A stretch of DNA of 64,000 bases from Capitulum mitella (Eukaryota; Arthropoda; Thecostraca; Pollicipedomorpha; Pollicipedidae), in contig CP099854.1 of NCBI GenBank assembly GCA_030062745.1, positions 15,668,376 to 15,732,375 of the forward strand. The letters are read 5' to 3'. Made by a program: the position numbers and the translations under genes. Under the pieces are notes generated by a model. That model searched no databases, was not told where the DNA came from, and saw only the letters and a program-made list of their open reading frames with translations. Positions 1-64,000 of the stretch are shown here, one piece after another (within the stretch, counting starts at the first letter, position 1; each line of letters starts with the position of its first letter).

Positions 1-185
1 TTTGTGGAACTCCTAATCCTCATTAGTGCCTAGGTAGTCCATTTGCACACCATGGGTATTTATTTCTAAGTGCCTGCTGCACAGGTTTGGCATTTAAACT
101 AGGCATAGTTCCACATGGCGGTTATAACTGGCGAAAACCGGCGAAAAGTGGCAGAAGGAGACAGACATTGATTTCATACACTTAA

Positions 186-1428
186 ATCCGTCCCGACTGG
201 GAGGGAGGACAGTTGACTGCCCCCTGAGGTTTTTCTGGGATTGCGAGAGAATGAGCAAACACAGAGCAGCCAAACTTTGTGTACCTTTTGCTTCATCAAT
301 TTTACATCTCGTGTCAAAATTTTGACCTCAGATCAGGTCAGGTGCCTGACCTACGTCAGGTCAAACAAACCTATGTCCAAAAAGGTTTAGCACCCTCTAA
401 CTTTTTCGCAAAACAAGATATCTCAATAATACTTTCAAGGATTAGTGATCGTGATAGATGCAATAAATCTGCTATCTCAGATTTTTCGAAATTTTCCGGG
501 TCATTGACCTAAGGTTAAACGCATTTTTAACACATGTCGTCGTTTTTTTCGGAAATTGACGGAATATTTCATAACATTTTTAGTATGGAATGAAGCAGAC
601 ATCTAGCTACCATCATTGAGCAAAGTATCAATGACTTCCAGCCATTGGCCTGAGGTCAGGTCACGAATAACTGTAATGAACCAAAATGTACCACCGATGA
701 ATTCCTCAGGCGATGAATTACTCAAAATCGGCGATGAATTATTCAGAATGGGTAGAAAATGGCAGAACTAGCTTGCACAGACGTAAGTAATACCAGGAAC
801 CTCAAAAAGTTTGAAAAAGTAGCATATTTTGGAAATAAACAGGCTCTTGCGAATAAAGCTCAGCCAGTTGTGTAGATTGGTAACTGATGAATTTCTCCAA
901 AATTGAAGCATGGAAAACCATCACGAGAACCACTAAGATCAATAAAATATACATAAATCATCTTTTTTCGCGAAAATAAAGGAACGCTAAAATTAGTTCC
1001 CGTCAGTTTGTTATCGCATATGGCAGGAACGCACGCCTACAACTGCCGCGAGAAATGCCGTGTCTTTAACTCAGCGTTTCGGCGTATGTATTGAACAAAT
1101 CTGGGAAATTAGACGTGTATCGGCATCCGCGGACCTTTACTTTTGCATTGGTGGCTTTACCTATGCGTTTTTAGTCACCGCTCTTGAGATTCGGGTCATT
1201 TCTCGGTCTCATGCAGTCGGCTATGAGAAAAGATATATAGGGCGTAAATCGCTTACATATTATCTAAAACCAAAAATGAGACCAGTTTCGAGCTCTACTC
1301 GTCACAAGCTTTCCAACGGTATGCTTATTTTTATCGTGCGACCAACCGTTCGTGAGTTAGAGGGGGGCGGCCAGCTGCCCCCCACCGCAGTCCCCCATGT
1401 TCGAAACGGAGCGACGGTCGTGCGTGGG
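186..1428 (-). mobile_element. Family B non-autonomous TTAA element, copy B1 (inverted)
   Basis: This is the reverse-oriented copy of a ~1.24 kb repeat that recurs at 19.8, 23.8, 31.2, 39.8 and 51.9 kb. The left edge reads TTAA (182-185) then ATCCGTCCCGACTGG. The right edge reads GACGGTCGTGCGTGGG then TGAA, a one-base change from TTAA. The terminal inverted repeats are imperfect, the TTAA target resembles piggyBac-type insertion, and no transposase is encoded. The open frame near 1060-1430 recurs in the 23.8 kb copy only because the repeat is shared, so it is not called a gene. Confidence 0.75.
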
Positions 1429-2376
1429 TGAAATTTGCATTGTAATATAACGCTATAAACCTAAATAAGTAGAGCATTTCAGTGGCTAATTCACCACATT
1501 TGGCATACATTGGCTTCTTGCAGGCAAAGTGCTCTGCGAATTGCCATTGACTTGGTAATAAAAATGTTATGTGTAGGAACAAACCAGCAAAGGGTACAGC
1601 TTTGTAGTAATATACAGCTAGTATGGGATAATAGCTAGTGATTGATGATGTGATTAAATGTGATTATGATAAGAATGACGTGATGTGGTAACGATAAAAA
1701 TGATCAGATTAAGTGTGGGATTATAACCTTAGGAATATGCCGAGGCATACAAGCTGCCAAGTACTAGCCATTAGGGCGAATTAAGTGTTGTACATTTATC
1801 AAAAAACTTAAGTTTTTGTAGAGAAAATCGTAGAAATCACACAGCCAATGCCTGTCAGGCCTTGTCTTTCTTTCAGTCTCCCACGTGCTTGTACACAAAA
1901 TCCACCTTGTAGTTGCCCACTTGGTATGGTTAATGTACCATTCAGCGTGACCAATTTGGCGTATCTTCCCGTAATTACTGCAATTCACACAAGTTTGTAT
2001 TCTTTGTGCACATACCTTCCGAGGGTTATTTTCATACCCACAGCTGCCTTGCATACACTGTCGCCCGTTCTAGGGCAGCCTGGCTTTTCCTTATTACATA
2101 GCTAGGAAAGGCTGTGCTGTGAAAACAATGCTGTGAAAACGAAAAACATTCACTGCCTGCCTGAACGATGAGGGATGTGGCTAGCCACATCAATATGCAT
2201 TTTAAGATTGCAGTCATTATTATGGTTTAAACAAGTCTGTATCTTGTGTTCATGTCATGGGTAATCCATTGATAATACACTACCTGAATGATAATCAAAG
2301 GTTTTATTAATAGAGTGTTTACTGTTATTGGACGTGAAGTGGAGTGTAGCGCAGTAAAGTGGGCTTTCCTGAACGT
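1429..2376. other. Unassigned intergenic sequence
   Basis: AT-rich sequence between element B1 and the decayed Bel/Pao element. No convincing coding exon, RNA gene or repeat was seen. Confidence 0.4.
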
Positions 2377-4570
2377 TCATTGCTGCAGCTCGCGAATTAC
2401 AAGCCCTTCTGTGTCATGCAGCTTGTCCACGGAGAGTCGACCGGACTTCTCCCAGCTTTGACGACCTTCGACCGAGTAAGCGGCAGCAAAATTGGGCAGA
2501 AAACGCAGCAGCCGGCCGGCCACCAGTATGTAACGCAGCCAGCTGGAGAATCGCTCTGGGTCAGGAATGGCGGCCGCCGCTGTCTGCTCTTCTCGCCGAG
2601 TGACGAGCACCGTTCTCATTTCAGGACCGTCATCTGTCAGCACCTGCCGTTGTCTGCTGGCCAGTCAGGCTCCCTTCTCCAGATGCCACAGGGAGCTCCG
2701 ACCCTCGGACCCAGCGGCTGTGTTCGTCGAGCAAGGAAGCCATCAGACCTCCGAAGCAGTCGTCTGTTGGGTTTGCGTCGCCTGGGACATGCCGCCACTG
2801 GCTGGGGATCGACGAGTCGCGGACCTCAGCCACTCGATTTGCGATGAACGTGTGGAGCCTCTTGCTGTCGCCGGCTATGCACTCATTATGACCTGACTGT
2901 CGCTCTAAAACACGGTGATGTGTGTCTCCTGTGTGAGCTCCCGCACGACAGAGGCCGCCGGACGCGCGGCCAACACGGACGCTTGGGTTTCGAGACGTAC
3001 AATGGACAGCTTCTTGAACGGTGCGACTCTGCACTTACTCATGATGAAAGCACAGCGTGCTGTGTTGTCAGGGTACACGTGTCGTATTACGCTCCACGGC
3101 TCCAAAGGCCTTCTCATATCCGTCACAGGACACCTACGGTTATGCTCTCCGTGGCGCCATCTCTTGAGCGTCGTACCAGCGCGGCACTCTGACGCCACGC
3201 AGCTGGGTCAGTCCCGCCAGTCAGGCAGGCCAGTAATGGTTGGACTCGTCGGCGGTGTGCGGCTCGTCCCAGCCCTGTTGACTGGACCAGAGCGCTTGAA
3301 GCTGACGCTTGGCTACGAGTACGAAGGGCGTGACGAATCCGAGTGGGTCGCAAACCGACGCAACTGCGCGAAATATTTCCCGCTTGGTTACCAGCCAGAG
3401 CGCTTTGGCCAACCTGCCAGGGGATCAGCTGCTCATCTCATCCTGTTGCGCATCCCACACCACGCCAAACACCTTCTCAGCAAGCAGAAGCTTGTAATTA
3501 TCGGCGGAGCCGGAGGCTCGTTCCTGAGCAGGTATAACAGCTACGACGGATTTTTCATTGCACAGCCATTTCTTCAGGTGAAGACCACCTCTGACAGGAG
3601 CTTATTTACCTCGGTGACAGTGTCTCTTGCGGTGGTGCGATATTTGGCCGACGTTACCAGGTCATCCATGCAAAGGTGTTTTTGCACGGCTGACGCTGCT
3701 GCGCGATCCGCTGGCGTGTTCTCACATTTGTTTGTTCTTTTTTCTTCAACAAAAAGCTGGCCGACGCTGGAGGTCAGCGCGTGCCGAAGACGCATCTGTC
3801 CGTTTGATAGGTGTCCGGGGGACGGTTCGCATCCAGGCCACGCCAGAGAAGCCGAATCGCTGGCTGATCCTCCGCGCGCACCTCTACCTGCAGGAACATC
3901 TCCTCAATTTCGGCGACGAGAGCGACCTGTTCCTGGAGGAAGCGGAGCAGCAAACCCGGCATATGCTTCAGCAGGTCCGGACCTGTCAACAGATTGTCGT
4001 TGAGGGAAATGCCAGGGAATCCCGCTGCAGCATCGAACACCATTCTGAATTTACCAGGTTTGTTCTGGCTGGTAACCGCGTGGTACGGCAGTCACCAGCA
4101 CCTGGAGTAGTGTTCCCGGAGCTCCTCTTGTGCGGGAAACCTCTGGTCACGTACTCCTCCGTTGTCTCTCGGCAGGCCGTGGCCTTCTCTGGAGCTCGTC
4201 GGAGCGCCTTCTCGGTAGATTATAGCCGATGCAGGGCCATGGTGCGGTTGTCGAGTAGCGCGATGGAACCTGCCTGCCACAGCAGACCGGTTTCGTAGCG
4301 GTCACCTCTGCACTTGGTAGCAGACTCCGTGGTCTTCTCTGCCTGTCGGTCTTCGTGGGAGCGGAGTTGCTGCATGTTGTGCTTCGTGCCGAACGACTCG
4401 GTGGACCACCAGTCCTTCACCAGACTCTGGAGTTTGTCGCCGCCTGAGTGGTGCCGGGTCACGTGCATCATTTCTCCGCTCCTCACAGGTAGCAGCTGCG
4501 TCATGCTGCCGGCCAGGCGCCAGCCGAAGTGTGTCCGAATGGCCGCCAGTTGTCCCGGTTTACTCACGCG
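2377..4570 (-). pseudogene. Bel/Pao reverse transcriptase and RNase H-like remnant
   Basis: At 4567-4220 the linker includes MHVTRHHSGGDKLQSL and KDWWSTESFG. At 4043-3774 lies the RT palm start VVFDAAAGFPGISLND with LLTGPDLL and a fingers segment ending LLWRG. The RT catalytic motif appears near 3660 as LCMDDLVTS, where Tyr of the usual YVDD has become Cys. Downstream are TKREIFRAVASVCDPLGFVTPF (Pao/A17 type) at 3400, CRVAPFKKLSIVRLETQ at 3030, and SQWRHVPGDANPTDD at 2830. The last recognisable piece (2643-2377) is the segment just before integrase. Stops and frame changes interrupt it throughout. The family call is firm; activity is excluded. Confidence 0.85.
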
Positions 4571-5335
4571 GGCCTCACGCTTGACGATAGCCTCGAGTCA
4601 CGTCGGCACACGGCAGCAGCTCGATCTCCCGGCCGTTGGTGTTGGGAATCGAGATGTTCGCCAGGTGGCTCCACCGCTGCCTCTGTGACCAGTCCATCTT
4701 TTGTGCTCGGACGTTGAGCTGAGAAATGAAGAACACCTCAGGCACCGCTGCTGTTTCTGTCCCTTCATCCAAAGACAGCGGTGACATCTGGAGCGACACC
4801 ATCATCGCAGGTCGTCTCGTGTCGTTACCCTACGCGTTACCCAGTGTGAGCTCCCCCGTCGGCCCCGTCACCGACAGCGCTCGCAGCATGCGCTCTACAC
4901 AGGGAGACGTATCGGCTCCTGAGTCCAGCAGCGCAAGCCTGTCCCGAAACTTCCCGGCTGTGCCGTGCAGTCCACGCAGAGGACTCGCAGCAGTGTTGCC
5001 CTGATCTCGGTGACCACTTCCACAGACGTCGCTACCACGGTCCTCGGCTGGTCAGCGGTCAGTACTGAAGCCTTCTCTGGACTGACTTGGAGGACTTGTG
5101 CGGAGGAGGATGGTGTTTGACACGGCAGCCGCTCTCTCTGTAGATCACCTTACCCGACACCGGCTACTCCGACGTGACTCACCCAGACAGCGCTAACAAC
5201 GCCTACTTTCGCGCACGAGCTGCAAGCGGTCGGCAGGTGGCCTGGCTTTGAAAACCGGGCAGCTTTTTAACTTGTGCACTTCACCAACGCAGACCTGGCA
5301 TGCTGTGTCTTCCGTCACCTTCGTCGCCGGAGCAT
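4560..5335 (-). pseudogene. Bel/Pao gag zinc knuckle and protease remnant
   Basis: Around 5335-5225 the minus strand encodes a zinc-knuckle-like stretch with CQVC, a spaced His (EVHKLKSC) and a following Phe-Lys segment, as in Bel/Pao gag. Around 4990-4840 it encodes the retropepsin-like block with the catalytic triplet in ALLDSGAD, preceded by a hydrophobic strand and followed by more protease-like sequence. From 4805 to 4600 comes the QLNVRAQKMDWSQRQRW stretch typical of the protease-to-RT linker of Pao polyproteins (DUF1758 neighbourhood). Several frame changes separate the blocks, so no intact protein can be made. Confidence 0.75.
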
Positions 5336-5424
5336 AGGATCATACTCCCCCACACTTTTTTGGGAAACTTAACATTAACCCTATGGGAAAATGTCTCCTC
5401 CACGCACTTTTCTGGATGCCCCTG
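5335..5424 (-). mobile_element. Family C miniature element, hAT-like, copy C1
   Basis: On the minus strand it begins CAGGGGCATCC and contains CCCATAGGGTTAATGTTAA followed by a GTGGGGG stretch. The same core occurs at 16,984-17,095 and 59,070-59,206. The CAGGG start resembles hAT-type terminal repeats. The right terminus is decayed, so the boundaries are approximate. Confidence 0.45.
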
Positions 5425-6950
5425 CGCCTATGGTCAGCCTTGGTACCTTAAAAAGTCTTTAGTTCAGTTGTAAAAAATACGCAGTTGCATAAGTTCATGG
5501 TGTTGTGCTTGTGCATGTTCACGATCCGGTGGAGCTTCTTCACAAGATTGTTGTCGAATCCCAGCTGATTGGCGAATGTGCACAACTGCACAAAGTCATG
5601 ACGTACATGTGCATGTTCACAATTGTACATGTTCCCCAGTCAGCTGGAATTCGACGTCAATCCGGTGGAGAGGATGGCTTCACCGGATGGTCTAGTTTTT
5701 TGCCCTGCTGTACGCGACTGCATGGCTGGCCGCTCCCGTGGCAGCTGGCGCTCCGGTGAACGACCTGGATCTGTACCAGCGTCTCCCGCGGTACTGGGCC
5801 GTCGACAGCGGAGTCGCCGACACTTCTGTGGCGTCTTCAGGCGTCATTTGTGGTACCTGCGGCCAACCACTGTCGTGTTCGCCGTGTAGCGAGAAGGTGG
5901 TCGGTGCAACAAAGGGGCGGATGGCGGAGAAGCTGGTCGGCCTCGCTGTGCCTGAAGAGTTCACGAATGAGAACAGCTCCATCGCCGAGAAGACGCACCT
6001 TCCTGACGTCATCCATGAGACATCCTGGCTTCTCTTCTCGGGCTTGAACCTCGGTGGATCCGAGTGGCTAACTCATCCTGTTGACCAATGGAGCGAGAGT
6101 GCGGATCTCTGCGAGTTCAACAAATCTCGGTTCTTACCTGCAAGTTACCAACGAGGTGGCAAAAAAACGGGGAGTGGGCATTTGATTCTAGAATAAAGGG
6201 CGCTAGAATAGAGTAAATATTTAGAGAGTAATAGAGTAAACAGAGTAAATCTAAAATAAACGGCAAACAAAGGCAAGGACCAGCTGCAAGATCTCCTTCT
6301 GGCTGGTGGAAGGGTGGAGAAGAAAACTGGGAGGTATCAAAAAGTCTTCTCTTACCAAATCGGAATAATAGGGGATAGGAAGAAGAGGGGAAGGAAAGGG
6401 AAAGGATACGGAAACTGAAGGGAGCAGGATAGTATGAGACAGCTGAGATAAATCGGATATGAGTGATTGTTTCCTTTTTTAATTGAGGGGATGATCGGTA
6501 ATACTTTTAGGAAGTAAATGTGCCTCATTCTCTCCATCTATTGTTTTCACTTGTTGGTTACATGCACCAAAGAACGAAGCAGTACAAGCATGTGGTAGAT
6601 TAAAATGGTTTGCGGCATTGCATTTGTTTAATAATAAGACTACTTGGAATGCTAAAACTTTAAAACCACTGAATACAGGTGCCTAAAACCTATCAGAAAC
6701 GACACCTTTCACCAAAAGGATTTGGAAAATATGACCATTTGGAGTTGCAGCCTAATTCCGTAAAAAAGATATACAACTGCATGTTTGAACCAAAAACTTA
6801 AATTTTCAGGCACCTTGTGCGACCCGTAAATGTTGATCGATTTGATCAAAAGTGCACCGTTGTATCTGTTTTGAACCAAACATGGGAAAACACGCAATGC
6901 TACGATTAAAAAGAGAAGAAAATTGGGCCCCCCTACTGTACAGGTGCAAC
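5425..6950. other. Unassigned sequence with short internal duplications
   Basis: A 5,505-5,690 stretch repeats the motifs catgttcac and tccggtggag. Between 5,700 and 6,200 the base composition is higher in GC and long frames exist on both strands, but none shows a recognisable domain. It may be more gag sequence of the neighbouring relic. From 6,200 to 6,950 the sequence is AT-rich and shows nothing. Confidence 0.3.
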
Positions 6951-7530
6951 CCGTGCAGCTTTGAACTGTGCAGCTGCGACCCTCAGCACTAAACACATGC
7001 GACCCTCAGAAGTGTACAACTGCGAACTCAGTAGTGTGCAGCCAGGGCTGGAAATCTGGCTTTTATTCTTGGTGTCGGAACATATTTTTTGTGGAGTACA
7101 GCATTTTACGAAAAATAATGCTGGTTAAAGTTGGCATTTTTGGTGTAAGCCAGTTATGACATCATACCTGTTTCTTACGGAATGGAAACAGTCATTTGTT
7201 TGCAGAGTTAGGGATTCGTCAACATGGCTGTAATGTATATTTTTGATGCAGGCACAAGATCAGACTTTGGGAGTATGAAATGTTTTTAGAGCACATATTT
7301 TTGGTTTTCTTTACCACCAAAAAACAGCATCTTTTCCAATCCTGCTTGCAGCTGTGACCCTCAGCAGTGTACAGTTGTGGCTCTCAGCACTGTACAGCTG
7401 TGACCCTCAGCAGTGTACAGCTGTGACCCTCAGCAGCTGTGACCCTCAGCAACGGGGACCCTTACGTGACCATAGCAGCGTACATTACCTCAGCCATAGC
7501 TTGCCCTCAGCAGTGTCAGCGTGACCCTCA
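6950..7530 (+). repeat. Degenerate ~24-bp minisatellite
   Basis: Irregular copies of CAGCTGTGACCCTCAGCAGT occur at 6,955-7,045 and again, more regularly, at 7,350-7,530. They are separated by ~300 bases of AT-rich unique sequence. Confidence 0.6.
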
Positions 7531-7599
7531 GTTGTGGTGCACCTCGTCCACTGTACCTCAGCAGGGCCGGTCGGATCGAGCACGGCTCGCCTGGACCGC

Positions 7600-7623
7600 A
7601 GCCATCTCCGCGGCGGCGGCTGC

Positions 7624-7654
<31 letters not shown>

Positions 7655-7665
7655 AGAGTGGCTGC
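7600..7665 (+). repeat. GGC/GCC triplet microsatellite in GC-rich block
   Basis: A (CGG)n run lies within a GC-rich, CpG-rich block at about 7,560-7,760. The alanine- and arginine-rich frames through it follow from the triplet repeat and are not called genes. Confidence 0.6.
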
Positions 7666-7764
7666 GGGCGGGCCGGCAGACGGACGCGGCGCCGCGCTGC
7701 TGACAGACCGGGCCGTTTGGCCTCAGCGAGGCAGCCAGCACCTGTCAGGCGGCGTGAAGACAGG

Positions 7765-9866
7765 TCACACGGGTGAGGTGGTGTGAGAACGACCGACGCG
7801 TCCGGGCCCATGTGAAAGCGGTCGGCACGCGCTGGTGTGAGGATGGTCCCCTGTGAGACAGCGTGAGCACGGGTTGTGAGACGGTGTGAGCAGCGTCGAG
7901 GGTGCAGTGGGAGTGTATGGTGCAGTGGTAATACAAGACAGACAGTTTTCCCGACGGATGACGAGGAGGACGCGAATGAACGCCGAAACCTCGAATGTTC
8001 CAAAAAACTTTTCCCCGAATTCGTGACAACGTCCAACACGACCGACGCTCTCGTGGAGCTTCGAGCTGTTTTGTGCTGTGTATTTAAAGGAGGAAGCTGT
8101 GCTGAACTCTGCAACATCATGTCGTCGTACCAGGTTAGTTGCCCGGTCGTGCATCCCAGCACCCCGCCTGGTTTGCTTTTAACAGTCAGGTGTGCAAGGG
8201 TGTGAGACGGAGGTGACACCTTCGTCCCAGACATGCCGTTTAGCCCTGTTGATATGGAATGCTGGCTTCTGAGACGTCTTGAAAGGCTGCCAGTAAAATG
8301 GGGCCGGCGTGTTAGGGTTATTTTTATCATCAGTTACGGTGGTCGTGTGGTCCGACAGCGGTGTGGCGACTGCCAGTTGCGCGGATCGGTTCTCCGTGCG
8401 GGCCAAACTCTGCTGTGACACTGTGGAGCCGTTTGGCTGTTTCGGCTGTCGGCCCGTGTAAGATAAGTGAAAGCTTGCCGGTCTCGCCTTGCCGACAGCC
8501 TTTACGTCCTTGAAACTAACGTTACCACTACACGAACAGGAAGGGGGCTTGTTATGATTACCTTCTCTGTGCTACCAGCGCCAAGGAAAATGCAAACCAC
8601 ACAGTTCTCAATGGATCAAAGTAATCCATAGCGTCATAGTGACGTTTACTCTCGTGTTGTCTTACTATCTGTTTATCGTGTGTTATGCGCTTGATTAGGC
8701 CCGTGGACTGTTAGCACTTTCGTTTTGCCTTTTTTCCATTTCGACAAAGCCGACTGTGATGCAACCTGACACTTTCAACTGGGATCGGGCAAGCAAAACT
8801 GGAGAAAATGCAGACAGCTGAACATAGATGGACGATCCGATCCATTCATATGAGTTACTCCTTTTACCTCAAAACAGCGAGTTCATTTCCGGCAGCGGTG
8901 GATTGCCGACTGCGGGCATGGCCAGTTTCGGTGCCCGCAGCAGCTCCATAAACTGTCGTGGAACAGATGCTGCGGGGGACGCTGGTCCGTTGCAGGTGGC
9001 CCGCGGTCTCGGCACTGCCACCTGCCGTCCTCTGCACTGACACTGGACGGCCTGTCCTGGCCGACGCCACAGAGCAGTGGTCCTGGCACGAGAGGGCCTC
9101 CGCTTCTGAGTCTGCTGCAGACCAAGCTGCAGAAGCCCCCACCTCTGTTGAGCCCCTCCATTTCGCAATCTTGCGATCACATATGGTCCAGAAACACGCT
9201 GCTTTGCCATTTCCAAGTCGTGATGTTTAGCCCAACCGGTTACATGCAAGCTGGAACCAGTTAGTTCTAGAAACGAGGCGAACTGATGGGTGGTACGTGC
9301 TAGGTCGAAACGAGGCGAACTGGTGGGCAGTACGTGCTAAGCTGCAGCCAGACCCCAGCCGTAATATACTTGGTCTTATACAGTCACGGGTTTCATGCGT
9401 TTTTAAGTGGTGGTTAGTCGAAAACTGTGACCTTCCCGTACTGCGTCTCGGTGTGAAATTATAGGTTCTGTTCAGAATCGAGTTCACCTTAACGGCAAAA
9501 TAATTGGGATTCGAGCTTACGGTGACCGAAATTAATGAGAGCTCATCATTAAGCGGTGTAAATGAACGGCCGATTTCCATGAATTTCATCACGGCGGCCT
9601 CCGTCTCCTCCGAACCATTTCCCGTCACCTTCAGGCAGGCTTCTCTCGCGGCCCCCTTGCGCAGAACTGGAGTCCCGAGCCAAAGGCGTGTAACCCCGTC
9701 CAAAGGCGTTGCTCTCTTCCTGCGCTGGCTACGCCCGTGCCGGAGTCGTATTGCATGACTTGTCCGGCCTGCTGTTGTCGATGCGGCAGCGTCCGCGCCA
9801 CGGGGTGTCCAGCTCCGCTTTGGTATGGAGATTCGAACCGGCACTGCCCTGGCGACGCCCAAACCT
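7765..9866. other. Unassigned sequence
   Basis: Several short overlapping frames are present, but no domain, repeat family or splice-consistent exon is recognised. A ~45-base direct duplication (GAAACGAGGCGAACTG) lies at 9,268-9,345. Confidence 0.3.
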
Positions 9867-10375
9867 GTGACTCTGTGAGAGTGTGCCATTGTTGTGGTCC
9901 GGCCGGAGTCCGGTACTCTGTGAGAGTGTGCCATTGTTGTGGTCCGGCCGGGGCCCGGTACTCTGTGAGAGTGTGCCATTGTTGTGGTCCGGCCGGGGTC
10001 CGGTACTCTGTGAGAGTATGCCATTGTGGTGGTCCGGCCGGGGCCCGGTACTCTGTGAGAGTGTGCCATTGTTGTGGTCCGGCCGGGGCCCGGTACTCTG
10101 TGAGAGTGTGCCATTGTTGTGGTCCGGCCGTGGTCCGGTACTCTGTGAGAGTGTGCCATTGTTGTGGTCCGGCCGGGGTCCGGTACTCTGTGAGAGTGTG
10201 TCATTGTTGTGGTCCGGCCGGGGTCCGGTACTCTGTGAGAGTGTGCCATTGTTGTGGTCCGGCCGGGGTCCGGTACTCTGTGAGAGTGTGCCATTGTTGT
10301 GGTCCGGCCGGGGTCCGGTACTCTGTGAGAGTGTGCCATTGTTGTGGTCCGGCCGGGGCCCGGTACTCTGAGACC
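9867..10375 (+). repeat. 45-bp minisatellite, about 11 copies
   Basis: The unit starts GGTACTCTGTGAGAGTGTGC and is exactly 45 bases, repeated about 11 times with very few differences between copies. Because 45 is divisible by three, several frames on both strands stay open and encode 15-residue repeats (for example YSVRVCHCCGPAGVR on plus, MAHSHRVPDPGRTTT on minus). No start context, splice sites or known domain supports coding. Confidence 0.9.
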
Positions 10376-10379
10376 AGGT

Positions 10380-11567
10380 CGCTGGTGCGGAACACTTCGA
10401 CCAGAACCTGTTTCGGCGTCATGAGATATAGATATAGAGACATAGGGCCAAGAGCAGTCGACGGTTGTCTGTCAGACCCTTGAGCAGACAGGAAAATAAT
10501 TAGGCGCGTGGCTGTTTGTTACGCACTGGAAAAGCGACTGCAAGGCACAGGAAACGATAACGGTTTTTTCCTCGATACATCATGCATTAGTAAGAGACAA
10601 ATGGATTACAGTAGAGAAACTCCTGGTCGGTGGCTACGCCACGGGTTTTGAATGGGGCGGGGGACAGATATAACGAAAGAAAGAAATATAATCGTTGGCT
10701 TCCCCTCACATATAATTTACCTTTCTTCACGGATTTCACACATCTCATTTAACGTTCCAGAATGGACTGGGCACCATCAAAGAAGCGTTCTTCTTTTCTT
10801 GCGTACATTGTAAATTATCGTGCACACTCATAACATGCAGTCTTTAACATGATGATCTGGAATACTTGCATAACAAATGTACCAGTCAAGTTCGTACCGC
10901 AAGCACAAGCGTCAAGTTAGACAGAAATAACTTCTGGAAGTGACTCAAACAGGGATGCGCGTTTACACAAGACAGTCCTTACAGAAGATGCTAAACTAAC
11001 TGGCAATGCTTGCTTAGTTCATGCCTGTTACTGATTATTGATGCTGGCCAAATGTATGGACATGCAAATGCTGCTGCCTTGGAAAAACTGGACGCCTGCT
11101 CTTTATGCCGACAGCTGCGTCAACCAAGTGCGTGCGCACCTTGTCTAACGCGATTATAGTTGGGTGTTTCGATTGGCACTAACAGACACAAGAGCAGTAA
11201 TTGTTACTTTTTGTTTGATGTTTAGTTGTCAGCCTATAAGCTTAGAGTTGAGTTGTTTTGAAACCCTCGTTACTAATACTGTTGATCAAATAAACGTAAT
11301 TATGTGTGAACCAGGCCTTTGTTTGCTTGACGGAGCAAACAAAAGTCCGATTTTCATCGACTGATGGATGAAAGCGTTTGCTTATTCATTCCTGAACAAG
11401 CGCAGACTGTCTGGTCTGTCCTACAGACGCTCTGACTCGGGAGTATTCTGTCGCGTTCGTCAGTGTTCGGCGACATGCTCATGGCGTACCCGGTGGGCGA
11501 TGTGTTGCCGCGTGCCGGTACCGGCGTTCAGCGCTTGTAAGCGGCCAGCGCTGAATGAGCCGAGACA
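10380..11567. other. Unassigned sequence
   Basis: AT-rich unique sequence. No gene, repeat family or RNA was recognised. Confidence 0.4.
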
Positions 11568-11925
11568 AGAAGATCACCCAGACCAAGGCACGGCCACCCA
11601 GACCACAGCGCAGCCGGTCAGACCACGGCACGTCAGCCCAGACCAGAGAATGGCTGCCCAGACCACGGCACGGCCGCTCAACTCACGGCACGGCCGCCCA
11701 AACCACGGCACGTCCGCCCAGCCCACGGCACGGCCGCCCAGACCACGGCTCAGCCGCCCAGACCGCGGCACAGCCACCCAGACCAGAGGATGGCCGCCCA
11801 GACCAGACGACGGCCACCCAGACCACAGGCACGGCCGCCCAAGCCACGGCATGGCCACCCAGACCACGACACAGCCGCCCGGACCACGGCACGGCCACCC
11901 AGACCAAAGGATGGCCATACCGTGG
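11568..11925 (+). repeat. 20-bp minisatellite, about 18 copies
   Basis: The unit is GACCACGGCACGGCCACCCA with frequent substitutions. Every frame shifts from unit to unit, so the array gives long repetitive frames on both strands with a 60-base coding period. This is expected of a 20-base unit and is not evidence of a gene. Confidence 0.9.
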
Positions 11926-13180
11926 CCTGAACGGCATGTAAATTTCTCAGCGTCCTGATGCCAGAGGCAAATACCGCTACAGGCGTGAACGAACACGTCC
12001 TCGAGGCATCCACCGCCTCAGACGTTCCGATAATGTAAAGAAGGGCTCGATGGAAGACGGCCGAAACTGAGCGAATATCCGCCAGATAAATTAAATCAAA
12101 CCTGCCGGGTGATTGATGAACGGAAGTTGACCTTCGCATCACTTCGCAGTTTGGTTCGCGGACGGGTGGGCTGTGCTTTTTGGAACGGCTCCAAAGTCGG
12201 CCTCCGCCAATCAGCACCATTGCTGATGTAAAGCTAGCCGCGTTTGGAGCATGCTGCCACTGGTAACAAACAGAAACCGGAGCTCAGTAAATGTTATGAA
12301 TACACCAAAAATGGTTTGGGTTTCACACGATCAGTTGGTCTAATGACCAATGACGACCAGAGGTCAGGATGAACAGTGTTCACCTTGCGCATCCGTCTCA
12401 GCGTAAATGGTGTTTCCATCGGTCAGGCATCACGAGGCCGTTTGGGTACTAAAACCACTTGGGCTGCCCATTGACGGGACGTTTGGTTCGCTGTGGTTTT
12501 GATCGCGGCTACTGGCCGGTACGGTCGTTGGACTATGAAACATGGATATTTAATACGTACAGCATTAAAACCATTCCAATCCCACATCCTTCTGCGGAGG
12601 ACTCCGTGGCTGTCTGTGTGGGCTGATGTGACTTTCTCAGCCACGTTGATCAGTTAACTGCTTAGAGCTTCATCGACCAATTATAATCATTTCGGGTCGA
12701 TGGAATAACTATGGATGGCTTGAATGGTACTCATTTATGCCGGGAAGACGGGCTCCTTGCGGGGTGGGGATGCGACAGCCGGGGACGATAGGACGACTGT
12801 CACCGTGTCGGCTGGCCTGTCGCGTGCTTGTGGTGGAAACGGTGATACGATCTTTACTCGGGCGCTAGCGCCGCTCGAGCTGGCGTTGACAGCCGTGAAG
12901 CTCGTTTACACGCGTGCCGCCGGCGGCAGGCAGACCGACAGCACGGCGTGCCGGGCGGCGGACGGCGGCCGGCCCCGGCGTGGGCGGCCGCAGGCCTGAC
13001 CTTGACCCGGGAGGGCGTGCTGCGTGTCGTGCTGGCCGCGGGCACGGCCGGGACGTGCCGGGGCCGCGGCGCGGCTGCCCTGCTGACGGATGTCGGTGTC
13101 GCCTGTCGCGCCGCCCGCTGGCGGGCTGTCGGCGTGTAAACAACGGCCTACACCTCCGCCGACTCGGCCACGGACGGCGG
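11926..13180. other. Unassigned sequence ending in GC-rich block
   Basis: Nothing recognisable from 11,926 to 12,720. From about 12,840 to 13,180 the sequence is very GC- and CpG-rich. It could be a CpG-rich regulatory block, but no promoter motif or exon could be assigned. Confidence 0.3.
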
Positions 13181-13475
<295 letters not shown>

Positions 13476-13944
13476 GAGAGCTGGCGTGGAGCCTGCTGTC
13501 CGGGATTGTGGGTTGATCGGAGTACAATATTTATGCTACACTGTCGGCAACCCTGCGGTCTGGCAGAGGTCACTAGGGCCTTGCTCTGACTTTCCGTAAA
13601 TCGTAGCATTTACGGAGCGGTGTTATTTCCGTACGGTATGCATTTTTTCCAAGAATTCTCTGCGTGCCCCTACACCCATATTTTCACGTAGCCTGCTAAC
13701 GCGCACCGCGGGAGCGCACTTATCCAGAGCGCTCGGCTCCTGCCCCGGGGGTGCTTTTGCGTCGGAGAACCACCTCCGACCGTTCAATTACAATCAATTA
13801 GAGCCAGCCGGGTACGCCCGATCACGTTTTAGCGTGGCTCGGAACGAGACAACGCCCTCTGGCGCCGGAGGCGGTCAGGGAGAGCTCGGACCGCCCCTCC
13901 ACATCGGCCGCTGTCCTGCCAGACGTGAGGTACTATAGAGCAGC
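13476..13944. other. Unassigned sequence
   Basis: Mixed composition with no recognisable gene or repeat. Confidence 0.35.
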
Positions 13945-14160
13945 AGCACCGGGCGGCCTTCTACAGACCAGCAGCACCTGGGAGGCCCATAAACAGGCCG
14001 GCAGCACCGGGCTGCCTGTAAACAGACCAGAAGCACCAGACCGCCCCTCTACAGACCACAGACCAGCAGCACCGGACCGTCCCTCTACAGACCAAAGACC
14101 AGCAGCACCAGACCGTCCTCTGCAGACCATTAGCACTGGACCGTCCCTCTGCACACCAGC
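13945..14160 (+). repeat. Imperfect ~30-bp minisatellite
   Basis: About seven diverged copies of an ACAGACCAGCAGCACCGGAC-type unit, with variable lengths. Confidence 0.75.
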
Positions 14161-15830
14161 AGCGTGGGGGAGGGGGCGGGGCATTGCCAGATTCTAATCA
14201 GTTCATTATATACAGTTCTACAGACTAGATATTACAGTTCCAAAAATCTAGGGTCACTGGTTGCGCTCCCTCCCCCCTCCCCGACAGCGGGGGGGGGCGC
14301 CAGACGGATGGGGGGGGGGCTGTAGCAGCTTCATCGCCCACCCCGGCGGCCCGGGCGGACGGCTGCTGGCCGCCCGGGTCACGAGCAGCTGGCTCTTGAC
14401 CAGCCAGCTGGCGGCTGCAGATACTGATTTGCGGCGACAACGCTGCGGTCCGCCGCACGGCTCTCTCGTCCCACTGCGACCGCGCAGACACCGGGCAGGG
14501 CCGGGGCGCGGACCAGACTGCCCGGGCGAGACAGTGGCAGTTACGTTCTGTCACGATCCCAGCCTCAAGTCCCTGATTTTAGAAATGAGGATACGGTTTC
14601 AAAAACAGGAACATGCTCCCGCAGTCCAAAGACCGCATCCTACCTTCTCTTCTTCCGGAGATGAAAAATAACGAAATCGTGAATATCGCTGAAATGAAAA
14701 AACAGCTGATACATGACCATGACACCCCGAATCATATACACACCCACGCGCACGCGCGCACACACACCGCATGGAATGGTTCCCTTGGTTGAAACTAGGA
14801 CATAGGACAGCTGGTGCAGATGTATCCCCGAAAACAAGTTACGGTCGTGGTGGTTCCATGGAAAAATGGGCATCGAAATGACTGTCACATCCCAGAGAAT
14901 TTGGCTAAGCCTGCAGCTGTATAATGCGCTCCGGAGAGCTCCGTGTGAGCAGCGCACCTCTGCTGGCTCCCCAAGATTCTGCCCGCACGAAACGGCGTTG
15001 GCCCGAGGCTGTTGAATATTCCGCGGCGCGCAGCAGGCATTTGAATGTGTTGGCGGCGTGTAAAGTCATCACGCCCGGCACTGTCGGCATCGCGTGCACC
15101 TCAGAGTCAACAGCGCCACGTCACCGGCGGGCGGTTACCGCGGGCTGTGCTCAGCGAACCGCGTCGCTCCTGGCCGGCACTGCTCTATCCAGAGCGAACA
15201 GCTGAACCAGCTAATGAACTGGCTCTCTTTCTGGAAGAACGACTGAAACAGCTGCCGTCGTGGGCAGGTGGACCAGGAGCCGAACACCAGATTCCGGTGT
15301 TGCAGGGACTGGCCCGAGACCGCAAGGACCAGCCGGTCACGGGACAGCCACGCCGTGGTGTACAAAATCATCAGTGTGGTGGCGTGGTCATGGTCTGCGC
15401 CATAAGCCGGGCTACGCGCGTCGGCAAGCTTTCTCAGAATAAAAAAGTTTGGACATTGCCTTTCCGACCATAGCTCCCACGGGGTTTGGTTCATGGTCAT
15501 GAACCGCCATGAGCCAGGTGGGCTGGAGATGTCATTGAGCCGCCAGCTGGGCGGTGCCAGAGGTGCTGGGGAGGTCGTTACCTGGCCAGCGCGGCGAGCG
15601 AAGGCTGTCGCCGTACATCACTGCAGACCGCCGCCGCCCAAGCAAAACATTTCACCGACCGAGTTCAGATCTGATGAAATTAACCCCGGGGAAATCGTTT
15701 ACGGGTGTCCTGAACGCTGCTAGATGCGAACACTGCTGGTGTGAGAAAGAAGGACGCGATAAAGAGAGGAAGAGACAGAGCAGGAGAGAGAGAGACAGGG
15801 ACGAAAAATGGTGAAAAGGGAGAGGGGGCG

Positions 15831-15831
<1 letters not shown>
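14161..15831. other. Unassigned GC-rich sequence
   Basis: G-runs and GC-rich sequence at 14,250-14,530, a short (CA)n run near 14,745-14,770, then mixed sequence. No domain or exon was recognised. The missing first exon of the NDNF-like gene could lie here or upstream. Confidence 0.3.
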
Positions 15832-15863
<32 letters not shown>

Positions 15864-15876
15864 GGAGAGAGAGAGG

Positions 15877-15942
<66 letters not shown>
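15832..15942 (+). repeat. (GA)n microsatellite
   Basis: About 110 bases of GA dinucleotides with occasional GGGA and AAAG interruptions. Confidence 0.95.
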
Positions 15943-15944
<2 letters not shown>

Positions 15945-16386
15945 AGAAAAGGCAAAACAGACAACTACCAAACTTTACCAAGTGACGGCATCCATAAAGA
16001 CACCGTTGGATTGAAGGATCTGTCTCTGCAATCGCAGGTGCCAGCAGCGTGTTTAGAAGTTAACAAAAACTGAACAATCATCCTGCACCGTCTGTGGCAT
16101 TGCTAGCTGCAAATGAACACCGAGCAAAAGAAAAACGGCGTTGACTTACCTTTCCTGATGTGATGGTTCATGGCTGACGGCTAGGCGAAACTGGCAGGAA
16201 GCATCTGGCGGCAGCCATTGATGCCACTCTCGGACGGCCCGTGGGCGGCAGCTGTTATCCAGGGAACACGCTGACGAGGCAGGCGGACTGACTGACAGAT
16301 CCAGTGAGAGCCTCGCCGCCAGGTCTGCTCCAGGCGCACTCCTGGCCGCCCAAGCGTGGCAGGTCAATTCGGCACGCGTGTCGGCA

Positions 16387-16575
16387 CTGACCGGGTCCAG
16401 ACAGCAGACACTGCTAACACTGACTGGGTCCAGACAACAGACAGTGCCAACACTGACCAGGTCCAGGCAGTAGGCACCACTAACACTGACCGGGTCCAGA
16501 CAGCAGACAATGTTAACACTGACCAGGTCCAGGCAGCAGACACTGCTAACACTGACCGGGTCCAGAAAGCAGCAT
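16387..16575 (+). repeat. 33-bp minisatellite, about 5.7 copies
   Basis: The unit starts CTGACCGGGTCCAGACAGCA and is 33 bases long. It is in multiples of three, so 11-residue repeats appear in open frames on both strands. No other coding evidence was seen. Confidence 0.85.
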
Positions 16576-17634
16576 GCCGACACTATTGTTCTTGCCACGT
16601 CGTCCACCGAGCATGCAAACAGAGGGAAGTCAATAGCTGCGACTGTCAGGGAACGTGCTACTCTGCCGTCACAGAATTACGCACGTCTGATACCGTACAA
16701 GATGGTGTAATTCACGCGTGCCAGCGCCTCAACACCTTGAATTTTAATGGGTGAAAATGCTGAATCACCTCTGCCGTGATGCTGAAGCGTCGCTCGCCGA
16801 GTGTGGCCGTCATTTCACGAAAAGGCGTGTCGATTCAGTCTGGTTAGCCTGGTTTAACGTCCAGTTAGTCCAATCACAAACGTGGAGCTATTTACCCATC
16901 CCGTGCCATGGGTGTGACAGGCCACATGGCACTTGGGAGGACGTATGTTAGCATTAGATTTGTTGCGTTGCATGTGAGAGAATCAGGGACGTAGGAACAT
17001 CTAAAAAAGCGGAGGCCAATGACGTTCTTTCCCATAGGGCTAATGTTAAATTTCACAAACGTGGGGGTCGTGGCCTGCTTGTCCCCCCTCCGTCCATTGA
17101 AGAAATGGCTTAAAAATGGTTCCCTCCTAACCAGCTTTGGACAGTGCTGACTCCAGCGCCCTCAAGGTCCGTCCTTGGCACGTTCCTGCATCATACAAAA
17201 AAAAATCGACTAACGGCACAGGCTGCAGTCTGCAGCAGCGGGCATAAGCAGACACCGGGTGGCGATGTCATTACTTCCGACGATGGTCGAATTGGATCGG
17301 ATACGCTTGTTGCCGTATGGGACATGGTTGTATTGCCCCTTCCACAAACCTGGTGCCCCCGCGAGTGGCTCAGCGTCAGAGCTCGGACGTTTTCCCAGAG
17401 ACCTGATGACGGGGGAGCGAACGAGGAAAAAGCATAAGTGCTGAAACTTCGTAGATAAGTATGAAGCCTGCGAAAAGTAGCGATGCTGTGTCCAAATGAG
17501 TGAGTGCATCTGCGTTTTAGCAGTCGACGGAAGCCAATTGTCTTGTTTCGTTTCCGCGGCGACTGTTCCTGGCTGCGGCCGAGCAGACCCTCAGCGCCCC
17601 GCCCGCTCCTGCTGACGTCACGTCTGCGCCGCAG
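16576..17634. other. Upstream flank of the NDNF-like gene, with element C2
   Basis: Unique sequence apart from the small element at 16,984-17,095. No in-frame ATG lies directly upstream of the first recognised NDNF-like exon, so its initiating exon must be further upstream. Confidence 0.35.
16984..17095 (+). mobile_element. Family C miniature element, hAT-like, copy C2
   Basis: It starts CAGGGACGTAGGAAC and carries the shared core CCCATAGGGCTAATGTTAAA followed by GTGGGGGTCGTGG, as in copies C1 and C3. The right terminal repeat cannot be seen, so this copy is truncated or diverged. Confidence 0.45.
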
Positions 17635-17840
17635 GTGGCGCCGCTGGCTGTTCTGCTCGCGCTGGCCGCCGCCGCGGGGTCAGAGGTCGCGCGTCCCGCC
17701 GCCCCGGAAGGCCTCGACTTCGGCCAGGGGCGGTGCCGCGGGGCACACACGATGCCCGAGGGCCCCGAGGAACAGCCGAAACACGTGCTGCCGACCAACA
17801 AACAGGTGTCGGCGTTCCTGCCCGGCGGCGAGTACAAACG
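17635..17840 (+). CDS. NDNF-like exon 1 (first recognised): signal peptide and N-terminus
   Basis: Acceptor CTGCGCCGCAG precedes 17635. The exon opens with VAPLAVLLALAAAAGSEV, a hydrophobic signal-peptide core lacking its Met, so the start codon lies on an upstream exon. It continues to LPGGEYK, matching the beta-strand before the VTPC motif in NDNF proteins. It ends in phase 2 at donor GTGGGT (17841). Confidence 0.7.
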
Positions 17841-20800
17841 GTGGGTGACTGGCGCTCGTGAGGCCTGCGGTGCCTCGTTCTCGGGATCCAATTTTACGTG
17901 CTGGATCTGAGAGGTGGATTCGGGTGGTGTGGTTCGTCAGAACGGCGTGCTACGGATGTGGCAGTACCAGATGCATTTTCAAAGAAAGGTAAGGAAATAT
18001 TCCTCAAGGAATTTTCAGTGTTTAAATTTAAATGCTGCCGTGCTTTGCGGTAAAATGAACCTGTCAGGGAAACAATCTGAATATGGTTACGCATGCTCAA
18101 GATCGCCTGGTTTGTTCCTCAGGTTCCTGTACAGTCACTGCGAGGAGGGGTCGCCTGTTTCGCTGGTAGTAACACCATGCTCCTCAGAGCTGAGGGGAAC
18201 CATCACCTTCTACCCGGACATCGTCAGAGGTTTGTCCCTCCGCTGTAGTCATTGACCATTCTGTCACGTTCTGTCGTGCGTTTGGCATCTTACCCGTGGC
18301 GAAGCTGTTCAAGATCTCGCGAAAGGTACTACCACCATGCAAACGTTGCACGCAGACCACGATATTGAACGGAGAAAAAACCCGAACTAATTTGTGCTGA
18401 TGGAGGCTGAGCCAGTGCAGATACCACATATGAATTTTGGCAGCAATATGTTGCACCTGCTCTACCGAAAGAGGCGCACATGCAGGTCTTGGGAGGTGCT
18501 GTCATTCTGTTGCGTGCCGTGAAACCTGGGGTAGCTTTTTGTCGCAAAGAAATAGCTCTGACGGCCGGGAAGCATACCGACACAGACCATTGTTCCTTGT
18601 TACGTGGCATCGGACTGTTGTTCTGTCTGACTGTATAATTCGTGCCCGCCGTTTTATGCTGATGCGTGAGGTGGTTTCGCTGGTGGCGATGGTCGTGGTT
18701 GTGGTACTGGTGATGTTAACTAGTGAACATTACGTCACACAGTCTGCCTGCATTTTTTCCAATTGTAATTTTTCCAATTATATTTTTATTTATCATGTCC
18801 AGTTATATTACATTTATCGTATTTTTCAAATGATAAAGGTAACATAACTTCAATGACGGCCATCCCATTAGAGAGATGGATTATGGAAGTCACCATAAAA
18901 TTCGTATAGCGTTTTCATGGGAAAAAAACACTTTAAAGTCGTAAGTACCCACCTTCATTCTAAGCGCTACCGTTTCGCCTCCTCCCCTATCGGGAGTTTG
19001 CTGAACAGGCATGCATATAGGCTTTGACTAATATGAATACATCAGACACCTTGGCAAGGGTTTCATTTTGTGAAAATAATAGGTCAAGGAGGTGCTGCCG
19101 GAAGTGCCGGATTGCCTAACCTAGCGCAAAATGGGGATTTCACGGCGGGTATGGGCCACTTGATTTGCCTGATACTTTTTTCTCGAAGATTGTTACACCC
19201 ACAACAAATACAGCAACAGTGCATTACTCTATATTACCCATTCTTTATTATAAACGTATGCCAAAACACATTTTTCATTCATTTTCAGAAATTCGGAAAT
19301 GCATGACTTGTTTCTACCATCACTTTTCTCCCTTTTTTAAAAAGACAGGCAGACAATTCCATTCTGGGCAAACTGCATTGGTGGCGGACAAATCTACGGT
19401 GGCGGGCGTCAGATTTGTGTTGCTGGTGCTCGGATCCTACGAAAAGAAAGTGAGCGGCACCTCTGTCCCTTAGGCGGCGCGTGCCTGCGTGCGGCTGCGG
19501 CACGCGCCAGCTCGATCGATCACCTGTTGCCGGGTGGGCGGGACCGGGAGACCGTGTGGGCGGAGTCAGCACGCTCTCGGCATGATGAAAGGTTGGAGGA
19601 TGGCCAGTCCTGTCGTGTCGTGTCAGTGATTGAGAGGGGGACGAGCCGAGGGCCCAGCAACCTAATCTCCTAAATGTTACTTTCTCGACGGATTTAGCCA
19701 GCTTGATTTTGACCGACGGCAATTTTTAGTCTTTTGTTGTCATTTTTAAATATCTAGCCATATATATCCCGCGCCCGACTGGCGGTCGTCGCCGATCACG
19801 CCTCACTGGGGGGACCGCCCCCCCTCTAACTCACGAACGGTTGGTTGCGCGATAAAAATAATCACGCTGTTGGAAACCTTGTGGCAATTAGGGCTTGAAA
19901 CTGGTCTCATTTTCAGTTTTGGATATTTAAGCCATTTACACCCTGTGTATATGTTCTCACAGCCGAATACATGCAACCAAGAAGCGGCCTGGATCTCAGG
20001 GCCTGCGATTAATTAAGTTTATGCAGAGATACTAACGAATAGGTGAAAGTCCGCAGATGCCGATACACGTCTAATTTCTCTGATTTGTTGAATATATACG
20101 CTGAAACGTTAAGCTGAATGTGGTATGATAGGACATCCGCCTAGTCTGGCTGCGTCTCGACGATCCTTCGCCCGCCAGGCTCACACACGCGTCCCAACGT
20201 TTCCACGCTTTATTTCCGACTGCCCCCGACGCCCCCGCACATGTTGGCCTAAAATCCGATCTGCGCCCGGGGTCGGTTCCTCATCCCCGACGTTAAAATA
20301 ACACTGTGATGGCTAAAACTAAATGATGACGGGAACGGCTCTGCCTGAATTCATGGTCGGCACACGTTGCGACGGCAGGGCGGCCGCGCTTACCAACGAA
20401 GACCACACTGAAGGCACGACGATTTTCACGTCGACTGCCGGCGGGCACCGTACCCGAACACGGCATAAAATTAACGGAAACTAATTTAAGCGCTTCTTCA
20501 TTTTTGCGACATAAGCCTTTCCATGTAATATTCGTCGATCCTGGAGGTTCTTGTGATGGTTTCTCATGCTTAAATTTTTGAAAAAAACAATAGTTATTAG
20601 TCCATGCAATTGGCGAAGCTTTATTCGCTAGAGCTTGTTTATTTCCAAAATGTGATTTTTTTTTTTCTTTTTAACTTCCAGGTGTCGCTCGTAAATGTGC
20701 GAGCCAGTTCTGCTATTTTCCACCCGTTCTGAATAATTCATCGCTGATTTTAAAGGCAGCGCATTTTGGCTCGTGCAATTATTCATGACCGGACCTCAGG

Positions 20801-23800
20801 CGAATGGCTGGAAGTCATTGATGCCTTGCCATTGTCGGTAACGAGATGTTTGTATCTACTGCATCATCATCCACACTGCAAATGTTGTGAAAAATTCCGT
20901 TAGTTTCGAAAAAGAAAACAGCATCATGTCTTGGAAATGGTCTTGACCTTAAATCAGTGACCCGAAAAATTCCGAAAAATCTGAGATGACAGATCTCTTC
21001 CATCTATCGAGATCTCTAACACCTGAAAGTTTTATTATATCATGCTTTCCGGAAACGTCACCAGGCGCCAAACTTTTTGTAACATGGGATCCACTTCCAT
21101 ATGACCTAGGTCAAACAACCAGACTTAACATATGGTCAGAACCTTGGTACAAGGTGTAAAAATGATCAAGCGAAAGGTAATCAAAGTTTTGTGCCACTGC
21201 GTTCTTTCGTTCCCTCGCAGTCTTGGAAAAAGCTCAGTGGGCGGTCAGCCCCTAGGGGGGCGGGATATCTAAGCTTTTGAATGCGGTTTTCATTGAGAAC
21301 TAGAGAATACTTTTTTTTATCAGTGTTTCGTTTTGTTTATATTATGGACAAAGTCCATTGTTCAAAGTATGTGAAATTGAAACTAAAGAGCACATTGGTT
21401 CTTATTTTAGTGTTATTTATACGACGTTGCGGATATAGCATCATCCATTTTCAAATCCAGATTACACAGGAACATTACGACAGGCTGACAGGCTCTTCTG
21501 AAGTGTCCATAATTTTTTTCATTTCTTGTTCGATCATCGTGTCGGAATAACGACTGTTTATTAGTCGCTGTTTGACATGCCGAAGCTGGAGGCCCAACAG
21601 TCGCCAAACTGAGGCCTTAAATGCTCCTCGGAGACATGGTCTAATGACAGCGACGTTGTGTCATGGGGCAGCAATGAGGCAGCGTCCCACGCCTGTTGAC
21701 TTCCTGAAAACTCTTGTTTTGAAGGTCTGGTCTTTTTCACCAATGTCTACGTCCACGAAAGAAATCTTGCTTGTGACGCTCATCTTATAAGTGAAGTTAA
21801 GCACCGACTTGCCTTTGAGTGCTGCTTGCAGCCTCATCATTTGCTGTTCGTCTGGTACATTAACAAATACGTCGTAAACATATTTGCAGTGGAGTCCTTG
21901 TCGCAGTGAGTGGTCCTCAGCGGGCATGATTTCCAAATGGCGTATGTAAGCATTGTCAGAGGTCTAAGTGGCGACCCCATGGCTGTGCCGACCTTCTGAC
22001 GGGACAGATGCCCACCAGAGCCGGCGAACACCGCTTCAGCGGTGCACGCTTTCAGCATCTTCTGTAACAAAGGCTTGGACAGTTGAACAGGTGGCAGCTC
22101 ATGATAATTTGGATGGTATCTTGCACTGGGATGTTGGTGAACAAACTCTCTACTTCCAGTGCTGCAAGGAGTCCTTTTGGGTGGCCAGCTGCTGAGGTGG
22201 CATCTTAAAATGACATTTGTAAAGTATAGAATTAGTGATTGTAATACCCACAAGTTACAAAAAAATGTACATTCTTGGAATCACTGTACATCAGACGCCT
22301 CAGTCCTGCACTTAATAAACAGACCACCGCTGGCATAACCCGTAAGTTATTTGAATGAGGAAAACGAAAGACCACAAGCTATATGAGCGGTAGTAGAAGA
22401 TGCGGAATCCCATCAGCGAATGTGTGCTATGTCATTTCTTAAAGCAAGTGTCCTGTATGTAAGTATGTAATGTCCCCGTGTAATTTGAATTTGAGACCGG
22501 ATAATGTTATATCCCAAGTCATATTAATATCCTTAACCCTATTCCCGGAGGGCTAGACGGTATGGTCGATTCCCGGCAGGGGGGGGGGGGCGGATCCGGT
22601 CCCCCCTGGGATCTCCCGAACTACTCGTCCGATTTCATCGCAACAAACGGCAATCGATTTGCCGTGACGTGAATTACTTTTTTATAAAAAGAAATTTTCA
22701 AAATTTTGAAATTTGTGGATACAGGGGGGCAAAAATGTCAAAATGGGGGGCACTTTTGAACTTCTTATAACTCCATTGTTTATCGACCGATTTCGATGAA
22801 ACTGGCATGAATCGAGAGATTATGGATAGGGCTTTTACCATGGGCCCGCAAATCTGAAATTTTGAGAAAATTCATGGGCGTTCACAGGGTTTCAAAAATA
22901 GGAGGATTAGTTTTCTAACAACTGAGTGAACAAAAGAGGCAAACACCCATTTTTGGCTTTGCTAGTCATGTTATACCAAAAAAGTACAAATCGCATTACA
23001 ATGTTTGTATAATGTTAGCATAGGCGGTGCCAGGGACATGAAAAATGGGGAACTGTCATGGTCACACGTTTCTCAGATCAACTTGTGACCTTTGACCTTA
23101 AATGACCTCCAGTGACCTTGAGGTCACTTGGAATGATCTCGTGTGCATTTAATATTATCTGTGAACGATTTCAATCATTTGAATTCACTCTATTTCAAAA
23201 AATTCATTTTATGGCTATTGCGATATAGGGTACGCGCACTGACATTTTAGGTCATAGCTCCGTGACCCGACCCGATATCAAACTGAAACTTGGTACACAA
23301 GTAGAAGGCACCCTTCTACGTCATGCGTATTCCGGTTTTGGTATTTGAAAAAACGGCGCCAAAATTATAGCGAAAAAATAAATTTTGACTTTTGACCTTG
23401 ACCTGACCTTGTCAAATGTTGTGAGACAAACAACATGACATCTGCACATTGCCCAGCTATTTAGCTATACATCCATATAAAGTTTTAAGTTCTAGCTTTA
23501 AAACTCTGTTTTTGGCAGACATTTTCCTTTTACCCTCAACATGGCCAAAAATGGCATGAGGTGCCTCCCAAAAACGTTGCCGGGCTCGGCCCCTGAGCAA
23601 AATGGAATTTTGAAATTTTGTCACAGCACGTAGAAAGAATAGCTAGGAAAAGTGACCAAGTTTCGTGAAGCTGCATTAAAAAGTCTGGAATTGGCAAGCA
23701 AAAAACCCGAGGGGGGCGGCGGATTCCGCCCCCCCCCCCTGCCGGGAATAGGGTTAAAATATGAATTAATGTGCTCTTTTGGCCCCATTTTGCACTAATG

Positions 23801-26800
23801 CACTCTTTTGGATCTATTTTAACATACCTTAACCCGCGCACGACCGTCGGTCCGTTTCAAACATGAGCGACTGGGGTGGGGGGGGGGGGCAGTTGGCCGC
23901 CCCCCTCTAACTCACGAACGGTTAGTCGCACGATAAAAATATGCACACCGTTGGAAAGCTTGTGACGAGAAGAGCTCGAAACTGGTCTCATTTTTAATTT
24001 TAGATAAACGTAAGCCAATTTACGCCCTATATATGTTTTCTCATAGCGGACTGCATGAGACCGAGAAATGGCCTGAATCTCAATGGCTGTGACTAATAAC
24101 ACATAGGTAAAGGTACCAGCGCACAAGTAAAGGTCCGCGGATGCCCACACACGTCTAATTTCCCAGATTTGTTCAATATACACGCCGAAACGTTGAGTTA
24201 AAGACACGGCATTTCTCGCGGCAGCTCCAGGCGTGCGCTGCTGTCGTATGCGGTAACAAACTGACGTTAACTAATTTTAGCGTTCCTTTATTTTCGCGAA
24301 GAAAGACGATCTCTGTATGTTTTTATTGATCTTAGTGGTTCTTGTGATGGTTTTTCATGCTTAAATTTTGAAAAAATTCATTAGTTACCAATTTACACAA
24401 TTGGCGGCGGTTTATTCACGAGAACCTGTTTATTTCCAAAATATGCCATTTTTTCAAGCTGTTTGGGGTTCCTGGTATTACTTACGTCTGTGCAAGCCAG
24501 TTCTGCCATTTTCTACCCATTCTGAGTAATTCATCGCCGATTTTGATGGTGTTACATTTTGGCTCACTACAGTTATTGGTGATCTGACCTCAGGTCAATG
24601 ATTGAAAGTCATTGATACTTTGCCCAATGACGGTAACTAGATGTCTGCTTTATTCCACACTAAAAATGTTATGAAATATTCCGTCAATTTCTAAAAAAAC
24701 GACGACATGTGTTAAAAATGGGCTTGACCTTAGGTCAATGACCCGGAAAATTCCGAAAAATCTGAAATAGCAGATTTGTTGCATCTATCACGATCACTAA
24801 TCCCTGAAAGTATTATTGAGATATCTTGTTTTACGAAAAAAGTTACAGTGCGCGAAGCTTTTTTGGACATAGGTCCGTTTGACCTGACCTAGGTCAGGCA
24901 CTTGACCTGACCTGAGGTCAAAATTTTGACACGAGATGTAAAACTGGTGAACTAAGAGGTACACAAAGTTTCTGTGTTTCTTGGTTCTCTCGCAATCCCA
25001 GAAGAACCTCAGGGGGGGGGCAGTCAACTGCCCCCCCCCCCAGTCGGGGACGGATTAAACATTGAACAACTAGTTATGTTTCTTGAAGGATCGCAGTTCA
25101 GCTGAACAGTAAATGTCAGATGTGTGCAGTACCCATTCGAGCAACCCATTCATGCTCACGAACAATCCCATACCCGTACACACAAATGTCATGCACTCCT
25201 TAACGCATGCAACACATAAATGGGCCTGAACTGGAACACTCCCCAATGGACGGAAAAAGAAAAATCGTTTTCCCACCCGGCAAAGCAGGATGCTGGATGG
25301 CGATGGCGTCGCTCCTAACGAGCGGTGTCGCCAACGGAGGACTGGAAGCGGTGGCGTGCTCCCAGTGTTCTGTGCGGACGACTGACTGACGTCTCTCGAG
25401 GTGCGCACGACTCAGGGGCTGGGAGCCTCAGCCGAGGGGTCATGTGCTCCAGCTCATGAACTAACAAACAAGCATACAGACAGGAACACAAACAATCAAC
25501 ACAACAGACAAACAAGCAACACAAACTGACAACAAAAAAGCAGCAGGCAGCAAACGACAAACGGTGTCACGTCAGGTGACGCACTGGCTCGTCACATCCC
25601 CGCCAGCGCAAGTCAGGCGAGACACTGTCTCACCGCGTGCCTCTCACGTCACTTGAGATGAGACATTTCCTCGTCCCGTCGCCGTCACGTGACGTCAGGC
25701 GGTGCGTTTGACCGCCAGAGGGCGGTAAGAGCCGGCTGCTGGTCCGCCAGATGGTCGGGCCGGGCCAGGTCATCTACTCGGAGCGCCGCGGCCAGGTCGG
25801 CTCCTACGACGTCAACATCACCGCCCTGCAGGACACCTACGTCCACTTCCTGGCCTCGGACGAGGACCTGGCGGGACTGGGTGAGTCCGGCCGTCGGCGG
25901 CGGTCTGTGGTCGGCCGCTGGCTCCCCTGGCGCTGCTGCTCGCCGCAGCGCTCTGTCTGGATGTCTGTCTGGCGGGAATCGGGAAAAGAATTGCCGAGAA
26001 GATCTGGATGTCTTGTCTTGGCTTTACTGCACATGCTGGAATTATTCTTACTTGGTCCCAGTCTGTATCTTCCGTTTCCTCCGTTCACATGTGCATGTTT
26101 TCATTAATAACGTGCCACGGAAGTGAACGTAGTAGTTTAGACTGATTTTATGGGCCTTAGCTGACGGCAAATTATTCAAAGTAATGGCCGCCAGTCATGT
26201 AAAAAAATGCAAGAGAACAGCAAAACAAACTGATTCTGAACATCTCCTTTGATGACCCATTTTATGCCCCTCGACCACAAAGGAAAATGCAAACATGAAA
26301 TGGTGAGCGATTCCGCCCTTCGTTGGTCTCTTCACAACATTTTCTTCGCCGTCCACCAGATTCCCTTCAAACCAAGGTCAAGGTCAAGAGCAGGTCTCGT
26401 AACCGAGCTGACATCAGCTGGGCACCGGCTTCCTTCGGGGGTCAGGCGCTGCACTATTGTCTCATCACGTCACCGTCCCTGCACTTCAGGTGAGACCTTG
26501 TCTCATGACGTCCCCACTGCGTCATTTTATTTGTTTTTTTTTTAGACATTTATGATCATTTATTTGATCATCTTTGCACGTCTTTGTCACGAATCGTCAG
26601 ATAACACGAGACCCCGTCCCATCAAGCTGCCGTCACGTCGTTCCAGACGAGATTTCGCCATATCGCCAGACTTCTGCTCGATTCCATCGAAATCAGAATC
26701 GACTCCGGAATCGGTTCTGTTCAGGCTAGGATCGGAATCGGAACTGATTTCCCTGCCCTGATACGTGCCGGAATCAGAGTCAAGTTGAATCACGTGGTTG

Positions 26801-29800
26801 TCTACGGAATCATAATGGGAGGCATCGATTGCAATGGCCTTATCAAGTTCAATGGATGTTAGTGAAATCGATTGGGGAATGAACCCATTTCATTTTGAGT
26901 CGGGATCGGAGAATCAGTTCATCAAGCCACGAATCGGATTCGCAATGGATCCCCTCACGATTTTTGAGATTGAATATTGCGAGAGTATTTGCATGCTTAT
27001 TTCCAACCACTGGCAATTTCGGCCGAGATAACATGTCATTGCGTTCTGATCGCGGTTTTGGTTGGGCGCTATCGCCTCCCTCAGCTGCCCGTGTTCCACA
27101 GCACTATTTGCGGCGCGCTCAGCGCCAAGTTCGGGCTCCAGCCGCCAGATGTCTCCGGCCGCCGGCGGCGTCGCCAGCAGGCGGCGCCCCAGTCGCGGCG
27201 CCGCCGCCAGTGGGCGGTCGGCGCACGCAACATCACGGTCGGCTGCGTGGGCAAGGACACGGTGTACACGCTGCACGACCTAGTGGCCGGGCCGAGTTAC
27301 CGGCTCACCGTGTTCGGCCTCTACACGCACAGCAACGTCAGCTTCTCGTACGGCGAAACCAAGTTCCGGTGAGCCGCGGGCGCCGGACCGGACCGGACAG
27401 GCCGGGCAGCTCCCGACTGGCGTACGGCGTGAGCTATGGAGGTGGCCTGACAGGAAATATCAGGCTAGCATTGACCAGATATGGCAGAGGAATATCGCTT
27501 CTGTCACATCAACGGTAAAATCTGGTCTGTTTGGCTTCGTGACCTTTACGTCCTTCGTGACTTGGGTATGAGGTTGGACTTTGGACTCTGTGACGGTTCG
27601 TCAAGGCCAGCGACCCCTGTGATCTCTGTGAACTCCGTGATTCCTATGGCCTCCGTAACCCCTGTGACCCTCGTGATCCCTATGACCCCTGTGACCTCTG
27701 TGACCTAGGTGAACCAGGCATGAGGGCCTATCGGGCTTAATGGCAATCCCTCAGGGTCAGCTGACCTCTGCGACCAGGGTATGAGAGCCTGTCGGACTCA
27801 GTGGCAGACCATCAGGGCCAGCTGACCCCTGTGACCTCCGTGACCCAGGTATGAGGACCTGTCGGACTCGGTGACGGTCAACCAGGGTCAGTTGACCCCT
27901 GTATGGTCAGCCAGGGTCAGCTGACCTCCGTGACCCAGGCATGAGGACCTGTCAGACTCGGTGACGGTCAGTCAGGGCCAGCTGACCCCTGTGACCTCCG
28001 TGACTCAGGTATGAGGACCTGTCGGACTCGGTGACGGTCAACCAGGGTCAGTTGACCCCTGTATGGTCAGCCAGGGTCAGCTGACCTCCGTGACCCAGGC
28101 ATGAGGACCTGTCAGACTCGGTGACGGTCAGTCAGGGTCAGCTGACCCCTGTGACCTCCGTGACCCAGGTATGAGGACCTGTCGGACTCGGTGACGGTCC
28201 GTCAGGGCCAGCTGACCCCTGTGACCTCTATGGCCCAGGTATGAGGACCTGTCGGACTCGGTGACGGTCAGTCAGGGCCAGCTGACCCCGGTGACCTCTG
28301 TGACCCAGGTATGAGGACCTGTCGGACTCGGTGACGGTCAGTCAGGGCCAGCTGACCCCGGTGACCTCTGTGACCCAGGTATGAGGACCTGTCGGACTCG
28401 GTGACGGTCCGTCAGGGCCGGCTGACCCCTGTGACCTCTATGGCCCAGGTATGAGGACCTATCGGACTCGGTGACGGTCAGTCAGGGCCAGCTGACCCCG
28501 GTGACCTCTGTGACCCAGGTATGAGGACCTGTCGGACTCGGTGACGGTCAGTCAGGGCCAGCTGACCCCGGTGACCTCTGTGACCCAGGTATGAGGACCT
28601 GTCGGACTCGGTGACGGTCCGTCAGGGCCGGCTGACCCCTGTGACCTCTATGGCCCAGGTATGAGGACCTGTCGGACTCGGTGACGGTCCGTCAGGGCCA
28701 GCTGACCCCTGTGACCTCTATGGCCCAGGTATGAGGACCTGTCGGACTCGGTGACGGTCCGTCAGAGCCGGCTGACGCGGCTTCGTCTGACCCAGGTATG
28801 AGGACCTGTCGGACTCGGTGACGGTCCGTCAGGGCCAGCTGACCCCTGTGACCTCTATGGCCCAGGTATGAGGACCTGTCGGACTCGGTGACGGTCCGTC
28901 AGGGCCGGCTGACCCCTGTGACCTCCGTGACCCAGGTATGAGGGCCTGTCGGACTCGGTGACGGTCCGTCAGGGCCGGCTGACGCGGCTTCGTCTGACCC
29001 AGGTATGAGGACCTGTCGGACTCGGTGACGGTCCGTCAGGGCCGGCTGACGCGGCTCCGTCTGACCCCCGCACGGCCGGTGCGCCGGCTGCGCCTGAAGC
29101 CGCCGCGCCGTCCGTCGTCCACCGGCGCTCTTCACTACTACGTCGCCTCGTGCGGCGGCCGGCTGCGGCTCAGGGTGCTGCGGGGCCGCCGGCGGCCGGC
29201 AGAGGTCCAATCGGCGCAGGTGGTGAACGGCGCGCTGGTCTCCGGCAACGATACGGCCGGCTGGTACCAGTTCGAGCTGGAGCTGGCGGCGGCCGGCGGC
29301 GCCGGCACGGTGGCCGAGTTTCGCGCCGCCTGGCGGGCCGGTCGGCTGCGGCTGGCCCGGCTGCCCGACCGGACCGGAGGTCAGGCAGGCCAGCCGGCGG
29401 CGGCGGCGCCGGCTCCAACTCGGCTGCGGCGACCTGGCGCTGCAGGTGAGCAGAGGCGCCGGCCGCCGCGTCGGCGCTGGCTGAGGCGGCGGCCTCCGCG
29501 TTGGCGCTGGCTGAGGCGGCGGCCGACGCGGCGGGTGCAGACGACGCTCCGGCTGTAGACGATGCTTTGGCGGCGGCTCACATTCCAGCCGCAGACGACA
29601 CTACGGGGCTAGCACTCCAGCACCAGACGACACTACGGGGCTAGCACTCCAGCACCAGACGACAATACGGGGCTAGCACTCCAGCACCAGACGACAATAC
29701 GGGGCTAGCACTCCAGCACCAGACGACAATACGGGGCTAGCACTCCAGCACCAGACGACACTTTGGCCGTGGCAGACACTCCAGCCTCTGATCACACTCC

Positions 29801-32800
29801 AGCGGCGGACTAACACTGGCGACAGCCGCCACTCCGGTGTCAGCCGACACACTGGCCTGGGAAACACTGCTGCATCGGTTGCCACTGTAACTGTAACTGT
29901 AACTGTCACTGTAACTCTGCTGCGACCCTCGCAGTCCTGCTGTTTCGCGATGCCCAGTCTCGGGGTGGGTCGTGGACGCGGCCTGTTTCTACGGACCTGC
30001 CGTCTCCCTTACATTAGTTTTGCATTATCACCATGTTCCACTGGAAGTTGTAATGATCGTCGTTTCCATTCTTTTAATGTTCTGTTGTTGTTCTGCTTTG
30101 TTCTGTGTTCTGCTCTGTGCTGCTCTGTGTTCTGCTCTGTTCTGAGTTCTGCTATGTGCTGCTCTGTTCTGTGTCTGCTCTGTTCTGCTCTGTTCTCTGT
30201 TCTGTGTTCTGCTCTGTGCTGCTCTTTGTTCTGCTCTGTGCTGCTCTGTGTTCTGCTGTGTTCTGCTCTGTGTTCTGCTCTGTGCTGCTCTATGTTCTGC
30301 TTTGTGTTGCACTGTGTTCTGCTCCATTCTGCTCTGTTGTGTTCTGTGCACTGATGACGGTTATTCTGTGCCTGTAATGGCTCTGCTATGTGTTATTCTG
30401 TGTTATTATCCGCCGTGCTGCGGTACTTGGACGTCAGATGCGGGTCCAGGGCAATGGCATTGGCTTGCGCTCCCCTACCTCGTTTTTTTTTATGCAGTCA
30501 ACTGTCACCTGAGCCTCGTTGACAAAGCGACAAGATAATCCTCCGAAACTATTTTACCGTGGTTTGCAAGCATTCACATAGCCTTTTCGTCGTTTTTGAG
30601 GTCGATGATGTCACGAGGCGAGGTTGGTGGGTGTCTCACGTCGGCTGTGAAGTAGCTCTGCCTGGTTGTCATGTCGGCACCGACACAATGATCTCGGGAT
30701 TTTTCACATCACAGTTATGGGTATAGCAGCCCACAGATATGGCTCAAGGGCGGAAGCGTTACCAGTTCTGGATAATATGGCGTAATGCCTTGGAGCTGCG
30801 TTGAAGGAAATAACCATAATCCCCCTGGCTGTACCAAGATTCTGCTGACATGCTACTGTTAGCAGAAATTCAGTAATCTGATTCGCGAAAGATTTATGAC
30901 GCACTGGTATTTTACGCAATATGACGTGATACCTCTGCTGAAAAGCCCGGCTCTGCACCTACTCGGGAGTGGGTGCACAACGGAGATTTGGTCAGCAGAT
31001 GCCAAATCTGGCGCATTTGACAGTGACGCACGGTATGGATAGCACAGGTCATAGATCGGCAGCTTCAGGACATATCACCAAGGCAAGTTCATCATACCCT
31101 GTACGATCTCGCCCAAAATTGGTGTATGATGCTGATCTGGCTCCTTATTTCGATTTTTGGATTAACCCACATCCCACTGGCAATAGGCGCCATGTACGCC
31201 CAACCGCAAGGTTGATTGTTCCCTTCCTGACTCGCTGACGGTTGGTTGCACGACAAAAATAAGCACACCGTTGGAAAGCCAGTGAACAGTAGATTTCGGA
31301 GCTGACCTCATTTTTAGTTTTAAATAATATCTTAGCCATTTACGCCTTATAATGTTTTCTCATAACCGACTGCATGAGACCTAGAAACGGCCTGAATCTC
31401 AAGGGCTGAGACTAATAACGTCTAACTAAGGGCACCAGCGGACAGATGTAAGTCCGTAGATGCCGATACTCACCTAATTTTACTGATTTGTTCAATGTAT
31501 ACGTCAAAACGTTGAGTTAAAGGCATGGGAATTTTCGCACCGCTCCACGACGTGCACTGTTGCCGAACCGAAAGGAGTGCATGGGAATTAATTTCAACGT
31601 TCCTTTATTTTCACGAAATAAGCCTTTCCAAGTGTCATTTTTTTATCCTAATGGCTCTTGCGATGGTTTCTCGCGCTTAAATGTTGAAAAAAATTATTAG
31701 TTACCAAGCGACACAGTTGGTAGAGCTTCATTCGCCATAGCCTGTTTATTTCCAAAATATGGAATTATTTGAAACCTGTTGAATGTCTTAGTATTCTCCG
31801 CAACTGTGCGAATCACTTCTGTCATTTTATACCCGATCTGAGTCATTCATCGCCGATTTTGAAGGCAGTGCATTTTGGTTCATAACAGCTATTCGTGACC
31901 TCACCTCAAGTCAGGGGTCGGAGGTCAGTGAAACTTTGCCCATCGACGGAAACTGGATGTCTGCATCTTCCCACACTCAAACTGAGGTGAAGTCTTTTGC
32001 GCTTTTGTACTTTTGTCAAATTGTTATAAAAAGTTCCGTCAATCTCCCAAAAACGACGTGTTGAAAACGGGCTTGACCTATGATTGATGACCCGGAAATC
32101 TCCCGAAAGTCCGAGATAGCAGATTTCTTGCATTTATCAAAATGTGTAATTACTGCAAGTTTTGGCGTGATATCATGCTTTCCGAAAAAGTTACAGGGCG
32201 CTGAACTTTTCTGGACATACGTCCACTTGACCCGACCTTGGTCAGACGCCTAACTTGACCTGAGATCAGAAATTTGATACAATTTGTAAAAATGATTAAG
32301 CGAAAGGTACGCAAAGTTCCGTGGTTTCTTCGCTCTGCATTCGTTCGCTCTCTCGCAGTCTTGGAAAAACCTCAAGGAGGCGGTCAGCCCCCAGTCGGGG
32401 ACGGGTTAATTGAAAACATACAAGATCTAAACCACAAGAGTGTTTAAGAGCCATTTTTCAGGATATAAGCCGACCAGAATGCTACCTGATTCGGCCCATG
32501 GCCCAAATTTAAAAGCTTTTTTTACTAGATTGCCAGCTGACATTGCTTTACCGTTGTAGCTTTCTGGTTGATGGGAACTGAACCCTAACGCAGCTCGAAA
32601 ATCGTGGTGATAGCAGACGCGCATTGTGGAGGGCTCCAACAAAAAATGAAGAACCCTCGCATCGAAATGGCAGCCCTCCCCGATCTGTCTGTCGGTGACC
32701 CACCGCCAGCTGTTATCCCTGCTGTCTGCCGTGCTCTTGTGAACGCGTGCTGTCCCTGAGGCGATCACAGGCCTGTTGTATGCGTGTGTGCGGGCGTCGG

Positions 32801-34377
32801 TGTGCAGGTGCCTTGCTCCAGCGGCCCGCCGGCTGCGCCTCCTCCTGGAGTGTATGTCTGGGTGTGTGTTGGTGTGCAGATCCCGCGCTCGAAAGGCCGC
32901 CGGCTGCAGTACCGCCTCCTCCTGAAGTGTGTCTGTGTCTGGGTGCTCGGCTGCAGTACTGCCTCCTTTTGGGGTGGTTTTTGTGTTGGTGTGCAGATCC
33001 CGCGCTCGAAAGGCCGCCGGCTGCAGTAATGCCCGCTTCTGGAGTGTGTGTCTGTGTGTGTTGGTGTGCAGATCCCGCGCTCGAAAGGCCGCCGGCTGCA
33101 GTAATGCCCGCTTCTGGAGTGTGTGTCTGTGTGTGTTGGTGTGAGATCTAAAGGCGCCTGGAGTCTCGTCCCCTGGAGCCCGACAACAGCGGCAGGATCG
33201 GTCGCCGCTTCAAATCGCCCTCCATATGCGGTCTGGACACGCGTCTCGAGCGGCATCCGGCCAACCTGACCCTGTGCGACTCCAGCAGGAACCTCAGGAG
33301 AGGGTGAGCTAAACTGACCCATCCGGCCAACCTGACCCTGTGCGACTCCAGCAGGAACCTCAGGAGAGGGTGAGCTAAACTGACCCATCCGGCCAACCTG
33401 ACCCTGTGCGACTCCAGCAGGAACCTCAGGAGAGGGTGAGCTAAACTGACCCATCCGGCCAACCTGACCCTGTGCGACTCCAGCAGGAACCTCAGGAGAG
33501 GGTGAGCTAAACTGACCCATCCGGCCAACCTGACCCTGTGCGACTCCAGCAGGAACCTCAGGAGAGGGTGAGCTAAACTGACCCATCCGGCCAACCTGAC
33601 CCTGGGCGACCACTCCAGCAGGAACCTCAGGAGAGGGTGAGTTAAACTGACCCATCCGGCCAATCTGACCCTGGGCGACCACAGCAGGAACCTCATGAGT
33701 CGATGCAGGAACCTCAGGAGGTAATGACTAGCATGAGCCTGTAGGTGCGGTATGCGAGACGACGAGGTCGCTTACGTATTTTCCTTGGCGTCGTGGGTCG
33801 AGTTCTCGAAACCTGGATGGCGCTGAAATAATTGTGCTGTTGGATGGTAGTGCTGGGGCTTAAACGCACCGGTTTAGTGCGCCGCGCCGTCGTTCTTTCT
33901 GACCGGGGGATGGTGCTGCAGTGGCGTCGTTTGGTGACGGCGTTTGTTGACGCGTGTCCCCAGGAAGCGGGTTGAGGTGATATTCCGGAACCTGGAGCCC
34001 GGCCAGATGTACGTCGTCCGCGCCATGGTGCGCTCTCAGGGCGGCCGGTTCCGGCACTACAATCTGACGCAGGTGAGCCAGGCCAATCCGGCCGGACTGT
34101 CTCGTCACCTCACCTGGCCTCATCTCATCTGGTCGCTTCTCATCTCACCGAGGAAGTGTTCGCGGCTGGGCTAGTGTTGTCCGCTCTGTGCGCCGTCGGG
34201 TCACGGCTGCTGCGATATTAGCCTCTGGTGCCTGATGACGTCACGGCGGCTGGTTGGTGTGGGTGGCGGGACGACTCAGAGTTGGAATAGCTGGCTGTAG
34301 GCGGCGCTGGTCCCGTCCACCGGACGCGAAGATTCGGACTCTCTGTCTTTCAGATTTCAAGGGCGTGTCAGGGTTAA
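17635..34377 (+). CDS. NDNF/nord-like secreted protein, multi-exon gene (5' exon missing)
   Basis: Nine coding segments (17635-17840, 18123-18229, 25719-25880, 26360-26489, 27102-27368, 29003-29445, about 32880-33303, 33964-34072, tentative 34354-34377) follow the domain order of NDNF/nord proteins. That order is signal peptide, the conserved N-terminal region with a VTPC motif, a first FN3 domain split over two exons, a central conserved region, a second FN3-like domain, and a short C-terminal tail with a Cys. All use GT-AG introns, and phases agree at every junction except around exon 7. The summed length (~530 residues) is close to that of vertebrate NDNF. Several N-glycosylation sequons (NIT, NVS, NDT, NLT) fit secretion. 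Family knowledge: NDNF acts extracellularly on neurons and growth-factor signalling, and fly Nord modulates BMP signalling. The function here is inferred from homology read by eye. Exon 6 has a frame conflict and exon 7 looks broken, so the locus could be a damaged allele or misassembled. Confidence 0.8.
18123..18229 (+). CDS. NDNF-like exon 2: VTPC block
   Basis: Acceptor TTTGTTCCTCAG precedes 18123. The split Arg codon joins exon 1 in phase. The exon encodes FLYSHCEEGSPVSLVVTPCS followed by a short beta-strand-rich tail ending in DIVR. The VTPC motif and its surroundings are the clearest NDNF signature in the gene. It ends in phase 1 at donor AGAG|GTTTGT. Confidence 0.85.
18230..19767. other. 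Intron sequence of the NDNF-like gene
   Basis: First part of a ~7.5 kb intron. No coding exon was recognised. The intron further holds elements B2, A1 and B3 and a Penelope RT fragment. Confidence 0.5.
19768..21264 (+). mobile_element. Family B element, copy B2, interrupted by a solo LTR candidate
   Basis: Begins CCCGCGCCCGACTGG and ends GGGGGGCGGG. The flanks are ATAT on both sides rather than the TTAA seen at other copies. Removing the 289-base insert at 20119-20407 plus one copy of its 5-base duplication gives ~1.2 kb, the usual family length. Orientation is forward, inside the NDNF-like intron. Confidence 0.75.
20119..20407. mobile_element. Candidate solo LTR, 289 bp
   Basis: A clean insertion into element B2: the other copies lack it, and it is bracketed by a 5-base direct repeat CTGAA (20114-20118 and 20408-20412). 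The insert starts TGTGGT and ends ACCACA, the TG...CA form of LTRs. The 5-base duplication fits LTR-retrotransposon integration. Its parent family is not identified. Confidence 0.65.
21561..22200 (-). pseudogene. Penelope-like element reverse transcriptase fragment
   Basis: On the minus strand: SLFTNIPVQDTIQI near 22,150, then KVGTAMGSPL near 21,985, then KYVYDVFVNVPDEQQMMRLQ near 21,875, and FKTRVFRKSTGVGR at about 21,700. These are the RT landmarks of Penelope-like elements in the right order and spacing. The catalytic YVDD has become YVYD, and the frame changes between the GSPL and YVYD blocks, so the copy is dead. No GIY-YIG endonuclease or LTR-like flank was seen. Confidence 0.8.
22201..22532. 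other. Unassigned intron sequence
   Basis: AT-rich sequence between the Penelope fragment and element A1. Nothing recognised. Confidence 0.4.
22537..23753 (+). mobile_element. Family A non-autonomous piggyBac-like element, copy A1
   Basis: 1,217 bases flanked by TTAA at 22533-22536 and 23754-23757. Termini are CCCTATTCCCGG and its exact reverse complement. A second internal copy of ATTCCCGGCAGGGG lies ~30 bases in from the left end. TTAA duplication plus CCCT...AGGG ends are characteristic of piggyBac elements. No transposase is encoded. The interior carries many TGACCT half-sites, including TGACCTTTGACCT and TGACCTTGAGGTCA near 23,088-23,130. Confidence 0.9.
23833..25054 (+). mobile_element. 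Family B element, copy B3
   Basis: 1,222 bases with TTAA on both sides (23829-23832, 25055-25058). It begins CCCGCGCACGACCGTCGG and ends CAGTCGGGGACGGA. This is the best preserved copy of the family and defines its ends. It contains TGACCTAGGTCA and TGACCTGAGGTCA around 24,888-24,922. It lies only 76 bases after element A1. Confidence 0.85.
25059..25718. other. Intron sequence before NDNF-like exon 3
   Basis: Unique sequence with a short A/C-rich stretch at 25,460-25,560 and several CACGTGAC/GACGTCA motifs at 25,560-25,700. No exon was recognised. Confidence 0.4.
25719..25880 (+). CDS. NDNF-like exon 3
   Basis: Acceptor GACCGCCAG before 25719 is chosen because it restores phase with exon 2 (G|AG). 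It encodes MVGPGQVIYSERRGQ, then SYDVNITALQDTYVHFLAS, matching the NDNF segment between the VTPC block and the first FN3 domain. It contains a sequon (NIT). It ends in phase 1 at a strong donor, CTGG|GTGAGT. Confidence 0.8.
25881..26359. other. Intron between NDNF-like exons 3 and 4
   Basis: No additional exon or repeat was recognised. Confidence 0.5.
26360..26489 (+). CDS. NDNF-like exon 4: first half of FN3 domain 1
   Basis: A 130-base exon found by homology. Acceptor GTCCACCAG precedes 26360, and the split Asp codon joins exon 3 in phase. It encodes NRADISWAPASFGGQ and ALHYCLITSPSLHF. The Trp of strand B and the YC of strand C are FN3 landmarks in NDNF. It ends in phase 2 at CTTCAG|GTGAGA. 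Confidence 0.8.
26490..27101. other. Intron between NDNF-like exons 4 and 5
   Basis: Contains a degenerate GGAATCG/CGATTCC repeat between about 26,660 and 26,960. Nothing else was recognised. Confidence 0.5.
27102..27368 (+). CDS. NDNF-like exon 5: second half of FN3 domain 1
   Basis: Acceptor GTGTTCCACAG precedes 27102; an upstream CAG at 27084 was rejected because it breaks phase. It encodes STICGALSAKFGLQPP, a basic stretch rich in Arg and Gln, then NITVGCVGKDTVYTLHDL and PSYRLTVFGLYTHSNVSF. The last two blocks match strands F and G of the NDNF FN3 domain. It ends in phase 2 at TTCCG|GTGAGC. Confidence 0.85.
27369..27740. other. Intron start with degenerate GTGACC repeats
   Basis: Short irregular repeats of CCTGTGACC and CTCCGTGA type grade into the acceptor-derived array. 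Confidence 0.5.
27741..29002 (+). repeat. Acceptor-derived tandem array upstream of NDNF-like exon 6
   Basis: About 17 copies, mostly 70 bases with some of 67 or 90. Each carries an AG followed by GTATGAGGACCTGTCGGACT and the next ~35 bases, which are the first bases of exon 6 together with its acceptor. ATG of the unit falls at 27781, 27851, 27941, 28011, 28101, then every ~70 bases to 29005. The 67-base units still contain CTGACGCGGCT and CGTCTGACCC, as exon 6 does. They are therefore the closest relatives of the exon, and the 70-base units are derived. Confidence 0.9.
29003..29445 (+). CDS. NDNF-like exon 6: central conserved region and start of FN3 domain 2
   Basis: Begins after CTGACCCAG; the split Arg codon joins exon 5 in phase. 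It encodes YEDLSDSVTVRQGRL, then LHYYVASCGGRLRLRVLRGR and DTAGWYQFELELA. This matches the NDNF central block, including the single Cys. The frame then runs through Arg/Ala-rich sequence to LARLPDRTGG. Near the end another frame gives RLQLGCGDLALQ, which fits the start of the second FN3 domain and ends in phase 0 at CTGCAG|GTGAGC. The original frame ends in phase 1. A one-base insertion or two-base deletion between about 29,370 and 29,410 would reconcile them. Confidence 0.75.
29446..29770 (+). repeat. Tandem repeats directly after exon 6
   Basis: Two 39-base copies of GGCGCTGGCTGAGGCGGCGG type (29,470-29,540) are followed by about five copies of a 32-base unit beginning GCTAGCACTCCAGCACCAGA (29,607-29,765). 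Both lie within the intron. Confidence 0.85.
29771..31165. other. Intron sequence with a TGTTCTG repeat
   Basis: Between 30,078 and 30,345 the sequence is an irregular minisatellite of TGTTCTGCTCTG and TGTGCTGCTC units. The remainder is unique with no exon recognised. Confidence 0.6.
31166..32405 (+). mobile_element. Family B element, copy B4
   Basis: 1,240 bases with TTAA at 31162-31165 and 32406-32409. Starts CCCACATCCCACTGG (diverged) and ends CAGTCGGGGACGGG. It lies in the NDNF-like intron between exons 6 and 7. Confidence 0.8.
32410..32796. other. Intron sequence
   Basis: Unique sequence before the exon 7 array. Nothing recognised. Confidence 0.4.
32797..33146 (+). repeat. Acceptor-derived array at NDNF-like exon 7
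   Basis: Four or five diverged units of ~72-117 bases. Each has GTGTTGGTGTGCAG followed by exon-like sequence ATCCCGCGCTCGAAAGG, with exon-like starts at 32808, 32880, 32997, 33072 and 33146. In the 32880 copy the exon-like part reads IPRSKGRRLQYRLLLK, matching strand C of FN3 domain 2. In the 32997 and 33072 copies the same place has a TAA stop. Confidence 0.75.
32880..33303 (+). CDS. NDNF-like exon 7 (FN3 domain 2), apparently broken
   Basis: The body, from about 33157 to 33303, encodes RLESRPLEPDNSGRIGRRF, then SICGLDTRLERHPANLTLCD and SSRNLRR. This matches NDNF between strands C and F of the second FN3 domain, with two Cys and a sequon (NLT). It ends in phase 2 at AGAGG|GTGAGC, matching exon 8. 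The 5' part (phase 0, IPRSKGRRLQYRLLLK) is found only in the upstream array unit at 32880. The unit touching the body has GAG instead of CAG, a deletion, and an in-frame TAA at 33149-33151. The complete exon is therefore not present as one continuous piece. The coordinates given span both parts. Confidence 0.55.
33254..33722 (+). repeat. Donor-derived tandem array at the 3' edge of exon 7
   Basis: About seven copies of a 66-base unit (one of 69) starting CATCCGGCCAACCTGACCCT. The first copy is the real 3' end of exon 7. Each unit repeats the last ~50 exon bases, the donor AGAGG|GTGAGC and 15 intron bases. Donor GT positions are 33304, 33370, 33436, 33502, 33568 and 33637, with a variant near 33721. 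Reading through any donor meets TGA at once. The minus-strand frame stays open because the unit is 22 codons long. Confidence 0.9.
33964..34072 (+). CDS. NDNF-like exon 8: end of FN3 domain 2
   Basis: Acceptor CGTGTCCCCAG precedes 33964. The split Gly codon (GG|G) joins exon 7 in phase. It encodes KRVEVIFRNLEPGQMYVV, then RAMVRSQGGRFRHYNLTQ. The L-PG-Y pattern is the strand F hallmark of NDNF FN3 domains. It ends in phase 0 at ACGCAG|GTGAGC. Confidence 0.8.
34354..34377 (+). CDS. Tentative terminal exon of the NDNF-like gene
   Basis: A strong acceptor, CTCTCTGTCTTTCAG, is followed in phase 0 by seven codons, ISRACQG, and TAA. NDNF proteins end a few residues after this point with a basic tail and a Cys, which this resembles. 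A poly(A) signal follows at 34467. The exon is too short for a secure call. Confidence 0.4.
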   Translation: MSRACQG

Positions 34378-34466
34378 ACGAAGTGCCTAACATCAGTGTA
34401 CCCGGGCGGTGTCGGCTTACTGCGGCAATGGAAAATTTACGTTCCGCATGGTTTGCCCTTTGTCGA

Positions 34467-34472
34467 AATAAA
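34467..34472 (+). terminator. Candidate poly(A) signal, NDNF-like gene
   Basis: AATAAA lies 90 bases after the tentative stop codon, the expected place for a 3' end. Confidence 0.4.
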
Positions 34473-34479
34473 TCGTAAA

Positions 34480-35713
34480 CGGCTGGCATACTGCGTGCTT
34501 GGATATGTTTGCAAACCATGCTTTATTTCGCACGACATAGCTTGTCAAACCAGGTCAGTTACGACATGCTCTTCATGGTCGGGCTCTTGAGATCGGCTGC
34601 CATCGTCTGTCACAGTGTAAAGCCCAGTCAACACATTGCCATCAAATTCAGACCATTCTGTGAACGTCACCGGTTTGTTTTCCCGTGTCGTCCCACCAGG
34701 TGATGGCGCCAGCATGCTCCGACCAATGGTCGAACGAGTTGACGGAGAGCCGTGAATCTGGACCAATCAGCAAGCAGCTGGAGCATCAAGGGAACAGGGA
34801 GCCTGCAGTTGTGGCCAATGAAGAGGCCGAGGAGGCCGACAACAAACTCAATGACCAATGACGTCTGGAATTCACGGAGTTTGGACGTTTGCCAACGCCG
34901 AGTGGAGGTGGAGTGCATGACCATGTGGTGATCATGCACACCACCCATGATCCATGATCATCGCTCAACCTGTAGTTAGTTGTGAATGTGGCCATCCAGT
35001 CGCAAATGATTCGCGCGATTGTATTTCTACCACTGCTGTCGAGAAACGTTTGTCAGCAATGGTGGACTCCTGATTAGGATCCTGTCGCGGAAGGGCTGAG
35101 AACGAAAGAGCAGGCACTCTCAGCTCCGATTCCGCAGTGATTCACAGACGTCATGCTGCCAGGCACGTCAGTGCACCGACGACATCAGAGTCGAACGACG
35201 CCAGCTGACATTGGAACTGAATGCCTCGATTTGTCGTGTGTGTGCATCCATGTGCTGCGCATGCCGTTTCGCCGCGACGCGAACTCATAGTTGGTAAACG
35301 ACATTCGACGAACCCCGCAGCCTGAGTGTGGAGGCATTGCACACGCAGGGCTCCGTAGTAATGATAGACTCGTCAGTGGTCGCGTGAGGTCACGCCACAG
35401 TCGTCCCCTCTGACACAGGTTTTCCCCGTACGTCGGCGAAAACGTGACGCAGTGTAGCCGGATTCAGCGCTATGGAAGCGTGACCGATTCTCTAAAGCGT
35501 CGCACTGTACTGACGTCAAGAGAATGACACTGTTTCCGTATGACTGCACTCTGCCTAGCTTTTAGCATCACCGATAAACGCGGATACGCTAAGCGTCTCT
35601 TACTTTGTCCACCTTTCATGGCAGCGAGCGAGCTGAGGAGACGGGCGAAATGAAAAAAGGACCGCAGAGCCGGTACATTTGATCATATATCTGACCCGCG
35701 TGAGACACTCGGC
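34480..35713. other. Unassigned intergenic sequence
   Basis: Several CCAATGA/ATGACC and ATGATCATG words between 34,730 and 34,970. No gene or repeat family was recognised. Confidence 0.35.
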
Positions 35714-36034
35714 ATGATGACTCCACGACAAATTGCCCGTTTTAGGCCTTTACCCAGACACATAAGGCGCCGCGGCACGGGGAGCTGGACGTGCTGGCAG
35801 GTTTGCTTGTTTCGGACCGCGACGCAAGCGAACGATCCGCCTAACACGACAGACTTACATTTCCGCAGACCCAGGACGGAGCCCGGGAACAGACGCTTCA
35901 TTTACCACGTCGTGACGTTGTGCAACGCACTGCCTGTCGAGGTAGCTCCAGTGCCTCAACGGTGCCTCCCCCGTGCGGTGAAGGCGCATTTGATCAGTGC
36001 TGTGGCTGCCAGCCCCCGGCGACTGTGTGACTGT
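35714..36034 (+). pseudogene. C-terminal tail of a non-LTR reverse transcriptase (fragment)
   Basis: The frame encodes FRRPRTEPGNRRFIYHVVTL, then CNALPVEVAPVPQRCLPRA and VKAHL before stopping at CDC. The pattern Arg-Arg-x-Phe-x-Tyr, a hydrophobic run, N-x-LP, then a Lys-x-x-L helix is the usual end of CR1/RTE-like RT proteins. Only this tail is present, consistent with a 5'-truncated insertion. Confidence 0.45.
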
Positions 36035-36124
36035 TAAGTCGTTTGCGTATTTTGTACCGGCATTTTCCTGTTCCTGCACTCGTGACTCGGGGCAGTCATA
36101 GCCACGCTTCATTGTGGATTGCCC

Positions 36125-36235
36125 TACGATTGTAATACGTACATGCATCCATGTATACAAACATACGTACATGTATGCATGCACGCATGCGTACATAGAT
36201 ACATGCGTACATTCACGCATACATAAATACAAATT
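36125..36235 (+). repeat. ACAT/GCAT-type degenerate microsatellite
   Basis: Imperfect ACAT, GCAT and ATAC tetranucleotide repeats. Confidence 0.75.
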
Positions 36236-37643
36236 ATAGATGACTAAATGAGAAATCTCGGGGATGCAATCAGTAACGAAATGGATAAATATTTAAGTGG
36301 AAAATATCGCAAAATAATAGGCCCTACTCCATGCTCCATTGCCTGTATCTGTCTGGGTCTTCAAGTATGTACGTTTCTGTGTACATTGATCTCTGCACTA
36401 TCAGTATACTCCCGACTATCTCCCCGTATATCTCACCTTGCGTATATCCCTATTCAAGTCTTATTTCTTTGTACCGTATTGGTATGCCCGAAAACGGAGG
36501 TCGCGTCAAATCGAGCACGATGAAATCAAGCGGTTTTTAGCTATGGGAAAGAGAAGCTGATTTTGGAGCATAATTGACGAAAAATCACGCAAAAGACAAA
36601 ATAATATCTTTTTCTACGCTTGCATTGCAAACAACCACAGCGAGACATACCAGGTGGCCTATACCGACGTGTTCGCAGTTGATTGACGAACTTAGTGCAA
36701 GTATTTTCAATCGCCAGCTCCCAATGGCGGCGCCACAGTCTTCAGCTAAACACATATCACTCGAAATCCGTCCATTTTGCGCAAAATTACAACAGGCATC
36801 GGTTTAGTGATGCGCCATGGCAGGAACAGTGACGTGAATTGCGATTGTTTTATTGCGGCGTCAGAACGGCAAAATCGTGGCCTTCACATTGACACTGATT
36901 TTGCCGAGAATTTCACAACGCATGCTATCGAAACTGTAGTGTAAACACAAATGGGACGAAAATGGGAAACGTACCCACTTTGAGCACGTGCCGTGGCTAC
37001 CTCGTTTCTCGGACGAGACCGACTCAGTGGAACGATATGCAGTGGGTACCTAGTGGCATCAGACTATGAAGTCGCCGAGTCGTCGTCATTAATGGCTGAA
37101 TTTACTTGCACCCAATTTCGTAAAGCTTGCAAAGTGGCCTTTTTTGTGTTGCGGTGGCCAGCACGCGTCACGTGCTGATCCCCATACGCGGTGTTTTACA
37201 CGATGTTGTTCTCCAATCGATTCTCTATCTAACGGACCAGGTTTCGTCTCGGTGCGACACGCGGATTGTGAGATTAGGCTCCGGGAAGGACGGCGTGTCG
37301 GCGCGCGGGAAGGACCTCAAGCGCACTTCAAACTGGGCCAAATTCCGAAGCACATCGAATCACGTGGCGTCGCATGGCCGGGATGGCTGCTCCATAAATG
37401 CTCTGTTTTTCGCCCCATAGAAACGGGGAAAGAACGGGCTTTCTGTCGGTACCAGTTTCGTGTCAGAAATTGACGCCGTTGAATTGAGAATTTCAGCATA
37501 AACAGAAACGACGCAAACCACAAATGATCCCACTTTGTGCGCGTGCCCCGGCTACCCCGTCCAGCGGATGAGTTCGAAACCGGCAGACAATTTTGAGTTG
37601 GTACCTTATTCTGCTCGATAGTCGCGGCCCCTTCGCAGTGTCT
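36236..37643. repeat. Diverged duplicated segments
   Basis: ACCCACTTTGAGCACGTGCC at 36,975 has a diverged counterpart at 37,530 (CCCACTTTGTGCGCGTGCC). The ~150 bases from GCCAGCACGCGTCACGTGCT (37,157) have a diverged counterpart at 38,932. This suggests old tandem copies of a ~0.55 kb unit, later split by element A2. No coding signal was seen. Confidence 0.45.
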
Positions 37644-37647
37644 TTAA

Positions 37648-38861
37648 CCCTATTCCCGGCACGGGGGGGGGCTGAATCCGCCCCCCTCGGGTTTTTTGCT
37701 TGCCAATTCCAGGGTTTTTGACGCAGCTCCAGGAAACTTGATGACTTTTCCTAGCCATTCATTCTACGCGCCGTGACGAAATTTCAAAATTCTATTTTGT
37801 TCAGGGGCGGAGCCAGGCAACGTTTTTGAGAGGCACCTCAGGCCATTTTTGGCCATGTTGAGGGTAAAAGGAAAATGTCTGCCAAAAACAGTGTTTTTAA
37901 GATAGAACTAAAAACTTTATACGGCTAGATAGCTAAATAGTTGGGCAATGTGCATATGTAATTTTGTTCATCTGAGGTCATTCTACAAGGTCAGGTCAAG
38001 GTCAAAAGCCGATTTTTTTTTGCAATAATTTCGGAGCCGTTTTTTCCAATGCCAAACCCGAAATACATATGACGTAGAACGGTGCCCTCTACTTTTGTAT
38101 TAAGTTTCAGCTTCATATCAGGTCGGGTCACGGAGCTATGACCAAAAATGTCAATTTGCGTACCCTATATCGCAATAGCCATAAAATGAAATTTTTGAAA
38201 TAGAGTAAATTCAAATGATTGAAAACGTTTACAGATGACATTAAATGCACACGAGATCATTCGAAGTGACTCCAAGGTCGCTGGAGGTCATTTAAGGTCA
38301 AAGGTCACAAGTTGATCTGAAGAACGTGTGACCATGACAGTTCCCCTTTTTTCATGTCCCTGGCACCGCCTATGCTAACATAACACAAACATTGCAATGC
38401 GATTTGTACTTCTTTAGCATAACATGACTAGCAGAAGCCAAAAAAGTGTTTTGGCCTTTTTGTTCATTCAGTTGGTAAAAAACTAATCCTCCTATTTTTG
38501 AAACCCTGTGAACGCCTATGAATTTTCTCAAAATGTCAGCTGTGTGTACCCATGGTAAAAGCCCTATCCATAATCTCTCGATTCATGTCAGTTTCATTGA
38601 AATCGGTCGAAAAACAACGGAGTTATAAGAAGCCCAAAATTACCCCTTATTTTGACATATTTGCCCCCTTTATCCACACATTTCAAAGTTTTGAGAATTA
38701 TCTTTTTATGAAAATGAAGTTCACGTCATGGCAAATCGATTGCCGTTTGTTGCGATGAAATCGAATGAGTAGTTCTCGAGATCTCGGGGGGGGGGGCCGA
38801 ATCCGCCCTCCCTCCGCCCTGCCGGGAATCGATCATACCGTCTAGCCCTCCGGGAATAGGA
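37648..38861 (-). mobile_element. Family A element, copy A2 (inverted)
   Basis: 1,214 bases with TTAA at 37644-37647 and 38862-38865. The left terminus is CCCTATTCCCGGC, and the right is CCGGGAATAGGA with one change. Same interior as A1 in reverse orientation, including the AGGTCA-rich block near 38,265-38,315. Confidence 0.9.
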
Positions 38862-38865
38862 TTAA

Positions 38866-39775
38866 CGCTTTCCGAGATGATGACCCCATTTTGAAACCTT
38901 ACAAAACGGACATTTTTCGCTTTGTTGACCTCAGCACGCGCCACGTGCTTGTTCCAACGCACAGAGTTTGGAATCATGCTGTTCCCCTATCGATCCTCTT
39001 TCGACTGCGCTCGGTTTCGTGCCGATGCGACCAGCGGTTGCCGAGATGGGGCGCTCGGAACCGGCGCACGTCGTCATTCTGCCGGGATTTCGCGGATTTT
39101 TCCGCGATTTCGCCAAAAATACATGCAAACCCTATGAGCGACTCCGGCGCATGCCAAGCGCACCCCGCACGTCCTCGGCGCCCGAAAACCCAGCCAGAAT
39201 GCATTGTGCCACCAAACCCCTGACTCAGCCGAGCTTCACCTCTGCCCCACATTTAGTCTCGCCACACCAGCCCGTCAAAACCCAACTCCGACCATCTAAT
39301 CAAATCAAGTTTCGGACGAAGAGGTGACCGAACTGATCCCGGGACCGTCCCAGGACTGCACTACACACTTCATTGTCAACGGACGGCCTTTGTTTGATGA
39401 TCCCAGCGTCCACAGCCTCATCCATACACCAGCACTCGAACACTGTTCGACAATCGCGCAGAGCGCTTCAGTTTTTCCAACCGAAGATCGAGCTGACAAT
39501 ACTCTTCTCTGCAATCGCGCTGCGCGCTCACGTGGAAACGGCTGGCATTCAGCCCCGCCGCAGACCCCGTTTCGTCACATTGCCCTTCCCAGGTGACCAT
39601 ATAGTTGACCGGACACACCGACCGCTTTGGTCGGTTTGCTGCCGTACCACTACCGTCGTTTGTTGCGCGATACATTTAAATCATAATCCGTGATCGGAAT
39701 TTTCGTTTCAATCAAAACTCTGCCGCACTTCTCAACGATCTGAACTCTGTGGGGGTGTTGTTCAACATCTCTAGC
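38866..39775. other. Unassigned sequence
   Basis: 38,930-39,070 is the diverged counterpart of 37,155-37,300. The rest shows nothing recognisable. Confidence 0.4.
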
Positions 39776-39779
39776 TTAA

Positions 39780-40987
39780 CCCGCGCACGACCGTCGGTCG
39801 GCCACGATCACGCTCGACTGAAGGGGGGGGGGGCAGTTGGCCGTCCCCTCTAACTCACGAACGGCTGGTCACACGATAAAAATAAGCACGCTGTTGTAAC
39901 GATTGTGACGAGCAGAGCTCGATACTGGTCTCTTTTTTAGTTTTAAATGATATGTAAGCAATTTACGCCCTATATATGTTTTATCATAGCCGACTGCATG
40001 AGACCGAGAAACGACCTGAATCTCAAGGGCTGCGACTAATAACGCATAGGTAAAGGCATCAGCGCACGAGTAAAGGTCCGCAAATGCCGATGCACATCTA
40101 ATTTCTCGGATTCGTTCAATATATACGCCGAAACGTTGAGTTCAGGACACGGCAATTTTGCGCCGGCTGTCGGCATGCGCCGCAGCAGTACGCAGTAAGA
40201 AATTGACGGGAACTAATTCTAGCGTTCATTAGTTTCGCGACGTAAGCCTATCTACGCAAATTTTATTGATCTTAGTGGTTCTTGTGATGTTTTTCATGCT
40301 TAAATTTGGAAAAATTCATTAGTTACCATTCTAAACAACTGGCGGAGCTTTATTCGCGGGCGCCTATTTGTTTCCAAGCTGTGCAATTTTTTAAAACCTT
40401 TGGGGTTCCTGGTATTGCTTACGTCTGCGCAAGCCAGTTTTGCCATTTCCTACCCATTCTGATTAATTCATCGCTGATTATGACCGTGGTATATTTTGGC
40501 TCACTACAGTTGTTCGTGACCTGACCTCGGTCAATGGCTGCAAGTCATCAATACTTTGCTCAATGACGGTAACTAGATATCTGCTTCATTCCACACTAAA
40601 ACTGTTATGAAATATTCCGTTAATTTCCGAAAAAACGACATGTCTTAAAAATAGGCTTGACCTTAGGTTAATGACCCGGAAAATTCCGAAAAGTCTGAAA
40701 TGGCAGGTTTGTTGCAACTTTAAAGATCACTAGTCCCTTAAAGTATTATTGTAATATCTTGTTTTCCGAATAAGTTACAGGGCGCTGAACTTTTTTGGGC
40801 ATAGATCTGTTTGACCTGATCTAGGTCAGGCACCTGACCTGGCCTGAAGTCAAAACTTTGACACAAGGTGTAGGAATGATCAAGCAAAAGGTAGACAAAG
40901 TTTCATGGCGCTGTATTTGTTCGTTCTCTCGCAATCTCAGAAAAACATCAGAGGGGCGGTCAACTGCTCCCCCCAGTCGGGGGCGGG
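39780..40987 (+). mobile_element. Family B element, copy B5
   Basis: 1,208 bases. The left flank is TTAA (39776-39779), the right flank TAAA. Begins CCCGCGCACGACCGTCGG and ends CAGTCGGGGGCGGG. Confidence 0.85.
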
Positions 40988-41770
40988 TAAAGAACGGGAC
41001 ATCAGTCGCCGGAACTAAGTTGGAAAGCCGTCTACTGTCGCTCCAAGATGTGCAGCCGCCTACGGTCAACGGCACACACCGTCGCAGAACACCAGCTTGT
41101 CCAGGCACGTTATCAGCTACATCTTTGTTTTAAACAAAGACGTAGCTACAACCGGTTTTGGGTTTTCATGGTTATCTGTATCAAAAATGCATGTAGAGCT
41201 CTGAAGCTCAAAGTCCCGAGGTTTTCAGTCACTGGCTGTCGATTGAAGTAGGTTAAATTATGTTGTACCAAGTCGTTTCGGAGTATGGGATGGTAGCAAC
41301 AGCTAATTGGTCATTGATGAATGCACTGGCCAGTTACAACTTTATTTTGAAGCCGTTACTTAACGAAAAAGCTTGAAACTCAAAACCCAACGGTTAAAAC
41401 TGCAAAGCTATTGATCTGTCTTTTCAGAATCTTGTAAGACGTCCTAATTGATTGATATTGGGTTTTGAGGCGTGCCTCGACCTTTTGGTCATTATGCGCC
41501 GCCTGTAAAGTCTGTGTGAGCTACGTTACGTTAGAGTGTATGTGGCGATTTTAAAGATAGCGCAATTGTTTCATTTAACGTTACAGGTTGAAAGAGTAAT
41601 GGACACAAGTGCTTTTTGCGTTAAGTTGTGTGTGTCACAAAAAATTTAGATGCCGTTGAGAATATCGGCATGGTGGGGGGCCTCAGTGAAGCGGGGGCAA
41701 GACGCGCAGGGGGAAGAGGAAGGGAGTCGCCGCCTCTGCTACTGTCAGCTACGTTACTTTTAGCCCTCCT
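40988..41770. other. Unassigned sequence with a 33-bp palindrome
   Basis: Contains the near-perfect inverted repeat at 41115-41147 and two copies of AGCTACGTTAC (41,519 and 41,747). No gene was recognised. The 3' end of the non-LTR element probably lies near 41,640-41,830. Confidence 0.4.
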
Positions 41771-41980
41771 GAAAAACTAGGAATTTAGGTTTTACGTTTG
41801 ATTTTGCCAAGGTGCCGGCACGTGGCCTACTCCTCGCGAAAAGCACCGAGGGGTCTTTATCGTGCAGGCTAGGAGGAGATTGCCCACACCGCCTCTCACG
41901 CTGGCTAAGCGTTCACCCTCTCACGCCGGGTGTTGCGGAAGAAAGGAAGGAGTGAGAAGGATTTGCAGTGCTGTGTGGCG

Positions 41981-44900
41981 TTAGAGTTCTGCTAGGTGTG
42001 TGTCATTTAGGTATCTGAATAGCAGCTGTAGTAGGTCTGGGTGCTGGTTACCCAGTAGGGTACACAGGGTAAGCTGAATTTTCTTTTGTTGGCAGAAGGC
42101 CTTAATGGGTCGTCTTTGTGTTTCGAAATCCCTACATTCCAGCAGGAGGTGACTTATGTTAAGTGGTGTGTTGCATGTGTGGCATTGTGGTGCTTGATAA
42201 GAGCCGTCCTCTAAGAGTGGTTGTGTGTATTTTGTGCGACCCGTTCTAAGTCTGGTGAGGACGACTTCTTGGCGCCTGCATTTTTGATTTGATGTGTCCC
42301 AGGCGCAAAGTGTGGGTTTGATATCGTACAGGTGTGCGTGGTGATTTTGTGTCCAGGTTTTCTGTTGGTGTTTACGGATGTGTTGTTGCAGTGCGGCCTT
42401 GCAGTCGTCGAGTGAAAATTTGGTATCAAAGCATGTGTCGAATGCTAGTGACTGTTTCGCAATCTGGTCTGCTCGCTCGTTGCTTCTGATGTTAGCGTGT
42501 CCCGGTATCCAAAGGAAGGAAATGTCGTTTACGTTAGGGAACACTTGCTGTTGTATGCAATCAATGATGTAGTGTGATGGGTCGGCCGTATTGCTGATGG
42601 CTTGTAGGACCGATTTTGAGTCAGAGCAGACAACTACGTTAACCATGTTGTGTCTGATCGCCATGCGAATGGCTATCAGTATGGCCATGGCCTCTGCAGT
42701 GAAGATCGATGTTTGGTCTGGGAGGCGGTTGCCGAGCTCGAAGCCAGGCGATGTGAGTCCAAATCCGACTTTGTCGTCGATTTTGGACCCGTCTGTGTAT
42801 ATGAATGGTTTGTGGTCGTTAACAGTGGTGTATTCGCGGAATTTGGCGAGTATCTCTGTTTGAGTTATGTCTGTTTTACGTTCTGTGAGAAGATATTCGA
42901 TAGTGGGTGGTTTGTGAATCCAGAATGACCTGAGGGGCGGTCTGGGTGCAGTGGGCGGTACGGCAAACTGAAGGTCTGCCAGAGCCGTGCTTGTTTGAAC
43001 GTGAAAAGGTGGGCGTTTGCGTGCTGCACGGCTCTTGTCTAGTCTGTCGTGTTTGAAGCAAGACTGTGCCGGATGGTTTTCTGTAGTCTGAACTGTCATG
43101 TAGTACCGACACAGTTGTTGTGTTCGTCTGATCTGTAGGGATGGCATGTCCGCGTCGGCCAGAAGGCTGACAGTCGGGGTACTGTGTAATGCTTCAGTGG
43201 CTGCTCGAATGCTGTGATTTTGTATGGCTTCCAGTTTTTGTGCTAGGGACGGAGAGATGCTGTTGAAAATAAAGCTGTTGTATTCCAGAATGGGTCGAAT
43301 GATGGCCTTGTAGAGTCTGAGTAGTGTTTGTCTGTCTCCGCCCCAGTCTGTTCCTGAGAGGCAGCGGAGGATGTTGGTGCGTTTTGCGCATCGTTTCGTG
43401 GTGTCTTTGATGTGTTGTTGGAATGTCAGTTTTTCGTCGAGGTGGATTCCGAAAAATTTGAAACTTTTAACCTGTTCTATGGCTTCGCCATGGATATTCA
43501 GGTTCAGGGTGAGTGGTCCGGTGGCGCGAGCGTATGCAACTACTGCGGATTTTTCTGCGGACAGGGTGAAGCCCCATTTGTTACACCACTTTGCAATGTG
43601 GTCCAGTCCGGTTTGAACGGTGTTTTCGGCTTTGAAGAAGCAGTGGTTAGTGGCCCAAATGGCCACGTCGTCCGCAAAAAGTGAATAGTGTAGTGTTCTG
43701 CAGTGTAAATCGTCAAACATGTCGTTAATCATGATGAGAAAGAGTGTTGGTGAAATGACGCTTCCTTGTGGAAGGCCCTGGTCTTGCGCTCTCTGGTCTG
43801 GAGGTGGTGTTGCCGCATCTGACCTGTACTGTTCTATCCCGGAGGAAGTTCAGTAGAAAGTGTGCTAGGTGTCCGCGTAGACCTAGCTTGTAGAGTTTGT
43901 GTGCAAGTGCGGACTTGTGGACTCGGTCGAATGCGGCCGTGATGTCTAAGTATGCTGCTACTGTGGTGCGTTTGTAATTCATGCCGTGTTTGATGTCGTG
44001 TACTATGCGTATGAGATTGTCTGCGGTGGACTTGTGTTTTCTGAAACCGCATTGGTGTTCGTCGAGCAGTTTTTTGTTTTCCAGAAAGTGTCGGAGGCGT
44101 GTGTTTACCATGCGCTCGACGAGTTTGCTGGCACAGCTGGTGGGAGATATTGGTCTGTAGCCTTTTGGCTGAGTGTGGTCTTTTTGGGGCTTGGGCAAGG
44201 GAATGATTATACTTTGTCGCCAATTTGGCGGAAAGGAGTCGTTTAAGAAGAGATTGTTAATGGCCGTCAACAGGTACGTTAAAGATACTTTGCTCAAGTG
44301 TCTGAAGAGTTGGTAGTGAATGTCGTCCGGCCCAACCGACGTGTTGCGGCACTTGCTGAGGGCAAGGCGTAATTCATACATGGTGAATGGAGTGTTGTAT
44401 GTTTCAGTGTTAGTCGACTGAATGTTTGCCGCAAGTGCTTGAAGTGAGTTTATTAGTGCTGTGTCGTAAGTGTGGTTTGCGGAGACGTTGGTGTAATGAG
44501 TTTTGAAGTGTTCCACGACGTCGCCAGGTTCTGTGATGCGCTGATTGTTTATTGTCAGTTGTGGAAAAGGACCTGGCTGAGGGCGTTTGAGGTGGAAGCG
44601 TTTAATGAGTGTCCAGATGGTGCTTGTGGGTGTAAATCTATTAAATGTGGCTGCATGTTCCCGCCAAGCTGTTCTCCCCGCTCCACGTATGGTTGAGCGA
44701 CAGAGTGCTTTTGCTCGGCGGTACTCCAGGAGATGCGCTTCGCACATCACCCTTTTGTACCGCTTCAAAGCTCTGCGTCGTTTTGCGATGGCTTGTTGGC
44801 ATTCCGGGGTCCACCAAGGCGCTGATGCCTTATTTTTTTTTTTTTTTTTTTTTGGGACGGTGGCCTGTGCTGCTGAGCTGATGGCTCCTAAGACCTCACT

Positions 44901-45681
44901 TATGGTGTGGTCCGTTGAATTTACTAATGCGAGGTCCACCATAGCCTCGTATTTTGGTCAGTCCGCCCTTTTCAAATTCCATGTGGGTGCGTGGAGTTTG
45001 GTATGGTGGATTGCAGCGGAGCTGAGCTTAATGTGTATTGGGTAGTGGTCGCTCAGTCCGGGGTCGTCCTCTACCGACCATTCAAAAAGGTGACTAATTC
45101 GCGGGGTGCAGCACGAAATGTCTATTGCGCTGTCTACGGCCCCTAATCTGGGGTTATGTCTGGTGGCGGCCCCGGTGTTTAGCAGTGTAAGATTTTAATT
45201 CTCGATAAATGTGTGTATCATGTGTCCTCTATTGGTTGTTATGTGGCTCCCCCAGCTGGGGTGGTGCGCGTTTATGTCTCCCAGAATGAGCACTGGGTGT
45301 GGTAGTTGTGAGATGAGGGTGGTGAGGTCGTGCAGTGTGGGGTCTGGTTCTGAGGGTGGGAGGTATATTGAAATAATGGTGGTTTGTATGTGGTTGATTT
45401 TTAGGTTTATGGCTACGCAATTTATGTGACTGTTTACGTTAATTCTGCTGTGGGGGATGCTGTTGGCAATGAGAATGGCAGCTCCCCCTCTTCTGGTTGG
45501 CCCGTTGACATTGTCAACGTGCCACGTGAAGTTTGGAATGTGAGTCCAGTAGGAATCTGTGTCTCGCAGATGTGTCTCCTGGAGGGCGGCCAGGAGCAGG
45601 TTTTTGCGTTGTCAGTTCAGATTTGAATTCGGTGAAGCGAGATGAAATGCCGCCCACATTCCATTGGAGAATGTGTGTCAT
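41981..45681 (-). pseudogene. Non-LTR retrotransposon ORF2 (EN-RT-RNase H), disrupted
   Basis: Starts at ATG 45681 with LQWNVGGISSRFTEF (AP endonuclease start). A frameshift at the A5 run at 45601-45605 precedes LLLAALQETHL. LILGDINAHHPSWGS and SDHYPI complete the endonuclease. A TAA stop lies at 45195-45197, after which the same frame resumes. RT motifs follow: SVGPDDIHYQLFRHL, TVAAYLDITAAFDRV, then a second frameshift at about 43,785-43,800 just before QGLPQGSVISPTLF, and the catalytic FADD at about 43,670. RNase H starts at FIYTDGSKIDDKVGFGL, with ECRDFE after a CCHC-like motif near the end. The poly-T at 44833-44853 encodes a Lys tract. The protein cannot be made whole. Confidence 0.85.
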
Positions 45682-45684
45682 GAT

Positions 45685-47346
45685 TTAAGACTTGGGGACT
45701 GGAGTGGGACAGATGCGGCGTGTCGTGGGGGTGTCGGAGACCGAATCCGCAAGGTTTAGGGGTCTGCGGAGACGGCGTCGGGTCATGGCTGGCGGTGTGA
45801 CACGCCGGACCAGAGAGGTGGTGCTGGTTTTGGATCGGGTTATTGGTCCGGCTTGGGGCTCAGTCTGGCAGGCCACGTTTGCTGTGGATGGTCTGTCACA
45901 CTGAGTCCCGGTGGATGTCGTGGAGGCGGGAGCGGGGGTCTGAGAGGATTTGGATTGGGGCTTTCTTGGGACTTGGTGGGGGAGGGGTTTGGGCCCGGGT
46001 GGAGGGAGGGGGGGAACTGGGTGGAGGAGAGGAGTTTGAGACCTGGTGTTGGGCGAGCGGGTTGGCGGGGTGTGGTCATCGGGAAAGGGTATGGCCACTC
46101 GGGGCGGCCGGTTGGGGGCTGGAGCGACCGTGGGTGGGGGGGGGGGCAGGCCTGGCTTCGCGCCGGGGGTGCGTCGCCAGGCCCAGGGTGGGCCGAGGGG
46201 AAGGTGTGGGGGGTGAGGGAGCAGGCCTGGCTTTGCGCCTGGAGCGCGTCGCCAGGCCCAAGGGGGGCCAAGGGGAGGGAAGTGCTGAAGGGATCGGGGG
46301 TGGGGAGGGTGAGGGAGCAGGCCTGGCCTTGCGTCGGCAGCGCATTGCCAAGCCTGGGGGAAGCCGGGAGGTGGGTGGAGGAGGGGACGACGTTGGAGGG
46401 AGCGGGGATGGGGAGGGTGGGGGAGGAGGCCTGGTCGCGCTCTCGCGGGGCCAGTGCCGGTGCGCAGGGTTGGGTAAGGGGGACGGGGCGGAAGAACAGG
46501 ACGTCGGACGCCCGGGGCGGGAGGGGGGGGGGACGGTGGTCCGGTGGCGGTGGCAGTCGGAGAGGGGTGAGGGAGGTTCAAGGACGAGCGTGCGGCGGCG
46601 GCATAGGAGCGCCCGGGAGTGAGCAGCCGCCGTGCTGCGGAGAAGGATATGTCCTTAATGGCCGCGAGCTCGTGGATGTCGCTTTCCCGCAGCCATACGG
46701 GACATTGTGGGTCGGAGGAACGATGTGCGCCGCCACAGGCCGCACATTTGCGGACCGCGGAGGTGCACGTTGTGGTGGAATGTGGCTCCGCGCACCGAGC
46801 ACAGCGTGCGCTGGGTGAAGCGCAAGCCTGTTCTCCATGGCCGTAGCGCTGGCAGCGGTGGCAGCGGACGGGACGGGTGATGTGAGGGAATACTTTGTGC
46901 TGGATGTGGTTGATGGTGATGTGTGATGGTCGGGTTTTTGTGGGGAAGGACAGTGTGAGGATAGTGGTCTGCCTCCAGCGCCTTGGAGCAGAGAACAAAG
47001 ATGCTCCTGTTCCCTGGAGGGCTGCGGCGATGTCTTCGTGACTGGAAGTATTGAACTCTGGCGTGTTGATGGTGCCTCGGCTGCTGTTGATTGAGTTGTG
47101 GAGTGTGAAGCTGCACTTTTGTGAGTTAAATGTTGTGAGTGACAGCAGCTTCTTGGTGTCTTTTGAGCTTGTGGTGCGCACAATGATGTGTTTGTGGTGT
47201 CTGGTGACGGTGAGGTTTTTGTGTTGTACGTGGTGTTCGAGGGTCTTCGTGAGTGTGAATGCCGACTCCTTGGCTATGTCGTGAGTGGAGTCCGTGTAGA
47301 TGCCGACGACGAAAGAGCCGTCGTCGGCGGTGGCAGGATAGGCCAT
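45685..47346 (-). CDS. Non-LTR retrotransposon ORF1 (gag-like), 553 aa, intact
   Basis: One uninterrupted frame. The N-terminal half holds a region with KNLTVTRHHKHIIVRT, resembling the RNA-binding fold of I/jockey gag proteins. Around residues 175-235 are three zinc-knuckle-like motifs: CHRCQRYGHGEQAC, CARCAEPHSTTTC and CAACGGAHRSSDPQC. The C-terminal half is very proline-rich, with an internal repeat (PGLLPHPPHPRSLQ twice and PPWAWRR...GAKPGL twice). It would coat the element RNA. The stop codon is 3 bases upstream of the ORF2 ATG. Confidence 0.85.
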   Translation of the reverse strand: MAYPATADDGSFVVGIYTDSTHDIAKESAFTLTKTLEHHVQHKNLTVTRHHKHIIVRTTSSKDTKKLLSLTTFNSQKCSFTLHNSINSSRGTINTPEFNTSSHEDIAAALQGTGASLFSAPRRWRQTTILTLSFPTKTRPSHITINHIQHKVFPHITRPVRCHRCQRYGHGEQACASPSARCARCAEPHSTTTCTSAVRKCAACGGAHRSSDPQCPVWLRESDIHELAAIKDISFSAARRLLTPGRSYAAAARSSLNLPHPSPTATATGPPSPPPPAPGVRRPVLPPRPPYPTLRTGTGPARARPGLLPHPPHPRSLQRRPLLHPPPGFPQAWQCAADARPGLLPHPPHPRSLQHFPPLGPPWAWRRAPGAKPGLLPHPPHLPLGPPWAWRRTPGAKPGLPPPPPTVAPAPNRPPRVAIPFPDDHTPPTRSPNTRSQTPLLHPVPPLPPPGPKPLPHQVPRKPQSKSSQTPAPASTTSTGTQCDRPSTANVACQTEPQAGPITRSKTSTTSLVRRVTPPAMTRRRLRRPLNLADSVSDTPTTRRICPTPVPKS

Positions 47347-47510
47347 GTTTTTAGGGAGGTGATTGTGTTTTGTTAGTGGCTGTGGGGCACTAGTGGCCCC
47401 AGAAAGTGAAAGACCGGCTTCGTTGACCCCTTAGGCCCAGGCGTTAGCCCAGGGGCCTACCTGCCCTGGCCGCAATGGCCCCAAGCAGGGGGGTATACAC
47501 CGTTAGGTTT

Positions 47511-50500
47511 CCACCGGTTTGTTAGTAGATAGAAAAGAGAGAAAAAGAGGAATAGGTTGGGGAGGATTTCCTGTGGTTTGCGACGGACGCCTGCTTCAGA
47601 CCCCGCAGCAGCTCCGAGCCGGCTTACTGCGAGTAACAGGACGCCCTGGGAACGCGCCCCACAGGTGCCTCTTCTCTTCTTTCTTCTCTTTCTTCTTGTC
47701 TTCTCTCGCCTTCCGCCGCCGCGCTTCCTCTTCCGCTTGAAGACGTCCTAAGCTTAGAGTATGGGTTCGTCCGCAGCTCTCGTCAGTAAAGGGTACTCTC
47801 CCCGCATGCATTTAGGCGACTGGCTGCGCGGTGACTGTCGCAAACATGCCATAATCGTAACTAAGCAGGGAAATTACGAATGTCTTGATATTCCCCAAGA
47901 ACGCGCCTTTTTCTTTTCGCCTCAATGTCCGCAGCTGCGCTGTGTTTGGACCGTAAACTTTTGTGGAAGTTAACTTCGTGGCTATAGTACTGCATGGAAA
48001 GACGTGGGAAAACGAAGCTCCATAAAGTCGTGAATGTTTATTTGGGGCCAGTTTTGTAAAGAAACTGCATCATGTTAAATGATGTTATTGTGATGATATC
48101 CCTGGCTTCATGTCGCATGCGGTTAACGTATGCGTTATATAACAGCACAGTGTTATGTAATCCAGGTTTGTTTTCCGGACTGTGTCTGCTTCAATGGACT
48201 TGGCTCCGCTTCTATAAAAATATACTTCTCGATTAAACTGTGACTCAAAAACTCATCTTAAGGTCAATGATGCTATCTGGGGCAGAATGCAAGGCCACTG
48301 TTCAATTGACGATGGTCACGACATGGGGCTGATGTGGTTTAAACGAGGTTATGGCTCATGGGAAAGTTAACCGGGAAAACACAACGGTTTTAAAGGCAAA
48401 AATATATAGTTCGAAAACGGCCAGTTCCGCGCAGCAAACCACTGAACAAATGCAAAGAATTTTGTTCCTCGGGGTTGCATTAAAATATACGGATGTTCAG
48501 CGATTTTATTTTTGCTGCGCCGTAGTAGGTACGTACTATTGCAATACCAGGCTGGAAGACCCAACTCTCCCCACGTTAAAATTTCTTAGACGACGCCCTG
48601 AATCGCAGGTATGCTCAACCATCTCTGCCGAAGTACACTGGTCGCCGCCAGCGTATCTATCATTTTTGTTAAATCCCTTCTCCTCCGCTAGAATGGCTTT
48701 GATATAGCTTTTAATTATGCCAACAAGATGAAGCTTCCGTTTCCAGGCCACCGTGAACGACATTACCTGCGTAAGTCTCACCGTGAGTGCACGATTCTGT
48801 ACGGAAATCGCCGCTCCTGTCTTCCTGGTCCGTCTGAACTCGCAAATTAACCCGCAGCTGTGAGGTCGAGGCGCTTCAGTAGTATGCACCAAAGTAAGCT
48901 TTCCGACAGTTCCACTTTTGTATGCTCCGACGCATCACAGGGTACTTGGTGGGCTTGTGTTCGCCGGCACAATGTGCCACAGCGGCGCAGGCGGCTGCGA
49001 CCATGGAGGACTGCGACGCATACCAGCACTACATCTCTGAGTCAGCATGCATTAGAAGCGTTATTGCAGACGGGGCTATTGCCATTGGAGAATGGAAATG
49101 GAAAGTCTCCGTATGCAGCAGTGGAGATGGGGGGGGGGGGCGGTTCTGCATCACGAAAATGGCGCTCGTGTGCTATACGCATCCTGTCGCAGACTGGTAT
49201 ACAAATGTTCTCGTTCATTCGTGGCAAGGAGAATGGAACGAACCGAAAAATCTTTCAAGGACTGCGTGCCTGGCCACTAGAGACCCATCTCAGAGTTTTA
49301 GGCCCCCAAAGCAGGGAAAGTCCATTACTTTCTTTGTTGTCTGTTTCCCTTACATACATTGTTTCCCTTAACTTTATTTGCGCTCATCGCAGGCCTTTCA
49401 ATCTTTCCCCACGAAAGGATTCCGACACCCATCGCGCGAACTTTTAGCAGTCACGGTCACGACGAGTACCGCGGTCACGGCCGCGGTCACGACGGCCGCT
49501 CGGTGTGCAGACTCAGACTGTCCTGGTCGGATTAGGTTTGGTCCTACTGGCAAGTGATTTTGTGAGATTTCGACTCAGATTCACTGAACGCGTCGGAAAG
49601 GCAACGCGAGCTTGTGAAGCTGCGTCGAAGCCAGAGGTCAGGAAGAGAAATCTTCTCCATATAATTTGGAAAATTGTAAATCGGCGCTGCATGGAAGGAA
49701 TCGAACAACAAATATATTCGGCCCCCTCTCCCACTTGATAAATGTTTTGTCGTGCATGGCATTGGCTTAGTTTGTGTCGACCTGCAAAGTACCCATGGAC
49801 GCGCCCAAGATTCCTTTCAAGGCAGAGGGCGACCGGTGTTAAAGAGGATCGAAATGCTAGGTTTATTCCTTCTGCTGTTTTGTCTCCTGGTTACTGGTCT
49901 TTTTTAATGAAAAGAACTCAGTATACCTCACGAAAACAAACCAATAGGATACAAATATCCATGCGCATCATCAGGAACATTTTTGTTTCCGTAAGTGATC
50001 GAAACAGAAACACAATCATAGGAAACCGTCGTCATCGAACACCGTCAATCCACCATAACATTGTAAGGTGGCCCCGTCCCTGATGCCGCTGGGAACGACA
50101 GCAATGTGCGAGCTATCGGCCAAAAAACTTGTCTGCTACAGCACAAATCTGGTGAGGTAGCAAACTACCTCAAGCTCTAGTAACTTGAACACCTGTGTGG
50201 CTTGGTGCTTTGGACAATGTAGATAAGTGCGTAGAACTACGGGTGAAAAAGGAGGGTATCAGCACATGAGTCCATTACGCGGATTTCCATTCATCGTCAG
50301 AGCATTGGTGTTAAAAACTGAGAAAAAGTGGGGAATGACTTGCCCCTCCGGCCTCGTCCACCCATGTCCACAAATGAAAACCCGTGTATATTATTCTGGA
50401 CCATTGTTTCCGAAAACGTGAGCTTGCTTTTTGGTTGTTTTGCTTCGAAACATCAGTCAGCACTAGCTACTACGCACTACAGCGCTAGCTACTAAACGCA

Positions 50501-50906
50501 TGCCAAGATGTGCATTCGTGTTTTGACTGACTTTGATCTTGAGCAGAACAAACCGACAAGGTGGAATGCTGCACATGATCAGATATTGGACGCTCACATT
50601 GAGCACATGAGCCGCTTTCATGGGGCATATTGGCCGCAAATATGGCGCCCACTCAGTGCTATGGCTTCGTGATCGCTTCTGGTTAACCAGGACCGAACGG
50701 CACTTGCACAAAGCTCGCTATCGCCACATCTGTCTGACCTTCAGTCGCGGTCAAGCCCGCCACCGCCGCATCTGTTGATCTCTCGTTTGGCGAAGCGGTG
50801 GTCGTCGCGGTCTGCACGGGAACTCCCGTCTTTTCCCGGCCGACACCACGTGCAGCGCTATTGCGCCGCATCAGCCGCCGCCACGGCCCGCGCCGTTAGG
50901 GCCGCA
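47511..50906. other. Unassigned intergenic sequence
   Basis: A polypyrimidine stretch lies at 47,670-47,715, and GGTCACGAC-type short repeats at 49,450-49,500. Otherwise unique sequence in which no gene, exon or repeat family was recognised. Confidence 0.35.
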
Positions 50907-50914
50907 CCGTGACA

Positions 50915-51166
50915 CAGGGGTGCAGCCAAGATTTGGCCGAGGACGGGGGCAGGGGAAACCCAACCCCCTCAATCTGGGGGGTTTAGGGAGTTTCTATCTA
51001 AGATAAGGTTTCAGTCTAAGAAACTTTCAAACCCTCAGTGAAAGTTTCTTACATTGTGGCGCCAGTATTTTCGAGCTTTGGAGATTTTCATTTACTTGCA
51101 TTGTTGGTGCGTTTTCCTCCCCAAACGTCCATGGTCTCTTCGCCCTCCCCCCGGGCTACGCCCCTG
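50915..51166. mobile_element. hAT-like miniature element, 252 bp
   Basis: Terminal inverted repeats are CAGGGGTGCAGCC and GGGCTACGCCCCTG, resembling hAT ends. The flanking octamers CCGTGACA (50907-50914) and TCGTGACG (51167-51174) match at 6 of 8 bases, consistent with an 8-base target duplication. The middle has a perfect 13-base stem, TAAGAAACTTTCA with its complement at 51017-51051. No coding capacity. Confidence 0.7.
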
Positions 51167-51174
51167 TCGTGACG

Positions 51175-51915
51175 TGAGGTCACACCACATCGCCATCACA
51201 ACCGTGGTCATATGAGGTCCCAGAACAGCCTCGGCCTCGTCAACCCAGAACGTTCGTACACGCGGTTTGTGTGAAGTTTGGTTTGGTCTCAACGGCAAAG
51301 GCTCGTGACATATATTCATAGCGCGACTTTATGGTGTCTGGGAAGCTCCGCGACTTGTCCGGCACAGGACACGTCAGTTCGAGTGGTCTCCATTCGTGAC
51401 TTCACGCCTTCGTACACAACTGACGCATCACGTCCCATGTCGGACAGTCCGCCGTGGTGACGTCACTAGTAGCCAGGTGCCCCGGGACGGCCACGGGAGC
51501 CGGCATAACCGCCGGCGCCTCCTGAGCCGGGAGGTCGAGAAAAGCCGCCCGGCCCCACCGGCTGTGGGCAGAGATACCGCATGGTCAGACGAGATCTGGC
51601 GCACAATGCGTCTCCTGTGTAGATCACCTAGTCAGGCTGGAGAATGACAAAAAGGAGTGCGACACAGGTGGAACAGAGCATGGGTCAGAAAGAGCAGGGA
51701 CGAGAGCAAAGCTAGCGACCAAATGTAGTTCTGCATGCGGCGGAAATTTCGATTTTTCAACATCACCTTGAATGATTGGGATTGAAACAGTTGCTGTGAA
51801 GTTTTCACTGCTCTGGGCACTGGTGCAATTCTGATACCAGCGTTGGTACCAACATATTCTTTTTTGCCTGAGCTGGACTACATGACAACACGTTTTCCTG
51901 TCATTTTCAACCAGT
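51175..51915. other. Unassigned intergenic sequence
   Basis: No gene, exon or repeat family was recognised. Confidence 0.4.
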
Positions 51916-51919
51916 TTAA

Positions 51920-52340
51920 CCGCGCCGCACTGTCGGTCGGCGCCACGCACGCCCGACTGGAGAGGGGGGCGGTTGACCGCCCTCTCTGACTCACGAACGG
52001 TTGGTCACACCATAAAAATAAGCACACTGTTGGAAGGCTCGTGAAGAGAAGAGCTCAAAACTGACCTCGTTTTTAGTTTTACATAATATGTAAGCCAGTT
52101 TCGTCCTATATATCTTTTCTCTTAGCTGCAAGCATGAGACCGAGAAACGGCCTGGATCTCAAGGGCTGCAACTAACCAAGTCTAGATAGAGGCATCAGCG
52201 GACAGGTAAAGGTCTGCAAATGCCGATACACGTATAATTTCTTTGATTTATTTAATATATACGCGGAAACGATGACTTCAAGACAAGGCGATTTTCCCAC
52301 CGCTGCTCGGTGGGCGCCATAGACTGCCGCGGTATGGCCT
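51920..52340 (+). mobile_element. Family B element, copy B6, 3'-truncated
   Basis: Left flank TTAA (51916-51919), start CCGCGCCGCACTGTCGG. It follows the other copies for about 400 bases (through the GATAAAAATAAGCACACTG-type block), then similarity stops near 52,340. The right half is absent. Confidence 0.75.
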
Positions 52341-52633
52341 TCCGGTTGTGACATCTGTATGTTGGGGTGATGGGGATCGTGACTGGCGTTATATCAGGTG
52401 GCAAAAACTGGTAAAGCCATGTGTTATTTACGTCGGAATTCGTTTCTTAAGATTTGAGACCCGATAGTCACTACCTGGCTCCTGCTTTTTCACGGCAAAC
52501 ATATCTCCGTTCGTAGATGTAAATGCAACAAAGAAAAATGAGTATCCCACACATGTCAAATGATAAAAACCTGCTCGGAGGTACTCAAGAGGCTTCGATT
52601 TTCACGTGCCACACAAGACCTTTCTGATTAGAT

Positions 52634-52639
52634 TTTATT
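52634..52639 (-). terminator. Poly(A) signal of the polyglycine peptide gene
   Basis: AATAAA on the minus strand, 66 bases after the stop codon of exon 2. Confidence 0.65.
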
Positions 52640-52705
52640 GCATTGCATGGACCAAGTCCTCCATTTAGTCTTCTACAAATCTTCTACGGGGCGATGTTGG
52701 CATTC

Positions 52706-52824
52706 CTAGCCCCGACGTCTGAAAAAACGTCTGAAAGAGCGACCGCCGCCACCACCTCCGCCTCCTCCACCTCCGCCTCCTCCGCCACCACCGCCGCCGC
52801 CTCCACCTCCGCCACCACCACCAC

Positions 52825-52861
<37 letters not shown>

Positions 52862-52905
52862 GCCACCGCCTCCTCCTCCTCCTCCTCCGCCGCCGCCACC
52901 GAATG
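52706..52905 (-). CDS. Exon 2 of polyglycine peptide gene: Gly53 and Arg/Phe tail
   Basis: 200 bases including TAG. Two leading bases (CA) complete the split Pro codon. The 53 Gly codons run from 52900 down to 52742. The eleven-residue tail (52741-52709) is unlike the repeat and uses varied codons, so it is not part of the expansion. Confidence 0.7.
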
Positions 52906-53866
52906 CTGGAGGTAAGAAGCGTGTGCAGAGTTTACGCGCAAAGAGACAAGTCCGTGAGAGATCAGAATAATATCAACTACTATCTGGCCAGAAATTGTTG
53001 TCACAGTCCTTTTCGGTAATAACTTTGAACGACTTGACCAATATGTTAAAAAATCCCCACATTCGCGTTAAGAAGAGTGACCTTATTTTCTGCGAAGTTC
53101 AAATACGTAATAAACTACTAAAATAAAGCATGCCCACCATTGACCAGTAATGCAACTTTGTTCAGCAGCGAGGGACTTCCTGCGTAGAGATTTGTTTAAG
53201 AAGTGTCGAAAAACGGAAGAAACGTAGCAAACCTTACGGCTTTCTGATAAGCTCATCCCTGAAAGTATGCTAGCAGCTTGGCTGGCACCATAGCAGTTGA
53301 AGATGGCGCAGTAAACTTTCCACCATGGCAATGAAAAATATTATCCTTAAGATCAATGGTAAAATCGTTTTATTTTGTATTTATTCCATATGAAACTGAG
53401 GCGCCAATTACGTCGGGATCAATATAGACGCAGGCAAAATTTTATGCAATCCAGCCGATTCTCTCAAAAACTACTTGAGCACGTGACTGCGGCAACAGTT
53501 TCTGGTCAGCTGTTCTGTTTTTGTCTTATTAAGATAAAAAACATCCATTCGGATCGAGCGAACCAGCCTGGCAGTACATATCTAATGGACAACCACTTCG
53601 CAACCACCTGCCATCATTTTCTCAGCAAGAACTGCCCGAGAATGATGCAAATGTAACACGGCCACCCTCATACATCTCTGGGCACTGAATCCCATCAGGC
53701 AAGCAGCGTCCCAATCGCGTATATGGCACATCAGGGGCGCAAATAAAAGTCCAAAACCATCAGTCGATGACGCACCGGACAGTGCAAGGCACTTACGAGC
53801 AGCGCTGGCCAGCGCCAGCACCGAGAGCAGCAGCGCCACCAGCAGCGGGAGACTGAACCACCTCAT
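52706..53866 (-). CDS. Secreted polyglycine peptide with cationic Arg/Phe tail (two exons)
   Basis: Exon 1 (53866-53797) encodes a 23-residue signal peptide beginning MRWFSLPLLVALLLSVL and ending ALASAA. It ends in phase 1 at a consensus donor, GCTC|GTAAGT. Exon 2 (52905-52706) follows acceptor CTTCTTACCTCCAG. The join makes Pro, then Phe, then 53 consecutive Gly codons (mixed GGC, GGT, GGA), then RSFRRFFRRRG and TAG. The total is 89 residues; cleavage near ASA|AP would leave about 66-67. A TATA box lies 41 bases upstream of the ATG and AATAAA 66 bases after the stop, so all elements of a small gene are present and in phase. The tail has six Arg and three Phe, and the final Gly could serve as an amidation donor. 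By analogy with glycine-rich invertebrate peptides it could be antimicrobial or structural; this is inference, and no family was recognised. The triplet run could also be an expanded microsatellite in an older gene. Confidence 0.7.
52910..53790 (-). other. Intron of polyglycine peptide gene
   Basis: About 890 bases, GT-AG. No other exon was recognised on either strand. Confidence 0.5.
53797..53866 (-). CDS. Exon 1 of polyglycine peptide gene: signal peptide
   Basis: 70 bases. Met-Arg-Trp start, a hydrophobic Leu/Val/Ala core and small residues at the expected cleavage site. The donor matches GTAAGT exactly. Confidence 0.75.
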
Positions 53867-53906
53867 GGCGAGGGCTCGGAAGTGCCGGTCTGCGGACGCG
53901 CCTGCG

Positions 53907-53913
53907 TTTTATA
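53907..53913 (-). promoter_or_regulatory. TATA box of polyglycine peptide gene
   Basis: TATAAAA on the minus strand, preceded by GC-rich sequence (CCGG). A start site ~30 bases downstream would fall near 53,882, giving a 5' leader of about 16 bases. Confidence 0.65.
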
Positions 53914-53919
53914 CCGGAG

Positions 53920-54736
53920 TCTGGCCCCTGCGCCACCGGGATTGGTCTCAGACGCTGCGGAAAGCCCGCGCCGCCGCACATCGCGGAACAGGCGGGGTTT
54001 TCCGTCTCGCATGGTCGGTAAATGCTTTTGGTATTTTTTTTTATCCCATGCCGTATTTATGGGATGTATATTTGCATGTGCGCGCCACATGTGTATTAAT
54101 ATGTACCACATTCATTACATGGTGCGTTATTTGTATTTCTGTAGTTTTTAGGTTCATTATTCGTCTTGATTACCTAATATTTAAACATTTATTACAACGC
54201 TCTCGAACATGAAGACACGCATTAGCGTGGCGTCTAGGGCGTCCTGGTTTTGAAGTAGCGGGAAATAATCCGGGACGACTCTGTAAGGATCGAATCATCT
54301 CTGCGTGTAGACTCCGTTTCCTTCATCGCTAGGGATTTTCGGAAAATCGTTAGGACAACCCTAAATTGTCCTTGTCGTAAAGTGACAAGGATTTTAGGCA
54401 ATTTATTCCTTGTCGTTGGATAGGTGCAATGTTAAAAATGCCTGAAAACTGAGGCGTTTAAGGCCCAGATCTTCCCATTCCCCAGGGTGCATATCCAGCC
54501 ATAGACTGCCGTAATGTTTATTTCTAATTTGGTGTTTTATAAGAAACGAAGAGAATTCAGCCAGGCGCTGGCAGCGCGAAGTTCGGAGGCGCGCTGGCAG
54601 TGACTCGCCCGGCGGTGAGTGAGCCGTGAGCGGCCAGGAACGTGCGTGTGGCACACGGCCGGGACAGTCGTGCCTGGATATGGAGGGACGGTGTTGCTGT
54701 GTTTTCTGAATCCAGGAAGAATCATTGGAGGAAGTC
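53920..54736. other. Unassigned intergenic sequence
   Basis: AT-rich from 54,030 to 54,550 with no recognised feature. 54,550-54,736 may be the leader of the following non-LTR fragment. Confidence 0.35.
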
Positions 54737-55535
54737 ATGACAAACAAGCGGAAAAAGCCATCTAGTGGGGCTGAGAAACGTGTGAAGGAAGATGATCATG
54801 GAAGAAGGATAAAAAATTTGATTCGTGAAATCAAGGTCTACGTAAAGGAAGAAATAGACACACCGAGGAAGGAATTTCAAAGCTTCTCCGAAACTAGATA
54901 AGCCGCCAATGCGAGCGCTGTTTCTTTTGTACTGGAGTCGGTTGGTTGGTTGGTTATTGGGGTTTAGGGGCGCACCGACTACAAGGTCATTCGGCGCCCA
55001 TGTACTGGAGTCGATTGAGGTAGTTGGTCAGAGGGCAAATGAATCTGTGAATACATCTGAACGAGAAAACTCCGAATTAAAAATGGTCCTGCAGCGAATC
55101 ACGCATCTAGAACAGTTGGTCGAGATCGCAGAACGGTCACAAGGTCTGCTGGTGTTCAGGGGAAAGGCAACCCATCCGGTCCGTGGCGAAGAAAATCCGG
55201 TCGCTGTCTCGGGATCTCTGCTCACAGACCACCTGGGTTACCAGCAGCAACTGAACGACAGAGACCGAGCACACCCCACCAGACGCGGAAAAACTGTCGT
55301 CAGGTACAGTAAAACTGGGCTGGGCTCATCGGAACAAGATCAGGTCCCAGCAGTCCAAACTGCGGCGCTCAGACCTGTTTATACAGGAGTCCCTGACCGA
55401 CAAACGGCCGGAAGTCTTCCAGGCTCTACTACAGGCAAAAAACGGCAAGATACACTCCGTATCCACGCGGAACGGTAATGTTCTATGCAGGTATTCGTAT
55501 GAAGATTACCCGCATAGAGCATCAACATGTAATGT
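54737..55535 (+). pseudogene. Non-LTR retrotransposon ORF1 fragment with coiled coil, disrupted
   Basis: ATG at 54737 opens a Lys/Arg/Glu-rich helix (KNLIREIKVYVKEEI) that ends at TAA 54899. After a 60-base insertion the sequence resumes with ENSELKMVLQRITHLEQLVE, a coiled coil, then a LLVFRGKA-type strand. From about 55,320 another frame gives KIRSQQSKLRRSDLFIQESL, then LLQAKNGKIHSVSTRNGNVL. This is the C-terminal domain seen in L1/CR1-type ORF1 proteins. At least two frame changes make it inactive. No reverse transcriptase follows. Confidence 0.65.
54941..55000 (-). mobile_element. 60-bp retroposon tail with 13-bp target duplication
   Basis: The direct repeat TGTACTGGAGTCG flanks the insert exactly (54928-54940 and 55001-55013). 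Read on the minus strand, the insert starts TGGGCGCCGAATGACCTTG and ends in an (AACC)n tail. This is a very short 5'-truncated retroposed end. Confidence 0.7.
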
Positions 55536-57651
55536 CCTTGCTGGACCCGCCTCAGGCGCGGCCGAGTCAACGAGTTCAGCATCATCAGGGGCGGCGGTGG
55601 GTCGGCGGCCCGAGCGGCGGCCGGCCGGCCGGCGGCGGCCCGGGGCAGAGGCCCGATCGCTGAGGAAAACCTGGCGGCGGCGGGGGCTCCCGGCGGTGAA
55701 GAGCCGCGGCCTGGCCATGACGTCACTGTCCTGGCCGTCAGCCGCCAGTCCCAGAATCGGGGACTGGCCGCTCTCAGCGTGCTGGTGGCGTCACCCCTGG
55801 CGGTCATATGAGGTCGCAGGTGCTACGTCTGGAGCGGGAGACGCGTGGAGTCGCAGATCCGTCGGCCGTGGGGCTGTGGGTGCAGTTCTAGGAGATGCAG
55901 ACCCGATCTCGGTGGGTGGCGTCACCACCCGGGAATGTGTCGCAGCGTCCGTCGGCGCCGGCGGCGGGATCAAGACCCCTGACCACCGCGACGCCGGCGG
56001 CGGAGCTCTCAGTCCGGAACGCCGCGGTGCCGGCGGCGGGGTACCTGGCGGACAGTCTGTAGGGCAGACAGGGGGCCGGCCGGACGTTCACCGTCAATTT
56101 GAGCATCGGACAGATGGTTGTTGTGATATCCGGGAATTTATGAGGCTCCCGCGTCCGCAGTAAAATCAGACGACTTTCAAATGTTCCCTGTCAACGATCT
56201 GTGATTTCTTGCCTATGGTTAAGAACCACACTCATTTCTGATGATGAGTATTATGCCTATCGCGAAAAGATCCAATACATTTTTCGCAGTGTTTCTGCAA
56301 GGTTACTCCGCCCGAATATGCCATGAAACCTCACGGCCTTGAAACATTTCTTTTACCGTAGGGAAGGCGGGGGTAGGTCAGACACCGTAAGCCTTTTCGG
56401 TGTTTTCCTAAAATCTGTGCAAGATATGTGAAATGCTGAGATATCGGTGCAAACGTTGTTTTTTTGGATTCCTTTCCTAAAAAAAAAACTAACGGTCGGG
56501 TTAAAATATTCTATGGTCATACCAACTGCAGAACACTGATTTGTTTCGGGTTAGGCCAACCCATGGGGTAATACCGCCAAAGCGTTTACCGGAATTATTA
56601 TTTTTTCCACATTTGAAGACAAACGACCTTTCTCGCTCGTCTCATTTAATACTAAAAAAGGCTTCAACGGCCCCTTTTCTGGATTAAAAAGGCTAAAATA
56701 TGGCATATTTGATAGAATGGGGCACTGGAAGACTCGTGGAATTCGCAGGGTTACCCATTTACTTTTAAAGGAGGTGCAAAAATCTTTCTATTTCGCTCTC
56801 ACTCTATGCCCGCAATGGAATGATAGTGTTAGGCAAATTCATTAAGTAATTCTAGACCATATTGCATGTCGTATATGACATACACAACGTTTAACACGCC
56901 ATTGACTGGCGTCCGAGCCGAATACTAGGGTCTGGGCTGAGGAAAAGTTTTGCCACCTCTCTCTCCCCGCAAATAACTGTCCGATTTTCACGCGTTATGC
57001 GCCAGTCGAAAGGTCTTTACGAGACGGCTCTTTTTGCCCCACAGACGGGCTAATGTATGGCCTCCGAACAAACAAAGATAATTTAACTAGCACGCATCAG
57101 CTCATGGATGAGCAAGCCAACAACGCATCGCCAGACACACGAAAAACCAATTCACTCGCCGGACAAAATGAGGAAGACACCGCATTGTACTGTGGGGTAA
57201 TTCGCACAAAACAAGAATTACTTCACTCGCAGTTTGTGACGGATCTCCATGCGCAGATCACCTGGCGAGATCGGTCGGCAGATGGATGGCCGCCACAGTA
57301 TGGCAAGCTCACAGAAATTCCGCATTACATTCACCAGCATACATTTACCCCATATGTCGTTAAACAATGAAACATGACTATGTGTGATAGACACAATTCA
57401 CTGTCAGAATCTTCCAACGCTTATGCCGCTCCCCCCCCGCCCGGAGTCACACAGACCGTTTCACGGAGGCCGTTCGCTGTTTTTAAGTAGCTCAATAAAA
57501 GCTGACCACTTATGGTCATGTTTGAGGGTCATATTGAAGAGGTAAGGTCAAGGTCATGTTTAGAAAGGACGAAATATGACATAAACGTATTTAGCCATGC
57601 GACACATGTGTCCAGACTGTTTTTGCCTCAGAAATGCAATGGAAGTGTTTT
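55536..57651. other. Unassigned sequence
   Basis: Very GC-rich at 55,550-56,100 with long frames that show no domain. AT-rich from 56,170 on with no recognised gene or repeat. Confidence 0.3.
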
Positions 57652-57655
57652 TTAA

Positions 57656-58854
<1,199 letters not shown>

Positions 58855-59069
58855 TTAACACGTATCTGGTCATTCTGGGTCAAAATAAGGTCAAGGTCGG
58901 CCGGCCACCCAAAGCCATATGGGCCTGCCAATGTGCGGGGTAGTAGGGGTCAAACTGGGCGCGTTTCCTCGCTTGCTCTAATAGCACTTAACAATTTCAC
59001 GAAGTTGCAGCGGACATGCTGGCGCTGAAGGTTTTCCTTGTTCTTCATTCCAGACAAGACAGTGTTGGT

Positions 59070-59206
59070 CAGGGGCGCGGGAACTCCTCCACAGTTGGGG
59101 GCAAAGCGGCATTTTTGATCAATTCTTTCCAAACAACGTCCATAGGGTCAATGTTGAATTTCGAAAAGTTGGGGGTCGCTGCCCCCTGCCCCCGCTTCCC
59201 GCGCCT
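59070..59206 (+). mobile_element. Family C miniature element, hAT-like, copy C3
   Basis: Starts CAGGGGCGCGGGAA, ends TTCCCGCGCCT, and contains the shared core TCCATAGGGTCAATGTTGAA. Flanking octamers GTGTTGGT and TGGTTGGT match at 6 of 8 positions. Confidence 0.5.
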
Positions 59207-59469
59207 TGGTTGGTGATACTGTTGGTGACAAACAGATTGGATATGGTTTTCGAATTTTCTCAAGACCCACAAATATCGAAAAATGTTGTATTTTCTTACA
59301 GCAACATGCCCAAAAATGGATAATGCTATATTGTTCGTAGAAAACAGGTTGAATTCAGTAGCTGACCCTCTCTTTTCGTCTCCCACTCGATCTCAAACGA
59401 AAAAGAGTCAGCTGAGGTTCCTTTGTTATACTGTGCTTGGAAGAGAAGTGGCCGAAATTAACTAACAGT

Positions 59470-61455
59470 TGATCCTGTATCACATGTGATACAGTGGGTA
59501 CTAAGGGTGCTAAATTTGGCCTGCGGACTGTCCAAACTGTCCGCATTCATCCTTTCAGTTATGTCATGATGTCCTATGGAGAATCTCTTCAGTTCATGAA
59601 CATTTATTTCTTTTGAAACGCGACTAAGCAGTTTCTTGTTAAGGAGCAAGCCCACATCGCATTTCGCACATTTTGCGTAGATGAATTGAGGAATGGCGGC
59701 AGGACACTGCTTAAACTTCTGCCTGGACAGTGCCCACGGAGGAAGTCGTGTCGAACCGCACGTGTTTCGACGTGAACGACACAGATATCTTTCTTCTTTT
59801 CGGCCGCTCCGGGCTTTAACGAGGCCTGTCCCGACTCTTGGTGGCTCCGGTCTCCGTGGGGGTGCCTCCGATTCGTCCCTGGCATTGTCTGAGAGGCATT
59901 TCCTTCCTTGATCCCATCTGCTTCTGGTGCCGTCTATTACAGCAGCCAGGAGTTCATGAGGGCGATCGTGACGGAATGCCAAAAATCTGTTCAAGTGTCG
60001 CCTGCGAGACCTAATGTTGAAGCGATACAGAGACAGTAACATGGCAAGGACGTCGATGTCTCCCATGAATTCGTTGTGATTGATCCGCATGACTCTTGGC
60101 TTTCCTGTCCCACCGACGTGCAGTAGCCAGAGGCTCTAAGACAACATAGGAAGACAACAGGTTTACACACTTGCTGTTTAGGCATCTGACCGCCGGATGC
60201 CTTTGCTCTGCTCCAGTCTGTGATCAAATGATCCTCGTCCATCCTTCTTCAGGAACTTGTCGTCATTCACGTAGCCTTCTTAGAATCTGTTGCTCCGTAT
60301 GGTACCAACAAAGTGAATTATTTCCGGTGCATCACGAACGGTAGGGACGGGAAAAATTGGCCGCGTAGACCGTAGGGTTTTGTCCAGCAGGCAATGTATT
60401 TCCGAGCTTAGCGACAACATCCGCAAGGACTCCCAGGACAGGGGTTGCGGACTTATCAGCAGAGCATTGCTGCACGTCGAGGTAGAAGAGCCGCTGGCTC
60501 TAACTCGACCCCAGATTTCGAATCCCTGTTTGTGAAACTTGCCCGGTATGTACACACGGAGGTGGGACTTCCTTTTGAACACCACCATCATTTCGTCTAT
60601 TAGGTGGCATGCCTCGGGTTTTACCGCCAGGCAGCGTTCTCTGAGAAAATTCGGCCAGGGCCCTATTTTCCAAAGCTTATCTTTTTTTGTTTCTCCCGTA
60701 GCAGTGTTGTTCCCCTGTAAGTGAGGTAAGGTCAAAATCTTCTCGAACCTGCTTCTGGGCACCTGGGTTCCACCTGGCGTCTGCTACTGCTGGGTGCCTG
60801 GTACCATTATCCCAATAGCAGCGTACCTTTGGGTTCACAGCAAGACCCATCAGCAAATGGATGCCGACAGCTTGTCTGATCTCCACCTCCGTGGTATTAA
60901 TGCAATGCCCATTCTTCTCCACAATGAAATTTTGTCTAGACAGGGAGCAGTTCCACCATTTCTTCGGTCATGAACCGTCTGAAGTACTGGTAAGGAGATT
61001 GGTGCAAGGCATCTTCAGGAGGCCGGTGCAGATTTTCTTTAACTCTTTGTCTGATGGGAGTTCGATGTCCTTTTTCCTTCAGACGTGCGAGCTTGCCGCG
61101 TCTCGCGAGGATGCATGTTCACGTTTCGGCTGCCGAAATGGGCCAGGAAAGGTGGCATCAACAGGAAGGTCATCACTGCGGTCACCACCTGGAGACACTT
61201 GCCCTTGTACATGACGGTTTATTTCTTCAACTGGTCTCGCACACAGAATTATTGTTATTTTTTTCGTCATCGGGATCGAATTCATTCCCAGACGGCAGTC
61301 CCTCGAGATCACTGGTGTCACCGTCAGGTGAGGGTAGGATTTCATCAATGCTCAAGAGCTGTAGGCGAGGTATTGGGAAAAGAGGGATTTGGTTTGTATG
61401 TCTGGAAGGCCAAGAGAAGCGCCCCTGGAACCATCGTATTTTCAGATACATGAGA
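59470..61455 (-). pseudogene. piggyBac-type transposase (DDE_Tnp_1_7), decayed
   Basis: On the minus strand, an acidic N-terminus (SDLEGLPSGNEFDPDD) at about 61,340-61,290 is followed by EIRQAVGIHLLMGLAVNPKV and CYWDNGTRHPAVADARW at 60,880-60,780. Next come RSRFEKILTLPHLQGNN, KDKLWKIGPWPNFL, then LIDEMMVVFKRKSHLRVYIP and GKFHKQGFEIWG down to about 60,500. The C-terminal part, NHNEFMGDIDVLAMLLSLYR, lies at about 60,080, and a Cys-rich end (KCAKCDVG, CITCDTG) at 59,660-59,475. The blocks lie in different frames with gaps, so it is inactive. It sits between family A copies A3 and A4, but a direct relation is not shown. Confidence 0.85.
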
Positions 61456-62026
61456 ACTACCCTGAAACATTCTGAGATAACTGTCCGAATTTCCTTCCTA
61501 GCGTTCAGGACAAAAAAACTGGGGCCAAGTATCGACCTCGTGGTTTCTCAGTTTTCTTCTTTAGCGAGGGAGGAAGTCCAGTAGCCAAAGGACGAGAGCC
61601 AAAGGACAAGGTGCAGGCTGCTAAGATATGATATTTTTACACCATTTACTAAAACAATTCGGTCACAACAGTCTTGTGGCGATTTTTTCTGTTTCAACAG
61701 TCCAATGCTGTGAATGGCTGTGAAGACTTAAAAATGTACCGCCTGCGTTTCAAAACTACATTCTTTTGCCTTCGTTCCATCACATTCGCAACACGCGCGA
61801 AAATGGCGACCAGGGTTGTCGATTTGTATTCTTTTGAGAGGGCCCTGGCTACCTAGTGTTGATTTGGGCCCACCCAACGTTAGTTTGGCCCCTCAATATT
61901 TTTCCGCCGGTTTTAAAGGGAAATGAGTAAACATAGAGCAAAGAACGGCCGCAATACGTAAAGGACAGGCAGAAAGTAAAGAATAAAGTCCTAAAAAATT
62001 TATCCATTTAGGTTTCTTTTTCATAT
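61456..62026. other. Unassigned sequence
   Basis: No gene or repeat was recognised. Confidence 0.4.
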
Positions 62027-62030
62027 TTAA

Positions 62031-63238
62031 CCCTGTTCCCGGAGCGCTAGACGGTATGGTCGATTCGCGGCAGGGGGACGGATTCGGCCCCCCCCTGAGA
62101 TCTCGAGAACTACTTGTCCGATTTCATCGCAACAAACGGCAATCGATTCGCCGTGACGTGAACTACATTTTTATAAAAAGAAATTTTCAAAATTTTGAAA
62201 TCTGCGGATACAGGGGGGCAAAAATGTCAAAATCAGGGGTATTTTTGGACTTTTTATAACTCAGTTGTTTTATCGACCGATTTCAATGAAACTGGCATGA
62301 ATCGAGAGATTACGGATAGTGCTTTTACCATGGGTCCACAAATACGAAATTTCGGGAAAATTCATGGGCGTTCACAGGGTTTCAAAAATAGGAGGATTAG
62401 TTTTCTAACATCTGAATGAACAAAAAAGGCAAAAACACTTTTTTGGCTTCAGCTAGTCATGCTATGCTAAAGAAGTACAAATCGCATCACAAAAGTTTGT
62501 ATAATGTTAGCATAGGCGGTGCCAGGGACATGAAAAAGGGGAAACTGTCATGGTCACACGTTTTCAGATGAACTTGTGACCTCTGACCTTAAATGACCTC
62601 CAGTGACCTTGGGGTCACTTGGAATGATCTTGTGTGCATTTAATATTATTTGTAAACGTTTTCAATCATTTGAATTCACTCTATTTCAAAAATCTGTTTT
62701 TATGGCTATTGCGATATAGGGTACGCGCACTGACATTTTAGGTTATAGCTCCGTGACCTGACCTGATATCAAGCTGAAACGTGGTACACAAGTAGAGGAC
62801 ACCTTTCTACGTCTTATATATTCCAAGTTTGGCTTTTGAAAAAAAACGGCGCCGAAATTATTGCAAAAAAAACGATTTTGACTTTTGACCTTGACCTGAC
62901 CTTGTAAAGTGACCTCAGATAAACAAAATTACACATGCACATTGCCCAACTATTTAGCTATACATCCATATAAAGTTCTAAGTTCTATCTTAAAAACTCT
63001 GTTTTTGGCAGACATTTTCCTTTTACCCTCAACAAGGCCAAAGATTGCCTGAGGTGCCTCCCAAAAACGTTGCCTAGCTCCGCTCCTGAGGAAAGTAGAA
63101 TTTTGAAATTTTGCCACGACGCGTAGAAAGAATAGCTAGGAAAAGTCACCAAGTTTCGTGAAGCTGCATTAAAAAGCCTGGAATTGGCAAGCAGAAAACC
63201 CGAGGGGGGCGGATTTGGCCCCCCTGCCGGGAATAGGG
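62031..63238 (+). mobile_element. Family A element, copy A4
   Basis: 1,208 bases with TTAA at 62027-62030 and 63239-63242. Left terminus CCCTGTTCCCGG (one change), right CCGGGAATAGGG. Same orientation as A1, with the TGACCT-rich blocks at 62,575-62,625 and 62,885-62,905. Confidence 0.9.
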
Positions 63239-63242
63239 TTAA

Positions 63243-63347
63243 TATATATATCCATTATATATACATAAACAGGTATATGTATACGTAATATGAATATAAA
63301 TATGAATATATAAATATATATATATATGTACATTTATTTATTTATTT

Positions 63348-63435
<88 letters not shown>
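63243..63435 (+). repeat. (AT)n microsatellite
   Basis: AT-rich sequence passing into a pure TA run from about 63,355 to 63,435. It starts immediately after element A4, which may have inserted beside it. Confidence 0.9.
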
Positions 63436-63442
<7 letters not shown>

Positions 63443-64000
63443 CCTGTTTACATGAGGACAAATGCAGTTTTTCATTTGTAAATAGTAACAAAGAAAGGGC
63501 TTATATATATCCGTTGGTCGAAGTAAATTTGGTTAAATCCGTTGAGGAACCCATATTTTGAGGAGAGGTTAGGTCGTCTGGCCCTCGGCTCGGCGCCCCC
63601 CAATCATTAACAGAAATCGACACCCCTGATGGCGATGGTGTGTCGTAACACAGTGTGAGACTCTAATAAGAAAGGTCAAATTATCTTCTTCAAAATCCGG
63701 TACGAAAAGACGCGAAAAAACTACATTTGAAACGTTCAGGACAAATATGTCACCAAGGCTTGCTGCACAGGCCGCCGTACCGCAAACCCCGCGCCACTCT
63801 CCGGAACAAGGCCGAAAATTCAGAAATTATAGTTGCTTATATTCCCACGAGATGGCAGTCAGACCCGCAGCAGGTAATACACCATCGGTTTTTGCTTCTT
63901 ACAAATCCAGAGGCATAGCCAGGGTGGTTGGCCCCGAAAGATCACCATTTTTCTGGAAACCATAGCACATCGTCTTTCTGTCATGTGGTTTTTGTGTGAT
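63436..64000. other. Unassigned sequence; possible hAT-type end at 63,908
   Basis: CAGAGGCATAGCCAGGGTGG at 63,908 resembles a hAT terminal repeat whose element would run past the window. Nothing else was recognised. Confidence 0.3.

Follow-up and report, generated by a model that had tools for sequence, protein, structure and literature searches.

The window analysed here is a 64,000-nt stretch (C16:15668376-15732375; G+C ~51%) of the Capitulum mitella genome, which comprises 477 Mb in 16 contigs and of which ~272 kb was examined closely. On its minus strand, at 52634-53913, lies a small two-exon gene (herein referred to as copy W) for which the original prediction had proposed a TATAAAA box, a signal exon, a GTAAGT donor, a phase-matched acceptor, a polyglycine exon with a tail, a stop codon and an AATAAA signal, all of which were found (window positions; ATG, splice sites, intron, tail, stop and polyadenylation signal as read from the sequence, exon 2 from splicing and translation):

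53913-53907, minus strand: TATA box TATAAAA, which begins 47 nt ahead of the ATG
53866, minus strand: ATG
53866-53797, minus strand: coding part of exon 1, the signal peptide MRWFSLPLLVALLLSVLALASAA plus the first base of a Pro codon (seven genome matches)
53796-53791, minus strand: donor GTAAGT
53796-52906, minus strand: phase-1 intron of 891 nt, GTAAGT...CTTACCTCCAG
ending at 52906, minus strand: acceptor CAG
52905-52706, minus strand: coding part of exon 2, (P)F-Gly53-RSFRRFFRRRG-stop
52900-52742, minus strand: 53 consecutive GGN Gly codons (GGC, GGT or GGA, no GGG), varying at the third position only
52741-52709, minus strand: cationic tail RSFRRFFRRRG
52708-52706, minus strand: TAG stop
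52639-52634, minus strand: polyadenylation signal AATAAA

Joining 53797 to 52905 gives a precursor of 89 aa, MRWFSLPLLVALLLSVLALASAA-PF-G53-RSFRRFFRRRG, whose Pro codon straddles the intron. The N-terminal segment is probably a signal peptide directing secretion, to judge from its basic start, hydrophobic core and A-S-A-A cleavage zone. The tail contains a 10-nt direct repeat (TTTCAGACGT at 52736-52727 and 52724-52715), which amounts to a four-codon duplication, SFRR/FFRR.

The surroundings of the gene include mobile DNA. Three of the 20 window ORFs submitted to Pfam matched at E 0.1 or better; a LINE-type element (41984-44957, minus strand) has a reverse transcriptase and an RNase H divided between two frames, the former represented by two window ORFs, and is adjoined by a long ORF lacking a Pfam match (45688-47430), and a piggyBac-like transposase fragment lies at 60283-60783 on the minus strand (DDE_Tnp_1_7, E 3e-10). 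Carriage of the gene by a mobile element was considered and rejected, as neither the LINE nor the piggyBac-like fragment spans the gene and copies from different subgroups of the family described below lack common flanks, except for the promoter core of copies B, C and D and of E, F and G. No Rfam family exceeded its threshold within the window. Minisatellites with units of 70, 45 and 66 bases (92-96% matches) occupy 28082-29050, 9870-10370 and 33254-33699, respectively, and a dispersed element with a minor ORF resembling MRPVSSSTRHKLSNGMLIFIVRPTV recurs in the window and in stretches L008, L015, L036 and L037, one occurrence being inside the long intron of copy B.

Searched against the 477-Mb genome, the signal exon matches at seven places, including copy W. 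The identical seven came back across the whole genome when the query was a 23-residue signal sequence or a paralog's promoter plus exon. All are on C16, at two sites 14 Mb apart: copies W, C, D and B at 15.72-15.92 Mb, and copies G, F and E at 1.23-1.28 Mb. In every one of the seven, a phase-1 intron, between 581 and 4022 nt long across the family, leads to an open polyglycine exon with an Arg end:

Copy W: exon 2 PF-G53-RSFRRFFRRRG
Copy B: exon 2 P-G10-W-G11-W-G11-RRR
Copy C: exon 2 P-G11-W-G10-RRR
Copy D: exon 2 P-G11-W-G11-W-G10-RRR
Copies E, F and G: exon 2 P-G22-RR

The precursors are 48-89 aa long and nearly pure Gly and Arg, and GGG is absent from the 205 exon 2 Gly codons counted across the seven genes. 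By eye, the acceptors of the six paralogs carry pyrimidine tracts and CTAA-type branch sites. The equal two-exon layout and phase of these six paralogs in the same genome back the predicted splice of a small secreted-type gene. Variation in repeat length that would break the frame of the tail had been named as a possible objection; among the paralogs, where this could be followed, glycine number lies between 21 and 53, and in all seven copies the reading frame continues unbroken as far as the Arg codons. The junction of Gly53 to RSFRRFFRRRG holds for copy W and fails as a definition of the family, because the other six copies end in RR or RRR: the family is defined, as far as its sequences tell, by polyglycine with a short Arg end, the RF-rich tail being copy W's own. 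The idea that the signal exon feeds other kinds of mature peptide was likewise discarded, as all seven lead to polyglycine. Copies E (C16:1272454, plus strand) and F (1280291, minus strand) are nearly identical (575/581 in their introns) and lie tail to tail; this pair is a recent inverted duplication. The window gene looks real, and it is one of a small family of secreted-type polyglycine peptides.

The promoters set copy W apart from its relatives. Copies B, D, E, F and G (five of the six paralogs, five of the seven copies) carry a CACGTG E-box that precedes the TATA box by ~21 nt, and copy C has TACGTGAC at the same place, one base changed. Copy W retains its TATA box and has no CACGTG within 400 nt upstream, so it may be regulated differently or less well; together with the RF-rich tail, the missing E-box suggests that its role, or the place where it is expressed, has changed.

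Several patterns separate the family from a chance microsatellite, a candidate rejected because third-position variation, signal exon and splice frame recur in seven copies. In the array of copy W (52743-52901), departures from the majority base of each codon phase number 0, 0 and 28, the 28 being third positions. Among 15 rows of period-3 arrays, seven belong to the polyglycine family, four to silk-like Gly-rich exons and four to other sequences. The family tracts vary at third positions only, save for the regularly spaced Trp codons of B, C and D, whose rows also show first-position departures, Trp codons among them. The four silk-like rows, which come from two copies, are biased toward one phase too (0,0,3; 0,4,12; 1,1,7; 0,0,4); of the four others, three have spread departures (0,6,4; 2,1,1; 7,3,6) and the fourth departs only once. 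We also scanned both strands of 23 stretches (~269 kb) for an ATG with a hydrophobic start and a GTRAG donor. Copy W and its six paralogs are the seven hits that combine phase 1, a TATA box and a hydrophobicity above 3.2, where the 3.2 line was chosen after the list was viewed and three further hits exceed it, lacking phase 1 or a TATA box.

Between the subgroups (W; B, C and D; E, F and G), exon 1 shows 83-91% identity. Copy W is 91% identical to copy B there, with flanks and intron not above the shuffled level. Alignment between subgroups gave 0.36-0.54 for the introns, the 150 nt upstream and the 250 nt downstream; shuffling one pair each 30 times, whole introns not included, gave means of 0.41-0.44 with maxima of 0.47-0.54. 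The upstream alignments between the BCD and EFG subgroups (0.51-0.54) exceed the shuffled upstream maximum of 0.48, a likeness that reflects a common promoter core; downstream, three comparisons (0.48-0.50) lie slightly above the shuffled maximum of 0.47. When copies of one subgroup are compared, exon change lags behind that of neighboring noncoding DNA in two of the three pairs tested, namely E-G (2/147 vs. 95/978 changes, P=9.5e-5) and B-D (9/183 vs. 107/629, P=6.5e-6); in C-D they are not slower (6/150 vs. 46/1464, P=0.8). Between subgroups, exon 1 gives no support for selection at the protein level, with pN about equal to pS (pS/pN of 0.05/0.10 for W-B, 0.10/0.14 for W-E and 0.16/0.10 for B-E). 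Because silent and replacement differences are about equal, exon 1 appears to be conserved at the DNA level, for which copy-to-copy conversion or a constraint on splicing or translation is a possible cause. Exon 2 of the E-G pair shows no changes at ~25 third positions, which by itself gives P=0.06. Copy W is without a close sister copy, and the third-position pattern is the measure of selection for it alone; coding selection on copy W is supported by its Gly codons, not proven.

Both family clusters also contain long Gly-rich, silk-like exons, in four copies:

C16:15737590-15737919 (L047:5291-5620), minus strand: silk-like exon, ~15 kb from copy W and ~5.2 kb past the window end
C16 near 1178472 (L052 ~1501-1887): silk-like exon with an open frame and GAPGAPGGGS repeats, collagen- or silk-like
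C16 near 1204291 (L039:4961-5507): silk-like copy, interrupted after the repeat region
C16 near 1255513 (L034:7014-7250): silk-like copy, frame broken after the Gly tract

The exon at C16:15737590-15737919, on the same strand as copy W, reads G25-SGFGGGGAGYYPYPGQGGFGGGGFAGAGGPGGG...AAAASSGGGAGFGVVCGQGQTGQSGYGPYG; its G25 is followed by GGFAGAGGPGGG repeats and AAAASSGGG, and it is open with a GTAAGC donor at its end. The 4.4 kb of L047 that lie upstream of it showed no signal exon, and its strand of L050 showed no phase-1 signal exon. Its distinctive C-terminal stretch matches, across the whole genome, itself and the 1178472 exon only. The 1204291 copy has a phase-1 signal-type exon (MRGLLVLVLLMAAAAAQSG) without a TATA box, an exon common in kind to this copy and the family. 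Matches between silk-like and family exons are confined to the Gly tract: outside polyglycine no sequence common to the two was found, and the signal exon matches only the seven family copies. A cuticle-gene cluster was also sought, and among the at least 150 Chitin_bind_4 matches listed (150 of 627 candidates scored), none lies on C16. These cuticle domains mark the host as an arthropod.

Comparison with characterized proteins placed the family near several systems. Snow flea antifreeze proteins have Gly-X-X repeats with disulfides and form a polyglycine/polyproline-II bundle. The family shares with them, and with polyglycine-II generally, a Gly-dominated chain that could pack as polyglycine-II, and the Trp residues of B and D, spaced 12 residues apart, might correspond to turns; unlike snow flea-type proteins, the family precursors contain no Gly-X-X repeat. 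A PDB sequence search with a D-type mature peptide gave no match. Four of the six distinct precursors were submitted for comparison with the Bomanin/DIM peptides (PF08194), and three of these four showed a similar signal-peptide start, a weak match (E 0.06-0.16; 12.6-14.0 bits vs. a curated cut-off of 20.8) limited to the signal region. Four exact strings from the family and its silk-like neighbor had no match in the literature searched, a body of text with most subscription papers outside its scope, and the top results of searches on polyglycine, Gly-rich peptides and barnacles included no such family.

We tentatively favor, at somewhat short of even confidence, the reading that the family encodes a self-associating polyglycine component of a secreted Gly-rich material, with a cationic end. 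Long polyglycine is poorly soluble and packs as polyglycine-I/II or beta assemblies, and it is this property, together with the silk-like neighbors at both sites, that leads us to favor a material. The peptide would be secreted via its predicted signal peptide, its polyglycine block would serve as the self-associating unit or filler of a cuticle, silk-like or cement-like material, and the Arg end would provide solubility in the secretory pathway, anchoring to anionic partners, or both. Six of the seven tails (RR or RRR) are without a hydrophobic residue, in which they seem unlike membrane-active peptides, and we count this for a material. The silk-like neighborhood is weak evidence of function because, of its four silk-like copies, two are broken, and a Gly-Arg-Arg end counts against a material, being typical of the sites at which hormones and antimicrobial peptides are amidated. 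Silk-like structural proteins are secreted and Gly-rich like the family, and so is a class of barnacle cement proteins (available part of PMC8371367); as described there, that class groups together by its glycine, alanine, serine and threonine, whereas the family is nearly pure Gly and Arg.

The main rival to a material is a Gly-rich cationic antimicrobial peptide of the acanthoscurrin, ctenidin or armadillidin type, stored in hemocytes, cut at the N-terminal Ala-Pro and the C-terminal Arg-Arg and amidated, with a cationic end (the RF-rich tail in copy W) that acts on microbial membranes; we regard this as possible, if doubtful. All seven precursors consist of a signal peptide, as judged by hydrophobicity and reading, and a small Gly-rich cationic mature part, as in acanthoscurrin, ctenidin, serrulin and armadillidin (the first two being likened by description, not by sequence), and RSFRRFFRRR of copy W is both cationic and aromatic. 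The endings G-RR, G-RRR or, in copy W, a terminal Gly would suit the C-terminal amidation that acanthoscurrins, ctenidins and serrulin carry (available part of PMC6784228), and armadillidins, as far as the available part of PMC7017220 describes them, also keep a recognizable signal peptide over differing Gly-rich mature parts. Gly makes up 72.3-72.7% of acanthoscurrins and 47.2% of armadillidin, which has a GGGF(H/N)(R/S) motif, according to the portion of PMC5031766 available. Where armadillidins and serrulin, in the accounts available, mix aromatic and cationic residues among the glycines, the family tracts are uninterrupted Gly apart from the Trp of B, C and D and bear their charges at the end alone, and no such interspersed repeat was seen in the family. 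Of these peptides armadillidin H and serrulin were aligned (one Gly too many in one of the queries) with no meaningful result, a 9-residue match at E 8.4 for armadillidin H and none for serrulin, and kB-like sites occur in four of the seven 400-nt upstream stretches, at differing positions. The same signal peptide and dibasic end after Gly would also fit a regulatory-peptide precursor converted by a carboxypeptidase and an amidating enzyme from Gly-Arg-Arg to an amidated signaling peptide; we consider this very improbable, as polyglycine offers almost no side chains to a receptor and the glycine count varies from 21 to 53 among copies.

A separate question is whether copy W is a decaying or non-expressed member of a real family, one that has an expanded repeat and a duplicated tail and lacks a promoter element. 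It has the longest Gly tract of the family, the 10-nt duplication in its tail and no sister copy, and it lacks CACGTG, as does copy C, which yet keeps TACGTGAC in place. Against decay, the frame is open, the splice sites are good and the TATA box and AATAAA are kept; the codon-phase departures of its array and the identity of its exon 1 to that of copy B, beside flanks and intron at the shuffled level, point the same way, and we judge decay to be unlikely. Returning to a secreted material, we note as a speculation, to which we give little credence, that copies E, F and G, after removal of Ala-Pro by a dipeptidyl peptidase, Arg trimming and amidation, would yield pure polyglycine of ~21 residues, such that cutting the Arg tag would switch solubility and trigger assembly of the material, copy W being a self-assembling antimicrobial variant with an RF-rich cation.

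Secreted Gly-rich arthropod peptides are known; what is new here is near-homopolymer glycine as an unusual trait. Long polyglycine is usually a linker or an expanded repeat inside larger proteins, and genes of the kind described here would tend to escape notice through short-peptide annotation and low-complexity masking. A dedicated family secreting near-homopolymer polyglycine with an Arg end would, if true, serve as a minimal natural model for how polyglycine assembles and as a candidate new class of Gly-rich defense or adhesive peptide in an arthropod.
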